DNA of 64,000 nucleotides from Bauldia litoralis (GTDB lineage: Bacteria; Pseudomonadota; Alphaproteobacteria; Rhizobiales; Kaistiaceae), in contig NZ_FMXQ01000002.1 of NCBI RefSeq assembly GCF_900104485.1, forward strand, positions 186,001-250,000, read 5' to 3'. Below the pieces are notes generated by a model. It saw only the letters and a program-made list of their open reading frames with translations. It was not told the origin of the DNA and ran no database searches. The position numbers and the translations under genes are program-made. Of the stretch, positions 1 through 64,000 are shown piece by piece; the stretch's first letter is position 1, and the number at the start of each line of letters is the position of its first letter.

Positions 1-239
1 CGCCAGACTTCGGTTTCCGTGGCGCCGTCTTCGCCGACGCGGGTAACCTTCTGGATGTCGATGTGCCGAAGGGCGCGGGGCCGGTGGGTGAAGCCAACCA
101 GATCCGGTCGTCGGTTGGTGGTTCTATTCTCTGGTCCTCGCCGATCGGAACGCTTCGGGCAGACTTTGCGTATGTCCTGACCAAAGCGGCTACCGACGAG
201 GAACAGTGGTTCCGGTTCAGCGCCGGCAGGAAATTTTGA
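1..239 (+). CDS. bamA: Outer membrane protein assembly factor BamA, C-terminal end (partial)
   Basis: The window opens inside a gene read in the frame starting at base 3. The last 78 residues contain short strands typical of a C-terminal outer-membrane beta-barrel (FRGAVFADAGNL, GGSILWSSPIGTLRADFAY) and the protein ends in a phenylalanine (FSAGRKF), the classic C-terminal signature of barrel proteins recognised by the Bam machinery. Identification as BamA rests on these features and on its place directly upstream of lpxD, the usual arrangement in Alphaproteobacteria. BamA is the barrel subunit that inserts other outer membrane proteins. The 5' part lies outside the window. Confidence 0.85.
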   Translation, partial: PDFGFRGAVFADAGNLLDVDVPKGAGPVGEANQIRSSVGGSILWSSPIGTLRADFAYVLTKAATDEEQWFRFSAGRKF

Positions 240-258
240 TCCACGGGAATTCGGTTAA

Positions 259-290
259 GGGGTCGCCGGCTTATCGGCGGCCCCTTTTTC
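259..290 (+). terminator. Rho-independent terminator between bamA and lpxD
   Basis: A 10-base-pair stem (GGGGTCGCCG with CGGCGGCCCC, one G-T wobble) closes a six-base loop and is followed by TTTTTC. It lies 20 bases after the bamA stop and ends before the lpxD start, so it should separate most bamA transcription from the lpx operon. Confidence 0.8.
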
Positions 291-308
291 ATTTTGGGCA
301 CGGGTGAG

Positions 309-1385
309 ATGGATCCCGGTTTTTTCGACAAGCCGACACCAATCACCCTTGAGCGCATCGCGGTGGTGACGGGTGCCGTTATCGCGGATCCGACGCAGAC
401 CGATCGTCTGGTGCATGGCGTCGCGCCGCTCGATCTCGCTGGTCCCGACGACGTAACCTACCTGGACAATCGCCGCCTCGCCGATGCATTGGCCGGAACC
501 CGTGCCGCTGCCTGCTTCATCGCGGAGCGTGATGTCCTGCTGGCGCCGCAATCGACCGTGGTCCTCGTCACCGCCTCGCCGGACCGGGCGTTCGCGATCC
601 TCACCGGTTATTTCTATCCCGCCTCCCTGCGGCCCATGCCGATCCAGGGCGACGACGGTGTATCGCCCGGGGCTCACATTGCCGACAGTGTCCGGCTCGA
701 GGCCAACGTCACGGTTGAAGCCGGGGCCGTGGTCGGGCCGGGTGCGGAGATCGGCTCCGGAACCCTGATTGCCGCCGGAGCCGTCATCGGCGCCGGTGTG
801 AAAATCGGGCGGGAGTGCTCGATCGGTCCCGGAGCCAGCCTCATCCACGCCCTGATCGGCAACCGGGTCGTGGCTCATCCGGGTGTCAGGGTCGGCCAGG
901 ATGGCTTCGGCTATGTGCCGGGCTCGTCAGGCCATCTCAAGATCCCGCAGATCGGTCGGGTGATCATCCAGGACGACGTCGAGATAGGCGCCAATACGAC
1001 AATCGACCGCGGCAGCAACCGCGACACGATGATCGGCGAGGGGACCAAGATCGACAATCAGGTCCAGATCGGCCACAACGTCGTCATCGGCCGGCACTGT
1101 TTGATTGCGGGCAAGGTCGGAATCTCCGGCAGCGTCAGGATGGGAGATTTCGTCATGATCGGCGGGGGCGCCGGGATTCGGGATCACGTCGTTGTCGGCA
1201 ACGGGGTCAAGATCGCCGCCGCTGCCGCCGTGCATTCGAATGTACCCGACGGCGAGACATGGGCGGGCTATCCTGCGGTACAGATCGATCGGTTCTATCG
1301 GCAGATGAGGACATTGCAGCGTCTGGTGCGTGGCGAGAACGCACGTGGCTCCGCTGGCGCGAAGGATCGTGAAAATGACGAATGA
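309..1385 (+). CDS. lpxD: UDP-3-O-(3-hydroxyacyl)glucosamine N-acyltransferase LpxD
   Basis: Catalyses the third step of lipid A synthesis, adding the second 3-hydroxyacyl chain to UDP-3-O-acylglucosamine in the cytoplasm. The 358-residue protein has an N-terminal uridine-binding region followed by a long run of hexapeptide repeats (left-handed beta-helix) from about residue 110 to 310, with the LpxD-typical stretch [16 protein letters not shown]. The ATG at 309 is preferred because the protein then starts MDPGFFDKP, close to known alphaproteobacterial LpxD N-termini; an in-frame TTG at 294 would add five residues but sits on the terminator T-run. The 3' end overlaps fabZ by 11 bases, so translation is probably coupled. 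First gene of the lpxD-fabZ-lpxA-lpxI-lpxB operon. Confidence 0.95.
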
Positions 1386-1833
1386 TGCGAACGCGCTGGT
1401 GAACCTGGACATTCAGCAGATTTTCGAACTGCTGCCCCATCGGTATCCCTTCCTGATGGTCGACAGGATCATCGATATCGATGGCGACAACTCGGCCATT
1501 GGCATCAAGAACGTGACGGTCAACGAGCCGCATTTCGCTGGCCATTTTCCCGAGAAGCCGATCATGCCGGGGGTCCTGTTGATCGAGGGAATGGCGCAGA
1601 CTGCCGGGGCGATCTGCATCCTCTCCCGAGGCAAGGACAGCCCGAAGGTGGTCTACTTCATGACCATCGATCAGGCGAAGTTTCGTCGGCCGGTCTATCC
1701 GGGCGACAAGGTCGAGTATCACGTCAAGAAGATCCGTAACCGCAGCAACATCTGGAAGTTCGCGGCGGAAGCGATCGTCGACGGCAACAAGGTCGCCCAG
1801 GCGACGATCAGCGCGCTGATAGCGGACGAGTAA
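1375..1833 (+). CDS. fabZ: 3-hydroxyacyl-[acyl-carrier-protein] dehydratase FabZ
   Basis: Dehydrates 3-hydroxyacyl-ACP to trans-2-enoyl-ACP in fatty acid elongation. The 152-residue hot-dog-fold protein carries the family motif HRYPFLMVD near residue 22 and the catalytic pair His57 ([12 protein letters not shown]) and Glu71 (LIEGMAQ). The ATG at 1375 has AAGGA about eight bases upstream and overlaps the end of lpxD. FabZ between lpxD and lpxA is a widely conserved arrangement: FabZ and LpxA/LpxD compete for the same 3-hydroxyacyl-ACP pool, so co-expression balances phospholipid against lipid A. Confidence 0.97.
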
Positions 1834-1841
1834 CCTCCCAT

Positions 1842-2630
1842 ATGGCAGAAATCCACCCCACGGCGATTGTCGCGGACGGTGCCCGTCTTGGCGCGAATGT
1901 CAGTATCGGTCCCTTCAGCATCGTTGGCGCCGACGTCGTTCTTGAGGATGACGTCGCTGTCCACGGACATGTCCTGATCGACGGGCACACGACCATCGGC
2001 GCGCGGACGACGGTATTCTCCTACGCGGCGATCGGCGGGCCGCCGCAGGACACCAGCTACAGGGGCGAACCGACGCAAGTGATCATCGGCGCGGATTGCA
2101 TCATCCGCGAACAGGTCACCATCCACCGCGGCACGGCGCGCGGTCGGGGCAAGACTGTTGTCGGCAACAAGTGCTTCCTGATGATCGGCTGCCACGTCGC
2201 GCATGATTGCGTCGTGGGCAACGAGGTGGTGATGGTCAACAGCGCGACGCTTGGCGGTCATACTGAGATCGGCGAACACGCGATTCTCGGTGGTCTGTCG
2301 GCGATCCAGCAGCATTGCCGGATCGGCGCCCATGCCTTCGTCGGGGGACTGTCCGGCATTACCACCGATGTGATTCCCTTCGTCTCGGCGATCGGCGACC
2401 GGGCGGAAATCGGCGGGCTGAACATTGTCGGCCTGAAGCGGCGCGGCTTTGACCGCCCCACCATCCACGCGTTGCGCGCCGCCTACAAGGCGGTCTTCGA
2501 GGGTGGCGGTACTCGCGAGGACCGGGTAGCAAGGGTGGCAGACGCCTATGCCGATGTGCCGGCTGTTCTGATGATCGTCGATTTCATCAGGGCCGGGGGC
2601 GACAGGCCCCTCTGCATGCCGCGCGATTGA
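1842..2630 (+). CDS. lpxA: UDP-N-acetylglucosamine acyltransferase LpxA
   Basis: First enzyme of lipid A synthesis, transferring a 3-hydroxyacyl chain from ACP to UDP-GlcNAc. The 262-residue protein begins with hexapeptide repeats (IHPTAIVADGARLG, NVSIGPFSIVG) forming a beta-helix, contains the catalytic-histidine segment CHVAHDC (catalytic His121 by alignment to the family) and ends with the helical C-terminal domain (GLKRRGF). It begins eight bases after fabZ. Length is normal for the family. Confidence 0.97.
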   Translation: MAEIHPTAIVADGARLGANVSIGPFSIVGADVVLEDDVAVHGHVLIDGHTTIGARTTVFSYAAIGGPPQDTSYRGEPTQVIIGADCIIREQVTIHRGTARGRGKTVVGNKCFLMIGCHVAHDCVVGNEVVMVNSATLGGHTEIGEHAILGGLSAIQQHCRIGAHAFVGGLSGITTDVIPFVSAIGDRAEIGGLNIVGLKRRGFDRPTIHALRAAYKAVFEGGGTREDRVARVADAYADVPAVLMIVDFIRAGGDRPLCMPRD

Positions 2631-2656
2631 GCGGCAACGCGCCAGGACGAACTGCG

Positions 2657-3523
2657 ATGGCCGCTGATCAGGGCGAACCTATCGGGATCGTGGCCGGCGG
2701 CGGCACCGTGCCGCTGCACGTCGCCGAGGCGGCAATTCGCGCCGGACGGCGCCCGTTCATCGTTGCGATCGACGGAGAAGCCGACCCCGGTATCGCCGCT
2801 TACCCTCACGAAGTTCTCAAATGGGGCCAGATCGGCCGCATGCAGGCTGTCTTCGTCGAGCATGGCGTCAAGGAACTGGTGATGATCGGCAACATCCGTG
2901 TCCGTCCCGATTTCAGCACCTTCAAGCTCGACCTCGGCGCCCTGCGGGTCATTCCAAAGGTTCTCGCGCTGCTCGCCAATGGCGACGCAGACCTGCTGAG
3001 TGGTGTCGTCGCGCTGATGGGACAGCTTGGCTTCACGGTCGTCGGTGCGCACGAAGTCGCGCCCGACCTTGTGGCGAACAAGGGCCCGCTCGGCCGCCAT
3101 ACGCCTGACAAGGGCGCGCGGCGGGACATCGCCCGGGCGATGCGGGCGGCGCGCGCGATCGGCGTCATCGATGCGGGGCAGGGCGCCGTGGCGGTCAACG
3201 GACGAGTGGTAGCGATGGAAGCGGCCGAGGGCACGGACGGCATGATCGATCGCGTCGGAGCGCTGCGAGCGGCCGGCCGGCTCAAGTGGAGTGGCCGGGC
3301 CGGCGTGCTGGCAAAATGCGCCAAGCCGCAGCAGGACTTGCGGGTCGACATGCCGACGATCGGGCCCAAGACGGTGACGGCCGCCGCCTCGGCAGGCCTC
3401 GCCGGCATTGCCGTCGAGGCGGGGCGCGTAATGATCGTCGACCGACGCGAAGTCATCGATCTGGCGGATCGATCGGGCATCTTCCTGGTGGGTGAAGTGA
3501 CGCAACCGGAGCCGGTGGCATGA
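2657..3523 (+). CDS. lpxI: UDP-2,3-diacylglucosamine pyrophosphatase LpxI
   Basis: Hydrolyses UDP-2,3-diacylglucosamine to lipid X and UMP, the fourth lipid A step; LpxI (formerly DUF1009) replaces LpxH in most Alphaproteobacteria. The 288-residue product starts with the family-typical GIVAGGGTVPLHVAEAA and shows GQIGRMQAVFVEHGVKELVMIGNIRVRP and the C-terminal PTIGPKTVTAAASAG and GIAVEAGRVMIVDR segments. The ATG at 2657 has AGGA at 2644-2647. It overlaps lpxB by four bases (ATGA). No LpxH is seen here, consistent with LpxI being the working enzyme. Confidence 0.95.
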   Translation: MAADQGEPIGIVAGGGTVPLHVAEAAIRAGRRPFIVAIDGEADPGIAAYPHEVLKWGQIGRMQAVFVEHGVKELVMIGNIRVRPDFSTFKLDLGALRVIPKVLALLANGDADLLSGVVALMGQLGFTVVGAHEVAPDLVANKGPLGRHTPDKGARRDIARAMRAARAIGVIDAGQGAVAVNGRVVAMEAAEGTDGMIDRVGALRAAGRLKWSGRAGVLAKCAKPQQDLRVDMPTIGPKTVTAAASAGLAGIAVEAGRVMIVDRREVIDLADRSGIFLVGEVTQPEPVA

Positions 3524-4752
3524 CCGGCAAGGTGTTCACGGCCTTTCTGATTGCCGGGGAAGAATCGGGCGATCACCTTGGCGCGCGACTGATGGAAGCG
3601 ATGAAGGAGCGGCTCGGAGACGACGTCCGCTTCGTCGGGGTCGGTGGCTCCCGTATGGAAGCGCACGGCATGACATCGCAATTCCCGATGCATGAGATCG
3701 CCTATCACGGCGTCTCGGCGATCATCGCCAACGTGCATCGGATCCTGGCCAAGATGCATCGAACGGCCAAGGCCGTGACAACGGCCAATCCCGATGTGCT
3801 GGTGATCATCGATTGTCCCGGGTTCAATCTCGGCGTGGCCAGGCGCGTCAGGAAGTGGGCGCCGACGATTCCGATCGTCGAGTATGTGTCTCCCACGGTC
3901 TGGGTGTGGCGCCCCGGCCGGGCGCCGTGGATCTCCGGCTTCGTCGATCACCTGCTTGCCATCCTTCCCTTCGAGCCGGCGGTGCATGAACGGCTCGGCG
4001 GCCCCGCCTGCACCTATGTCGGCCACCCGCTGACCCAGCGGCTCGACCGGATCCGGCCGGCAAGCGGCGAGCGGATCCCGGTCGCCGAGGCCGAGCGACC
4101 GACCCTGATCGTCCTTCCGGGCAGCCGTCATGGCGAGATATCGCGGCTGATGGAGCCCTTTGGCGAGGCGGTGTCGGAACTCGTCGCCAGGCATGGTCCG
4201 GTGGAGGTCGTGCTGCCGGCGGTCGCCCGGCTGGCCGATGAGATCAGGACGCGCGCCGAATCATGGAAGGTCAAGCCGACGATCATCGTCGGCGAGGAAG
4301 AGAAATATGCCGCCTTCCGGCGGGCCAATCTCGCGCTTGCGGCGTCGGGCACAGTGACGCTCGAACTGGCGCTGTCCGGCGTCCCGATGGTGGTCGCCTA
4401 CAAGACCGACTTCATCGTCAGGCCGTTCAAGCGCTCGCTGTCGCGGATCAACTCCTTTGTCCTGGCGAATCTGATCACCGGGACCAACGAGATACCGGAA
4501 TTCCTCGATGGAACCGCTACACCGCGCAATCTGGCCGATGCGCTCGGCAAGCTCACCACGGATTCGCCCGAACGTCAGGCGCAGCTGACGGCCTTTGCCC
4601 GGATTGACGACCTGATGCGGCTCGAAAAAGGCACGCCCAGCGGGCTGGCGGCCGATATCGTCATCGAAACCGCCCGCCGGGGACCGACCGCGCGCCGGAC
4701 CAGGCGCGGCGCGCGGCGTCCGGTTCAGCGGCGCTTGGAGACCGGCACGTAG
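3520..4752 (+). CDS. lpxB: Lipid-A-disaccharide synthase LpxB
   Basis: Joins lipid X and UDP-2,3-diacylglucosamine to form the lipid A disaccharide; a peripheral inner-membrane glycosyltransferase (family GT19). The 410-residue protein has the N-terminal [14 protein letters not shown] motif, then [46 protein letters not shown] and [14 protein letters not shown], all standard LpxB landmarks. Start and lpxI stop overlap (ATGA). The last residues are arginine-rich, and the 3' end overlaps the convergent gltA by 28 bases. Confidence 0.97.
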
Positions 4753-6074
4753 TCGCGCTGCACTTCGCCGGTATAGAGCTGGCGCGGCCGCCCGATCTTC
4801 TGCGACGGATCCTCGACCATCTCCTTCCACTGAGCGATCCAGCCGACCGTACGGGCCAGCGCGAAGAGCACGGTGAACATCGTGGTCGGGAAGCCGAGCG
4901 CCTTGAGCGTGATGCCCGAGTAGAAGTCGATATTCGGGTAGAGCTTCTTCTCGATGAAATACTCGTCGGTCAGCGCGATCCGCTCGAGTTCCATGGCGAC
5001 CTCGAGGAGAGGATCGTCCTGGATGCCGAGCTCGGACAGGACCTCATGCGAGGTCTGCTGCATGATCTTCGCCCGCGGATCGTAGTTCTTGTAGACCCGG
5101 TGACCGAAGCCCATCAGCCGGAACGGATCGTCCTTGTCCTTGGCGCGGGCGATGAATTCCGGGATGCGGTCGGCGGTCCCGATTTCCTGCAGCATGTTGA
5201 GCGCCGCTTCGTTGGCGCCGCCATGGGCGGGCCCCCACAAACAGGCGATGCCCGCCGCGACGCAGGCGAACGGATTGGCCCCGGACGATCCGGCAAGCCG
5301 CACGGTCGATGTCGAGGCGTTCTGCTCGTGGTCGGCATGGAGGATGAAGATCCGGTCCATGGCGCGCGAAAGGACCGGGTTGACCTTGTACTCCTCGCAC
5401 GGCACCGCGAAGCACATCCGCAGGAAGTTCGACGAATAGTCGAGCGAATTCAGCGGGTAAACGAACGGCTGCCCGACATGATACTTGAACGCCATCGCGG
5501 CGATCGTCGGCATCTTGGCGATCATCCGCAGCGAGGCGACCATCCGCTGGTAGGGGTCCGAGATGTCGGTCGAGTCGTGATAGAAGGCCGACATCGCGCC
5601 GACGACGCCGCACATGATCGCCATCGGATGGGCGTCACGGCGGAAGCCGGTGAAGAACCGGTTCATCTGCTCGTGGACCATCGTGTGATAGGTCACGCGG
5701 TGATCGAAATCCGCCTTCTGCGCGGCCGTCGGCAATTCGCCGTAGAGCAGCAGGTAGCAGGTCTCCAGAAAATCGCCATGCTCGGCAAGTTGCTCGATCG
5801 GGTAACCCCGGTAGAGCAACACGCCCTTGTCACCATCGATGAAGGTGATCTTGGACTCGCAGGAAGCGGTCGAGGTGAAGCCCGGATCGTAGGTGAAGCG
5901 ACCGGTCTCGCGATAGAGCGACGAGATGTCGACGACCTGCGGGCCCAGCGTTCCATCCTTCAGGGTGAAGCCGTAATTTTCCGAATCCACCGTGAGGGTG
6001 GCCTGTTTCGATTTGTCCGCTGCCGCGGATTGCTGCGGTGTCGCAGGGGCTTCCATTTCGCTCGCGTTGGCCAC
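4725..6074 (-). CDS. gltA: Citrate synthase GltA
   Basis: Condenses oxaloacetate and acetyl-CoA, the entry step of the TCA cycle. Type I hexameric-class sequence: [30 protein letters not shown], the catalytic-region [10 protein letters not shown] and [14 protein letters not shown], and C-terminal [15 protein letters not shown]. The start is ambiguous. A GTG at 6074 is preceded by GGAGG with a five-base spacing (449 residues); an ATG at 6086 (453 residues) has only an A-run upstream and no Shine-Dalgarno. The first 30 residues are a low-complexity Ala/Glu/Gln extension not usual in the family. A promoter with a perfect TATAAT lies upstream. Confidence 0.96.
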
Positions 6075-6115
6075 GGCAGCCTCCATTTTTTTGGGGTGAG
6101 TGGGATTTGCCGGGG

Positions 6116-6143
6116 ATTATATTGCTGCGGCGCGGCAAGTCCA
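6116..6143 (-). promoter_or_regulatory. Candidate gltA promoter
   Basis: On the minus strand TGGACT (6143-6138) and a perfect TATAAT (6121-6116) are separated by 16 bases. A start about seven bases beyond gives a leader of roughly 35 bases to the GTG at 6074, including its GGAGG site. Assigned from consensus only. Confidence 0.5.
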
Positions 6144-6168
6144 TGCAGCGAACGCAAAATCAGCCCGG

Positions 6169-7593
6169 TCAGGTGGCCGTCTGATCGGCAATCCGGCCGA
6201 GAGATTCAACACGGCCAAGCACTTCAAGGACTTCGAAGATCCCCGGTGATGTCGTTGTGCCGGTCAATGCAGCACGCAGAGGTTGGGCAATCTTGCCAAG
6301 CTTGAGCGAGATCTCCTCGGCATAGGCTTTCACGACGCTTTCCAGCGTCGGCGCGGACCAGTCGTCGATCGCTTCCAGCCGCGGCAGAAGGTCGCCAAGG
6401 GTGGCCCGCGCTTCCTCGGTCAGCAGGGCATCGGCCTTCTCGTCGATGGCCAGCGGCCGCTCGGCAACCAGGAATCCGGCGCGATCGATCAGGTCGATCA
6501 GCGTCTTGGCCCGATCCTTCAAGAGCGGCATCGCCTTGCGCAGGCGGCCGAGGCGTTCCTCGTCGAGTGTGGCGCCGAACGCATCGCCATCCGGCAGGTG
6601 CGGCAATTCCTGAATCAGCGTCGCCAGCAGGTCCGCGTCATCCTTTTCCCGAATGTACTGGGCGTTGACGTTTTCCAGCTTGGCGAAGTCGAACCGGGCG
6701 GCGCCGCGGCCGATGCCGTCGAGATCGAACCAGGCGATCATCTCGTCGGTCGACATGATCTCGTCGTCGCCGTGGCTCCAGCCGAGTCGCACGAGATAAT
6801 TGCGCAACGCCTCCGGCAGGTATCCCATCGCCCGATACGCCTCGACGCCGAGCGCGCCGTGTCGCTTCGACAGCTTGGCGCCATCGGGGCCGTGGATCAG
6901 GGGGATATGCGCAAGCTCGGGCAGGGTCCATCCGAGCGCGTCGTAGAGGATCTTCTGGCGTGCGCCATTGGTCAGGTGGTCGTCGCCGCGAATGATGTGG
7001 GTCACGCCCATGTCGTGGTCGTCGACGACGACCGCCAGCATGTAGGTCGGCGTGCCATCCGATCGCAGGATGACGAAGTCGTCGAGATCGGCATTCGGAA
7101 AGGCGACGCGGCCCTGGACATGGTCCTGGATGATGGTCTCGCCGTCCTGCGGCGCCCTGATGCGAATCGACGGGGTGACGCCGGCGGGCGCCTCGGAAGG
7201 ATCGCGATCCCGCCACCGGCCGTCATAGCCGGCCGACCGACCCTCGGTCCGCGCGGTCTCCCGCATTTCCTTCAACTCTTCGGCCGTCGCATAGCAGCGG
7301 TAGGCCATCCCCCGGGCGACCAGATCCTCGGCGACTTCGCGATGCCGGGCCGCGCCGGCGAACTGGTGGACCGGCTCTCCCGACCAATCCAGCCCGAGCC
7401 AGGTCATGCCCTCCAGGATCGCGGCAATCGCGGCGTCGGTGGAGCGCTCGCGATCCGTATCCTCGATGCGAAGGAGCATCTTGCCGCCGGTGTGCCTCGC
7501 GTAAAGCCAGTTGAACAAAGCCGTTCTGGCGCCACCGATATGCAGGTAACCGGTGGGTGAGGGAGCGAAACGGGTAACGACGGGGGTGGTCAT
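6169..7593 (-). CDS. gltX: Glutamate--tRNA ligase GltX
   Basis: Charges tRNA(Glu) with glutamate. The 474-residue class I synthetase has the HIGH-like motif [14 protein letters not shown] at residues 12-24, IEDTDRERS, and the KLSKRHG (KMSKS-like) loop, with a normal C-terminal anticodon-binding region. The start at 7593 gives [13 protein letters not shown], matching the family; an upstream in-frame extension is rejected. In many Alphaproteobacteria GltX also misacylates tRNA(Gln) for later amidation by GatCAB; the divergent neighbour glnS makes its tRNA specificity an interesting question here. Confidence 0.96.
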
Positions 7594-7785
7594 GGTCTGT
7601 TCATCTGGCCTTTGAAATCCGCGGCCCGTGTAGCACATGCCGCCCTGCCGTTGTCAGGACAATTCCGGTCAAGGTCGTGCATTTGGCCCATTCCGACAGG
7701 AAAACTTGGCGTTTGCGCGGGGATTTGGCACATAGGCCGCAGCACACGGCCGGGCGTCTCGTCGGGCCGGAACAGGAACGCATCA

Positions 7786-9465
<1,680 letters not shown>

Positions 9466-9536
9466 CCTGACGGTGCAATTCTCATGGGCTGCTCGCTGAT
9501 GTAGCATCCATGGTCGGGGAGGGGGCACCTCCGGCC

Positions 9537-11735
9537 ATGAGCGATCTGCAGCGCGAGACGAGACAATCCGGACGCATTGGGCGCCCGCGCCGTCTCGTCG
9601 TGCCCGGCGGAGGGCGATACGCCCATGGGCTCGACGCGTTCCGGCTCTCGCTGGCCGCGACATTCGAGCGCGAGATGGAGGCAGGCCGGGGCTTCCTGTG
9701 GCTTCCAGTTCTTTTCGGCGCCGGCATCGTCATCTACTTCGCGCTGCCGGCCGAGCCTTCCGGACTGGCGCTGGCCGTCGTCTCGGCCTTGCTCGCCGTC
9801 GCGGCTTGGCGAAGCCGGCAACGCATCGCGGTCTTCAGGCTGCTCGCCGCGCTGACTGCCGTTGCCGCGGGATGCGCCGTGATGAAGGCGCGCACCGATA
9901 TCGCTGGCGCGCCCGTCATTCCCCGTGAGATGACGACAACTGTCACCGGCTGGGTCGCAGAGCGTGAAGCGGCCGCCCGGGGCGGGGCGCGGGTGCTGCT
10001 GCGCGTCGACGGCATCGACAAGGTGGCGAAGAAACAGGCGCCGGAGAATGTCCGGATCACCATCCGCAGCAAGGCCGATACGATCACCGTCGGCGATGCG
10101 CTGACCGTCCTTGCCCGGATCAGGCCGCCCAGTGGCCCGACGATTCCCGGCGGCTACGATTTCGCCCGCGCCGACTACTATGCCCGTGTCGGCGCTGTCG
10201 GGTTTGCCTACGGAGCCGCGAAACCCGCCGATATCGGCGACCCGCCCTTCGGCATCCGGCTGGCGATGCCCGTTGCCCATGTCCGGCAGGGGATCCGCGA
10301 CCGTATCGTTGCCGCACTCCCGGGCGACAATGGACAGATCGCCGCCGCGCTGGTGATGGGCGACCGCCGGGGCATATCCGAGAAGACGCAGGAGGCGATG
10401 CGCGCCTCCGGACTGGGACATATCCTGGCGATCTCCGGCCTCCACATGGCGCTGGTCGCCGGTTCCGCCTTCTGGGTGATCCGCGCCTTGCTGGCCCTGT
10501 CGCCGTCGCTGGCGATCAACCGGCCGATCCGCAAATGGGCGGCGGGCGGTGCGCTTCTGATCGCCGCGGTCTACCTCGGGATCTCCGGGGCCGGCGTCTC
10601 GACCCAGCGGGCTTTCGTCATGCTGGCGGTGATGCTTGTCGCGGTGATGATCGACCGCCGGGCGATCTCCCTGCGCAATGTTGCGCTGGCGGCATTGATC
10701 GTTCTGCTCATCGAACCGCAGAGCATCCTGACCGCCAGCTTCCAGATGTCCTTTGCCGCAACGCTGGCGCTGGTTGCTGGCTATGAGGCCATTCGCGCCA
10801 ATGCCGACCGGCGGCTTCGCCTGGCCGGTTTGGCCGACCGGGGGATAGGCGCGCGTCTGGTGGTTTCCGCCCGGGGGCTCTTCCTGACCTCGCTGATCGC
10901 CGGCCTTGCGACCACGCCTTTCGCCGTCTACCACTTCCAGCGGGCCGCGCCCTTGACCCTCGTCGCCAACCTGCTGGCGATGCCCGTCGTCGGGCTGATT
11001 GTCATGCCGATGGCCTTCTTCTCGGTCCTGCTGATGCCCTTCGGTCTTGAGTCCCTGCCGCTCACCGTCATGGGGTGGGGGCTGGACTGGATCGTGCTGG
11101 TCGCGCGAACCACCGCCGACTGGTCGCAGGACTGGGGCGGCATCCCGATGGCGCCAGCCGCCGCGTTGCTGCTGTTGGTTGCTGGCTTTCTGTGGACCTC
11201 GCTGTGGCAGGAACGATGGCGCCTGTTCGGCCTGGTGCCGTTGATCGCGGCCATTCCGATCGCCTTCATCGCACCGCGCCCAGCTATCCTGATCGATCCG
11301 AACGGCACCACCGCCGCCGTCAGGGGAGCCGACGGTCGCTTCGCAATCATCGGCCTGAAGGCCAACCGCTTCGCCGCCGGGACATGGCTGCGGGCCGATG
11401 CCGATCCGCGACCGGCGACAGATGAAGTAACCGAAGGGGTTCCCTGCGATCCGGTCGGCTGTGTCGCGACCCTGTCAAACGGGATGATCGCCGCCGTCAG
11501 CCTGAAACCGGCGGCCTTCGCTGACGATTGCCGATTGGCACAGGTCGTCATCAGCCGCTTCGCGACACCGGCGCGCTGCAACGACGTCGCTACCGTCATC
11601 GATGGCGACGACCTGAAGCGCGGCGGGGCGCACGCCCTCTACCTCCATTCGGATCAGGGTGGCGAGCCGGCGTTTCGAATAGAAACCGCATACCCCGCAA
11701 CCCGCCGGGCCTTCATGCCGCCCGCGCCTCAGTAG
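9537..11735 (+). CDS. comEC: ComEC/Rec2-family competence membrane protein
   Basis: Predicted inner-membrane channel protein of the ComEC family, which carries single-stranded DNA across the membrane in natural transformation. Several transmembrane helices occur near residues 38-95; a DUF4131-type soluble region follows; the Competence domain carries the diagnostic run [16 protein letters not shown] and [18 protein letters not shown], then about ten helices to near residue 590 and a short soluble tail. The tail is much smaller than a full metallo-beta-lactamase domain, as in many alphaproteobacterial ComEC proteins. ATG 9537 (732 residues) follows GGGGAGGGGG at 9516-9525; an in-frame ATG at 9510 lacks a ribosome site. 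Converges on lexA with a seven-base overlap. Confidence 0.88.
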
Positions 11736-12427
11736 CGGCGCAGCAGTCCGACCAGCTTGCCCTGGATGCGCACGCGGTCCGGCCCGAAGATCCGGGTCTC
11801 ATAGGCCGGGTTGGCGGCCTCAAGCGCCACCGACGCGCCTTTGCGCCGCAGGCGCTTCAAGGTTGCTTCCTCGTCGTCGACGAGGGCGACGACGATATCG
11901 CCGGTCTCTGCCGTGTCGGACTTGCGGATCAGCACCGTGTCTCCGTCGAGAATGCCGGCCTCGATCATCGAGTCGCCGCGGATGTCGAGGGCGAAATGCT
12001 CGCCCGGTGACAGCATGTCTGGCGGGATGGGAATGGAGTGGCTGTGGGTCTGGATCGCCTCGATCGGCGTACCGGCCGCGATCCGGCCCATCACCGGGAT
12101 CATCACAGGGTCCGTGCCTGTCCCATCGTGACTGACAGGCTTCACCCGGCCGAGGCTTCCCTCGATGACGCTGGGGGAGAAGCCGCGGGGCCTCTGGGCC
12201 GCCGGTGTTGACGCTTCCGGCATCCTCACGATTTCGATCGCCCGCGCCCGGTTCGGCAGGCGACGGATGAACCCACGCTCCTCAAGCGCCCGGATCAGAC
12301 GGTGAATCCCCGACTTGGACCGGAGGTCGAGCGCGTCCTTCATCTCGTCGAACGACGGTGGAACGCCTGATTCCTTCAGGCGTTCGTGGATGAACATCAG
12401 GAGTTCATGCTGCTTGCGGGTGAGCAT
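11729..12427 (-). CDS. lexA: LexA repressor, SOS regulator
   Basis: Self-cleaving repressor of the SOS regulon. The 232-residue protein has an N-terminal winged helix-turn-helix ([35 protein letters not shown]), a linker longer than in E. coli, the Ala118-Gly119 cleavage site (GRIAAGTP), the catalytic Ser153 (GDSM) and Lys191 (EATLKRL). The opposing comEC overlaps its stop. Its own promoter carries a GTTC-N7-GTTC box, so it should be autoregulated. lexA downstream of moaC/moeA and facing comEC is common in Rhizobiales. Confidence 0.97.
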
Positions 12428-12481
12428 CGGCTTGTCCGGTACATTTCGAGCACAGAAGAATCAAGTACAAAACACGAACAA

Positions 12482-12509
12482 AGTATCCTGTTCTATATGT
12501 GTTCCGCAA
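12482..12509 (-). promoter_or_regulatory. lexA promoter with overlapping LexA (SOS) box
   Basis: GTTCTATATGTGTTC at 12490-12504 is an exact match to the alphaproteobacterial LexA box GTTC-N7-GTTC. On the lexA strand a -35-like TTGCGG (12509-12504) and a -10-like GATACT (12487-12482) with 16-base spacing bracket the box, so bound LexA would block RNA polymerase. A GAAC at 12476-12479 also forms an inverted repeat with the first GTTC. The remaining lexA-moeA gap up to 12665 shows nothing else recognisable. Confidence 0.85.
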
Positions 12510-12665
12510 CACTGAATATTCCGTAAAGCCGGCTCGTTGGAGAATTCCCTCTGAAGTCCGGGTGTTGCCGGCGATGACAGCGCCTTCGGCTTCGCCTGTC
12601 GCCGGTTTGTTCCTGCCCGTCATGCGTGCGTCGGACAAGACTGCGCCGGAATCTTGCGAGCCGGT

Positions 12666-13874
12666 TCAGCGCAACCGAATGATGTGGCAGGCGTCGCCGG
12701 CCCTGGCGGCAGTGGCTCCGGGCGCCCGGACCAGCAGGCAGTCAGCCGCCGCCAGTGTGGAGAGCATGGCGCTGTCCTGGATCGGCAAGGGCGCCACGAG
12801 CGGCAGGCCGGAATGGCCGGCCGCGATGGTGGCGCGGACGTAGTCCTGGCGACGATCGTTGGCCGGTATGTCGGCGGCCAGAACAGCCGGTTCGCTCTGA
12901 TCGCCATGGGCATGGCCAAGCAAGGCATGAACGAGAGGCCGAAGGAAAAGCAGGCCGCAAACGAAAGCCGACACCGGGTTGCCGGGGAGTCCCAGGACAC
13001 GTTGCGCGCCGAGGCGGCCATACATCAGGGGCTTGCCCGGCCGCATGGCGATCCGCCAGAAGTCCAGCGTCATGCCGCTCGTTACGAGTGCTTCCTTGAC
13101 GAGGTCGTGGTCGCCGACCGAGGCGCCGCCGATGGTGACCAGGATATCGGCGGGGAGGGCCGCGGCACGGGCGATGGCATCCCCGATGGCCTGCCGGTCG
13201 TCAGCGACGATGCCGAGATCGATCGCCTCGCCGCCGCAGGAGCGGATCATCGCCGCGAGGCCGACTGCATTGGAGGAGATGATCTGGTCGGGTCCCGGCA
13301 TGTCGCCGGGCGGCACCAGTTCGTCGCCGGTTGCAATCATTGCCACCCGTGGTCGACGGCGCACCGGGACGGTCCCGTGTCCCATCGCGGCGGCGAGCGA
13401 CAATTCCCTTGCGCCGAGGCGGGTGCCGACGGCGATCAGCGTATCCCCGGCGGCGAAATCGAGCGCCGCCCGCCGAACATGCCGACCGGCCGACACCGGT
13501 TCCCGGACGAGAATAGTGGTCGCGTCGATCCGCTCGGCGTTTTCCTGGATCAGGATCGTGTCGGCGCCGATGGGTACGGGGGCGCCCGTGAAGATGCGCA
13601 CCGTCTCGCCGGCTGACACCTGGCCGGCAAAGCCATGCCCGGCCGCGGCCGTTCCGATGACGGTCAGCCGCATGCCTTCTGTCGCGTCTTCGGCCCGCAG
13701 GGCGTAACCGTCCATGGCCGAGGCGGGGAAGGGCGGTTGCGACCGCTTGGATGCCAGGTCTTCGGCGAGCGTTCGCCCGTCGGCTTCGTCGAGCCGCACC
13801 GTCTCGGCCGCCAGCGGCGCGGAGGCGTCCCCGAGAATCCGGGCAATCGCCTCGTCGACCGACAGCAGGCTCAT
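12666..13874 (-). CDS. moeA: Molybdopterin molybdotransferase MoeA
   Basis: Inserts molybdate into adenylylated molybdopterin, the last step of molybdenum cofactor synthesis. The 402-residue protein starts [15 protein letters not shown], carries [16 protein letters not shown], the substrate-site stretch [16 protein letters not shown] and the [13 protein letters not shown] motif. Its start overlaps the end of moaC by four bases. Last gene of the long minus-strand operon that begins with the PpiD-like gene. Confidence 0.96.
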
Positions 13875-14359
13875 GGCGTCGTCGCCTGCCAGTCGCCGGA
13901 GCGTCCACCGCGCTTCTCGACCAGCCGGATGCCTGTGATGACCATGCCGCGATCGACGGCCTTCGCCATGTCGTAGATGGTCAGGCAGGCGACCGAGACG
14001 GCCGTCAGCGCTTCCATCTCGACGCCGGTCCGGTCGGCGACCTTCGTCGTCGCCCGGACGCGCACGCCCGGCAAGGCGTCGTCAGCCTCGATGTCGACCG
14101 TCACCTTCGACAATCCGATCGGATGGCAAAGGGGGATGAGTTCGTGGGTTTTCTTGGCCGCCATGATCCCGGCTATGCGGGCGGTGCCGATGACGTCGCC
14201 CTTCTTGGCGTCGCCGGACCGGATCAGGTCCAGCGTTTCACGGCTCATCACTACCGCGCCTTCGGCGACGGCGGTTCGCTCCGTTACCGGCTTGGCCGAT
14301 ACGTCGACCATGTTCGCCGCGCCGGCCTTGTCGAGGTGACTGAGCCCTTGTTCGCTCAT
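13871..14359 (-). CDS. moaC: Cyclic pyranopterin monophosphate synthase MoaC
   Basis: Works with MoaA to turn GTP into cyclic pyranopterin monophosphate. The 162-residue sequence has [21 protein letters not shown] at the start, [18 protein letters not shown] and [20 protein letters not shown], the family active-site landmarks. The start overlaps the GNAT gene stop by four bases and the end overlaps moeA by four bases, so all three are probably translationally coupled. Confidence 0.97.
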
Positions 14360-14874
14360 TCAAGATCCAGCCGCATGAAGGCCCGTCGCTCGACCTCCAG
14401 TCCGTGCTGCTTTTCGAGCTTGTGCAGGATGTGAAGCGCCGGGGTCCATTCGGCCCGGCTGAGATAGCGGAAGCCGAGTTGCTCGTAGAGCGGGCCGTTC
14501 CACGCGACGTTGTGGAAAGTCGACAGGGTCAGGGCATTGACGCCCTCGGCACCGGCGAAGCGCGAAGCCTCCTCGATCAGCATGCGGCCGATACCCTGGC
14601 GTCCGTACTCCTCGGCGACCGAGATTTCGTAGATATGCGCGGCCTTGTCGAGCAGCCCGACGAGAATGAAACCGACCGGATAGTCGTCCTCCGGGCGAGC
14701 GGCGACAAAGGCTCCACCAAAGGCCGCAACCGTGCCGATGAACTCGGGGTCGGTCGGCTCGGCCTCGGCGATCGACTGCATGCCGATTTCGACAAAGCGC
14801 TGTGCCGCGCTCCGCTCGACATCGGCCAGAAGGTCGGCCTCGTCGAAATTGACCGGGCGGATGTTGAATTCCAT
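14356..14874 (-). CDS. GNAT-family N-acetyltransferase inside the trp-mo operon
   Basis: A 172-residue single GNAT domain with the acetyl-CoA site [16 protein letters not shown] (R/Q-x-x-G-x-G/A pattern) and the later [14 protein letters not shown] segment typical of motif B. Substrate unknown. It begins five bases after trpC and overlaps moaC by four, so it is expressed with both. trpC is normally followed directly by moaC in related genomes, which suggests this gene was inserted without breaking co-transcription. Small-molecule or protein N-terminal acetylation are both possible. Confidence 0.85.
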
Positions 14875-14879
14875 GGCGT

Positions 14880-15683
14880 TCAGGCTCCCACCGTCGTGCC
14901 AAGCAGGGTGGCCGTGGCGGAGGCCACGTCGTCCTGCCGCATCAGGCTCTCACCGACGAGGAAGGCGCCGATGCCGACTTTCGCCAGGCGGTCGATGTCG
15001 GCTGGCGTGAAGATGCCGCTCTCGCCGACGACCAGCCTGTCGTCGGGAATCGTCGGGGCAAGACGCTCGCTGACAGCCAGTGACGTCTCAAAAGTCCGCA
15101 GGTCGCGGTTGTTGATGCCGATCAGGGGCGACGCCAGGGTCAACGCGCGCGCCAGTTCGGCGGCATTGTGCACCTCGACGAGGACATCCATCCCCAGTCC
15201 GTGCGCGGCGGCTTCGATGGCGCCAGCGTCAGCGTCGCTGACCGCGGCCATGATGATGAGGATGCAATCCGCTCCCATCGCCCGCGATTCATGGACCTGG
15301 TACGGCTCGTAGATGAAATCCTTGCGGAGCACCGGAAGGCTGACATTGTCCCGGGCGGCGATCAGAAAGTCCGGCGCACCCTGGAAGAACGGCCCGTCGG
15401 TCAGCACCGACAGGCAGGTCGCGCCGCCGATCTCATAGGCCCGGGCCAGCGACGGCGGATCGAAGTCGGCGCGGATCAGTCCCTTCGACGGGCTGGCTTT
15501 CTTGATCTCGGCGATCAGCGCCGGCCGGCCAGCGTCGACGGTCTTGCGCAGCGCCGCGGTGAAGCCGCGCGGCGGCGGCGCGGCGCGGGCCCGTCGCTCC
15601 ATCTCGGCCGGCGCGATCGCGTCCTTGGCGGCGGCGATCTCGGCGCGCTTGCTGGTTTCGATTGTGCGGAGGATGTCGGTCAT
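14880..15683 (-). CDS. trpC: Indole-3-glycerol-phosphate synthase TrpC
   Basis: Ring-closing step of tryptophan synthesis. The 267-residue TIM barrel shows [58 protein letters not shown] and VGESGI, all signature strands and active-site residues. The start MTDILRTIE at 15683 is chosen over a much longer in-frame extension that runs antisense-like through trpD. Single-function enzyme, not fused to TrpF. Confidence 0.97.
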
Positions 15684-15687
15684 GGCC

Positions 15688-16701
15688 CTAGCCGTTCGAT
15701 GCCGCGACGAGCCGGTCAAGTCGCTCCCGCGCCTTGCCCGTATCGATCGCTTCCGCCGCCTTGGCGACACCGCCAGCGAGATCGTCCGCCAGCCCCGCGA
15801 CGACAAGCGCCGCGCCGGCATTGAGGAGGACGGTGTCGCGGTAGGCGCCCGTCGCGCCTTCGAGAACCTGCCGCAGCGCCTCGGCGTTATGCGCGGCGTC
15901 ACCGCCCTTGATCGCCTCGACAGGCGAGGGCGACAGGTCGGCATCCTCCGGGCGGATGGTGAAGACCGTGACCGTGCCGTTTTCCAGCGAGGCGACCTTT
16001 GTCTCGCCCGATGGCGAGATTTCGTCGAGCCCGCCATCGCCATGGACGACCCAGGCGCGCTCGGCGCCGAGGCTCCCCAGCACGTTGGCGAGTGGCTCGA
16101 CCCAATCCGGCGAGTAGACGCCGAGCAGGTAGCGCTTGACGCTCGCCGGGTTCGACAGCGGTCCGATCAGGTTGAAGATGGTCCGGAAGCCGAGTTCGGC
16201 GCGCACCGGGCCGACATGCTTCATCGCCGCGTGGTGGGCCGGCGCGAACATGAAGCCGATGCCGGCGTCGCGCACGCATGCCCCGATCTGGTCGGGCGTC
16301 AGCTCGATGTTGACGCCAAGCGCCGCCAGCGTGTCGGCGGCGCCGGACTTCGAGGTGAGGGCGCGGTTGCCGTGCTTGGCCACCGGTACCCCTGCGCCCG
16401 CCACGACGAAGGCCGCGGTGGTCGAGATGTTGTAGCTGCCCGAGGCGTCGCCGCCGGTGCCGACCACGTCGATCGCATCGGCCGGCGCGGCGACCGGCGT
16501 CATCTTGGCCCGCATCGTCGATACCGCGCCGGCGATCTCGTCGACGGTCTCGCCGCGCAGGCGCAACGCGGTGAGGAAGGCGGCGATCTGCGGCGGGCTC
16601 GCCTCGCCCGACATGATGATGTCGAAGGCGTCGCGCGACTCCTCGCGGCTGAGCGTTTCGCCCGCCGCGACCTTGCCGATGGTCGCTTTCAGGTCAGGCA
16701 T
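15688..16701 (-). CDS. trpD: Anthranilate phosphoribosyltransferase TrpD
   Basis: Transfers phosphoribose from PRPP to anthranilate. The 337-residue protein has the [18 protein letters not shown]-terminal helix region, [20 protein letters not shown] for the PRPP site, [21 protein letters not shown] and [14 protein letters not shown]. It ends four bases before trpC begins and starts nine bases after trpG. Confidence 0.97.
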
Positions 16702-16710
16702 CTTTCCTCC

Positions 16711-17322
16711 TCAGGCGACCGAACGCTCGACACGATGCGTGGCGTTCCACGCCGCCGCGATGTCGAGGAAGTTCTTCAGGATCCGGTGGCCGTGCTCGGA
16801 GGCGATCGACTCGGGATGGAACTGCACGCCATGCACCGGGTGGGTCTTGTGCATCGCCCCCATGATGACGCCGTCATCGGCCGTCGCGGTCACCTCCATC
16901 ACCTCCGGCATGCTCTCCGGCGCGATGGTCAGCGAGTGGTAGCGCGTCGCCTGGAAATCGTCGTTGATGCCGCGAAACACCGACTGGCCGGTGTGGTGGA
17001 TGGTGCTGAGCTTGCCATGCATCAGGCTCGGCGCCCGTACCACCGTGCCGCCATAGACCTGGCCGATCGCCTGGTGACCGAGACAGACGCCGAAGATCGG
17101 CAGCTCCGCCCCGACCCGCTCGATCAGCGAGAGGCAGATACCGGCTTCGTTCGGCGTGCAGGGCCCGGGCGAGATGACGATCGCCTCCGGGTCCATGGCA
17201 ACCGCCTCGTCGACGGTGATCTTGTCGTTGCGGCGCACGGCGAGCTTCGCCCCCAGCTCGCCGAGAAAATGGACGAGGTTGTAGGTGAAGCTGTCGTAGT
17301 TATCGATGACGAGGATGGTCAT
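16711..17322 (-). CDS. trpG: Anthranilate synthase component II (glutamine amidotransferase) TrpG
   Basis: Provides ammonia from glutamine to TrpE. The 203-residue class I amidotransferase has the nucleophile motif GVCLGHQAIG, ISPGPCTP, and the His-Glu pair in VQFHPES. It is a stand-alone subunit: many rhizobia instead have a fused TrpE(G), so this arrangement is informative about lineage. Ten bases separate it from trpE. Confidence 0.96.
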   Translation of the reverse strand: MTILVIDNYDSFTYNLVHFLGELGAKLAVRRNDKITVDEAVAMDPEAIVISPGPCTPNEAGICLSLIERVGAELPIFGVCLGHQAIGQVYGGTVVRAPSLMHGKLSTIHHTGQSVFRGINDDFQATRYHSLTIAPESMPEVMEVTATADDGVIMGAMHKTHPVHGVQFHPESIASEHGHRILKNFLDIAAAWNATHRVERSVA

Positions 17323-17332
17323 TGTCCGACCC

Positions 17333-18847
17333 TCATTGTCCTCTGCCGACGCCGGACGCGAACCTTACCGCTTCTTCGGCCGCGCGGAAAAGGGCGCGCG
17401 ACTTGGCGACACATTCGGCATGCTCCTTCTCCGGCACGGAGTCGGCGACGATGCCGGCCCCGGCCTGCACATACATCTTGCCGTCCTTGATGATCGAGGT
17501 CCTGAGGATGATGCAGGAATCCATGTCGCCATTGGCGGTGAAATAGCCGACGCAGCCGGCATAGATGCTGCGCTTTTCAAGCTCGAGTTCGTCGATGATC
17601 TCCATCGCCCGGACCTTGGGCGCGCCGGATACAGTGCCGGCCGGAAACCCTGCCGCGAGCGCCGACAACGCGTCGTGCTCGGGCGACAGCTTGCCCACCA
17701 CGTTCGAGACGATGTGCATCACGTGGCTGTAGTATTCGGGGAAGAACTGCCCGGTGACCTCGACGCTGCCGATCTCGGCGACGCGGCCGACGTCATTGCG
17801 GCCCAGGTCGAGCAGCATCAGGTGCTCGGCCCGTTCCTTGGGGTCGGCGAGAAGTTCCGCCTCCAGCGCCTTGTCCTCTTCCGGATTGCCGCCGCGCGGC
17901 CGGGTCCCGGCGATCGGCCGGATCGTCACCTCGCCGTCGCGGACCCGCACGAGGATCTCGGGGCTGGAGCCGGCAACGGCGAAATCGCCGAAGTCGAGGT
18001 AGTAGAGATAGGGCGACGGGTTCACCCGGCGGAGCGCCCGGTAGAGCGCAAAGGGGGGCAGCGAGAAGGGGGCCTCGAACCGCTGGGAGAGCACCACCTG
18101 GAAGATGTCGCCGGCGGCGATGTAGTCCTTCGCCCGCGCCACCATCTCGAGGTAGCGTTCGGGCGGCGTATTGGAGACGACCGGCATGTCCGGATCGACA
18201 TCGACGGCCTCGAAGGACTTGTCGAGCGGCATGTCGAGGGCTTCGACGACCTCGGTCAGCCGGTCGATGGCACGGGCGTAGTCGGTGGCGGGACTGACGT
18301 CGGTGGACGGTCGGACCGGCGTCACCACGGTGATCTCGTCACGAACGGAATCGAATACGACGATCACCGTCGGCCGCAGGAGGATGGTGTCGGGGAAACC
18401 CAGCGGATCCGGGTTCGGCGACGGCAGCTCTTCCATCTGCCGCACCATGTCGTAGCCGAGATACCCGTAGATTCCGGCGGCCATCGGGGGCAGGTCCTCG
18501 GGAAGTTCGATCCGGGACTCTTCGATCAGGCCGCGCAGTGCCGTCAGCGGCGGCTCCGGCAGCGGCTCGAAAACATCCGGCGTCGTGCGGGCGTTGCGAT
18601 TGATCTCGACCCGCTCGCCGAAGGTACGGAAGATGAGGTCTGGTTCGATTCCGATGATCGAGTAGCGGCCGCGCACCGCGCCGCCTTCGACCGATTCAAG
18701 CAGGAAGCAGTTGGCCCGCCCGGCCGACAGCTTCAGCATCGCCGAAACCGGGGTTTCGAGATCGGCCACCAGCCGCGTCCAGCAGACCTGCGCCTTGCCG
18801 GCGCCGTGGACGCGCGCAAAGTCCGTTTCTGCGGGTTCGACCAGCAT
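17333..18847 (-). CDS. trpE: Anthranilate synthase component I TrpE
   Basis: Converts chorismate to anthranilate. The 504-residue protein has the tryptophan-feedback motif LLESVEGG near residue 48, and the chorismate-binding core with SSPEILVRV, RPIAGTRPRGG, LMLLDLGRNDVGRV, GTVSGAPKVRAMEIIDELE and GAGIVADS. It starts 21 bases after the foldase gene, leaving no room for a leader-peptide attenuator; regulation, if any, must lie further upstream or be by feedback inhibition. Confidence 0.97.
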   Translation of the reverse strand: MLVEPAETDFARVHGAGKAQVCWTRLVADLETPVSAMLKLSAGRANCFLLESVEGGAVRGRYSIIGIEPDLIFRTFGERVEINRNARTTPDVFEPLPEPPLTALRGLIEESRIELPEDLPPMAAGIYGYLGYDMVRQMEELPSPNPDPLGFPDTILLRPTVIVVFDSVRDEITVVTPVRPSTDVSPATDYARAIDRLTEVVEALDMPLDKSFEAVDVDPDMPVVSNTPPERYLEMVARAKDYIAAGDIFQVVLSQRFEAPFSLPPFALYRALRRVNPSPYLYYLDFGDFAVAGSSPEILVRVRDGEVTIRPIAGTRPRGGNPEEDKALEAELLADPKERAEHLMLLDLGRNDVGRVAEIGSVEVTGQFFPEYYSHVMHIVSNVVGKLSPEHDALSALAAGFPAGTVSGAPKVRAMEIIDELELEKRSIYAGCVGYFTANGDMDSCIILRTSIIKDGKMYVQAGAGIVADSVPEKEHAECVAKSRALFRAAEEAVRFASGVGRGQ

Positions 18848-18868
18848 CGGCTTTCATGTCCGCCCGGA

Positions 18869-20770
18869 TCAGACGCCGGGATCGGTCGCGCCGATCAACT
18901 GCTGCAACGTCGCCTGGTTGACCGAGACGCCCAGCCGATCCTGCAACTGGGCGATATACTGCTGGAGGAGATCGTTGGTGAGGTCGCCGGACAGGCGCTG
19001 TTCGGTCTCGGCCATCTCCGGCGCGCCGGAGAAATACGGCGGCACGGTCACGTCCGTGACGACCAGGACGATCTTGGCATCGTCCGCACCCGGGGCGACC
19101 CCGGCATAGCCTTTCGGGCCGTTGAAAGCCTCCTGGATCGCCTGGGCGGTCAGGGCGCCCGATGCCTGGGTGGAGCGCTTGATGGCGTCCGCGGTCGCGG
19201 GCTCGACACCGATCTCGGTCGCCACGTCATCGATGGCGTCGCCACGGGCGAGCCGGTCACGGTTCTGCTCGGCAAGTTCGGTCAGCTTTTCGTCGACCTT
19301 GGCCGTCTTGAAGGCGGTGATGACCTTCTCGCGGACCTCCGACAATTCGCGGTCGCGGTCGGCGCTGACCGCCGTGACGTCATACCAGACGTATCCGCCC
19401 TCGATCGGGATCGCGTTGTTCTCGAGGCCGACATCCGACTCGAAAACCGCCGAAACCAGCTCGTTTCCGCCCGGAAGATCGGCAATCGCGACGCCGTCGA
19501 CGTTGTTGCCGGTCGCGTCGATACCCGGATAGGTGACCAGCTTGAGGCCATAATTCGAGGCGATTTCCTGGAGCGTCGCGCCGCCGGCACGGGCATCCTC
19601 GATCACGTCGAACTGGTCGGTGATCTCCTGCGCGGCGCGGGCCGCGGCCAGTTCCTGCTTGATCTCGGCCTTGGCGTCTTCGAAGCTGGTGACGACCTCG
19701 GGCTCGATGGCGGTCACCCGCACGATGACCGGTCCGAACCGCCCTTCGACGATGCCGCTGACGCTGCCCTCGGTCAGCGAGAAGGCGGCCTCGGCGACGT
19801 CCGGGTCGGAGATCTTGTCGCGGGTGATCAGGCCGAGGTCGACATCCGCGTCCGTCAGGCCGCGATCGGCCTTCAACGCGTCGAAGGTCTTGCCATCGGC
19901 AAGCGCCGATGCGGCTTCGGTGGCGTCCGCCATGTCCTTGAAGACGATCTGCTCGACCTGCCGGCGTTCCGGCTCGGTAAAGCGCGTCGCCAGTTGGGAG
20001 TCATAGACCTTCTGGGCTTCTTCGTCGGACACATCGCCGGTATTGGCCATGTCCTCCGGCGTCATCCGGACGACGCTGACCGAACGAAGCTCAGGCGTCC
20101 GCCAGTCGCTCTTGTTCTCGTTGAAGAAGGTGGTGAGTTCGGTCTCCGTCGGATCGGCGACCGCGCCGACCTGATCGGGCGTCAGCACCAGATAGGCGAT
20201 GCTCCGCTCTTCGTTGAGATAGTCGTGGAAGGCCCGCAGATAGGCATCCGGCGGCTCCATCGCGCCGACGACGGCCGATGCAAGCTGCTGGCGAACGTAG
20301 CTTTTCTGGAGCTCGGCAACGAACTGATCCTCCGTCATCCCGGCATTGTTGATCACCTGGATGAAGCGGTTGCGATCGAAGCTGCCGGTCGGACCCTGGA
20401 ACGTCGGGTCGTCCTTGATCTGCGTGGCCAGTGTCTCTCCCGAGACGCCGAGGCCCAGCGTGTCGGCTTCGTCATTGAGGGTTGCTTCGGTGACCAGTCG
20501 GCCGAGGACCTGGCCCGGGATTCCGAAGAGCCGCGCCTGCTCGTCAGTGACCGCCTGGCCGATCTGCTGGCCAAGCCGGCGCTTGGCGAGATCGTATTCG
20601 CGGAAGAATTGCTGGGCCGAAACATCGGTCTTGCCGACCGTGGCGACGGTGTCGCCCTGGAAACCGGTCAGGAAACCCGAGACCCCCCAGACGGCGAAAC
20701 TGACCACCAGAAGGGCGATGAACAACTGGGCGATCCAGCCCCCGGCGCCTTTGCGCAGCGCATTAAGCAT
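18869..20770 (-). CDS. SurA N-terminal/PpiD-type peptidylprolyl isomerase, membrane-anchored
   Basis: A 633-residue periplasmic foldase-like protein. Residues 10-33 form an uncleaved membrane anchor after a basic N-terminus (LRKGAGGWIAQLF...), followed by a SurA-type N-terminal helical domain, then a parvulin-like domain near 260-360 (TEPERRQVEQIVFKDMADATE, GLITRDKISDPDVAEAAFSLTEG) and a helical C-terminus. Architecture matches PpiD. It is the first gene of the operon into trpE, a layout seen in related Rhizobiales. The gene faces away from tpiA across a 161-base divergent region. Confidence 0.9.
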   Translation of the reverse strand: MLNALRKGAGGWIAQLFIALLVVSFAVWGVSGFLTGFQGDTVATVGKTDVSAQQFFREYDLAKRRLGQQIGQAVTDEQARLFGIPGQVLGRLVTEATLNDEADTLGLGVSGETLATQIKDDPTFQGPTGSFDRNRFIQVINNAGMTEDQFVAELQKSYVRQQLASAVVGAMEPPDAYLRAFHDYLNEERSIAYLVLTPDQVGAVADPTETELTTFFNENKSDWRTPELRSVSVVRMTPEDMANTGDVSDEEAQKVYDSQLATRFTEPERRQVEQIVFKDMADATEAASALADGKTFDALKADRGLTDADVDLGLITRDKISDPDVAEAAFSLTEGSVSGIVEGRFGPVIVRVTAIEPEVVTSFEDAKAEIKQELAAARAAQEITDQFDVIEDARAGGATLQEIASNYGLKLVTYPGIDATGNNVDGVAIADLPGGNELVSAVFESDVGLENNAIPIEGGYVWYDVTAVSADRDRELSEVREKVITAFKTAKVDEKLTELAEQNRDRLARGDAIDDVATEIGVEPATADAIKRSTQASGALTAQAIQEAFNGPKGYAGVAPGADDAKIVLVVTDVTVPPYFSGAPEMAETEQRLSGDLTNDLLQQYIAQLQDRLGVSVNQATLQQLIGATDPGV

Positions 20771-20931
20771 CGGTATTCCTTACAAATCGGCGGCACACGA
20801 TCCTCGCGCGCCGCCCCCACGAATTCGGCCGGATAATAGGCAGGGCTCCGATCCGCCGCAAGGCGAGCGCACTTTGAATTCCCGCCGGATTTTGATACCG
20901 CTCCCGTCATTCCGAAAAGGGGAGCTTCGAA

Positions 20932-21678
20932 ATGGCCGTCAACAGGCCGCTGATCGCGGGCAACTGGAAGATGAACGGGGTGAGGGCAAACCTCGCTGAA
21001 ATCGATGCGTTGGTTGCCGGAATCGCCGGTGCGGACTGCGATGTCGCCATCTGTCCGCCAGCCACGCTGATCTCGGAGGCAGCCGGGAGGGCCGGGGATT
21101 CGGGCCTGATGATCGGCGGTCAGGACTGCCATACCGCCGCCAATGGCGCCCATACCGGCGATACCGCCGCCGAAATGATCGCCGATGCCGGCGGCAAGCT
21201 GGTCATCGTCGGCCACTCGGAGCGCCGCGCCGACCATGGCGAAGGCGACGCCCTGGTGCGCGCCAAGGCGGAAGCCGGCTGGCGGGCCGGGCTGCTGGTC
21301 ATCCTGTGTGTCGGCGAGACCGAAGCGCACCGGCGTGCCGACCAGACCCTCGACGTGCTTTCCCAGCAGCTTGCCGGCTCGGTGCCGGACGGCGCCACGG
21401 CCGACAAGCTGGTCGTTGCCTATGAGCCGGTCTGGGCGATCGGAACCGGGCTGACGCCATCAAATGATGACATCCAGGCGGCCCATGCCCATATACGCGG
21501 CGAACTGGTTGCTCGCCTCGGCCCGGAAGCGGCTGGAATCCGACTTCTCTACGGTGGTTCGGTCAAGCCGGGCAATGCTTCGGAAATCCTGCCGTTGCCG
21601 GATGTCGATGGTGCATTGGTTGGCGGAGCAAGCCTCAAAGCCGCCGATTTCCTAGGTATTATCGCGGCGGCCGGATAA
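20932..21678 (+). CDS. tpiA: Triosephosphate isomerase TpiA
   Basis: Interconverts dihydroxyacetone phosphate and glyceraldehyde 3-phosphate. The 248-residue TIM barrel shows GNWKMNG (active-site Lys), VGHSERR (catalytic His), [10 protein letters not shown] (catalytic Glu) and LYGGSVKP for phosphate binding. The start has AAGGGGAG a few bases upstream. Divergent from the foldase-trp operon. Confidence 0.97.
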
Positions 21679-21748
21679 CGCAGGCAAGCGGGTGGCAAGG
21701 CAGAGCGGCTTCGTGTACAAGGCGCTGACTTCAAGGACAGTTTGATCA

Positions 21749-22180
21749 ATGGAAACCGTAATCATCGTCATTCACCTGATGGTGATCGTGGCGCTTATCG
21801 CAGTGGTCCTCCTTCAGCGCTCCGAAGGTGGTGCGCTGGGAATTGGTGGTGGTGGCGGCGGCAACTTCATGTCGACCCGCGGCCAGACCAACGTTCTGAC
21901 GCGCACGACCGCAATCCTTGCCGCCGCGTTCTTCGCGACCTCGATCGCGTTGACGATCCTGTCGCGGTACCAGGCAGGCCCCGCCTCGATTCTCGACAAC
22001 GTCGAGTCGACCCCGGCGCCGATCAGCACCGAGGACACCGGCGGCGGTTCCGACGGTTCCGGCAGCGGCACGTCAGGACCGGGCATTCTCGACGAATTGC
22101 AGGCGATCACGCCGGTTCCGACCGGGGAATCCGACGCTCCGGCCGCGGATCCTGCCAGTCCGCAGGTCCCGACCGACTAG
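21749..22180 (+). CDS. secG: Preprotein translocase subunit SecG
   Basis: Small membrane subunit of SecYEG. The 143-residue protein has two transmembrane helices (about 3-22 and 50-70) around the conserved LLQRSEGGALGIGGGGG loop and FMSTRGQTNVLTRTT. The remaining half is an acidic, Pro/Ser/Gly-rich tail, common in alphaproteobacterial SecG. Between tpiA and pyrG, the conserved position. A strong terminator follows. Confidence 0.96.
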   Translation: METVIIVIHLMVIVALIAVVLLQRSEGGALGIGGGGGGNFMSTRGQTNVLTRTTAILAAAFFATSIALTILSRYQAGPASILDNVESTPAPISTEDTGGGSDGSGSGTSGPGILDELQAITPVPTGESDAPAADPASPQVPTD

Positions 22181-22195
22181 TGTCGACACGCGAAT

Positions 22196-22242
22196 GCGGC
22201 CGACCTGGCGTGAAGCTTTCCGCCGGGTCGACCGCTTTTTTT
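22196..22242 (+). terminator. Strong rho-independent terminator after secG
   Basis: GCGGCCGACCTGGCG pairs with CGCCGGGTCGACCGC (15 positions, one mismatch and one G-T wobble) around a ten-base loop, followed by seven T. It begins 16 bases after the secG stop and ends about 58 bases before pyrG, so pyrG likely has its own promoter. Confidence 0.9.
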
Positions 22243-22294
22243 CATCAATGGCCGTTTTCGACTCTGCGAATCAGCCCCTGACCGATTAGGGTAG

Positions 22295-23932
<1,638 letters not shown>

Positions 23933-24215
23933 GAACGTCGGCGGTGTCCCGGGCTGCCCCGGAGACGCGTTCGGACGGCCACGGGCGGTGTCAGAAACGC
24001 TGCGCGGCAGGCGAGGGCGGCGGCGAATCACGGCACGGGACGGGCTGAATCAGCCGCGCCCCATCGAGACGCTGTCTCGCTGCCGTCGCAAACCGTGTCC
24101 CAACCGCCACAGCTTTCGGTTGCCTTCGGCTGATCATTTTCCGGCCCAGTTCCCGCCGGATTGGCGGGTCACGTTCCGCGTCGTGCCGGGGGGCACACCG
24201 GAGGGATTGATCACC

Positions 24216-25985
24216 ATGCGACGCCAGCTCCCCGCTCAGACAAAAACGATTCTCGCCCTTTCGCTGCTCCTGTCCGCGACCGCGCTGACCGCGGCAAGGG
24301 TCACCGCCGCCGATCGGGTCAGGCCGCAGCACGATGGCCTGCCGACGGCGGCGACCTGCGCCGAGCTCGGCTTCCCGCAGCAACGCGCCGACGAGGACGG
24401 TGCGACCGGGAAGATCCAGGGTCTTTTCCAGAAGAGGGTCCGGTCGTCCGTCGCGCCGCTTGCGCCGTCACCCGCGCCGACGATGGAGATGGAGGCGATG
24501 GCGCCGGTGGGTGGCGCGGTCGCGGCCGCCGACGCGATCGGCGGCGAACTGCCTTACGACACGGAGAAATATCCCGACGCGACGTCCAACCCGATCAAGC
24601 AGGTCGATGCCGAGCCGGTCTCGACCTTCTCGATCGACGTCGACACCGCCTCCTATGCCAATGTCCGCCGCTTCCTCAACGACGGCACGCTGCCGCCACG
24701 CGACGCGGTGCGGGTCGAGGAGATGGTCAACTATTTCGACTACGGCTACGCGCCGCCGACCGACCCGGCCGTGCCGTTTGCCATCCACACCTCGGTGGTG
24801 CCGTCGCCCTGGGCGGACGGCAAGGAGATCGTCCATATCGGCCTGCAGGGCTACGACCTCGCCGAAGACAACCGGCCGCCGCTCAATCTCGTCTTCCTGA
24901 TGGACGTCTCGGGCTCGATGAACGACCCGACCAAGCTGCCGCTGGTCCAGAAGGCGCTGAACCTGCTGATCGACGAATTGCGGCCGGAGGATCACGTCTC
25001 GATCGCCGTCTATGCGGGGGCGGCCGGCGCCGTGCTCCAGCCGACGCCCGGCGACCAGAAACTCAAGATCCGCTGCGCCGTCGACGCGATGCGGGCCGGC
25101 GGCTCGACCGCCGGCGGCGAGGGGCTGGCGCTGGCCTATCAGATGGCCGAGCAGTCGCACCAGAAGGATTCGGTCACCCGCGTCATCCTGATGACCGACG
25201 GCGACTTCAACGTCGGCATCGCCGATCCCGAGAAGCTCGAGGACTTCGTCGCCGAGAAGCGCGACACCGGTGTCTACCTCTCGGTCTACGGCTTCGGCCG
25301 CGGCAACTACAACGACGTGATGATGCAGACCCTGTCGCAGACCGGCAACGGCACGGCCGCCTATATCGACACGCTGCAGGAGGCCCGCAAGCTCTTCCGC
25401 GACGACTTCTCAGGCTCGCTCTTCCCGATCGCCGACGACGTCAAGATCCAGGTCGAGTTCAATCCCGACCGCGTCGCCGAATACCGCTTGATCGGCTACG
25501 AGACCCGGCTGCTCAACCGCGAGGACTTCAACAACGACCAGGTCGACGCCGGCGAGGTCGGCGCAGGGGCTTCTGTTACAGCGCTCTACGAGATCACGCC
25601 GGCCGGCGGCAAGCTGTCGGTCGACCCGCTGCGCTACGAGGACGCGCCGAAAAAGGTCAGCTACGAGCCGGACGCGGAACTCGCCTACGTCAAGGTCCGC
25701 TACAAGCTGCCGGGCGCCGACACCTCGGAACTGATCGAACAGCCGATCGCCGACGCCGACCGGCCGGCAGCACTTGCGGAAGCCCCGGAAGCGACCCGCT
25801 GGGCGCTTGCCGTCGCCGCCTATGGCCAGAAACTCCGCGGCGACCCGTGGATGGACCGGTCCTTCGACTGGACGGCGATCGGCGACCTCGCACAAGGCGC
25901 GCGTGGGCAGGACCCGTTCGGGATCAGGGCGGAGTTCGTCCAGCTGGTGCGGGCGGCGGACCGGGCGAAGTCGGTGAACGAGTAG
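24216..25985 (+). CDS. YfbK-like von Willebrand factor type A protein
   Basis: A 589-residue predicted exported protein: signal-peptide-like N-terminus to about residue 32, a Pro/Ala-rich linker, a vWA-associated N-terminal domain (TFSIDVDTASYANVRRFLNDG, MVNYFDYGY), a vWA domain with an intact metal-ion site (DVSGS at 230-234; later TDGDFNVG) and a C-terminal DUF3520-type domain (FSGSLFPIADDVKIQVEFNP to the end). This order matches E. coli YfbK. Function is not established; vWA proteins usually mediate metal-dependent protein contacts. The ATG at 24216 follows GGAGGGA; longer in-frame extensions lack a ribosome site. First gene of the accessory block. Confidence 0.9.
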   Translation: MRRQLPAQTKTILALSLLLSATALTAARVTAADRVRPQHDGLPTAATCAELGFPQQRADEDGATGKIQGLFQKRVRSSVAPLAPSPAPTMEMEAMAPVGGAVAAADAIGGELPYDTEKYPDATSNPIKQVDAEPVSTFSIDVDTASYANVRRFLNDGTLPPRDAVRVEEMVNYFDYGYAPPTDPAVPFAIHTSVVPSPWADGKEIVHIGLQGYDLAEDNRPPLNLVFLMDVSGSMNDPTKLPLVQKALNLLIDELRPEDHVSIAVYAGAAGAVLQPTPGDQKLKIRCAVDAMRAGGSTAGGEGLALAYQMAEQSHQKDSVTRVILMTDGDFNVGIADPEKLEDFVAEKRDTGVYLSVYGFGRGNYNDVMMQTLSQTGNGTAAYIDTLQEARKLFRDDFSGSLFPIADDVKIQVEFNPDRVAEYRLIGYETRLLNREDFNNDQVDAGEVGAGASVTALYEITPAGGKLSVDPLRYEDAPKKVSYEPDAELAYVKVRYKLPGADTSELIEQPIADADRPAALAEAPEATRWALAVAAYGQKLRGDPWMDRSFDWTAIGDLAQGARGQDPFGIRAEFVQLVRAADRAKSVNE

Positions 25986-26048
25986 GGGGCGCGTTTGCCG
26001 AGCAACTGCCTTCGGCGAGGCGGGTGCACCACCGCCGCCTCCATCACA

Positions 26049-26173
26049 GCGTCATGCCCGGGCTTGACCCGGGCATCCATGCCAGTGCGTTTGCCGGCCG
26101 CTCATCGGGTTGGACCGAACCGCATGGCCATGGCGTGGATGGCCGAGGCAAGCCCGGCCATGACGGTGAGGGG
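26049..26173 (+). repeat. Intergenic palindromic repeat, copy 1
   Basis: About 125 bases bounded by inverted ends (GTCATGCCCGGGCTTGACCC at the left; the complementary GGC...CCCGGCCATGAC at the right) around a conserved centre (ATCCATGCCAGTGCGTTTGC). Very similar to copy 2 at 27531-27656, same orientation. It fills most of the gap between the vWA gene and the methyltransferase gene; no CDS is credible there. Confidence 0.85.
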
Positions 26174-26282
26174 AGGCGGACGGGAGGAGCGCGGGCGAAC
26201 GTCCATGATGGGCGGTGGAGCGAGCACCGTGAGGTGGCTTCGTGCATGTTTCAGATTGGCGGCGCGCCGCAGCCCGCCGGGG

Positions 26283-26960
26283 TTAGCCGGCGTAGGCGAC
26301 CCAGCCCCTGAGGCTCAAACCTGCGTAGAAGAGGCTGGCAACCGGGAATCCCGCCTGGCCGAGCATCGCGACCTCGTCCTCGGGGGAGAGGATGGTGAGC
26401 CGGCTTGCGATTGCCTGGCGGGCGCTTTCGGCGTGGGCGGGGTCGGTGCCGTTCGACAGGCCGAAGGCGACGTGGCGGGCGATCCATGTCGACCGATCGG
26501 GCTCGGTCTGCGGGAAGCTCAGGTGGACAAGGACGAGCGGGGCGCCGGTCTTCAGGCGGCGGTGGAGGTGCCGCAAGGTAGCGAGGCGCTCATCGGCCGG
26601 GATGAAATGGAAAGTGAGGATCGACGTGGCGGCGTCGAAGGGGCCGGCCGGAGCGGCGTCTATGGTGCCTTCATGGAGTCGGATGCGTTCGCGATGCGGC
26701 GCCGCCACCTCATCGGCGAGGCGAAGCATGTCGACGGACGGGTCGACGCCGTCGAATAACCATCCCGAATGAGCCTCCGCCAGCGCCTTCAGTTCCTGTC
26801 CGCCGCCGGCTCCGAGGACAAGCACGCGGCCGTCCGACGGAGTGCGCTCGGCGAGGAGCAGCGACACCATGCGGTGCAGGCTGGCATAGCCCGGGACCTG
26901 TCGCGGCGGGCCTTCCGCATAGGAACGGGCCGAGGCGGTGTCGAAGGCGTGCGGGTTCAT
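26283..26960 (-). CDS. Class I SAM-dependent methyltransferase
   Basis: A 225-residue protein with a Rossmann-type methyltransferase fold: SAM-binding motif I at RVLVLGAGGGQELKAL, an acidic end of strand 2 (FDGVDPSVDML), DAATSILTFHFIP at motif IV and LVLVHLSFP. No substrate can be named. Its ATG overlaps the stop of the upstream Rrf2 gene by four bases, so the regulator and enzyme form a two-gene unit. The pair lies between two copies of an intergenic repeat. Confidence 0.88.
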   Translation of the reverse strand: MNPHAFDTASARSYAEGPPRQVPGYASLHRMVSLLLAERTPSDGRVLVLGAGGGQELKALAEAHSGWLFDGVDPSVDMLRLADEVAAPHRERIRLHEGTIDAAPAGPFDAATSILTFHFIPADERLATLRHLHRRLKTGAPLVLVHLSFPQTEPDRSTWIARHVAFGLSNGTDPAHAESARQAIASRLTILSPEDEVAMLGQAGFPVASLFYAGLSLRGWVAYAG

Positions 26961-27424
26961 ACGGCGCCGCCGTGAAGGCTTGCATCGTCGAGCGCGCCGG
27001 GACGACGGCCGGACGTGGGCAGGTCCGCGGCGAGATCGGCGAGGGTGATCGCGCCCAGCCGGTCGACAAGCAGGTCCTCGGCCGCACGCACAGTCCGGTC
27101 CAGACGCGCGTTGACGGCCTTCTCGACCAGGCAGTCCGGGGCGTCGGACCGGTTGCCGATCGCGAACAGGGTCGGACTGCCGAGCGCCACGTAGATGTTG
27201 CGCATCGTCACCTCGGAGAGATCGCAGGACAGCGTCCAGCCGCCGCCATGGCCCTTGCCGGAGCGGACGTATCCGTGCTCGCGCAGGCCAGCCATGGTCC
27301 GGCGAACGACCGCAGGGTTGGTACGAAGCACCTTCGCCAGGCCCGCGGAGGTGACCGGACCCGACTGGTGGGCCATGTGGAGAAGGACGTGGAGCACGTC
27401 CGACAGGCGATGATCGGATTTCAT
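26957..27424 (-). CDS. Rrf2-family transcriptional regulator
   Basis: A 155-residue winged-helix protein of the Rrf2 family (SDHRLSDVLHVLLHMAHQ, LAKVLRTNPAVVRRTMAGLREHGYVRSGKGHGGGWTLS). The three-cysteine cluster that binds Fe-S in IscR and NsrR is absent: only isolated Cys residues occur (LSCDLS, PDCLVEK), so it is probably a non-Fe-S member resembling YwnA. The start at 27424 gives MKSDHRLSDV. A short palindrome CATTCAATG (27429-27437) just upstream could be an autoregulatory site. Coupled to the methyltransferase gene. Confidence 0.9.
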   Translation of the reverse strand: MKSDHRLSDVLHVLLHMAHQSGPVTSAGLAKVLRTNPAVVRRTMAGLREHGYVRSGKGHGGGWTLSCDLSEVTMRNIYVALGSPTLFAIGNRSDAPDCLVEKAVNARLDRTVRAAEDLLVDRLGAITLADLAADLPTSGRRPGALDDASLHGGAV

Positions 27425-27530
27425 GTAACATTCAATGATGCATGAGAGGAAATGTGTCAAGCGGGGAGCCGCGATGGGCAGGAGTGGCGCCGGGCGGGCT
27501 GCTCCGCGGGCTTTCCTTCACCAACGCCAG

Positions 27531-27656
27531 CGTCAAGCCCGGGCTTGACCCGGGGCATCCATGCCAGTGCGTTTGCCGGTCGCTCGTCGGGTTGGTTTGA
27601 ACCGCAGGGTCATGGCGTGGATGGCCGGGACAGGCCCGGCCATGACGGTGAGGGGG
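27531..27656 (+). repeat. Intergenic palindromic repeat, copy 2
   Basis: Same element and orientation as copy 1 at 26049-26173, sharing the ends (GCGTCA-GCCCGGGCTTGACC; GGCCCGGCCATGACGGTGAG) and the centre ATCCATGCCAGTGCGTTTGC, with scattered substitutions and small indels. Copies 1 and 2 bracket the Rrf2-methyltransferase pair. Confidence 0.85.
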
Positions 27657-27740
27657 GACGGCGGGACGGTGGGCGGACGGCCCCGTTGACGAACCCGCGA
27701 CAGGCTGATGGACCCACCGGGGACGCGCGGTCAGTCCCAC

Positions 27741-27765
27741 ACGCCAGCGTCATGCCCGGGCCTGA
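27741..27765 (+). repeat. Truncated third copy of the intergenic repeat
   Basis: ACGCCAGCGTCATGCCCGGGC matches the left end of the element plus a few bases of the flank seen in copy 2, then similarity stops. It looks like a deletion remnant or an isolated half-site. Confidence 0.55.
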
Positions 27766-27867
27766 AGGTGGAGGGCGCCCCGCGGCCAGTGCCCGCGCTG
27801 CCGGTGGCACACCACCGCCATCGACGCCGGACGGGGACTCGGCCATGATCGGGTGGGGGAGAGACCA

Positions 27868-29322
27868 ATGTCCAAGGGCACAGGCGCACCCGCGGCTCCC
27901 GAAGCCGCGGCGACCGGGCGGGTGACGAAGTGGCTTGTCGGCATCGCGGCCGTGGCGATGCTGGCCGGGCTTCTGTTCGGCTACGACCAGGGCATCATCG
28001 CCGGGGCGCTGGCGGGCATCGAAAAGGACTTTCATCCGAGCACTCTGGTCATCGAGATCATCACCAGCTGGGTGACGCTCGGCGCGCTGGCGGGGGCGCT
28101 CGTCGCCGGGACGCTGGCCGACGAACTCGGGCGGCGGCAAACGATCATCCTGGCGGCGGTGCTGTTCGCCGGCGGGGCGGTGATCGAGGCCGCGGCGCCG
28201 GGGTCCTGGGTGCTGCTTGTCGGGCGTCTGGTGGTCGGCTTCGGCGTCGGCGTCGCCTCGGTGGCGGCGCCGCTCTATGCCTCGGAGATGGCGCCGCCCC
28301 GGCTGCGCGGCGCCTTCGTCTCGATGTACCAGCTGGCGATCACGCTGGGCATCTTCGTCGCCTATCTCGGGACGCAGGAGCTTGCCGCCGCCGACTTCTC
28401 CTGGCGGCTGATGCTCGGCCTGTCGATCGTCCCGGGGATCCTGCTGGCGGTGGCGATGTTCCCCCTGCCGGACTCGCCGGTCTGGTACATAAAGGAAGGA
28501 CGGCGGAAGGAGGCGGCGAAGACGGTCCACGACATGCGCCCGCATGCGGATGTCGACGCGGACCTGCGCGCCATCACCGATGGCCTCGGGACGAAACAGG
28601 TCTCCTGGGGCGAGGTGTTCACCCGGAACTGGCGCAAGCCCCTAATGCTGGGCGTCGGACTCGCCATCCTCCAGCAGCTCACCGGCATCAACGCGGTGAT
28701 CTATTACGCCGACCGGATATTCGCCGCCGCGGGATTCCAGAGCGCCGCGGCGCAACTGACGGCAACGACCGGGTCGATCGGCGCGGTCAACGTGCTCCTG
28801 ACCTTCGTCGCAGTCGCCTTCGTCGACCGGCTGGGACGCCGGCCGCTGCTGCTATGGGGCCTTGTCGGCATGGGCATTTCGCTGGTGGCGATGGGCGCCA
28901 GCTTCCAGTGGCTCGACGACGGGGCGGTGGCCAACGCCACGGCGGCCGGCCAGCCGACGACGACGGCGATCGTGCTGCTGGTGGCGATGATGGTGTTCAT
29001 CGGCAGCTTCGCCTTCTCGCTCGGCCCGGTGGTCTGGACGGTGATCAACGAGATCTACCCGAGCACCGTGCGGGGCCGCGGCGTCGCCGTCGCCACCGCC
29101 GCCAACTGGGGGGCGGCCTGGATCGTCGCCCAGTTCTTCCTCAGCCTCACCACGTGGATCGGCGAAGGGCCGACCTTCTACCTGTTTGCCGCCATGTGCG
29201 TGGTCAGCTTCGCCTTCGTCTGGTTCCTGCTGCCGGAGACCAAGGGCAAGACCCTCGACCAGATCCAGCAGATGTGGCTGGGTCGCGTCGAGGGAGGCGC
29301 AGACGCGGCGCCAACCAACTAA
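27868..29322 (+). CDS. Sugar porter family MFS transporter
   Basis: A 484-residue inner-membrane transporter of the major facilitator superfamily, sugar porter subfamily. Twelve helices are visible with the hallmark motifs LLFGYDQGIIAGAL (helix 1), DELGRRQTI (loop 2-3), YASEMAPPRLRGA (after helix 4), QQLTGINAVIYYADRIF (helix 7), DRLGRRPLLLWG (loop 8-9) and PETKGKTLDQIQ at the end. Likely a proton-sugar symporter for a hexose, pentose or polyol; the substrate cannot be read from sequence. The start at 27868 has GGGGGAGAG upstream. No sugar-catabolic gene is adjacent. Confidence 0.92.
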   Translation: MSKGTGAPAAPEAAATGRVTKWLVGIAAVAMLAGLLFGYDQGIIAGALAGIEKDFHPSTLVIEIITSWVTLGALAGALVAGTLADELGRRQTIILAAVLFAGGAVIEAAAPGSWVLLVGRLVVGFGVGVASVAAPLYASEMAPPRLRGAFVSMYQLAITLGIFVAYLGTQELAAADFSWRLMLGLSIVPGILLAVAMFPLPDSPVWYIKEGRRKEAAKTVHDMRPHADVDADLRAITDGLGTKQVSWGEVFTRNWRKPLMLGVGLAILQQLTGINAVIYYADRIFAAAGFQSAAAQLTATTGSIGAVNVLLTFVAVAFVDRLGRRPLLLWGLVGMGISLVAMGASFQWLDDGAVANATAAGQPTTTAIVLLVAMMVFIGSFAFSLGPVVWTVINEIYPSTVRGRGVAVATAANWGAAWIVAQFFLSLTTWIGEGPTFYLFAAMCVVSFAFVWFLLPETKGKTLDQIQQMWLGRVEGGADAAPTN

Positions 29323-29367
29323 AGGTGGGAAGCGCCCGCCGCCGCCCGTCGACGAAGCGCGATGCGG

Positions 29368-30393
29368 TCAAGGCGTGACGGCGAGCCGGTCCTTGAACGA
29401 GACGAGCTTTCGGGCCTTCTCGTCCCAAAGGGCGAGGGTTGCGCAGCGCAGGCTCTGCAGGAAGGTGAGGCGGCCGACGCCGGCCAGCGTCGGGTGGTCG
29501 CGGAGGACCTCGGGCAGGCGGTAGAACGGAATGCGGCTGGCCAGGTGGTGGACATGGTGGACGCCGATATTGCCGGTGAACCAAGCGAGGACCCGCGGCA
29601 GGTCGTAGTGCGAACTGCCGTTGAGGGCCGCCTCGTGGAAGCTCCATTCGCCGTCATGCGTCCACAAGGTGTCCTCGAACTGGTGCTGGACGTAGAAGAA
29701 CCAGACTGCGAGCGTCGCGCTGACGAAAATGACCGGTCCTTCGACGAGAAGGAAGGGGCCGACGCCCATCACCGCCATGAGGCCGCCGACGACGATGACG
29801 ATCGCGGCGTTGGTGCCCATCGTGCTCAACCAGGGCTGCCGGCCGGCCTTCATGAGTCCGAAAGGCAAACGGTAATGAAAGACGAAAAGATAGGTCGGGA
29901 TCACGCCGAACATGACGATCGGGCTTCGATAAAGCCGATAGAGGGCCCGACGGACCGGGCCAAGCGCGGCATACTCATCCGTGGTGAGAGTGGTGATGTC
30001 GCCCATGCCGCGATGATCGAGATTGCCGGCATTGGCGTGGTGAGCCGCATGGGTGCGCAGCCACAGGCCGTATGGGGTCAATGTCACCACGCCGAGACTC
30101 CGCCCGACCCAGTCGTTCGCCCGGCGGCCGGGAAACAGGGCGCCATGGCCGCAGTCGTGCTGGATCATGAACAGGCGCATCATGAAGCAGGCGGTCGGAA
30201 TGGCGAGGAGGAGGACGAGTGCGTAGTGGACCTGAAGCGCCGCGACCATCAGCACCCAGAACACGACGAAACCCATAACGGTGATCAGAAGTTCGACGAC
30301 GCTGCGGGACACGGTCGGGACGCGGTAGCCCGCGAGGATGGCGTTGAGGGCGCGGGGCTTGCTCTTCGACGGATCGGTCAGAATGTCCTGCAT
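29368..30393 (-). CDS. Membrane fatty acid desaturase
   Basis: A 341-residue integral membrane di-iron desaturase with the three histidine boxes intact: HDCGH (79-83), HAAHH (115-119) and HHVHH (279-283). Hydrophobic helix pairs lie near 33-75 and 192-235. It probably introduces a double bond into membrane acyl chains. ATG 30393 has GAGG ten bases upstream; longer in-frame starts at 30429 and 30492 have no ribosome site. The upstream region holds a tandem 17-base repeat and a candidate promoter, so expression may be controlled. Confidence 0.92.
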   Translation of the reverse strand: MQDILTDPSKSKPRALNAILAGYRVPTVSRSVVELLITVMGFVVFWVLMVAALQVHYALVLLLAIPTACFMMRLFMIQHDCGHGALFPGRRANDWVGRSLGVVTLTPYGLWLRTHAAHHANAGNLDHRGMGDITTLTTDEYAALGPVRRALYRLYRSPIVMFGVIPTYLFVFHYRLPFGLMKAGRQPWLSTMGTNAAIVIVVGGLMAVMGVGPFLLVEGPVIFVSATLAVWFFYVQHQFEDTLWTHDGEWSFHEAALNGSSHYDLPRVLAWFTGNIGVHHVHHLASRIPFYRLPEVLRDHPTLAGVGRLTFLQSLRCATLALWDEKARKLVSFKDRLAVTP

Positions 30394-30536
30394 TGTCGTG
30401 GCGCCTCGCTCGCGTGCGCGGCCGACCATCGCTGATGGACCACGGGAGTCCCGGTTGGTTTCACGACTGGCCGATGGGGCGGCTGAGTTCACGGTGAGCG
30501 CGGAAGCTCCGGAACAAGGCAGGTTTCATGTAACCG

Positions 30537-30570
30537 CTGCGGCCATGAATAATCTGCGGCCGTGAATAAT
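30537..30570 (-). repeat. Tandem 17-base repeat upstream of the desaturase
   Basis: CTGCGGCCATGAATAAT at 30537-30553 is followed immediately by CTGCGGCCGTGAATAAT at 30554-30570, one substitution in 17. It lies between the candidate promoter and the desaturase start, about 145 bases before the ATG, where a repressor or activator could bind two turns of DNA. Confidence 0.7.
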
Positions 30571-30581
30571 CGCAGAACACT

Positions 30582-30609
30582 CAAATAATAAACCTGAAAA
30601 ATATTACAA
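30582..30609 (-). promoter_or_regulatory. Candidate desaturase promoter
   Basis: On the minus strand TTGTAA (30609-30604) and TATTTG (30587-30582) are separated by 16 bases in the AT-rich patch. Both hexamers are weak matches, so this is a consensus-only suggestion. Confidence 0.35.
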
Positions 30610-30719
30610 GTGCGGCCGATTGTTTCTGCGGTTTTACTTGCCGGACGGCTACGTCACGCCGGCAAGCTCGCGGCGCCCGACGGACGTCGTCGCCGGGTCA
30701 GGCCGGCGATCCGTGTGCG

Positions 30720-31265
30720 TCACGCCGGGAGGACCACCACCGGGGCGCCGACCTTGACGCGGCCGTAGAGGTCGATGACCTGCTCGTTGGTCATGCGGAT
30801 GCAGCCGTTGGAGGCCGCCTGGCCGATCGAGTCGGGCTCGTTGGTGCCGTGGATGCGGTAGCGGGTGTCCTTGCCGTCGCGATAGAGGTAGAGGGCGCGG
30901 GCGCCGAGCGGGTTGCCGGGGCCGCCGCGGATGCCCTTGGCGAGGCCGGCGAAGCGATCGGGGTTGCGCTTGATCATGTTGGCGCTCGGACGCCAGCGCG
31001 GCCATTCCGCCTTGCGGCCGACGATCGCCGTGCCGGTGAAGCCGAGACCCTCCTGGCCGACGCCGACGCCGTAGCGGATCGCAGTACTGTTCGCGGTGAC
31101 GTAGTAGAGAAAGAAGTTGCGCGGATCGACGACGATGGTGCCGCCCGGATAATCCGTATAGCGCACGCCCTGTCGCTCGAATTGCGAGTCGAGCGCGGCC
31201 GCGACGGTGGGCTTTGCCAGGAGTAGGGCGGTCGCACCGGACAGGAGGCTTCGGCGATTGAGCAT
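30720..31265 (-). CDS. L,D-transpeptidase (YkuD domain), exported
   Basis: A 181-residue protein of the ErfK/YbiS/YcfS/YnhG family that cross-links peptidoglycan or attaches lipoproteins to it in the periplasm. The N-terminus NRRSLLSGATALLLA ends AAA and has a twin-arginine pair, so export may use Tat or Sec. The YkuD catalytic motif is complete: His139 in RIHGTNEP and Cys155 in ASNGCIRMTN. No LysM domain is present. Single gene; the 270-base gap upstream contains a GC hairpin near 31496-31525 and no other gene. Confidence 0.93.
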   Translation of the reverse strand: MLNRRSLLSGATALLLAKPTVAAALDSQFERQGVRYTDYPGGTIVVDPRNFFLYYVTANSTAIRYGVGVGQEGLGFTGTAIVGRKAEWPRWRPSANMIKRNPDRFAGLAKGIRGGPGNPLGARALYLYRDGKDTRYRIHGTNEPDSIGQAASNGCIRMTNEQVIDLYGRVKVGAPVVVLPA

Positions 31266-31495
31266 GGTTCACGAATCCCGGTTTCGAGGCCTGTCCCGTA
31301 AGTCCGGCCTGGCGGCGGGCGACGACAGCCATTGGGCCGCTTCGCCCCGAGGCGCGGGGAACGGCGGACGATGGCGCTGCAGTGCAGCACGCGAAGGCGC
31401 GAGTGTCTCCCAATCCCCGGAAGCGGTCAACATCGCGGGCATTGGGCCGGCGCCGCGGCCGGTCGGCCGGTGCGGCGCGGTGCGGCGGCGTCGTC

Positions 31496-31525
31496 CACCG
31501 CCGACCCCGTCGCGGGCCGGCGGTG
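31496..31525 (-). terminator. GC-rich hairpin after the 83-residue secreted protein gene
   Basis: CACCGCCG pairs perfectly with CGGCGGTG around an inner CCCG/CGGG stem. It lies ten bases past the stop of the small secreted protein gene on the minus strand. No T-run follows, so it is only terminator-like; it may protect the transcript end. Confidence 0.4.
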
Positions 31526-31535
31526 GGACCGTCGG

Positions 31536-31787
31536 CTACTGGCCGGTGTCGCGATCCTCGTCCGGGTCGAGGTTGGTGTTGGCTTCATCGCAGGCGGCGA
31601 TCGCCTTCATCTCCTCGGTGGCTTCCGCCTCGCTGGCGTAGCCCTTGCTGACCGCGTCCTCGCCCGCGCTTTTCTGATCGGTGACGAAGCAGCCGTCGGC
31701 GCCGCGAATGACGAACCATTCGGCCGCGAAGCCGGGCGCCGTCATCGCCACGGTGAAACCGGCGACCAACATGATGTTCCTGAGCAT
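31536..31787 (-). CDS. Small secreted protein of unknown function
   Basis: An 83-residue protein with a clear signal peptide (MLRNIMLVAGFTVAMTAPGFAA, cleavage after AA near residue 22) and a short mature part (EWFVIRGADGCFVTDQKS...EANTNLDPDEDRDTG) ending in acidic residues, with two Cys residues (GCF, ACDE) that could form a disulphide. The start at 31787 has GGAG about ten bases upstream. No family recognised. Divergent from an MFS exporter. Confidence 0.7.
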   Translation of the reverse strand: MLRNIMLVAGFTVAMTAPGFAAEWFVIRGADGCFVTDQKSAGEDAVSKGYASEAEATEEMKAIAACDEANTNLDPDEDRDTGQ

Positions 31788-31993
31788 TTTTTTGAGTCTC
31801 CTTCCCTGATCCGCCTTTCGGTCCGGGGCGGTCATGCTGCGGGCGAAATCGATCGAAATTGCGACGGGCGGGTGGCAGCGTTCAAGTCACCGGCGGGCAG
31901 AGAAGGACGTCACAGGCAGCGCTTCGGGGAGTGTGATAGAGACCGCGTGGCCGGCGACTCGTGGGTGAAGCGCCCGGCGAAGCAGGGCGCGAC

Positions 31994-33193
31994 ATGTCAT
32001 TGCCATTGATCGGGCTGTTTCTGGCAGCTTTCGCCGTCGGAACCGCCGAATTTATCGTTGCCGGGCTGCTCCCGGCGCTCGCCGCCGACCTCGGCGTCGA
32101 CATCCCGACGGCCGGGCTGCTGATCACCGGCTATGCGATCGGCGTGGCGATCGGCGGGCCGTTGCTCGCCATCTTCACCGGATCGGTGCCGCGGCGGCCG
32201 CTGCTGCTGGCGCTGATGGTCACCTTCATCTTCGGCAACATGCTTTGCGCGCTGGCAACCGACTACTGGCTGCTGCTCGGCGCGCGGCTGGTGGTCGCCT
32301 GCGCCCACGGGCTGTTCTTCGGCACCGCGATGGTCGTCGCGACGCGACTTGTGCCGCGCGGGCGCCAGTCGACGGCGGTGTCGATTGTCATCGCCGGCAT
32401 CACCGTCGCCAACGTGCTGGGCGCGCCGGCCGGCGCCGCGATCGGCTACCGTTTCGGCTGGCAGATGAGCTTCTGGGCAATTGCCGCGCTCGGCATCGTG
32501 GCGACGGGGGCGCTGGCCGTGCTGCTGCCGAAAAGCGCGCCGGAGGGCGAGCCGAAGCAGGCCAGCCTGTGGTCGGAGGTGCGGGTTCTCGGCCGGCCGG
32601 TGGTCTTGCTGTCCTATGCGATGATCGCGCTGGCGATGACCGCCTTCTTCGTGCCCTTCTCCTACATCGTGCCGATCCTGACCGAGGTCACCGGCATCTC
32701 GACGGCCAACGTGCCGTGGCTACTGTTCATCTCGGGCGTCGGCGGCATCTTCGGCAACCTGATCGGCGGGCGGCTCGGCGACTGGAAGCCGATGCCGGCG
32801 CTGGTGGTGATCTTCACGCTCGGGCTGGCGCTCTACCTTGCGGGGCTGCTCGCGGTCCACGATCCGGTGGCGATGACCATTGTCTTCTTCTTCTGGGCGC
32901 TGGTCGGATTCTCGTTTGCCGCGCCGGTGCAGACCCGCATCCTGACCGCCGCCAGCGACGCGCCGAACCTGGCCTCGACGCTGATCTCGACGGCTTTCAA
33001 TATCGGCATCGCGGCCGGCGCCTGGCTTGGTGGCATGGCGCTGACCTTCGGCTGGGACTATGCCGAACTGCCATGGATCAGCGCCGGATTCCTGGCCATC
33101 ACGCTGGTCGTCGCGCTGCTGTCCTGGAGCCTCGAACGGCGGGGCGCGGCGGGATCGGCAGTCGCCGCCGGGCAGGCCGGGACCGGCGGGTAG
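31994..33193 (+). CDS. MFS transporter, AraJ/YdhP-like exporter
   Basis: A 399-residue, 12-helix major facilitator of the drug/sugar exporter group related to AraJ and YdhP: FLAAFAVGTAEFIVAGLLPALAADLGV in helix 1, ITGYAIGVAIGGPLLA in helix 2, VPRRPLLLALM in loop 2-3 and ANVLGAPAGAAIGYRFGW in helix 5 (motif C-like). Likely exports small molecules by proton antiport; substrate unknown. ATG 31994 has AGGG seven bases upstream; a GTG at 31961 is in frame but poorer. Converges on the SDR gene with a 12-base gap. Confidence 0.9.
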   Translation: MSLPLIGLFLAAFAVGTAEFIVAGLLPALAADLGVDIPTAGLLITGYAIGVAIGGPLLAIFTGSVPRRPLLLALMVTFIFGNMLCALATDYWLLLGARLVVACAHGLFFGTAMVVATRLVPRGRQSTAVSIVIAGITVANVLGAPAGAAIGYRFGWQMSFWAIAALGIVATGALAVLLPKSAPEGEPKQASLWSEVRVLGRPVVLLSYAMIALAMTAFFVPFSYIVPILTEVTGISTANVPWLLFISGVGGIFGNLIGGRLGDWKPMPALVVIFTLGLALYLAGLLAVHDPVAMTIVFFFWALVGFSFAAPVQTRILTAASDAPNLASTLISTAFNIGIAAGAWLGGMALTFGWDYAELPWISAGFLAITLVVALLSWSLERRGAAGSAVAAGQAGTGG

Positions 33194-33205
33194 CGGAGCG
33201 GCGCC

Positions 33206-33934
33206 TCAGAGGTCCTGGTTCTGCGGCAACAGGACGAGGTCGCGGACCGTGGCATTCGGCGGACGGCTCAGCATGAAGTGCAGGGCGTCGGCGACATCCT
33301 CGCTGCGCAGGCCGGTATGGGCGGCGACGCGCGCCTCGATCTCGGCCGGGTCGGTCAGGCCCCAGAGCTCGTTGAGCACCATGCCCGGCGCCAGCGAGCC
33401 GATCCGCACATTATGCGGTGCGACCTGGCGGCGGACGCCGTGGACGAAGCTCTGCACCGCGTGCTTGGTTGCGCTGTAGATCGGCTCCCAGTGAATCGCC
33501 TGGTGGCCGGAGATCGAACTGGTAACGACGACGTCGCCGCTGCGGGCCTCGATCATCGCCGGCAGCACGCCGCGCACGAGGCGGAAGACGCTGTTGACGT
33601 TGAGCAGGATCATCGCGTCCCAGTCGTCGGGATTGTCCTCGACGATCTCGCCGGAGATGTAGGTGCCGGCATTGGCGAAGAGGATATCGACGCGGCCGAA
33701 GCGGTCGAGCGTGCGGGCGGCGATGGCGTCGACCTCGGCAGGTTTCGTCATGTCGGCGGGAATGACGAACGCGCCGCCGCCGATCTCGCCGGCCAGCGCC
33801 TCGAGCTTGTCGGTCGAGCGGGCGGTCAGCACGAGCTGCGCGCCGAGCCCGGCGAACTGCCGCGCTACGGCGCGCCCGATGCCGGAACTCGCCCCGGTGA
33901 CGATCATCACCTTGCCCTTGAAATCGTTGGTCAT
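33206..33934 (-). CDS. Short-chain dehydrogenase/reductase
   Basis: A 242-residue classical SDR: nucleotide site TGASSGIGRAV near residue 15, LFANAGTY (NAG motif), catalytic Ser in VVTSSISGH, and the Tyr-x-x-x-Lys pair in YSATKHAV. The sequence resembles the YdfG-type NADP-dependent serine/alcohol dehydrogenase group. Substrate unassigned. Divergent from the YdeI-like gene. Confidence 0.92.
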   Translation of the reverse strand: MTNDFKGKVMIVTGASSGIGRAVARQFAGLGAQLVLTARSTDKLEALAGEIGGGAFVIPADMTKPAEVDAIAARTLDRFGRVDILFANAGTYISGEIVEDNPDDWDAMILLNVNSVFRLVRGVLPAMIEARSGDVVVTSSISGHQAIHWEPIYSATKHAVQSFVHGVRRQVAPHNVRIGSLAPGMVLNELWGLTDPAEIEARVAAHTGLRSEDVADALHFMLSRPPNATVRDLVLLPQNQDL

Positions 33935-34093
33935 TCTTGTCTCCGCCCGATTTTCCGGCCATTCCGCGTCGTCGAGGATCGCAACGACGCAGCCTGGACA
34001 CTATTGTTGTTGCCGCACCATCTCCCGGCAGCCGCCCGGACGCAACATGACCGCCGAAACATTCATCGCAAGACAAGTCCGGAAGCCCGCCTG

Positions 34094-34723
34094 ATGGCAC
34101 CGATCGTCGTCGATCCCGACAAGGTCCGTGAATTCGCGGACGCCGCGAGCTTCTACGCGTGGCTTGCCGCGAACCATGACACCGCCGACGAGGTGTGGAT
34201 CAAGCTCCACAAGGTCGGGTCCGGGCTGCCGTCGATCACGCCGAAGGAGGCGATCGACGCTGCGCTGTGCTGGGGATGGATCGACGCGGTGCGCAAGCGC
34301 TTCGACGACAGGAGCTACCTTCAGCGCTACACGCCGCGCGGGCGCAAGAGCGTGTGGAGCAAGATCAACGTCGACAACGTCGCGCGGCTGGTCGAGGAGG
34401 GCCGGATGACCGAGCACGGGCAACGGCACGTCGCGGCGGCCAAGGCCGACGGGCGCTGGGACCGGGCCTATGGCGGCGCCGCTGAGATGACGATCCCCGA
34501 CGACCTGCAAGCCGCGATCGATGCGGTGCCGGAAGCGAAGGCGATGCTGGCGACGCTGAGCGCCCAGAACCGCTTCGCGCTGGCTTTCCGTGTGCACAAC
34601 CTGAAGACCGAGGCCGGCCGGAAGAAGCGCATCGCCGCCTTTCTCGAAATGCTGAAGCGTGGCGAGACGATTTACCCGCAGGGCGGCAAGCGGGGAAAGC
34701 CAGGCAAAAGGACAGGGCGGTAG
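34094..34723 (+). CDS. YdeI/OmpD-associated family protein
   Basis: A 209-residue soluble protein resembling the YdeI/OmpD-associated family: FYAWLAANHDTADEVWIKLHK, ITPKEAIDAALCWGWIDAVRKRFDD, YLQRYTPRGRKSVWSKINVDN and a basic C-terminal tail rich in Lys/Gly (QGGKRGKPGKRTGR). The family is widespread and biochemically uncharacterised. The start at 34094 begins at the conserved N-terminal segment. Confidence 0.9.
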   Translation: MAPIVVDPDKVREFADAASFYAWLAANHDTADEVWIKLHKVGSGLPSITPKEAIDAALCWGWIDAVRKRFDDRSYLQRYTPRGRKSVWSKINVDNVARLVEEGRMTEHGQRHVAAAKADGRWDRAYGGAAEMTIPDDLQAAIDAVPEAKAMLATLSAQNRFALAFRVHNLKTEAGRKKRIAAFLEMLKRGETIYPQGGKRGKPGKRTGR

Positions 34724-34848
34724 ACGATGCGACCGGGCGGATCGGTTCGGCAAGTTCTGCGGTGCAGGGAAGGAAGCGGGTGGAACCGACCCGGGGGCGA
34801 TGGTACCAATCGGGCGTAGTCGCCACGATTGCCCGAGGAGGCCCTTCG

Positions 34849-35877
34849 ATGCCGACGCCGCTCGACGTCCTGTTCGCCGATCCCGACAACCTCCCCGATG
34901 ACGGTCCGCTGCCGCAGGCGGTGATCGACGAGATGGCCGCCTATGCGGACTATCTCGACGCCACCGTGCCGCCGAAGCGGGTGGTCGATCGCAACCTGCT
35001 GATCGCCACCTGGAACGCCTGCCACTTCAATTCGCTGACCAAGAAATGGAGCCTTCCCAAGAAGACCAGGGTGAGCCCGAAGCGCGACTACCGCTGCCTC
35101 TGGGCAATGACCGAGGTGATCTCGCGCTTCGATGTGGTGGCGCTGCAGGAGGTGGGTGGCGACCTGCGGGCGCTGCGCTATGCGATGAAGGTGCTCGGCC
35201 CGAACTGGAGCTTCCTGATGACCGATGTCGCCGCCGGGGCTGGCGGCAACCACGAGCGGATCGCCTTCATTTTCGATACCAGCCGCGTTTCGCTGTCGGG
35301 GCTCGCCTGCGAACTCGTCATCCCGGACGAGGCGGAGGAATTCGGCTTCACCGAAGGGGCGTTCAAGAAGCAGTTCGCCCGCAATCTCTATGCGGTGAGC
35401 TTCGCAACGCCGGACACGACCTTCATCCTCGTCACCACCCATATCGACTTCGGCAACGAGGATACCGAGCGGCTGCCGGAACTGCGCGGCATCGCCAAGT
35501 GGATGCAGGACTGGGCGGCCGACGCCAATCGCTGGCACCACAATTTTCTCGTCCTTGGCGACTTCAACCTCGACCGGGTCGGCAACAAGCTCTACGACGC
35601 CTTCGTCGAGACCGGGCTCGAGGTGCCCTTTGTCCTGCAGGCCCATCCGCGGACGATCTACGGCCGCAACGACAACCCGACGGGGTCGAGTTATCACGAC
35701 CAGATCGCCTGGTTCTCCAAGGGCAAGTCGAAGCTGATGGACCTCGAACTGGCCGGCGGCGGGATCTGCGAGATCTGGGGACGGCTGTTGACCGATGTCG
35801 GCCTGACCAAGGGGAGTTTCGCCGCCCGCATCTCCGACCATAACCCGCTCTGGGTCGAATTCCGCCTGCCGGCCTGA
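34849..35877 (+). CDS. Endonuclease/exonuclease/phosphatase family protein
   Basis: A 342-residue protein of the metal-dependent EEP fold (DNase I/exonuclease III/inositol phosphatase): LLIATWNACHFNS, VVALQEVGGD (metal-binding Glu), HIDFGNED, LVLGDFNLDR and SDHNPLWVEF (catalytic Asp-His) are in canonical order. No signal peptide. The substrate may be nucleic acid, phospholipid or another phosphodiester. ATG 34849 follows GAGGAGG by seven bases; an in-frame ATG at 34762 is rejected. Confidence 0.9.
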   Translation: MPTPLDVLFADPDNLPDDGPLPQAVIDEMAAYADYLDATVPPKRVVDRNLLIATWNACHFNSLTKKWSLPKKTRVSPKRDYRCLWAMTEVISRFDVVALQEVGGDLRALRYAMKVLGPNWSFLMTDVAAGAGGNHERIAFIFDTSRVSLSGLACELVIPDEAEEFGFTEGAFKKQFARNLYAVSFATPDTTFILVTTHIDFGNEDTERLPELRGIAKWMQDWAADANRWHHNFLVLGDFNLDRVGNKLYDAFVETGLEVPFVLQAHPRTIYGRNDNPTGSSYHDQIAWFSKGKSKLMDLELAGGGICEIWGRLLTDVGLTKGSFAARISDHNPLWVEFRLPA

Positions 35878-35918
35878 CGCCCGTCGAAATCTGCCGCCGA
35901 AGGTGGTTAGATTGGAAA

Positions 35919-36800
35919 ATGTCGAAACAAGCCCTCTCTCCGATTCGCCCGATCGACCATCTGGTCATCGCCGTCCACGACCTCGATGCGGCGCGCGCCG
36001 TCTATGACCGGCTCGGCTTCACGCTGACCCCGGAAGCCCGCCACCCGTTCGGCACGGTGAATTCGCTGGTCCAGCTCAATGGCGGGTTCCTCGAACTGCT
36101 GGCCGTGGCCGACGAGGCGGCGACGACCAAGCCGGAGGAGGAGGTCTTTGTCGGCTTCAACATGAACTATCTCGACGACCGCGAGGGGCTGTCAATGCTG
36201 GCGCTCAGGAGCGACGATCCGGCCGCCGACCGCGCCGATTTCGCCCGCCATGGCCTGCCGGTCTTCGCGCCGTTCCGCTTCGAGCGGACGGGGCGTGGGC
36301 CGGACGGGGCGGAGCGGGACCTTGCCTTCGCGCTGACCTTCACCCGCAACGCCCGCATCCGCGACGCGATGTTCTTCACCTGCCACAACGAGCGGCCGGA
36401 GAATTTCTGGTCGCCGGTCTACCAGACCCACGCCAATGGCGCATCGCGGATCGAGGCGGTGACGATGGTCGCCCGCGACCCGGCGGATTTCCATGAGTTC
36501 TTCTATTACTTCACGGGCCAGCACGACATGCGTTCGGACAGCCTGACCGTTACCTTCGACCTCGGCGGCGGCAAGCTCGAACTGATGTCGCCGGTCGGCG
36601 TGCGCGGCTTCTTCGGCGAGGCAATCGAACGGGACCCCAATCCTCGTTTCGTTGCGCTGCGGGTCGCCGTGCCGAGTCTCGACCGGGTGCGGGCGGTGCT
36701 CGGCGAGAATGGCGTCGCGTTCAGCGAATTGCTCGGCCGGGTCGTCGTGCCGGCGAGCGAGGCCTGCGGCGTGGCGGTGGCGTTCAGCGAGGCAGAGTAG
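35919..36800 (+). CDS. VOC superfamily protein with glyoxalase-like domain
   Basis: A 293-residue protein with a vicinal-oxygen-chelate fold: PIDHLVIAVHDLDAARAVYDRLGFTLTPEARHPFGTVNSLVQLNGGFLELL matches the glyoxalase-like domain (Pfam-type Glyoxalase_3), and a second repeat covers about 150-290. Family members bind a metal and act as lyases, dioxygenases or binding proteins; none is specified here. Follows the EEP gene by 41 bases, possibly the same transcript. A 12-base-pair hairpin lies 63 bases after its stop. Confidence 0.87.
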   Translation: MSKQALSPIRPIDHLVIAVHDLDAARAVYDRLGFTLTPEARHPFGTVNSLVQLNGGFLELLAVADEAATTKPEEEVFVGFNMNYLDDREGLSMLALRSDDPAADRADFARHGLPVFAPFRFERTGRGPDGAERDLAFALTFTRNARIRDAMFFTCHNERPENFWSPVYQTHANGASRIEAVTMVARDPADFHEFFYYFTGQHDMRSDSLTVTFDLGGGKLELMSPVGVRGFFGEAIERDPNPRFVALRVAVPSLDRVRAVLGENGVAFSELLGRVVVPASEACGVAVAFSEAE

Positions 36801-36862
36801 CCCCGGGGGCGCAGTGCCCGCTCCCTTGGGTCAGGCGAGACAAACCCTTGCTTCATTGAGGC

Positions 36863-36899
36863 CGGACGTGGCGGACCAACCGCCACGCCGCCACGTCCG
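36863..36899. terminator. Perfect 12-bp hairpin between convergent genes
   Basis: CGGACGTGGCGG pairs exactly with CCGCCACGTCCG around a 13-base loop. It sits between the ends of the glyoxalase-like gene (+) and the RTX-like gene (-). A run of T is missing on both sides, so it may stop transcription weakly from both directions or stabilise 3' ends. Confidence 0.5.
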
Positions 36900-36919
36900 T
36901 GTATTGTCAACGCGTCCGG

Positions 36920-38113
36920 TCAGAGAACGAAATCGTTGTCGTGAAGCGTGTGGATCCCATCAAGTTTGATCGCCAGATCAGTCTTGCCGTCGCCGTTCTT
37001 GTCGACGTAAACGGCGGTAAAATCCTTCTTGGCTTTTGTCTTGTACCGAACTTCCGGGTCGCCGTCGTCGTGGAATTTCTTCTTTCCGATGAAATCGAAT
37101 TTGGTTTTTGACAGTTTGCTTATGTCGATCTTGTCCTTCTTGTCCCAGTCTCCGATAACGTCGGCGTCCTTCAATTTCTTTGAAGAGGAACTGTTCTTGG
37201 CAAAAACGAACTTGTCCCGCGATATGGAAACCGCAAGGAGGCCGGTATCGGTCCCGTCCTGATCGCCGAACAGGATATCGAATCCGTTATTCGCGATCAG
37301 CTTATCCTTGCCGGCGGATCCGAACAGGATGTTGTCGGCGTTCTTCAGCGCCTTGAGCGTGTCCTTTCCCTCGGTCCCGAGGACCTCGTTGACAATCCCG
37401 GTAAGGCTCAGGGAACTCCCCTTGATGTTCGAGACGAAGATACCGGAATCGTAGAGGGAATCCCCGGTGTCAGCGATAGCGATCTTGATGTCGTTCACGC
37501 CTGGCTTGACTTCGGCGATAACCTTCAGCTTCTTGCTGAGACCATCATATTCAATCGTGATCCCACCCCCCGTATTGTCCTGGAAGTAAGCGACGTTGTT
37601 GTCGAGGACACTGAGCGGGCTGTCGGCGTTTCCACCAAACAGCGCAACGTTCTTGCCGTTCACGAAGATTGCGGCGATATCGACGAATGTGGAGCTTGAG
37701 AATTCCGGATACTCGTCCGATCCGAACACCACTTCGAACGAAACTGACTTGACCCCGGCTGCGGCCATGATCTGGAATTCGAGAATCGATGCGTCGCGGG
37801 TCGACCCTGCGCCCGGAAACGCATTCTGGACTTCCGTGTTCAACTGCGTATCGCCGTTTTCTCCGGTCGAGAGCGTGTAGCTACTTGAAGTATTGATCAA
37901 TGCCGGCGAGCCATCGCCACTGGTCAACAGGATTCCCTTGTTGCTGACGACCGCTTGTCCGAGGTTAAGGTTGTCGAAGAAGGACGATGATTGCGGCCTC
38001 CCCGTATATTTTGCCGAGCCGTTGACGTAGCTGATCCCGGAGGGCGAAACAAAAAGCGCCTTCGCCAGCAAGTCATCGTTGCCACCGGTATATTCAGTGA
38101 ACGCGTTGGTCAT
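36920..38113 (-). CDS. Probable type I secreted protein: choice-of-anchor L-like domain plus RTX-like C-terminus
   Basis: A 397-residue protein without an N-terminal signal peptide. Residues about 10-230 resemble the choice-of-anchor L domain (SSFFDNLNLGQAVVSNKGILLTSG, EVVFGSDEYPEF at 128-138). Degenerate calcium-binding nonapeptide-like repeats follow (LGTEGKDTL, LFGSAGKDKL, LFGDQDGTDTG at about 245-291), then DADVIGDWDKKDKIDIS, DKNGDGKTDL and a hydrophobic C-terminal DFVL, typical of proteins exported by ABC type I systems. Base composition is lower in GC than neighbours and the upstream gap is AT-rich, suggesting acquisition or silencing. GGGAGG lies eight bases before the ATG. No type I transporter gene is in the window. 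Function likely adhesion or surface display. Confidence 0.8.
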   Translation of the reverse strand: MTNAFTEYTGGNDDLLAKALFVSPSGISYVNGSAKYTGRPQSSSFFDNLNLGQAVVSNKGILLTSGDGSPALINTSSSYTLSTGENGDTQLNTEVQNAFPGAGSTRDASILEFQIMAAAGVKSVSFEVVFGSDEYPEFSSSTFVDIAAIFVNGKNVALFGGNADSPLSVLDNNVAYFQDNTGGGITIEYDGLSKKLKVIAEVKPGVNDIKIAIADTGDSLYDSGIFVSNIKGSSLSLTGIVNEVLGTEGKDTLKALKNADNILFGSAGKDKLIANNGFDILFGDQDGTDTGLLAVSISRDKFVFAKNSSSSKKLKDADVIGDWDKKDKIDISKLSKTKFDFIGKKKFHDDGDPEVRYKTKAKKDFTAVYVDKNGDGKTDLAIKLDGIHTLHDNDFVL

Positions 38114-38287
38114 CGTCCAAGCCTCCCTGTTGATGCACCGTTCCGGCGATGGATCAAGATCGGCCAAATGGCAGCGGCACCGCCGAATTGCGTTGGAACC
38201 CAACACCGGACCAAAAAAAGGCGATCTCGGGTGTTTCAGTTATTCTATTTTTACACAACTTTTTAATCACTATGGCGCTTAAGACAA

Positions 38288-38298
38288 CTTGAATCAAG
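38288..38298. promoter_or_regulatory. Short dyad upstream of the RTX-like gene
   Basis: CTTGAATCAAG is a perfect 11-base palindrome about 175 bases before the RTX-like gene, at the edge of an AT-rich stretch (38235-38285). It could be a regulator site, but short palindromes also occur by chance. Confidence 0.3.
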
Positions 38299-38300
38299 CT

Positions 38301-38320
38301 GGGGTCCCTCTGGGTACCCC
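38301..38320 (-). terminator. Hairpin between the 129-residue membrane protein gene and the RTX-like gene
   Basis: GGGGTCCC pairs with GGG(T)ACCCC around TCT, eight pairs with one bulged T. It lies 50 bases after the upstream gene stop on the minus strand and before the next promoter region. There is no T-run. Confidence 0.4.
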
Positions 38321-38370
38321 CCACTAGTATCAATCAGGAGTGCGCAGGCGGCCGCACCGCCGGAGAATGA

Positions 38371-38760
38371 TTATCTCCGGGCCGTCTGGCTTCGCTCAAG
38401 CACCCGGCGCATCAGGTAGAGGCTGAGGCAGGCGATGGCCGTGCAGACGACGCTGAGGAGGATGGCGGCCTGCAGGAAGTCCGCCGTTTCCGCGGGGCCG
38501 GCGACCTTGAAATAGGCGTAGAGCCCGGCGCCGGCGACGGCGAGCACCGCGAGCGGCAGGAAGAAGCGATCGACGAAGCGGTGGAGCGGCGAGGCCAGCA
38601 CCAGCGCGGCGGCCAGGAAGGGCAGGGAGGCGAAGAAGGCGATCGGCAGCAGCACCATGCCGAAGGCGCCACCCAACGCGGCGACGAGAAGATGCCCGCC
38701 GAACAGGCCGATGCCCCAGGCCACAAGGATCTGGGCCGCCATGACGATGATCTGGAGCAT
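38371..38760 (-). CDS. Small four-helix membrane protein, unknown function
   Basis: A 129-residue, strongly hydrophobic protein with four predicted membrane helices (about 5-26, 30-56, 67-88 and 95-117) and a basic C-terminus (RRVLERSQTARR). No family recognised. It follows the six-helix membrane protein gene by 47 bases on the same strand, so the two are probably co-transcribed. A hairpin (CCGGAGA/TCTCCGG, 38360-38380) spans its stop codon. Confidence 0.7.
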   Translation of the reverse strand: MLQIIVMAAQILVAWGIGLFGGHLLVAALGGAFGMVLLPIAFFASLPFLAAALVLASPLHRFVDRFFLPLAVLAVAGAGLYAYFKVAGPAETADFLQAAILLSVVCTAIACLSLYLMRRVLERSQTARR

Positions 38761-38807
38761 TGCAGTCGATCCGTAAGCGGCGCCGGCGGGAGGGGCCGGT
38801 TGGCGCG

Positions 38808-39671
38808 TTACGTCCGGCCGGCGGCATTCTCGTCAAGATACTCGAAGGCGCCGATATTGCGCAGCGCTTTGTACGAATAGCAGATAAGCGGAACGCCGAT
38901 GCCCGTCGCCACCACCGAAAACAGGAAGCCGCTGATCGAAACGACGGCGAGGTACGTCTGGAGCGCGTCGCCTGCCGACCGGAACGGATCATCGGAGGCG
39001 GCGGCCCACTCGTCGACGCCGGCAAGGTAGAAGCGCGTGAAAAGAAGGGTCGCGACGCCGCCGACAATCATCACGGGCAGCATTCCGAGCGTCCCGACCG
39101 CGACGAGGCGCCAGAAGTTCCCCTTCGAGAGCGCGAAGGCCTCACGGAAGCTGAACCGGCCCTCGACCACGATGATCGGATAGATCGGCCAAAGGCGCAC
39201 GACGAGATATGCGCCGATGCCGAGGAGAGTGACGCCGATCAGGATCCCTGCGGCGCTGGCGCCGGTGTTGGCGGCCAGAACGGCTGGAATGGCGACTGCG
39301 ACGATCGCCACGAGGCCAATGAGGAAGGAAAGCCCGATGAAAAGGCGCTCCGGCCGCTTCAGCGAAAACAGCAGCCAGGTTCCCGGCAGGCGGTCGTTGA
39401 AGAGGATGACGCGGTGCAGCGCGACGGCGGTCATCGCAAAGGCGACGATCGAAACGATCTGGACCAGGAGATTGAAGATCGCGGCGCTTGGCGGTTCGTA
39501 AGTGAAATCGGCAGCCGCCACTTTCGCCTCGATGCCGAGGTAGCCCTGGGCAAAGCCGAGGAGGGCGACAATCGCCAGCGGAAACCACACCAGCCGGAAG
39601 ATGGTGCCGAATTCATGAAAGAGGAACAGGTACGCGAACTTGACGACCTCGAGGACCGGTACTCTTCGCAT
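38808..39671 (-). CDS. Six-helix integral membrane protein, unknown function
   Basis: A 287-residue protein with six predicted membrane helices (about 24-43, 64-88, 111-134, 141-168, 188-212 and 240-264) and a conserved-looking loop VVEGRFSFREAFALSKGNFWRLVAVG before helix 5. That loop resembles the membrane region of some glycerophosphodiesterase-associated and DUF975-like proteins, but no assignment is made. The ATG at 39671 has GGGGAA upstream. Probably co-transcribed with the 129-residue protein. Confidence 0.75.
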   Translation of the reverse strand: MRRVPVLEVVKFAYLFLFHEFGTIFRLVWFPLAIVALLGFAQGYLGIEAKVAAADFTYEPPSAAIFNLLVQIVSIVAFAMTAVALHRVILFNDRLPGTWLLFSLKRPERLFIGLSFLIGLVAIVAVAIPAVLAANTGASAAGILIGVTLLGIGAYLVVRLWPIYPIIVVEGRFSFREAFALSKGNFWRLVAVGTLGMLPVMIVGGVATLLFTRFYLAGVDEWAAASDDPFRSAGDALQTYLAVVSISGFLFSVVATGIGVPLICYSYKALRNIGAFEYLDENAAGRT

Positions 39672-39789
39672 GGCGTTCCCCTGCGTTGACCGACTCGCGA
39701 GCCAGCAACCTTCGACCCCTCGGTACAGGCGCGAACCCGCCCGGGCAATCGCAGGATGGGCGCGTGGTGAAGACCGAAGGGGTTGGCGG

Positions 39790-41490
39790 TCAGCCGGCCG
39801 GCGCCCGCATCGCCGCTGCCACCACCGCCGGGGGCGGCAGCGTTGCGTAGCGCTGAAGATACTGGTGGACGAAGGCGATGGCCATGCTGCCTTCGCCGAC
39901 CGCGGCGGCGACGCGCTTGACGGGTCCGAGCCGGACGTCGCCGCAGGCGAAGAAGCCGGGGACACTGGTTTCCAGCAGGTATGGGTCGCGGTCCTGCGAC
40001 CAGCGGCCCGCCTTGACCAGGTCCTCGCCGGTCAGCACGAAGCCGCGCGGATCGCGCGCGATTTCCGCCGGAAGCCAGCCGGTCTCGGCATCGGCGCCGA
40101 TGAAGACGAAGAGACCGCCACACGCCTCGCGGCGAACGTCGCCGGTGGCGCGGTCGACTAGATCGATGCTCGTCAGGTGGTCGTCGCCATCGACGCCCCG
40201 GACCTCGGTTTGCAGGGCGACCCGGATGTTGGTCTTTCCCTGGATCTGGTCGATCAGGTAGCGCGACATGCTCTTTTCGAGGGAGTCGCCCCGGACCACC
40301 AGAGTTACGGTCGCGGCGTGGTTGGCGAAGAACATGGCGGCCTGGCCGGCCGAGTTGCCGGCGCCGATCAGGTGGATGTCGAGGCCCTGGGTGACGCCGG
40401 CCTCGCTGCGGGCGGCGCCGTAGTAGATGCCCTTGCCGATCAGCCGGTCGAAACCGTCGATGGTCATCCGGCGCCAACTGACGCCGGTGGCGAGGATGAC
40501 GGTACGGCCGTGGATGACGTCGCCGCCGTCGAGCGTGATGGAACGCGCGTCGGTATCGATGGCATCGATCGTCCGGGTGATCAGGATCTCGGCGCCCAGC
40601 CGCCTTGCCTGGCGGAGGGCGCGGCTCGCCAGTTCATGGCCGGAAATTCCGCTCGGGAAGCCGAGGTAGTTCTCGATCCGCGACGAGGTGCCGGCCTGTC
40701 CGCCCGGCGCTTCGCGCTCGACCACCAGCGTGCGCAGGCCCTCGGAGGCGCCGTAGACGGCGGCGGCGAGGCCGGCGGGGCCACCGCCGACGATGACGGT
40801 GTCGTATTCCTCCAAACGCGGGTTTGTCGTCAGGCCGAGGCGGGTGGCGACCTCGCGCGGCCGTGGCTTGACCAGCAACGAACCATCGGTGAGGCGCAGC
40901 ACCGGCAGGTCTTCCTCCGCCACGGGCGGACCCTGCCAGCGGGCGGCGAAATCGGGCGCGTCCGAGGGGAGGGAATCGAAGACGATCTGGTTGCTGGCAA
41001 GGAAATGGCGCAGCGCAAGGCAGGCAGCGTCCCAGCGGTGGCCGACGATGGTTACCTGAGCCGGATGCGGTTCGGCGGCGATGCCGCGGAGGCCGCCAAG
41101 CCGCTCGCGGGCGAGGTCGCCGACCGCCTTCGTGATCTCCGGCGACGTGTCCGCGATGGCATGGAACTGGCGGGAACTGACCTTCATCACCCGCGTCGGC
41201 CCCGCGGCGCGACCGCCGGCCTGGAAGGGACTGCCATACATCAGCGGGATCTCGCCGTGCATCTTGCCGGCCGCGCGCTCGCCGATCTTGCGCTCGATGC
41301 CGTCGACCAGCTTCATCACGTCGAGCGTGCCTGAGAGCACAAGCAGGAACGACGGTTCCTCGCCTTCGTGGACGACATATTCGCCGTCGCCGAGGCGAAT
41401 ATCGGCGGCAACCTGCGCGAGTTGGGCGAGATCGGACGGCTGGAGCGTCGCGAAAAGGGGAATGGCGGCGAGTTCTTCAACCGTGATCAT
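39790..41490 (-). CDS. Cyclic nucleotide-binding/thioredoxin-reductase-like flavoprotein fusion
   Basis: A 566-residue three-part protein. Residues 10-115 are a cyclic-nucleotide-binding fold ([46 protein letters not shown]). Residues about 145-220 look like a degenerate glutaredoxin/thioredoxin fold ([19 protein letters not shown]) with a single Cys. Residues 228-560 are a low-molecular-weight thioredoxin-reductase-like flavoprotein with FAD and NAD(P)H dinucleotide sites ([32 protein letters not shown]) and FFACGDVR. The redox CxxC of true thioredoxin reductases is missing at the expected place between these sites. It may act as a cAMP/cGMP-gated or redox sensor or reductase. ATG 41490 is preferred; an ATG at 41511 adds seven residues. 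Divergent from kdsA. Confidence 0.88.
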
Positions 41491-41687
41491 GGCCTTGCGA
41501 TCCGCCCTCAAGCGGTCGACGCGCCACCGGCAGGCCGCAATCGACCGAACCTCGCTTCATCAGATCGCGCGCAAAGTGCACCTGTTTCGCGAAATTGGCG
41601 ACAGGAATCTGCTGGCGCGAGCCCGGCCTAGGAAGGAGGCGACAAGGCGCTTTCCCTTTGCCCGGCGATCCGTATGATCCCGCCATC

Positions 41688-42518
41688 ATGACAAAGCCCA
41701 ACCCCCATGTTTCGGCCGGCGCCGCCACTTTTGGCAACGACCTGCCGCTCGCCCTGATCGCCGGCCCCTGCCAGCTCGAATCCCGCGACCACGCCTTCGA
41801 CATGGCGGGGCGGCTGAAGGAGATGACGGCGGGGCTGGGGATCGGCTTCGTCTACAAGACCTCCTACGACAAGGCCAACCGCACCAGCCTCGGCGGCAAG
41901 CGCGGCGTCGGGCTGGACGATGCGCTGCCGATCTTCGCCGACCTGCGGGCCGAGCTTGGCGTGCCGATCCTCACCGACGTCCACGAGCGCGAGCACTGCG
42001 CGCGGGTGGCGGAGAGCGTCGATATCCTGCAGATCCCGGCCTTCCTTTGCCGGCAAACCGACCTGCTGATCGCCGCCGCCGCGACCGGCAAGGTGGTCAA
42101 CGTCAAGAAGGGGCAATTCCTCGCGCCCTGGGACATGAAGAACGTGCTGGCCAAGATCGTCGACAGCGGCAACCCGAACGTCATGCTGACCGAGCGCGGG
42201 GCCAGCTTCGGCTACAACACGCTGGTCTCGGACATGCGGGCGCTGCCGATCATGGCGGCGATGGGCGCGCCGGTGATCTTCGACGCCACCCATTCGGTGC
42301 AGCAGCCGGGCGGGCAGGGGACCGCCAGCGGCGGCGACCGGCGGATGGTGCCGGTGCTGGCCCGGGCCGCCGTCGCGGTCGGTGTCGCCGGCGTCTTCAT
42401 CGAGACCCACCAGGACCCGGACAACGCACCGTCCGACGGGCCCAACATGATCCAGATTGACCAGTTGCCGGCGCTGCTCGAGACGCTGATGGCGCTCGAC
42501 CGGGTGGCGAAGGGCTGA
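41688..42518 (+). CDS. kdsA: 3-deoxy-8-phosphooctulonate synthase KdsA
   Basis: Condenses arabinose 5-phosphate with phosphoenolpyruvate to Kdo 8-phosphate for the lipopolysaccharide core. The 276-residue barrel has [41 protein letters not shown] and [14 protein letters not shown]. Its supply of Kdo complements the lpx genes at the left of the window. Normally next to pyrG; here separated by the accessory block. Confidence 0.97.
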
Positions 42519-42527
42519 GGGGAGAAT

Positions 42528-45342
<2,815 letters not shown>

Positions 45343-45428
45343 TCCCTGGCTTCGGACGCCTCTCCGAAACCATCCATTAAGCCTATTTCGGCAAGGTGCT
45401 CCCGGACCAGGGCCCGGGAGACTCATTC

Positions 45429-45773
45429 GTGTATACGCGCCAGCGCCGCCAGTCTCCGCTTCGGCTCTTGTGGTTGCCGCTCGCGACGGCGGCTTTCGTC
45501 GGCTATTTCGGCTACCACGCCTATAGCGGTGTCTACGGCGTGCCGGCGCTCAAGCGCATGCAGGGCGAGGTCGTCGAATTGAAGACGCGTCTTGACAACC
45601 TGCGCGAGCAACGCGCCGTGCTTGAAAAGCGTGTTTCGTACCTTAAGCCCGACAGTCTCGACGCGGATATTCTGGATATCGAGGCCCGTACGTCGCTTAA
45701 TCTGGTTCGACCAGATGAAGTCGTGATCTCGTTTGGTGCAGTGCAGCATTCGCGTGACAAATCACTCGACTGA
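45429..45773 (+). CDS. ftsB: Septum formation initiator FtsB/DivIC family
   Basis: A 114-residue bitopic membrane protein of the divisome: basic start, membrane helix at about 12-30 (LLWLPLATAAFVGYFGYHAY), then a heptad coiled coil (MQGEVVELKTRLDNLREQRAVLEKRVSYL). It partners FtsL and FtsQ. GTG at 45429 with GGGAG about nine bases upstream gives MYTRQRRQS, like related proteins; an ATG at 45396 would add 11 residues. Lies between eno and pdhA as in other Rhizobiales. Confidence 0.9.
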   Translation: MYTRQRRQSPLRLLWLPLATAAFVGYFGYHAYSGVYGVPALKRMQGEVVELKTRLDNLREQRAVLEKRVSYLKPDSLDADILDIEARTSLNLVRPDEVVISFGAVQHSRDKSLD

Positions 45774-45900
45774 GCGATCCATACCATTTCAGCATACTTG
45801 CAATGCGGGAAAGACAGGCCTCCAGTTCTTGGATTGCCTCTCGCCTTCGGCTAGTCTCGCCCCAAATTAACAAGCAGCACCCCAAGGGGAGGAGTCCTGC

Positions 45901-46962
45901 ATGCCAAAAGCCGCACGGAAGGCCGACAAATCGGCTCCGGTATCCGAGCCGCCGAAAAAGACACGGCCGACCGTCGTCTCGAATCGCAGCGACAAGCTCG
46001 CCAAGCTGACCAACGAACAGGAAGTCACGGCATTCGAGCAGATGCTGATGATCCGGCGGTTCGAGGAACGCGCCGGCCAGATGTACGGCATGGGACTGAT
46101 CGGCGGCTTCTGCCACCTCTATATCGGCCAGGAAGCGGTCGTCGTCGGCATGCAGATGGCGATCGAGGACGGTGACCAGGTCATCACCGGCTACCGCGAC
46201 CACGGCCACATGTTGGCCTGCGGCATGGACCCGAAGGGCGTGATGGCCGAACTGACCGGCCGCAGCACGGGCTATTCCGAGGGCAAGGGCGGCTCGATGC
46301 ACATGTTTTCCCGCGAGAAGAATTTCTTCGGCGGGCACGGCATCGTCGCCGCACAGGTACCGCTTGGCACCGGCATCGCCTTCGCCAATCGCTATCGCCG
46401 CAACAACCGGGTCTGCCTGACCTATTTCGGCGACGGCGCGGCCAACCAGGGCCAGGTCTACGAGAGCTTCAACATGGCGGAGCTGTGGAAGCTCCCCGTG
46501 GTCTACATCATCGAGAACAACCGCTACGCCATGGGCACCTCGGTCGCCCGGTCGTCGGCACAGACCGACTTCTCCAAGCGCGGCGCCTCGTTCGGCATTC
46601 CCGGCGAGCAGGTCGACGGCATGGACGTGCGGGCGGTCAAGGCGGCGGGCGACAAGGCGGTGGCCTGGTGCCGCGCCGGCAAGGGCCCCTTCATCCTTGA
46701 GATGATGACGTATCGCTATCGCGGCCACTCGATGTCGGACCCGGCCAAGTACCGGTCCCGCGACGAGGTGAACAAGATCCGTGAAGAGAGCGACCCGATC
46801 GAGATGGCCCGCAAGCGGATCGTCGACGGCGGCATCATGGACGAGGACGCCCTCAAGAAGATCGAGAAGAGCGTGCGGGATACGGTGACCGAGGCCGCGG
46901 AATTCGCCCAGGCAGGCCCGGAACCGGATCCGGCCGAACTCTGGACCGATATCTACCGCTGA
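45901..46962 (+). CDS. pdhA: Pyruvate dehydrogenase E1 component, alpha subunit
   Basis: Thiamine-diphosphate-dependent decarboxylation of pyruvate, with PdhB. The 353-residue protein has a Lys-rich N-terminal extension (about 35 residues), the [18 protein letters not shown] helix, [11 protein letters not shown], the ThDP motif [15 protein letters not shown]...NNRYAMGT and the phosphorylation-loop-like [24 protein letters not shown] precedes the ATG. First gene of the PDH cluster. Confidence 0.97.
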
Positions 46963-47092
46963 GCCGGCGCGTGACCATGTTCATGCCCCGCCTCCCGCTT
47001 TCGACAAACACGCCGCTCAGCTTCGACCGGTGCGCGGATCGCCGCCGCCCGGTCGCGCCGCGCCGCCTGACCGCCAAGGGACGTATCTGACC

Positions 47093-48484
<1,392 letters not shown>

Positions 48485-48522
48485 ACGACACGCGTCGCCC
48501 AGACTAGAAGCGGAACAGAGCC

Positions 48523-49884
48523 ATGCCGATCAACATCCTGATGCCCGCGCTGTCGCCGACGATGGAAGTCGGCAACCTTGCCAAGTGGCTCAAGAAGGAG
48601 GGCGACACGGTCAAGGCCGGCGACGTCATCGCCGAGATCGAGACCGACAAGGCGACGATGGAAGTCGAGGCGGTCGACGAGGGGACGATCGGCAAGATCC
48701 TCGTCGCCGAGGGCGCCCAGGACGTCCCGGTCAACGAGACCATCGCGGTGCTCTTGGAAGAGGGCGAGGACGCCAGCGCGATCAAGGATGGCGGCGCCGC
48801 CGCTCCGGCCGCGAAGAAAGCCGAAGCGAAGAAGGACGATGCGCCGGCGAAGGAAGCCGCGCCCGCGGCGAAAAGCGAAAGCAAGCCGGCTAAGGAAGAG
48901 GCGCCCGCCAAGGCGACGCAGCCCAGCCAGCCGGCGAAGGGCGCCAATGGCAGCGGCGGCCGCGTCTTCGCTTCACCGCTGGCGCGACGGCTCGCCAGGG
49001 ACGGCGGAATCGACCTGTCGCAGGTCAAGGGATCCGGCCCGCATGGTCGCGTCATCCAGGCCGATATCGAGGCGGTGAAGTCGGGCAAGACGCCGCTCGC
49101 CGCGCCGGCCTCCGCCGGTGGCGCGCCGGCCGCGGCGCCGAGCATGACCGATGCCCAGGTGATGAAGCTCTTCGAAGAGGGCTCCTACGACATCGTTCCG
49201 CACGACAACGTCCGCAAGATCATCGCGCGGCGACTGGTCGAGGCCAAGACCACGATCCCGCATTTCTACCTGACCGTCGATACCGAGATCGACGAGTTGC
49301 TGAAGCTGCGGGCCGAGATCAATTCCGCCGCGCCGATGGGCGACGACGATAAGCCGGCCTGGAAGGTTTCGGTCAACGACATGGTGATCAAGGCGATGGC
49401 GATGGCGCTGCAGCGCGTGCCGGACGCCAATGTGACCTGGACCGAAGGCGGCATGCTGCGCCATACCCGCTCGGACATCGGCGTCGCCGTGTCGATCCCG
49501 GGCGGCCTGATCACGCCGGTGGTGCGTCACGCCGAAGAAAAGCGCCTCTCGGAAATTTCCAACGAAATGAAGGACCTGGCGGCACGGGCCCGGACCCGCA
49601 AGCTGGCGCCGCAGGAATACCAGGGCGGCTCGACGGCGATCTCCAACCTCGGCATGTTCGGGATCAAGGACTTCGCCGCCGTCATCAACCCGCCCCATGC
49701 CTCCATTCTCGCGGTCGGCGCCGGAATCGAGACCGCGGTCGTTCGCGACGGCAAGGTCGAGGCGCGGACGATCATGTCGATCACGCTCTCGACCGACCAC
49801 CGCGCCGTCGATGGTGCGCTCGGCGCCAAGCTGATCAACGCCGTCAAGACGCTGATCGAGAAGCCGGCGGGCATGCTGGCCTAG
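48523..49884 (+). CDS. pdhC: Dihydrolipoamide acetyltransferase E2 component of pyruvate dehydrogenase
   Basis: Transfers the acetyl group to CoA and forms the complex core. The 453-residue protein has one lipoyl domain (1-78, DKATMEVEA), a long Ala/Lys/Pro linker, an E3/E1-binding domain ([30 protein letters not shown], about 147-180) and the catalytic domain ending with the [12 protein letters not shown] active-site motif. Starts 38 bases after pdhB. Confidence 0.97.
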
Positions 49885-49995
49885 GTTCAGGGTTGGGTGC
49901 GGCGGCGGACGGCGTCCTGGCGGACGCTGTACGGCGACGATTGGCGATCCATTCGCGACTTCGGGCCAGGCGACCTTTGTTTCAAGGACGAGTGA

Positions 49996-50745
49996 ATGAC
50001 GGTCACACGGCAGGAAGAACTCGACGCGTTGAAGGAGATCGGGCGGATCGTCGCCGACACCATGCACGCCATGGCGAAGGCGATGCAGCCCGGCATGACG
50101 ACGCGGGAACTGGACGCGATCGGCGCCGCGTTGCTGGAGCGTGAGGGCGCGGTGTCCGCGCCGCAGTCCAGTTACGATTTCCCCGGGGCGACCTGCATTA
50201 GCGTCAACGAAGAGATCGCCCACGGCATCCCGGGCGACCGCGTGATCGCGCGGGGTGACCTCGTCAACATCGACGTCTCGGCATCGAAGAACGGCTTTTT
50301 CGCTGATACCGGGGCGACGTTCCGTGTCTCGCCCGTGCACCCCTCGCTGGATCGTCTCTGCCGCGACGGCAAGCGCGCCATGTGGACGGGAATTGCACAA
50401 GTCGGCAGCGAAAACCCGCTTGCAGGCATCGGAAACGCAATCGGGCGGTTCGCCGCGGGTCGGGGCTACACCCTGATCCAGAACCTCGCCAGCCACGGAG
50501 TCGGCCGGTCGTTGCACGAGGAGCCCGAGCAGATCGCGACCTGGCCGACGCGAAATGACAAGCGGCGCATCACCAAGGGACTTGTGTTCACCGTCGAGCC
50601 CTTCCTGTCGAAGGGCGGTCAATGGGCCGCAGACGGCGACGACGGATGGACCCTCTACAGCGAACCGCGCGCGCCCGTCGTGCAGTACGAACATACGGTC
50701 GTCGCCACGGATGGCGGGGCCATCGTCGTCACGCTGCCGAGCTAG
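49996..50745 (+). CDS. Type I methionine aminopeptidase, probable secondary copy
   Basis: Removes N-terminal methionine from proteins. The 249-residue pita-bread-fold enzyme keeps the metal and catalytic residues: His76 (AHGIPGD), Asp93 and Asp104 (NIDVSASKNGFFADTG), His167 (SHGVGRSLHEEP), Glu201 (FTVEPF) and Glu232 (YEHTVV). It differs from housekeeping Map in several flanking positions (for example SHGVG for GHGIG, an ASK insert) and lies between pdhC and lpdA, not in the usual map position, so it is likely a paralogue with specialised targets. Confidence 0.88.
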   Translation: MTVTRQEELDALKEIGRIVADTMHAMAKAMQPGMTTRELDAIGAALLEREGAVSAPQSSYDFPGATCISVNEEIAHGIPGDRVIARGDLVNIDVSASKNGFFADTGATFRVSPVHPSLDRLCRDGKRAMWTGIAQVGSENPLAGIGNAIGRFAAGRGYTLIQNLASHGVGRSLHEEPEQIATWPTRNDKRRITKGLVFTVEPFLSKGGQWAADGDDGWTLYSEPRAPVVQYEHTVVATDGGAIVVTLPS

Positions 50746-50782
50746 CCACCCGCATTCGCTCGAACAGTCTGGTGGGAGCACC

Positions 50783-51370
50783 ATGTCGGCACCCTCGATA
50801 CGATCAGCGACGATCCGGGACGCGACTCATCTCGCCGCGCTGGTCGATATCGCCGGGGAGGGGTTCGCCTCGTATTTCTGGGGGCAGATGGCCGGGCCGG
50901 GCCAGTCGCCCTTCGAGATCGGACGGATGCGCGCCCGGCGCGACGAAGGCTCCTTCACCTGGCGGAATGCGGTGATTGCCGAAGCTGACGGCGACGTTGC
51001 CGGTGCGCTGGTCGGCTACCGGATAGCGGACAGCACCGATCCCGCCGATATCGCCGAAGCGCCGGCGATCGTCCGGCCGATGGTCGAACTCGAGGCCGAG
51101 GCGCCGGGCCACTGGTATGTCAACGTGCTGGCGGTCTTCCCGGAGTATCGCGGCAAGGGGATCGGCGGCGCCTTGCTCGCCCGCGCCGACGACATCGGCA
51201 GGGCGGTGGCGCCGGCCGGTATGGCGATCATCGTTGCCTCGGAGAATGAGGGCGCGGTGCGGCTCTACGAGCGCTGCGGCTATCGCGAGGTGGCCCGGCG
51301 GCCGATCGTCGGGTTTCCGGGCTATCTGCGTGAAGGCGACTGGGTTCTGTTGACCCGGCCGCATTCCTGA
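50783..51370 (+). CDS. GNAT-family N-acetyltransferase
   Basis: A 195-residue acetyltransferase with the acetyl-CoA motif VFPEYRGKGIGGALLARADDIGR and the C-terminal NEGAVRLYERCGYREVAR segment. The N-terminal half includes a long loop before HWYVNVLAV. Starts 37 bases after the aminopeptidase gene with GGTGGGAG upstream; the two may be co-transcribed. Substrate unknown. Confidence 0.88.
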   Translation: MSAPSIRSATIRDATHLAALVDIAGEGFASYFWGQMAGPGQSPFEIGRMRARRDEGSFTWRNAVIAEADGDVAGALVGYRIADSTDPADIAEAPAIVRPMVELEAEAPGHWYVNVLAVFPEYRGKGIGGALLARADDIGRAVAPAGMAIIVASENEGAVRLYERCGYREVARRPIVGFPGYLREGDWVLLTRPHS

Positions 51371-51466
51371 ATTGCGCCAGCCGACTAGGGGGGGCGGGCG
51401 CATCATGCTAAGGAAAAGCGACAAGAACGACCGCTACGGGAAGCGGCCTTGGGGAAGGGAACGATC

Positions 51467-51877
51467 GTGCAAAGACCGATCCTGGCGAACATAACCGCGC
51501 TTGCCGCAGCGCTGGTCGTCATCATCGCCGTCAGCGCATTGTGGATCGTCAACCTGCGGATGGGGCCGCCGCTCGAGGCCTTCACCGGCGGCGCGATGGT
51601 CATCTACCTGCCGGCGATGCTCCTGATCCTCACGGTGCTGTGGGTCGTGCTGCGCGCCCTGTTTGTCGGCGGCCGCGCGCTGGCGGTGTGGATGCCCTTT
51701 GTCGGCGGCGCGGTACTGGCGCTGATCGTCGTGGTCGCCAATTGCGGACCGACCAGATGTTTCGTGCCGGGCAACGAGCGCCTGCTTGGCTGGTTCGCGG
51801 TCGGTGGCGCAGGGCTGGCGGCGCTGACCCATCACCTTGTGCTTCGGCGTTTCGCGGGAGAGGCCAATGCGACGTAA
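51467..51877 (+). CDS. Four-helix membrane protein, unknown function
   Basis: A 136-residue hydrophobic protein with helices near 8-29, 42-66, 72-91 and 107-124 and a short loop with two Cys (NCGPTRCFVPGNERLLGW) between helices 3 and 4 that may form a disulphide on the periplasmic side. GTG at 51467 has GGGAAGGGA about seven bases before it. The end overlaps the following small exported protein gene by 11 bases. Confidence 0.7.
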   Translation: MQRPILANITALAAALVVIIAVSALWIVNLRMGPPLEAFTGGAMVIYLPAMLLILTVLWVVLRALFVGGRALAVWMPFVGGAVLALIVVVANCGPTRCFVPGNERLLGWFAVGGAGLAALTHHLVLRRFAGEANAT

Positions 51878-52184
51878 GCGGACCGCCGTCGTTGTCGGGC
51901 TCGGAATGGCAGCCATGCTGGCCGGCATTTGCTCGGCAAGCGCCGCGCTCCCACCTTATTGGCAGCGCGCCAGGGAAATCGAGCGGATCGTCGGCGACCA
52001 GGGCGTCAACGAAGCGCTGAATTCCTCGCCGATCGTCTCTATCGCCGTGACCGGCGACGACGTCTACGAGGTGCGCAGCGAGACCTGCCGGCTGACGGTG
52101 ACGATCGTCGACGTACCGCAGGATGAAGGGATGATGGGGCCGCGCAAGTTCGATCTCGAACTCGGCCAGGCCGAATGCCAGTGA
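51867..52184 (+). CDS. Small exported protein, unknown function
   Basis: A 105-residue protein with a signal peptide (MRRKRTAVVVGLGMAAMLAGICSASAA, cleavage near residue 27) and a mature part of about 78 residues with two Cys (SETCRLTV and terminal AECQ), suggesting a periplasmic disulphide. No family recognised. Its start overlaps the preceding membrane protein gene, which implies coupled translation and possibly joint function. It ends 33 bases before lpdA. Confidence 0.72.
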   Translation: MRRKRTAVVVGLGMAAMLAGICSASAALPPYWQRAREIERIVGDQGVNEALNSSPIVSIAVTGDDVYEVRSETCRLTVTIVDVPQDEGMMGPRKFDLELGQAECQ

Positions 52185-52217
52185 CAGCAACACCCCAAGA
52201 CAACGGATAGACTGATT

Positions 52218-53633
52218 ATGGCGAATGCATACGACATTATCGTGATCGGCGCCGGACCCGGCGGCTACGTGGCGGCCATTCGTGCGGCGCAGCTCGGCCT
52301 CAAGGTGGCGGTCGTCGAGAAGAACCACCTCGGCGGCATCTGTCTCAACTGGGGCTGCATCCCGACCAAGGCGCTGCTGCGTTCGGCCGAGATTTACCAC
52401 TATCTCGAGAATGCCGATGCCTATGGCGTGTCGGCCAAGGGCGTCAGCTTCGACCCGGCCGCCGTGGTCAAGCGCTCGCGCGGCGTCGCCTCGCAGCTCG
52501 CCACCGGGGTCGGCTTCCTGCTCAAGAAGAACAAGGTCGACGTGATCTGGGGCGAGGCGACGGTGACGGCGCCCGGCAAGCTTACCGTCAAGGCGGCCGA
52601 CAACGCGCCCAAGGGCGCGCTCGGCGGCGGCGACTACCAGGCAAAGAACATCATCGTCGCCACCGGCGCACGGCCGCGGCCGTTGCCCGGCATGGAACCG
52701 GACAAGAAGCTGATCTGGACCTATTTCGAGGCGATGGTGCCGGAGAAGATGCCGAAGTCGCTGCTGGTCGTCGGCTCCGGGGCGATCGGCATCGAATTCG
52801 CGTCCTTCTACCACACCATGGGCGTCGACGTGACGGTGGTCGAGATCCTCCCGCAGATCCTGCCGGTCGAGGACGAGGAGATCGCGGCCCACGCCCGCAA
52901 GCGCTTCGAGAAGCAGGGGATCAAGATCCTCACCGACGCCAAGGTCGCCTCGCTCAAGAAGGGCAAGGATTCGATCACCGCGACGATCGAGACCAAGGAT
53001 GGCAAGAAGCAGGAGATCACCGCCGACCGGATGATCTCGGCCGCCGGCGTCGTCGGCAATATCGAGAATCTCGGCCTCGAGAAGCTCGGCGTGAAAACCG
53101 ACCGCGGCTGCATCGTCATCGACGCGATGGGCAAGACCAACGTCCCGGGCATCTACGCCATCGGCGATGTCGCCGGGCCGCCGATGCTCGCCCACAAGGC
53201 CGAGCATGAAGGCGTCATCTGCGTCGAGGGCATCGCCGGCAAGCATCCGCATGCCATGGACAAGCTGAAGATCCCGGGCTGCACCTACTGCAACCCGCAG
53301 ATCGCCTCCGTCGGCCTGACCGAGAAGAAGGCCAAGGAAGCCGGCTACGACATCAAAGTCGGCCGCTTCCCCTTCATCGGCAACGGCAAGGCGATCGCGC
53401 TCGGCGAGCCGGAGGGCATGGTCAAGACGATCTTCGACAAGAAGACCGGCCAGTTGCTCGGCGCCCATATGGTTGGCGCCGAGGTGACCGAACTGATCCA
53501 GGGCTTCGTCATCGCGATGAACCTCGAAACGACGGAGGAAGACCTGATCAACTCGGTCTTCCCGCATCCCACCTTGTCCGAAATGATGCATGAGAGCGTC
53601 ATGGCGGCCTATGGACGCGTGATCCACGCCTGA
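52218..53633 (+). CDS. lpdA: Dihydrolipoamide dehydrogenase E3
   Basis: Re-oxidises the lipoyl groups of the PDH complex with NAD+. The 471-residue flavoprotein has the FAD site VIGAGPGGYVAAIRAAQLG, the redox disulphide in GGICLNWGCIPTKALL, the NAD site VVGSGAIGIEFASFY, AIGDVAGPPMLAHKAEHEG and the C-terminal catalytic HPTLSEMMHESV. Placement next to pdhABC marks it as the PDH-linked copy. No N-terminal lipoyl domain. Confidence 0.97.
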   Translation: MANAYDIIVIGAGPGGYVAAIRAAQLGLKVAVVEKNHLGGICLNWGCIPTKALLRSAEIYHYLENADAYGVSAKGVSFDPAAVVKRSRGVASQLATGVGFLLKKNKVDVIWGEATVTAPGKLTVKAADNAPKGALGGGDYQAKNIIVATGARPRPLPGMEPDKKLIWTYFEAMVPEKMPKSLLVVGSGAIGIEFASFYHTMGVDVTVVEILPQILPVEDEEIAAHARKRFEKQGIKILTDAKVASLKKGKDSITATIETKDGKKQEITADRMISAAGVVGNIENLGLEKLGVKTDRGCIVIDAMGKTNVPGIYAIGDVAGPPMLAHKAEHEGVICVEGIAGKHPHAMDKLKIPGCTYCNPQIASVGLTEKKAKEAGYDIKVGRFPFIGNGKAIALGEPEGMVKTIFDKKTGQLLGAHMVGAEVTELIQGFVIAMNLETTEEDLINSVFPHPTLSEMMHESVMAAYGRVIHA

Positions 53634-53706
53634 GCAGGCCGGCCGGGCACCCCGCCCGGCCGCTCGCACGCGCATCCTGCAATCAGTTTCCGGAAGGCAG
53701 CAAACG

Positions 53707-54747
53707 ATGGCGAAAGTCGTTCAGGTCGGGCTCGGCCGGTGGGGATTCGACTGGACGAAGGAGATCCTGCCGACGGTGCCGCAGGCCGAGATGGTCGGCT
53801 ATGTCGACACCTCGGCCGAGGCGCTGGCCCGCGTCCAGGGCGAACTCGGCATTCCGGTCGACAAGTGCTTCACCAGCCTCGACGCGGCCCTGGCGGCGGT
53901 CGACTGCGACCTCGTGCTGGGAACGCTGCGCACCGAAGCGCACTTTCCCGTGGCGAAACAGGTACTTGAGGCCGGGATCAATGTCATGGTCGAGAAGCCC
54001 TTCGCCTCGACGATCAGCGAGGCCAAGGCGCTGATCGCGATCGCCCGGGCGCAAGGCAAGCTGCTCGCGGTCAGCCAGAATTACCGCTTCTTTCCCGCGC
54101 CGATCCTCGCCGCACGGCTTCTGGCCGAACAGGCGCTCGGCCCGAGCGATATCGTCCGGCTGGAATTCCGGCAGCACGGGCCGACCGTCGGCCACAACTA
54201 CATGGAAATGCCCGATCCGCTGCTCGCCGACATGTCGATCCACCATTTCGACCTGATGCGCATGGTGCTCAATTCCGAGCCGGCGCGGCTGAGTTGCCGG
54301 ACCTGGAACCCGGTCGAGAGCCCGTTCCACTCGGATCCGGCCGGCGTGGCGCTGATCGAGTTCGAGAATGGCACCATGGTCAACTACCAGGCGTCCTGGA
54401 TGAGTGGCGGCCCGCGGACGGCCTGGGCCGGCGCGTGGACGATGGATTGCGCCGAGGGCGACATCTGGTGGACCTCGCGCGATCATTTCGGCCCGGAAAA
54501 GGCAGAAGATCGCCTGATCGTCAGGCGTCGCGGCGCGGAACCGGTGGTGCCGGACCTGCCGGCGGTGCCCTTCATCGACCGCGCCGGGTCGCTTGCCGCG
54601 GCCGTCGAGGCAGTCGATACCGGCAAGCTGCCGCCGCGCTTTCCGTCGGGCGAGGACAATCTCAAAAGCCTCGCACTGGTCGCCGCGGCCATTCTTTCCG
54701 CCAAGCGCGACGGCGCCTGGGTGGAAATTGACGAGGTACTGGAGTAA
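53707..54747 (+). CDS. Gfo/Idh/MocA-family oxidoreductase
   Basis: A 346-residue NAD(P)-dependent dehydrogenase: N-terminal Rossmann fold with a variant dinucleotide loop (VQVGLGRWGFDW), the VEKPFAST motif containing the catalytic Lys, and a C-terminal alpha/beta domain with MSIHHFDLMRMVL. Substrates in the family are sugars, inositols and similar polyols; none can be named. Located between lpdA and the bactofilin-like gene, outside the conserved lpdA-lipA arrangement. Confidence 0.9.
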   Translation: MAKVVQVGLGRWGFDWTKEILPTVPQAEMVGYVDTSAEALARVQGELGIPVDKCFTSLDAALAAVDCDLVLGTLRTEAHFPVAKQVLEAGINVMVEKPFASTISEAKALIAIARAQGKLLAVSQNYRFFPAPILAARLLAEQALGPSDIVRLEFRQHGPTVGHNYMEMPDPLLADMSIHHFDLMRMVLNSEPARLSCRTWNPVESPFHSDPAGVALIEFENGTMVNYQASWMSGGPRTAWAGAWTMDCAEGDIWWTSRDHFGPEKAEDRLIVRRRGAEPVVPDLPAVPFIDRAGSLAAAVEAVDTGKLPPRFPSGEDNLKSLALVAAAILSAKRDGAWVEIDEVLE

Positions 54748-54817
54748 GCCCGAAGGGCTGGCAGACGCCTGACGGCCATTCGCGGCCAACAGTGCAGGCG
54801 CATCCGAGGAGTCTACC

Positions 54818-56062
54818 ATGAGCGTCGCGACGGGTTTGCGGTTTCGGTCGAGGCTTGCGGTTGGCGGCGTGCTCGCCGCGGCCGTGATCGGTCTCGGGCT
54901 GCTGGCCTCCGGGCCATCCGCCACGGACGCCCTGGCGGCATCCGGCAAGACAAGCAAGACCGGTGCTGCGGTCCAGATCACCGGCAATGGCGAGAAGGTC
55001 GACGCCTCCGGGGCCAGCGTCGTCATCCGCGGCACCGCGAGCAAGATCAGCGCCGGCGGCGCGCTCGTCGATATCCAGGCCAAGGTTGACGGCGACGTCG
55101 AGGCCGGCGGCGCCCAGGTGTCGATCGATGGCGATATCGGCGGCGACCTCCATGTTGGTGGCGGTCTTGTCGAGATCAGCGGCTCCGTCGGCGGCGAGGC
55201 CTATGTCGGTGGCGCGGTCGTCCGCTTCAACGCGACGGCCGCCAAGGACGTCAAGGCCGGCGCCGCAACGCTGGAGATCGGCTCCGACGCCAAGATCGCC
55301 GGCGCTCTGTACGGTGGGGGCGCCAGCGTTACCCTCGACGGGGCGGTCGACGGGGTCGTCGACGTGTGGGGCGCGGCCGTCATCATCAACGGCAAGGCCG
55401 GCGGCGACGTCACCGTCAGCGCCGACCAGGTCATCGTCGCGTCGACCGCGACGATTGCCGGCGACCTGATCGTCCGCTCGAAGAACGATCCCGTCATCGA
55501 GGACGGCGCGTCGATCACCGGGCAGGTGCGGATCGAGGAGCCGCGGCCGTGGTTCGTCGTGCCGGACTGGCTGCTCGCCGTCGGTGCTGCGCTGATCGCC
55601 ATTGCCGGTGCGATCCTTGCCGGCGCGATCCTGCTGCTGATCGGCCGCGGGGCATTCGAGGAGGGCCTCGGCAAGGCCGCTTTCCGGCCGGTTTCCAGCG
55701 GGCTGATCGGGCTGGCGCTGCTGATCATCCTGCCGATCATCGCGGTCATCCTGATGACGACCGTCATCGGCCTTTCCTTCGGCGTCGCGCTGCTGATGGT
55801 CCTGCCATTCCTGCTGGTCGCCGGCCACGCGGTAGCCGCCGGCTGCATCGGCATGTGGATCCTTGACCGCTCGGGCGGCCCACGGAGCGCCGGGCGGCTG
55901 ATCGTCTTCATCATCCTCGGGGCGGTGATTCTCGGCGTGATCTGGCTGATCCCGGTCGCCGGGCCGATCGTCGCCTTCCTGGCGATGCTGATCGGCACCG
56001 GCGCCTACCTGCGCACGCTCCTCCACCGGATGCGGCATGGTGCGGGGTTGCCGCCGGTCTGA
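54818..56062 (+). CDS. Bactofilin-like beta-helix protein with four-helix membrane domain
   Basis: A 414-residue envelope protein. Residues 11-31 form a signal or anchor helix; about 48-240 are short Gly/Val/Asp-rich repeats (GGALVDIQAKVDGDVEAGG, IDGDIGGDLHVGGGLVEISGSV) that form a right-handed beta-helix as in bactofilins and polymer-forming cytoskeletal proteins; about 250-393 contains four membrane helices. The repeat part would lie in the periplasm if the N-terminal helix is a signal. Such fusions are predicted in many bacteria but poorly studied. Starts 70 bases after the oxidoreductase gene. Confidence 0.8.
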   Translation: MSVATGLRFRSRLAVGGVLAAAVIGLGLLASGPSATDALAASGKTSKTGAAVQITGNGEKVDASGASVVIRGTASKISAGGALVDIQAKVDGDVEAGGAQVSIDGDIGGDLHVGGGLVEISGSVGGEAYVGGAVVRFNATAAKDVKAGAATLEIGSDAKIAGALYGGGASVTLDGAVDGVVDVWGAAVIINGKAGGDVTVSADQVIVASTATIAGDLIVRSKNDPVIEDGASITGQVRIEEPRPWFVVPDWLLAVGAALIAIAGAILAGAILLLIGRGAFEEGLGKAAFRPVSSGLIGLALLIILPIIAVILMTTVIGLSFGVALLMVLPFLLVAGHAVAAGCIGMWILDRSGGPRSAGRLIVFIILGAVILGVIWLIPVAGPIVAFLAMLIGTGAYLRTLLHRMRHGAGLPPV

Positions 56063-56153
56063 AGGCACACCTTGGGCTGAGGCAGATCAGCGGCTAAACT
56101 GACGGGATGCCGCCCTGCGAGTCGGTTTCCGGGCGGCGAGAGGGGAACGGATC

Positions 56154-56411
56154 ATGAGCGAGCAAACCAAATCGATCATCGCCTGGGTCGTCATAGGCCT
56201 GATCGCCGGCCTCGTTGCCAGCCTGATCGTCGGCGGCGCCGGAGGGATCATCGGATGGCTGATCGCCGGCCTGATCGGCTCGGTCGTCGGCGGCTTCCTG
56301 GCCCGCCAGCTCAATATCAAGCTAAACACCGGCAACGCCTTTCTCGATCAGGTCGTCATCGCCATCGTCGGCGCGATCATCGTCCTGATCATCGCCCGCA
56401 TCATCACCTGA
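56154..56411 (+). CDS. GlsB/YeaQ/YmgE family small membrane protein
   Basis: An 85-residue protein with three hydrophobic segments and the family pattern IAWVVIGLIAGLVASLIVGG...GGIIGWLIAGLIGSVVGGFLARQL. Called transglycosylase-associated proteins; commonly induced by envelope or general stress. Here it follows the bactofilin-like membrane protein and precedes another tiny membrane protein. Confidence 0.9.
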   Translation: MSEQTKSIIAWVVIGLIAGLVASLIVGGAGGIIGWLIAGLIGSVVGGFLARQLNIKLNTGNAFLDQVVIAIVGAIIVLIIARIIT

Positions 56412-56535
56412 CGGGATCGCCCGTCAGGACACACATCTGGCGACCGTTTGTGCGCCGTCCATTCCGGTGGCACGTCGACGGTTTCCAGATCATCTACCCG
56501 TGATTTTCGCGCCAGGATAACAAGAGGAGACGGCC

Positions 56536-56778
56536 ATGACGCCGGCAAAGAAGGCTTTTCGTTGGGTTTTCGGGATTTGCCTGGGGCTTGGCGTGCTGCT
56601 CGGCCTGGTCAAGCTGGTCGCCCCGGATGCCGCCAGCGTTACCTGGAACGGCGCCGAGATGACCGGTCTCGGGGCAATCGCCGTGGCGGGCGGCATCGGT
56701 GCGTTTTTCGGCCTGATCTTCGGGCTGATCATTGCCGGGATCGTCAAGCTCGCCACCCGCGGTTCGGCCAAGGCCTGA
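56536..56778 (+). CDS. Small two-helix membrane protein, unknown function
   Basis: An 80-residue protein with a helix at about 9-27, a short loop (PDAASVTWNGAEMTGLG) and a Gly-rich second helix (about 44-72: GAIAVAGGIGAFFGLIFGLIIAGIV), ending in a basic tail. AGGAGA precedes the ATG. No family recognised; the Gly-rich helix suggests close packing with partners, perhaps the neighbouring GlsB-like protein. Confidence 0.7.
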   Translation: MTPAKKAFRWVFGICLGLGVLLGLVKLVAPDAASVTWNGAEMTGLGAIAVAGGIGAFFGLIFGLIIAGIVKLATRGSAKA

Positions 56779-56897
56779 CCGGCGGGCGGCTGCCTTGCAC
56801 GTCGGGCATTGGTCCTCGCCGCATCATTCAACTATATGATGGGCAACGACAAGATCGGGCAGGCAATCGGCCCGGCGTGGAGGCACAGGGATAATTC

Positions 56898-57857
56898 ATG
56901 GTCGTCGTACTCGACACGGTAGGCAGTGCGCCGCAGCGCCCCCGGCATCCGGAAAAGGCGCACCGGCCGGATTCGGCTATCGCCCGCAAGCCGGACTGGA
57001 TCCGGGTCAAGGCGCCGAATTCGCCGGTCTTCAAGGAAACCACCGCGATCGTCCGCGAGCACGGCCTCGTGACCGTGTGCGAGGAGGCCGGCTGCCCGAA
57101 TATCGGCGAATGCTGGTCGAAGAAGCACGCGACCTTCATGATCATGGGCGATACCTGCACCCGCGCCTGCGCCTTCTGCAACGTCCGCACCGGCCAGCCG
57201 GGCCCGCTCGACCCCGACGAACCCGAGAAGGTCGCCGATGCGACCGCCAAGCTCGGCCTGCAGCATGTCGTCATCACCTCGGTCGACCGTGACGACCTCG
57301 CCGACGGCGGCGCCGAGCATTTCGCCCGGACCATCGCCGCCATCCGCCGCGCCTGCCCGACGACCATCGAGGTGCTGACCCCCGACTTCCTGCGCAAGGA
57401 CGGCGCGATCGAGACCGTGGTCGCCGCCAAGCCGGACGTCTTCAACCACAACCTCGAGACGGTTCCCTCCAAGTATCTCAAGGTCCGGCCGGGCGCGCGC
57501 TACTTCGCCTCGCTGCGGCTGCTCCAGAAGGTCAAGGAGCAGGACCCGACGATGTTCACCAAGTCCGGCATCATGGTCGGGCTCGGCGAGGAGCGGAACG
57601 AGGTGCTCCAGCTGATGGACGACCTGCGCTCGGCCGATGTCGATTTCCTGACCATCGGCCAGTATCTGCAGCCGACCCGCAAGCATCATCCGGTGATGGG
57701 CTTCGTCAGCCCGGAGGAATTCCGCGCCTACGAGACCATCGCCTATGCCAAGGGCTTCCTGATGGTCTCGGCGACCCCGCTGACCCGCTCGTCGCACCAT
57801 GCCGGCGAGGATTTCGCCAAGCTGCGCGCGGCGCGGGCGGCGAAGCAGGGCAACTGA
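56898..57857 (+). CDS. lipA: Lipoyl synthase LipA
   Basis: Radical SAM enzyme that inserts two sulphur atoms into octanoyl-lysine of lipoyl domains. The 319-residue protein has the auxiliary-cluster cysteines [13 protein letters not shown], the radical SAM motif CTRACAFC and the C-terminal [10 protein letters not shown]. Directly relevant to the neighbouring pdhB, pdhC. AGGGA lies six bases before the ATG. Confidence 0.98.
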
Positions 57858-57872
57858 GGCCAGCCGGCGGCG

Positions 57873-58328
57873 ATGCCGCAATTCACCACGACGCGGCGGA
57901 TCCCGCATAGCGCCACCGACATGTTCGACCTGGTGGCGAATGTCGAAGCCTATCCGCAATTCCTGCCGCTCTGCGAAAGCCTGGTCGTGCGTTCGCGCCG
58001 GCAGGACGGATCGCGCGAAACTCTCGTCGCGACGATGACCATCGCCTACAAGCTGATCCGCGAATCCTTCACCACCAAGGTGGTGCTCGACCGGGAGGCG
58101 ATGACGATCCGCGCCGAGTATCTCGACGGGCCGTTCAGCCACCTGGAGAATGTCTGGCGCTTCGAGCCGCACGGGCGCGGCGACTGCATCGTCTATTTCG
58201 ACATCGACTACGCGTTCCGCTCAAGAATGCTCGGCGTGGTGATGGGTGCGGTGTTCGACCGGGCGTTTCGCAAGTTCACCGAGGCGTTCGAGGAACGCGC
58301 CGACGAAGTCTACGGCGCACCGGCCTGA
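57873..58328 (+). CDS. Coq10/RatA-type START-domain protein
   Basis: A 151-residue single-domain protein: FTTTRRIPHSATDMFDLVANVEAYPQFLPLCESLVV, then YFDIDYAFRSRMLGVVMGAVFDRAFRKFTEAFEERA. It matches the ubiquinone-binding Coq10 family, which in Alphaproteobacteria follows lipA and is needed for efficient respiration; the same fold is also called RatA. Starts 15 bases after lipA. Confidence 0.92.
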   Translation: MPQFTTTRRIPHSATDMFDLVANVEAYPQFLPLCESLVVRSRRQDGSRETLVATMTIAYKLIRESFTTKVVLDREAMTIRAEYLDGPFSHLENVWRFEPHGRGDCIVYFDIDYAFRSRMLGVVMGAVFDRAFRKFTEAFEERADEVYGAPA

Positions 58329-58337
58329 CGCCATGGT

Positions 58338-58829
58338 TCAGATCAGGTCGCGCAGCATCCTGAGCGCCTGGTCGACCGAAGCGAGGCGGACGCCGGAGCG
58401 GTCGAGCCCCGCGTAGACGTGGGTAAAGTGGCCCGCGGGCATGCCGCGGCGACCCGACGCGAAATGGACCAGCCCCACTGGCTTGTCGGCGCTGCCGCCG
58501 CCGGGACCGGCGATGCCGGTGATCGAGACGGCAAGGTCGGCGCGGGAGTGATCGAGGGCGCCCGTCACCATAGCGCGGGCGACCTCCTCGCTGACGGCAC
58601 CGAGTCGGTCGATCAGATCGGCCGGCACACCCAGCACCTCATTCTTGGCCGCGTTCGAATAGGTGACGAAGCCGCGATCGACCACCACCGAGGAGCCGGC
58701 GATTTCGGTCAGCGTGCCGGCGACCAGTCCACCGGTGCAGGATTCCGCCGTGGCGACCATGAGGTTCGCCGCCGAGCAGCGTTCGACGATTTCACGGGCG
58801 AGTGGGAGGAGAGGCGTGAGGTCGGTCAT
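58338..58829 (-). CDS. pncC: CinA-family nicotinamide-nucleotide amidohydrolase
   Basis: A 163-residue protein consisting only of the C-terminal CinA domain: MVATAESCTGGLVAGTLTEIAGSS, SNAAKNEVLGVP, AVSITGIAGPGGGSADKPVGLV. Stand-alone forms deamidate nicotinamide mononucleotide (PncC). The start overlaps the ispDF stop by four bases (ATGA), as in many Rhizobiales. Converges on coq10. Confidence 0.93.
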   Translation of the reverse strand: MTDLTPLLPLAREIVERCSAANLMVATAESCTGGLVAGTLTEIAGSSVVVDRGFVTYSNAAKNEVLGVPADLIDRLGAVSEEVARAMVTGALDHSRADLAVSITGIAGPGGGSADKPVGLVHFASGRRGMPAGHFTHVYAGLDRSGVRLASVDQALRMLRDLI

Positions 58830-60025
58830 GGCGCGGCCCTGAAAGGAAGGCGGATGGTGGCGGTCGCCGTGGCGGTGATCCCCTCGCCACGGCCGATGAA
58901 GCCGAGCCGTTCGCTGGTCGTCGCCTTGATCGCGACCCGATCGGTGGAGAGCCCGCAGATCGCGGCGATCCGGGTCCGCATCGCCTCGCGATGGGTCGAT
59001 ATGCGCGGCGCCTCGGTGATGATGGTGACGTCGAGATTGGCGATCGCACCACCGCGCGCGACGACCCGCTCGACCGCGAAGCGCAGGAAGATGTCGGAGG
59101 ACGCATGCCGCCATTGCGGGTCCGACGGCGGGAAGTGGTCGCCGATATCGCCGTCGGCAAGCGCGCCGAGGATGGCGTCGGTCAGGGCATGAAGCGCGAC
59201 ATCGCCATCCGAATGGGCAACGATGCCGTGGCTGTGAGGGATAACGATGCCGCCGATGGCGACGGTGTCGCCGGGTCCGAAGGCGTGAACGTCGTAACCG
59301 GTGCCGACCCGCACGTCGCCGAGCGCCAGCGCCGCCTCGGCCTGGAGGCGGTGGTCGGCGGCGGCGATCTCGTCAGCCGTTGTCAGCTTGATGTTGCCGG
59401 TCTCGCCCTCGGCGACCCGGACCGGAATGCCCGCCCATTCGGCAACGGCCGCGTCGTCGGTGAAGGAGAGGCCGGAATCGGCGGCGAGGTTGTGCGCCTT
59501 GAGGATGGCGTCGAAGCGGAAGCCCTGGGGCGTCTCGGCGGCGCGCAGGCGTTCGCGCGGCACGGTACCGGTGACCAGTCCGCTATCGTCGACCGACTTG
59601 AGCGTCGCGGTAACGGGGGAGGCGGGCAAGACCGCATCGGCGTGGTCGAGGCCGGCGATCACCCTGTCGATCAGCGCGTTCGACGCGAAGGGGCGCACGG
59701 CGTCGTGGATCAGGATCCGCTCCGGCGGATCGTCGGCGAGCCGGAGCAGGCCGCGTCGAACCGAGTCCTGACGGTTGTCGCCGCCGATGACCCAGGGCAG
59801 AAGCCTGTCGTCGGACGGCGCCACGGCATCGAACATCTCTGCGTCTCCAGCGCCGATGACGACGAGCACGGTCATGCGGCTCGGATGGGAGAGGAACCGA
59901 TCGAGCGTAAGTCGTATGACAGGAATGCCACCGATCTGTCTGTATTGCTTGGGATAATCGCCGCCACCCGCCCGGACGCCGCGTCCCCCGGCGACGATCA
60001 GTACGGTTGTGTCGCCTGTTGTCAC
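58826..60025 (-). CDS. ispDF: Bifunctional IspD/IspF enzyme of the MEP isoprenoid pathway
   Basis: A 399-residue fusion. Residues 1-230 are 2-C-methyl-D-erythritol 4-phosphate cytidylyltransferase (IVAGGRGVRAGG, PKQYRQIGG, LIHDAVRPF). Residues about 236-399 are 2-C-methyl-D-erythritol 2,4-cyclodiphosphate synthase (RVGTGYDVHAF, HSHGIVAHSDGDVALHALTDAILGA, IKATTSERLGFIGRGEG). IspDF fusions are typical of Alphaproteobacteria. The gene diverges from dusB. Confidence 0.97.
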   Translation of the reverse strand: MTTGDTTVLIVAGGRGVRAGGGDYPKQYRQIGGIPVIRLTLDRFLSHPSRMTVLVVIGAGDAEMFDAVAPSDDRLLPWVIGGDNRQDSVRRGLLRLADDPPERILIHDAVRPFASNALIDRVIAGLDHADAVLPASPVTATLKSVDDSGLVTGTVPRERLRAAETPQGFRFDAILKAHNLAADSGLSFTDDAAVAEWAGIPVRVAEGETGNIKLTTADEIAAADHRLQAEAALALGDVRVGTGYDVHAFGPGDTVAIGGIVIPHSHGIVAHSDGDVALHALTDAILGALADGDIGDHFPPSDPQWRHASSDIFLRFAVERVVARGGAIANLDVTIITEAPRISTHREAMRTRIAAICGLSTDRVAIKATTSERLGFIGRGEGITATATATIRLPFRAAP

Positions 60026-60098
60026 GCCCTATTCCCGTGAGTCTGGTTATTGGGCGGGCAGATCATAACAGCCATGTTGCGGCGCAAAGCGATTCTCC

Positions 60099-60126
60099 TT
60101 GCGGCCTGAGGTGAGTTGATTACAAT
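60099..60126 (+). promoter_or_regulatory. Candidate dusB-ntrBC promoter
   Basis: TTGCGG (60099-60104) and TACAAT (60121-60126, five of six consensus bases) are spaced 16 bases apart. Transcription would begin near 60133, downstream of the ATG at 60129, which favours the ATG at 60156 as dusB start. Consensus-based only. Confidence 0.45.
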
Positions 60127-60155
60127 ATATGCAAACATCGGTGTGCCTAACGAAT

Positions 60156-61178
60156 ATGCAGTTGCGTCATTCCATCAAGTCTCTGGCCGAGCCCCTGGCG
60201 ATTGGACCAGTCGTCGTGCCGAACCGGGTGTTCCTGGCGCCGATGTCGGGGATATCCGATCGGCCGTTCCGCCAGCTTGCCCTCGGTTTCGGCGCGGGAC
60301 TCGTCGTGTCGGAAATGACGGTGGGCGAAAAACTGGCGCAGGGCAATGCCGAGGCATGTCTGCGGGCGGAAAGGGCCGGGCAGGGGCCGCATGTGATCCA
60401 GCTTGCCGGCCGCGAGGCCCACTGGATGGCCGAAGGCGCTCGCGCGGCCGAGGACGCCGGCGCCGACATCGTCGACATCAACATGGGCTGCCCGGCCAAG
60501 AAGGTGACGGGCGGCTATTCGGGCTCGGCGCTGATGCGCGACCTCGATCACGCCCTCGGCCTGATCGAGGCGACGGTCGGTGCCACCACGCGGCCGGTGA
60601 CGCTGAAGATGCGGCTTGGCTGGGACGACTCGTCGATCAACGCGCCGGAACTGGCGCGCCGCGCCGAGGCGGCCGGCGTGCGGATGGTCACCGTCCACGG
60701 TCGCACCCGCTGCCAGTTCTATACCGGCAGCGCCGACTGGTCCGGAATCCGCGCTGTGAAGGACGCGGTGTCGATCCCGGTCGTGGCGAATGGCGACCTG
60801 GTGCGACCGGGGGACCTCGGCCGCATGCTCGAACTGTCCGGCGCCGACGCGGTGATGGTCGGCCGCGGCGCTTACGGGCGGCCGTGGTTTCCCGGCTTCG
60901 TCGCGTCCTATGCCGCGACCGGCACGATGCCGGTGGCGCCGGGCGGACGGGCGCTGGCGGACCTGGTGGTCGGTCACTATGAGGCGATGATCGGCCACTA
61001 CGGCGAGCGCAACGGCTCCCGCGCCGCGCGAAAGCACCTCGGCTGGTATCTCGACGGTCTCGACGGAGCGGCGCCGGCTACCATGCGACGGGCGATCCTG
61101 ACCGAGAAGCGACCTGACGCAGTCATCACGATGCTGCGCGCCGTCCTCGACGACGGGCCGGTGAGGAGGGCTGCGTGA
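60156..61178 (+). CDS. dusB: tRNA-dihydrouridine synthase DusB (NifR3)
   Basis: Reduces uridine to dihydrouridine in tRNA. The 340-residue FMN enzyme has [32 protein letters not shown], the catalytic Cys in [29 protein letters not shown] and VVANGDLV, with the C-terminal helical RNA-binding domain. The gene was first named nifR3 in Rhodobacter from its place before ntrBC. Start uncertain: an ATG at 60129 adds nine residues, but the best promoter places that ATG outside the mRNA. Overlaps ntrB by four bases. Confidence 0.93.
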
Positions 61179-62305
61179 CAGCTGAAGCGATGACCGAATC
61201 GCGTCCGGCGGGCGACGTCAACGCATGGGCCTTGCTCAATGCGCTGCCTCACCCGGTGGTTCTGGTGGAGGGCGACGACCGTATCGGCGCGGCCAATAAT
61301 GCCGCCGAACTGTTTTTCCAGGCGTCGGTGAGCGTTCTCAAACGCCACCGGCTTGAGGACTTCATCCCCTTCGGCAGTCCGCTGCTCTCGCTGATGGAGC
61401 AGGTCCGCGAACGCGGTTCCGCGGTTGCCGAGTATCGCGTCGATGTCGGCACGCCGCGCAACGGCGCCGAGCGGGTGGTCGACATCTACGCCTCACCAGT
61501 CGGCGACGACCAACGCAGCATCGTCCTCCTCCTTCAGGAACGGACGATGACCGACAAGATCGATCGCCAGTTGACCCATCGCGGCGCGGCGCGTTCGGTG
61601 ACCGGCCTTGCCGCGATGCTCGCCCACGAGATCAAGAACCCGCTTTCCGGCATCCGCGGCGCAGCGCAGCTTCTGGAAACCTCCGTCGAGAATGACGACC
61701 GGGCCCTGACCCGCCTGATCCGCGACGAGGCCGACCGGATCGTCAAGCTGGTCGACCGGATGGAGGTCTTTTCCGACGAGCGGCCGATCGAGCGCGAGCC
61801 GGTCAATATCCACGTCGTCCTCGACCGGGTGCGTGGCGTCGCCCGCTCCGGCTTCGCCCGCAACATCAAGATCGTCGACGAATACGACCCGTCGCTGCCG
61901 CCCGTGTATGCCAACCATGACCAGCTCGTTCAGGTCTTCCTCAACCTGGTCAAGAACGCCGCCGAGGCGATCGGCAACCAGCCGGATGGCGAGATCGTGT
62001 TGTCCACCGCCTTCCGGCCGGGCGTTCGCCTCTCCGTCGCCGGCAACAGCGACAAGGTCAGCCTGCCGCTCGAATTCTGCGTGCGCGACAACGGCGGCGG
62101 GGTCCCGCCCGACATGATCCCGCATCTCTTCGATCCCTTCGTTACCTCGAAGGCGAATGGAACCGGGCTTGGTCTGGCGCTGGTGGCGAAGATCGTCGGC
62201 GATCATGGCGGCGTGATCGAATGCGAATCCCAGGGTCGGAAGACCGTTTTCCGGGTGCTGATGCCGGCCTTTCCCAGCCGGTCGGCGCCAGTGAAGGATC
62301 AATAG
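61175..62305 (+). CDS. ntrB: Nitrogen regulation sensor kinase NtrB
   Basis: Histidine kinase/phosphatase that senses nitrogen status through PII. The 376-residue soluble protein has a PAS domain (about 15-125), the phosphoacceptor His151 in [21 protein letters not shown], the N box [10 protein letters not shown], and G boxes ([23 protein letters not shown]). The GTG at 61175 lies five bases after GGAGGG and overlaps dusB (GTGA); an ATG at 61190 is too far from that ribosome site. Cognate kinase of NtrC. Confidence 0.96.
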
Positions 62306-62306
62306 A

Positions 62307-63749
<1,443 letters not shown>

Positions 63750-63881
63750 GGGGCGTCGAGCCCGGGTTTTCCCCTGTTGTTTTTCAATCACAATGTTGTT
63801 GCAATTTAACCGCAGGCTGCCGTAGTTCGATCCTCTTGAGCCGGCGGCCTCAGCCCGTCGGCGGTGTGGCCCAAGGGTGCA

Positions 63882-64000
63882 ATGACGGCCGAAACCCCAT
63901 TTCCTCTCAGCACGCCGCTGAACCGCCGGACATTCGAGATGTCTCGTCTCGTCAGGGCCAGCGGCTATGTCGGCGTTGTCTCGGCCTTGATTGTCGCGGC
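63882..64000 (+). CDS. ntrY: Probable NtrY sensor kinase, N-terminal fragment
   Basis: An ATG at 63882, with AAGGG five bases upstream, opens a frame that stays open to the window end (39 residues: a basic segment MSRLVRAS then hydrophobic YVGVVSALIVA). This looks like the start of the first membrane helix of a sensor kinase. The name NtrY is inferred almost entirely from conserved order, ntrY being the usual gene after ntrC in Alphaproteobacteria. Confidence 0.6.
   Translation, partial: MTAETPFPLSTPLNRRTFEMSRLVRASGYVGVVSALIVA

Follow-up and report, generated by a model that had tools for sequence, protein, structure and literature searches.

A cyclic nucleotide-binding domain joined to a thioredoxin reductase-like flavoprotein lacking the redox-active CxxC in Bauldia litoralis

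In AhpF, a thioredoxin-superfamily domain precedes the thioredoxin reductase (TrxR)-like core, and the TrxR-type ferredoxin-NADP reductases possess a TrxR-like body without the CxxC. Two-component systems with enzyme outputs are likewise a recognised class. The combination of a cyclic nucleotide-binding (CNB) domain with a TrxR-like flavoprotein is not a new architecture, since a RefSeq family name, "cyclic nucleotide-binding domain-containing thioredoxin-disulfide reductase" (e.g., WP_095423187.1), already exists for the group; the protein described here is 64.8% identical to a Paraburkholderia protein carrying that thioredoxin-disulfide reductase name. One biochemical paper on a relative was found in the open-licence PMC literature. 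ATII-TrxR, consisting of CNB and FAD/NAD(P) domains in the same arrangement of CNB and TrxR-like parts as the present protein, was reported there to be active in the presence of NADPH towards DTNB, with a kcat of 5.63 per s, and towards thioredoxin, with 28.4 per s (PMC6544261). The Cys pairs named by its authors were modelled ones, and neither "mutant" nor "mutagenesis" occurs in the main text (PMC6544261). Within the same open-licence literature, nothing was found on the pairing of a CNB-kinase with a receiver-fused flavoprotein, on a family-wide loss of both redox centres and a missing phosphate-binding arginine, or on any activity measurement for the group of close homologues designated group A below.

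Gene and domain layout

The gene lies in a window (the whole stretch of 64,000 nucleotides analysed, from contig NZ_FMXQ01000002.1 of B. litoralis) within a minus-strand reading frame at 39790-41511, which is open from a TTG at 41511 to the stop at 39790 and encodes 573 amino acids. The ATG at 41490, which is residue 8 when counting from the TTG as is done throughout, is the likely start, its column being at least 90% conserved in alignment A1; the whole gene from this ATG, stop codon included, would then occupy 39790-41490 on the minus strand. Pfam placed cNMP_binding (PF00027) at residues 40-122 (E 2e-12, over the cut-off) and Pyr_redox_2 (PF07992) at residues 236-541 (E 2e-34), and the AlphaFold model of the whole protein returned a mean pLDDT of 86.6 and a pTM of 0.72. 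The chain is accordingly laid out as a cNMP-binding-like (CNB) sensor domain at residues 8-146 (41074-41490, minus strand; PF00027 and a match to PKA RII-beta), a glutaredoxin-fold domain without its nucleophilic Cys at residues 150-226 (40834-41064, minus strand; model, structure and profile matches) and a TrxR-like FAD/NAD(P)H flavoprotein core at residues 236-555 (39847-40806, minus strand; PF07992 and superposition on 5mh4). A first-pass annotation, made from the sequence alone, had proposed a CRP-type N-terminal sensor domain and intact FAD and NAD(P)H sites, and both proposals hold good, the former through the PF00027 match and the CNB fold, the latter through the Rossmann motifs and the TrxR fold.

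For the family-wide comparison, 111 rows were aligned, comprising the window protein, a paralogue (L022), 80 loci from named genomes and 29 loci from genomes of the order. The first three together constitute the close group A (82 rows) and the last the distant group B (29 rows); the records from which the 80 close relatives were collected are labelled with at least seven phyla. An explanation by chance or artefact was rejected, PF00027 and PF07992 both being matched in 55 of 55 members of A1, which were collected by similarity to the window protein, and a 68%-identical paralogue being present in the same genome. This paralogue (L022/L184, G000:C16:25936-27603) shares the CNB and core of the window protein and is found some 198 kb away on the same contig, with a Na+/H+ exchanger gene immediately in front of it and, one gene on, a GAF-GGDEF-EAL gene. 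A member of 429 residues in another genome (L029, genome G036) has the core by Pfam and neither a CNB nor a receiver domain.

The two thiol centres

The core superposes on thioredoxin reductase 5mh4 with a Z of 33.9 and an rmsd of 2.2 over 300 aligned residues. Where the TrxR of the same genome reads C-A-T-C-D, the window protein reads G365-A-A-R-S, the codons of Gly365-Ala-Ala-Arg368 being aligned with the CxxC place at 40408-40419 on the minus strand. A loss private to the window gene was rejected, as the CxxC is absent from the flavoprotein part of all 111 aligned family members; the sole two CxxC strings among the rows, those of the trimmed L059 and L104, fall at residues 7 and 8. The place is occupied by Gly, Ala or Trp at 365, Ala at 366 (111/111), Ala, Ser, Thr or Gly at 367 and Glu or Asp at 370, preceded by Tyr364 in 109 of the 111; group A shows G-A-A/S, mostly R, one of S/T/N/G and then E or D, with Gly365 in all 82 rows. 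R407, M415-S416, Y418 and K532-R533 are invariant throughout the 111 and, R407 excepted, differ from the own-genome TrxR, in whose HRRD stretch the second Arg corresponds to a Gly of the window protein.

The second candidate for a thiol centre was the middle domain, which the first-pass annotation had described as a glutaredoxin-like fold with a single Cys. Pfam matched no family to it at E 1. Nonetheless, residues 138-230 folded alone gave a model with a pLDDT of 82.8, for which Foldseek returned mycoredoxin Mrx1 (2lqo) first (E 6.1e-4, the sole match below 0.001), and VIA-align placed thioredoxin-like and glutaredoxin chains on top, the best row being the thioredoxin-like BC3987 (Z 10.3, rmsd 2.5, 76 aligned). 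A 55-row profile of the domain likewise matched Mrx1 2lqo at E 1e-7. The Glutaredoxin family of Pfam is weakly matched in two of 55 members and exceeds its cut-off in the receiver-fused homologue L176. The proposed fold was therefore borne out by model, Foldseek, VIA-align and profile. In the profile alignment, W-D-A-A-C falls onto W-C-G-Y-C of Mrx1, which assigns the nucleophile position to Asp161 and makes the Cys already pointed out, Cys164 (codon at 41020-41022, minus strand; column counts and profile alignment), the former resolving Cys. The Asp161 column of group A contains D in 70 rows, E in 5, N in 4, S in 2 and G in 1 and no Cys in any of the 82, and none was seen there in the 29 rows of group B. 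Cys164 itself is kept in 64 of 82 rows of group A and in none of the 29 of group B, so that its conservation stands for most close members and fails for the distant ones; lacking general conservation, it does not qualify as an obligatory redox centre, and its candidacy as such is weakened.

With both centres gone, the question becomes whether other cysteines could serve. A full-length member of group A, L111 from the isolate genome of Microbacterium sp. cf046, contains no Cys in its 553 residues, and L114, L117, L122 and L123 contain one each. The existence of a full-length Cys-free member means that a thiol relay cannot be the mechanism shared by group A; as read from the sequences, dithiol exchange within the protein cannot be the common chemistry of that group. 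The earlier claims of a flavoprotein without CxxC and of an electron path unlike that of thioredoxin reductase are thereby supported.

It could still be argued that the family, in line with the claim made for ATII-TrxR, comprises true disulfide reductases operating through non-canonical cysteines or through direct flavin-disulfide chemistry, and the activity on DTNB and thioredoxin reported for that relative is a point in favour (PMC6544261). A homologue from Cupriavidus (L183; 39% identity with the window protein) adds to this case, for it has two Cys 17 residues apart, like Cys206-Cys223 of ATII-TrxR, and a third which, counted from that pair, comes at 375, to be compared with Cys376 (PMC6544261). 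Judged by this spacing, ATII-TrxR probably belongs with the distant group, in which the Cys positions are other ones. Column 374 holds a Cys in 28 of the 29 rows of group B and in one of the 82 of group A, and column 202 in 15 of the 82, so the window's group mostly lacks these columns. Given also the Cys-free member and the main text of the ATII-TrxR article, which describes no mutagenesis (PMC6544261), a disulfide reductase of this kind is regarded as quite unlikely.

The CNB domain and its exchange

CNB domains of the ligand-binding type are defined by the Glu and the Arg of the phosphate-binding cassette, and in PKA the cassette Arg contacts and holds the cyclic phosphate. The best PDB sequence match of the window's CNB is PKA RII-beta (E 3e-13), with an alignment that runs ungapped through the cassette (residues 86-102; 41206-41256, minus strand) and sets Phe96 against the PKA Arg. 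The cassette Gly-Glu is present in 81 of the 82 rows of group A, the remaining row being a fragment, and neither Arg nor Lys occurs at cassette positions 8 to 13 in any of the 82, His being found there in three. Of the two pocket residues on whose conservation the first-pass annotation had staked its proposal of a nucleotide-gated protein, the Glu thus stands and the Arg does not. As judged from these residues, the pocket of the window CNB is not of the classical kind, and the absence of a phosphate-binding Arg from all close members makes gating by cAMP or cGMP doubtful, leaving the nucleotide-gated claim unsupported. Some features speak for it all the same, namely the retained CNB fold with its Gly-Glu, four matches in the window genome to PF00211, the family of class III nucleotide cyclases, by which cyclic nucleotides may exist in the cell, and an Arg lying two places (16/29) or one place (5/29) before the canonical position in 21 of the 29 rows of group B, whose CNB may bind cyclic nucleotides on account of this shifted Arg. 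Set against these are the 0/82 count in the close group and the CNB domains of 11 kinases encoded beside receiver-fused homologues, which show no Arg in the Phe96 column either, and the gating of the window protein by cAMP or cGMP is considered improbable.

Other homologues carry a different domain in the CNB's place. Among the matches listed from a plasmid tblastn search with the window protein, H33 and H36 were matched only from residue 152/153 on, and one of them, L140 of Deinococcus aetherius, has a receiver (REC) domain instead of the CNB. A search with the L140 protein gave 12 plasmid records at 80% coverage or more, the query included. Ten of these, with at least 53% identity and a full-length match to P0002, were taken as the REC-type sample, H53 and H99 (about 39%) being left out; the receiver was confirmed by Pfam in all five of the ten that were scanned. 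The next gene encodes a CNB-histidine kinase (PF00027 and PF02518, i.e., CNB and HATPase_c) in nine of the ten loci, from Deinococcus (L140), Nostoc (L176), Streptomyces (L177), Tsukamurella (L178), Caballeronia (L179), Gloeothece (L182), Nocardia (L139), Paraburkholderia (L180) and Nonomuraea (L181). The exception is Nostoc edaphicum (L175), in which a transposase gene comes next and a REC-HATPase kinase farther on. When the Gloeothece kinase was searched against five of the ten records as a whole, its own among them, all six full-length matches lay within 4 kb of the flavoprotein, so that the pairing is a specific one. An H-box-like HELNNP or HEMNNP is found in six of the 11 kinases, the compared stretch of the other five ending before it. 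That the kinase CNBs belong to the subfamily of the fused CNB was borne out only in part, five of 11 scoring above three unrelated own-genome CNBs used as controls (the best at 55.5 bits) and six not.

Several side observations concern the surroundings of the REC-type genes. CNB-kinase genes flank the flavoprotein on both sides in L179, L180 and plasmid NZ_AP026561.1 (W05), by which two sensors may feed one output. On the cyanobacterial plasmids (L175, L176 and L182), the flavoprotein gene follows glgX and an AGE-family epimerase gene, in an order identical in Nostoc and Gloeothece, and a gene for a "low temperature requirement protein A" is found downstream, near the operon, in both Deinococcus (L140) and Nostoc (L176).

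In a tree of the cores, the REC members take a position intermediate between the CNB groups, the distant one and that of the window. The bootstrap of this tree is unsettled and its TrxR outgroup branch very long; L030, L072, L104, L111, L116 and L117, lost to the motif filter, and ten near-copies were left out of it. The position suggests an exchange of the sensor, and the REC members may be of one origin. Taken with the gene order, the family reads like one system in two arrangements, with the CNB either fused to the flavoprotein or carried by a kinase that would act on a fused receiver. Control by a signalling domain as such, the other half of the gating claim, finds support in this exchange of REC and CNB and in the CNB-kinase operon. 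No full-length CNB-kinase was found in the window genome.

The exchange also bears on the proposition that the protein is a redox sensor without turnover, in which the state of FAD and NAD(P)H would be the input and the CNB or the glutaredoxin domain the output surface. Such a role would accommodate an intact cofactor fold stripped of its known catalytic thiols, as well as a CNB pocket devoid of the phosphate Arg. With a receiver standing in the CNB's place beside a CNB-kinase gene, however, the N-terminus has the look of an input, and catalysis would fit equally with the strict conservation seen at many core positions; a sensor of this type is held to be unlikely.

Candidate partners, proposed function and comparison with known systems

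The immediate surroundings of the window gene offered little towards a partner. Upstream lies a divergent gene for an enzyme of the DAHP_synth_1 family, and three same-strand ORFs downstream gave no Pfam match at E 0.001. When ORFs around the 80 homologous loci were clustered, no neighbour family (families in at least five loci being considered) exceeded 14 loci once those clusters had been set aside in which the example ORF, by its coordinates, overlaps the gene itself, whether in frame, out of frame or antisense. No operon partner therefore emerged from either the downstream ORFs or the clustering. Elsewhere in the window, a 428-amino-acid ORF at 36920-38206 (minus strand), likewise without a Pfam match at E 0.001, has a C-terminal part that is Gly/Asp-rich by eye.

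In several other lineages, a gene for a UBP-type zinc finger (zf-UBP) protein adjoins the flavoprotein. Its motif pattern was found near eight of the 29 loci of group B, for which the flanks were short, and near three of the 80 of group A. Among 199 genomes of the order, 14 zf-UBP matches exceed the cut-off and a fifteenth falls below it; 13 of the 14 belong to the 32 genomes in which the flavoprotein is matched at E 1e-70 or better (hypergeometric P 5e-11, a value that is only a guide as the genomes are related), and in nine of the 14 the two genes are at most 904 bp apart. The zinc finger protein is the best candidate partner in these lineages; none was found in the window genome, so it is not a universal one.

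The explanation leaned towards, with slightly better than even confidence, is that of a sensor-controlled NAD(P)H:FAD oxidoreductase which has kept the TrxR/AhpF body, lost the dithiol relay and adopted a thiol-free electron path. NAD(P)H would reduce the FAD in the TrxR-like core, as the intact fold and motifs suggest. With the flavin-side CxxC and the glutaredoxin nucleophile both missing, the electrons would have to leave the flavin directly, passing to a partner or a small acceptor and bypassing protein thiols, and the glutaredoxin-fold domain, set between sensor and core, would have a structural or docking role. The N-terminal CNB would set the activity through its conformation, responding to a ligand or contact that, given the missing cassette Arg, is probably something other than a classical cyclic nucleotide; this control by a sensor is proposed on the strength of the gene architecture. 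In the homologues with split control, gene order and domains point to the adjoining CNB-histidine kinase as the enzyme that would phosphorylate the receiver replacing the CNB. Weighing against the thiol-free, sensor-controlled oxidoreductase are the reduction of DTNB and thioredoxin reported for the relative ATII-TrxR (PMC6544261), the Cys that group B shares in column 374 (28/29), the lack of any neighbour family in more than 14 of the 80 loci, the scarcity of the zinc finger string in the close loci (3/80) and the absence of both the zinc finger protein and a full-length CNB-kinase from the window genome.

A wider proposal can be offered tentatively, namely that signal-controlled flavoenzymes form a family whose thiol-free TrxR-like core might be switched by a fused, non-classical CNB or, via a receiver, by a CNB-histidine kinase, and might serve a dedicated partner such as the UBP-type zinc finger protein.

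In relation to the described systems, the present protein shares with TrxB the fold and the FAD and NAD(P)H Rossmann motifs and differs in lacking the CxxC, with a TIGR01292 score of 213.6 against a cut-off of 343.45. Two AhpF chains, 4o5q and 4xvg, are the best Foldseek matches of the whole protein, their large rmsd values (20 and 17) being due to a different domain arrangement; the window protein has one glutaredoxin-type domain, no redox CxxC and an additional CNB, and scores 160.2 bits in TIGR03140, for which the cut-off is 502.9. The score for YpdA, the bacillithiol disulfide reductase (TIGR04018), is 51.9, with a cut-off of 339.9. Mycoredoxin and glutaredoxin share the fold of the middle domain, in which an Asp takes the position of the nucleophilic Cys. 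FNR2 (8c16), a ferredoxin-NADP reductase of the TrxR type, aligns with a VIA Z of 28.6 and an rmsd of 3.1 over 303 residues, at a sequence identity of 22%, below the TrxR rows.

The activity implied by the RefSeq name calls for cysteines that are missing from the window's group, and thioredoxin-disulfide reductase is likely the wrong name for the family. Annotated members bear it even though the TrxR Cys pair is gone in all those aligned, and redox inventories relying on it are probably wrong for these members. Ordinary as an annotation, the family is notable as a signalling flavoprotein system open to experiment, as the fused and split arrangements make both the switching signal and the destination of the electrons directly testable. 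Two-component systems with enzyme outputs resemble the REC homologues with their adjoining kinase gene; here a CNB domain is the sensor of the kinase and a TrxR-like flavoprotein the output, by which a flavoenzyme would join the outputs of that class.
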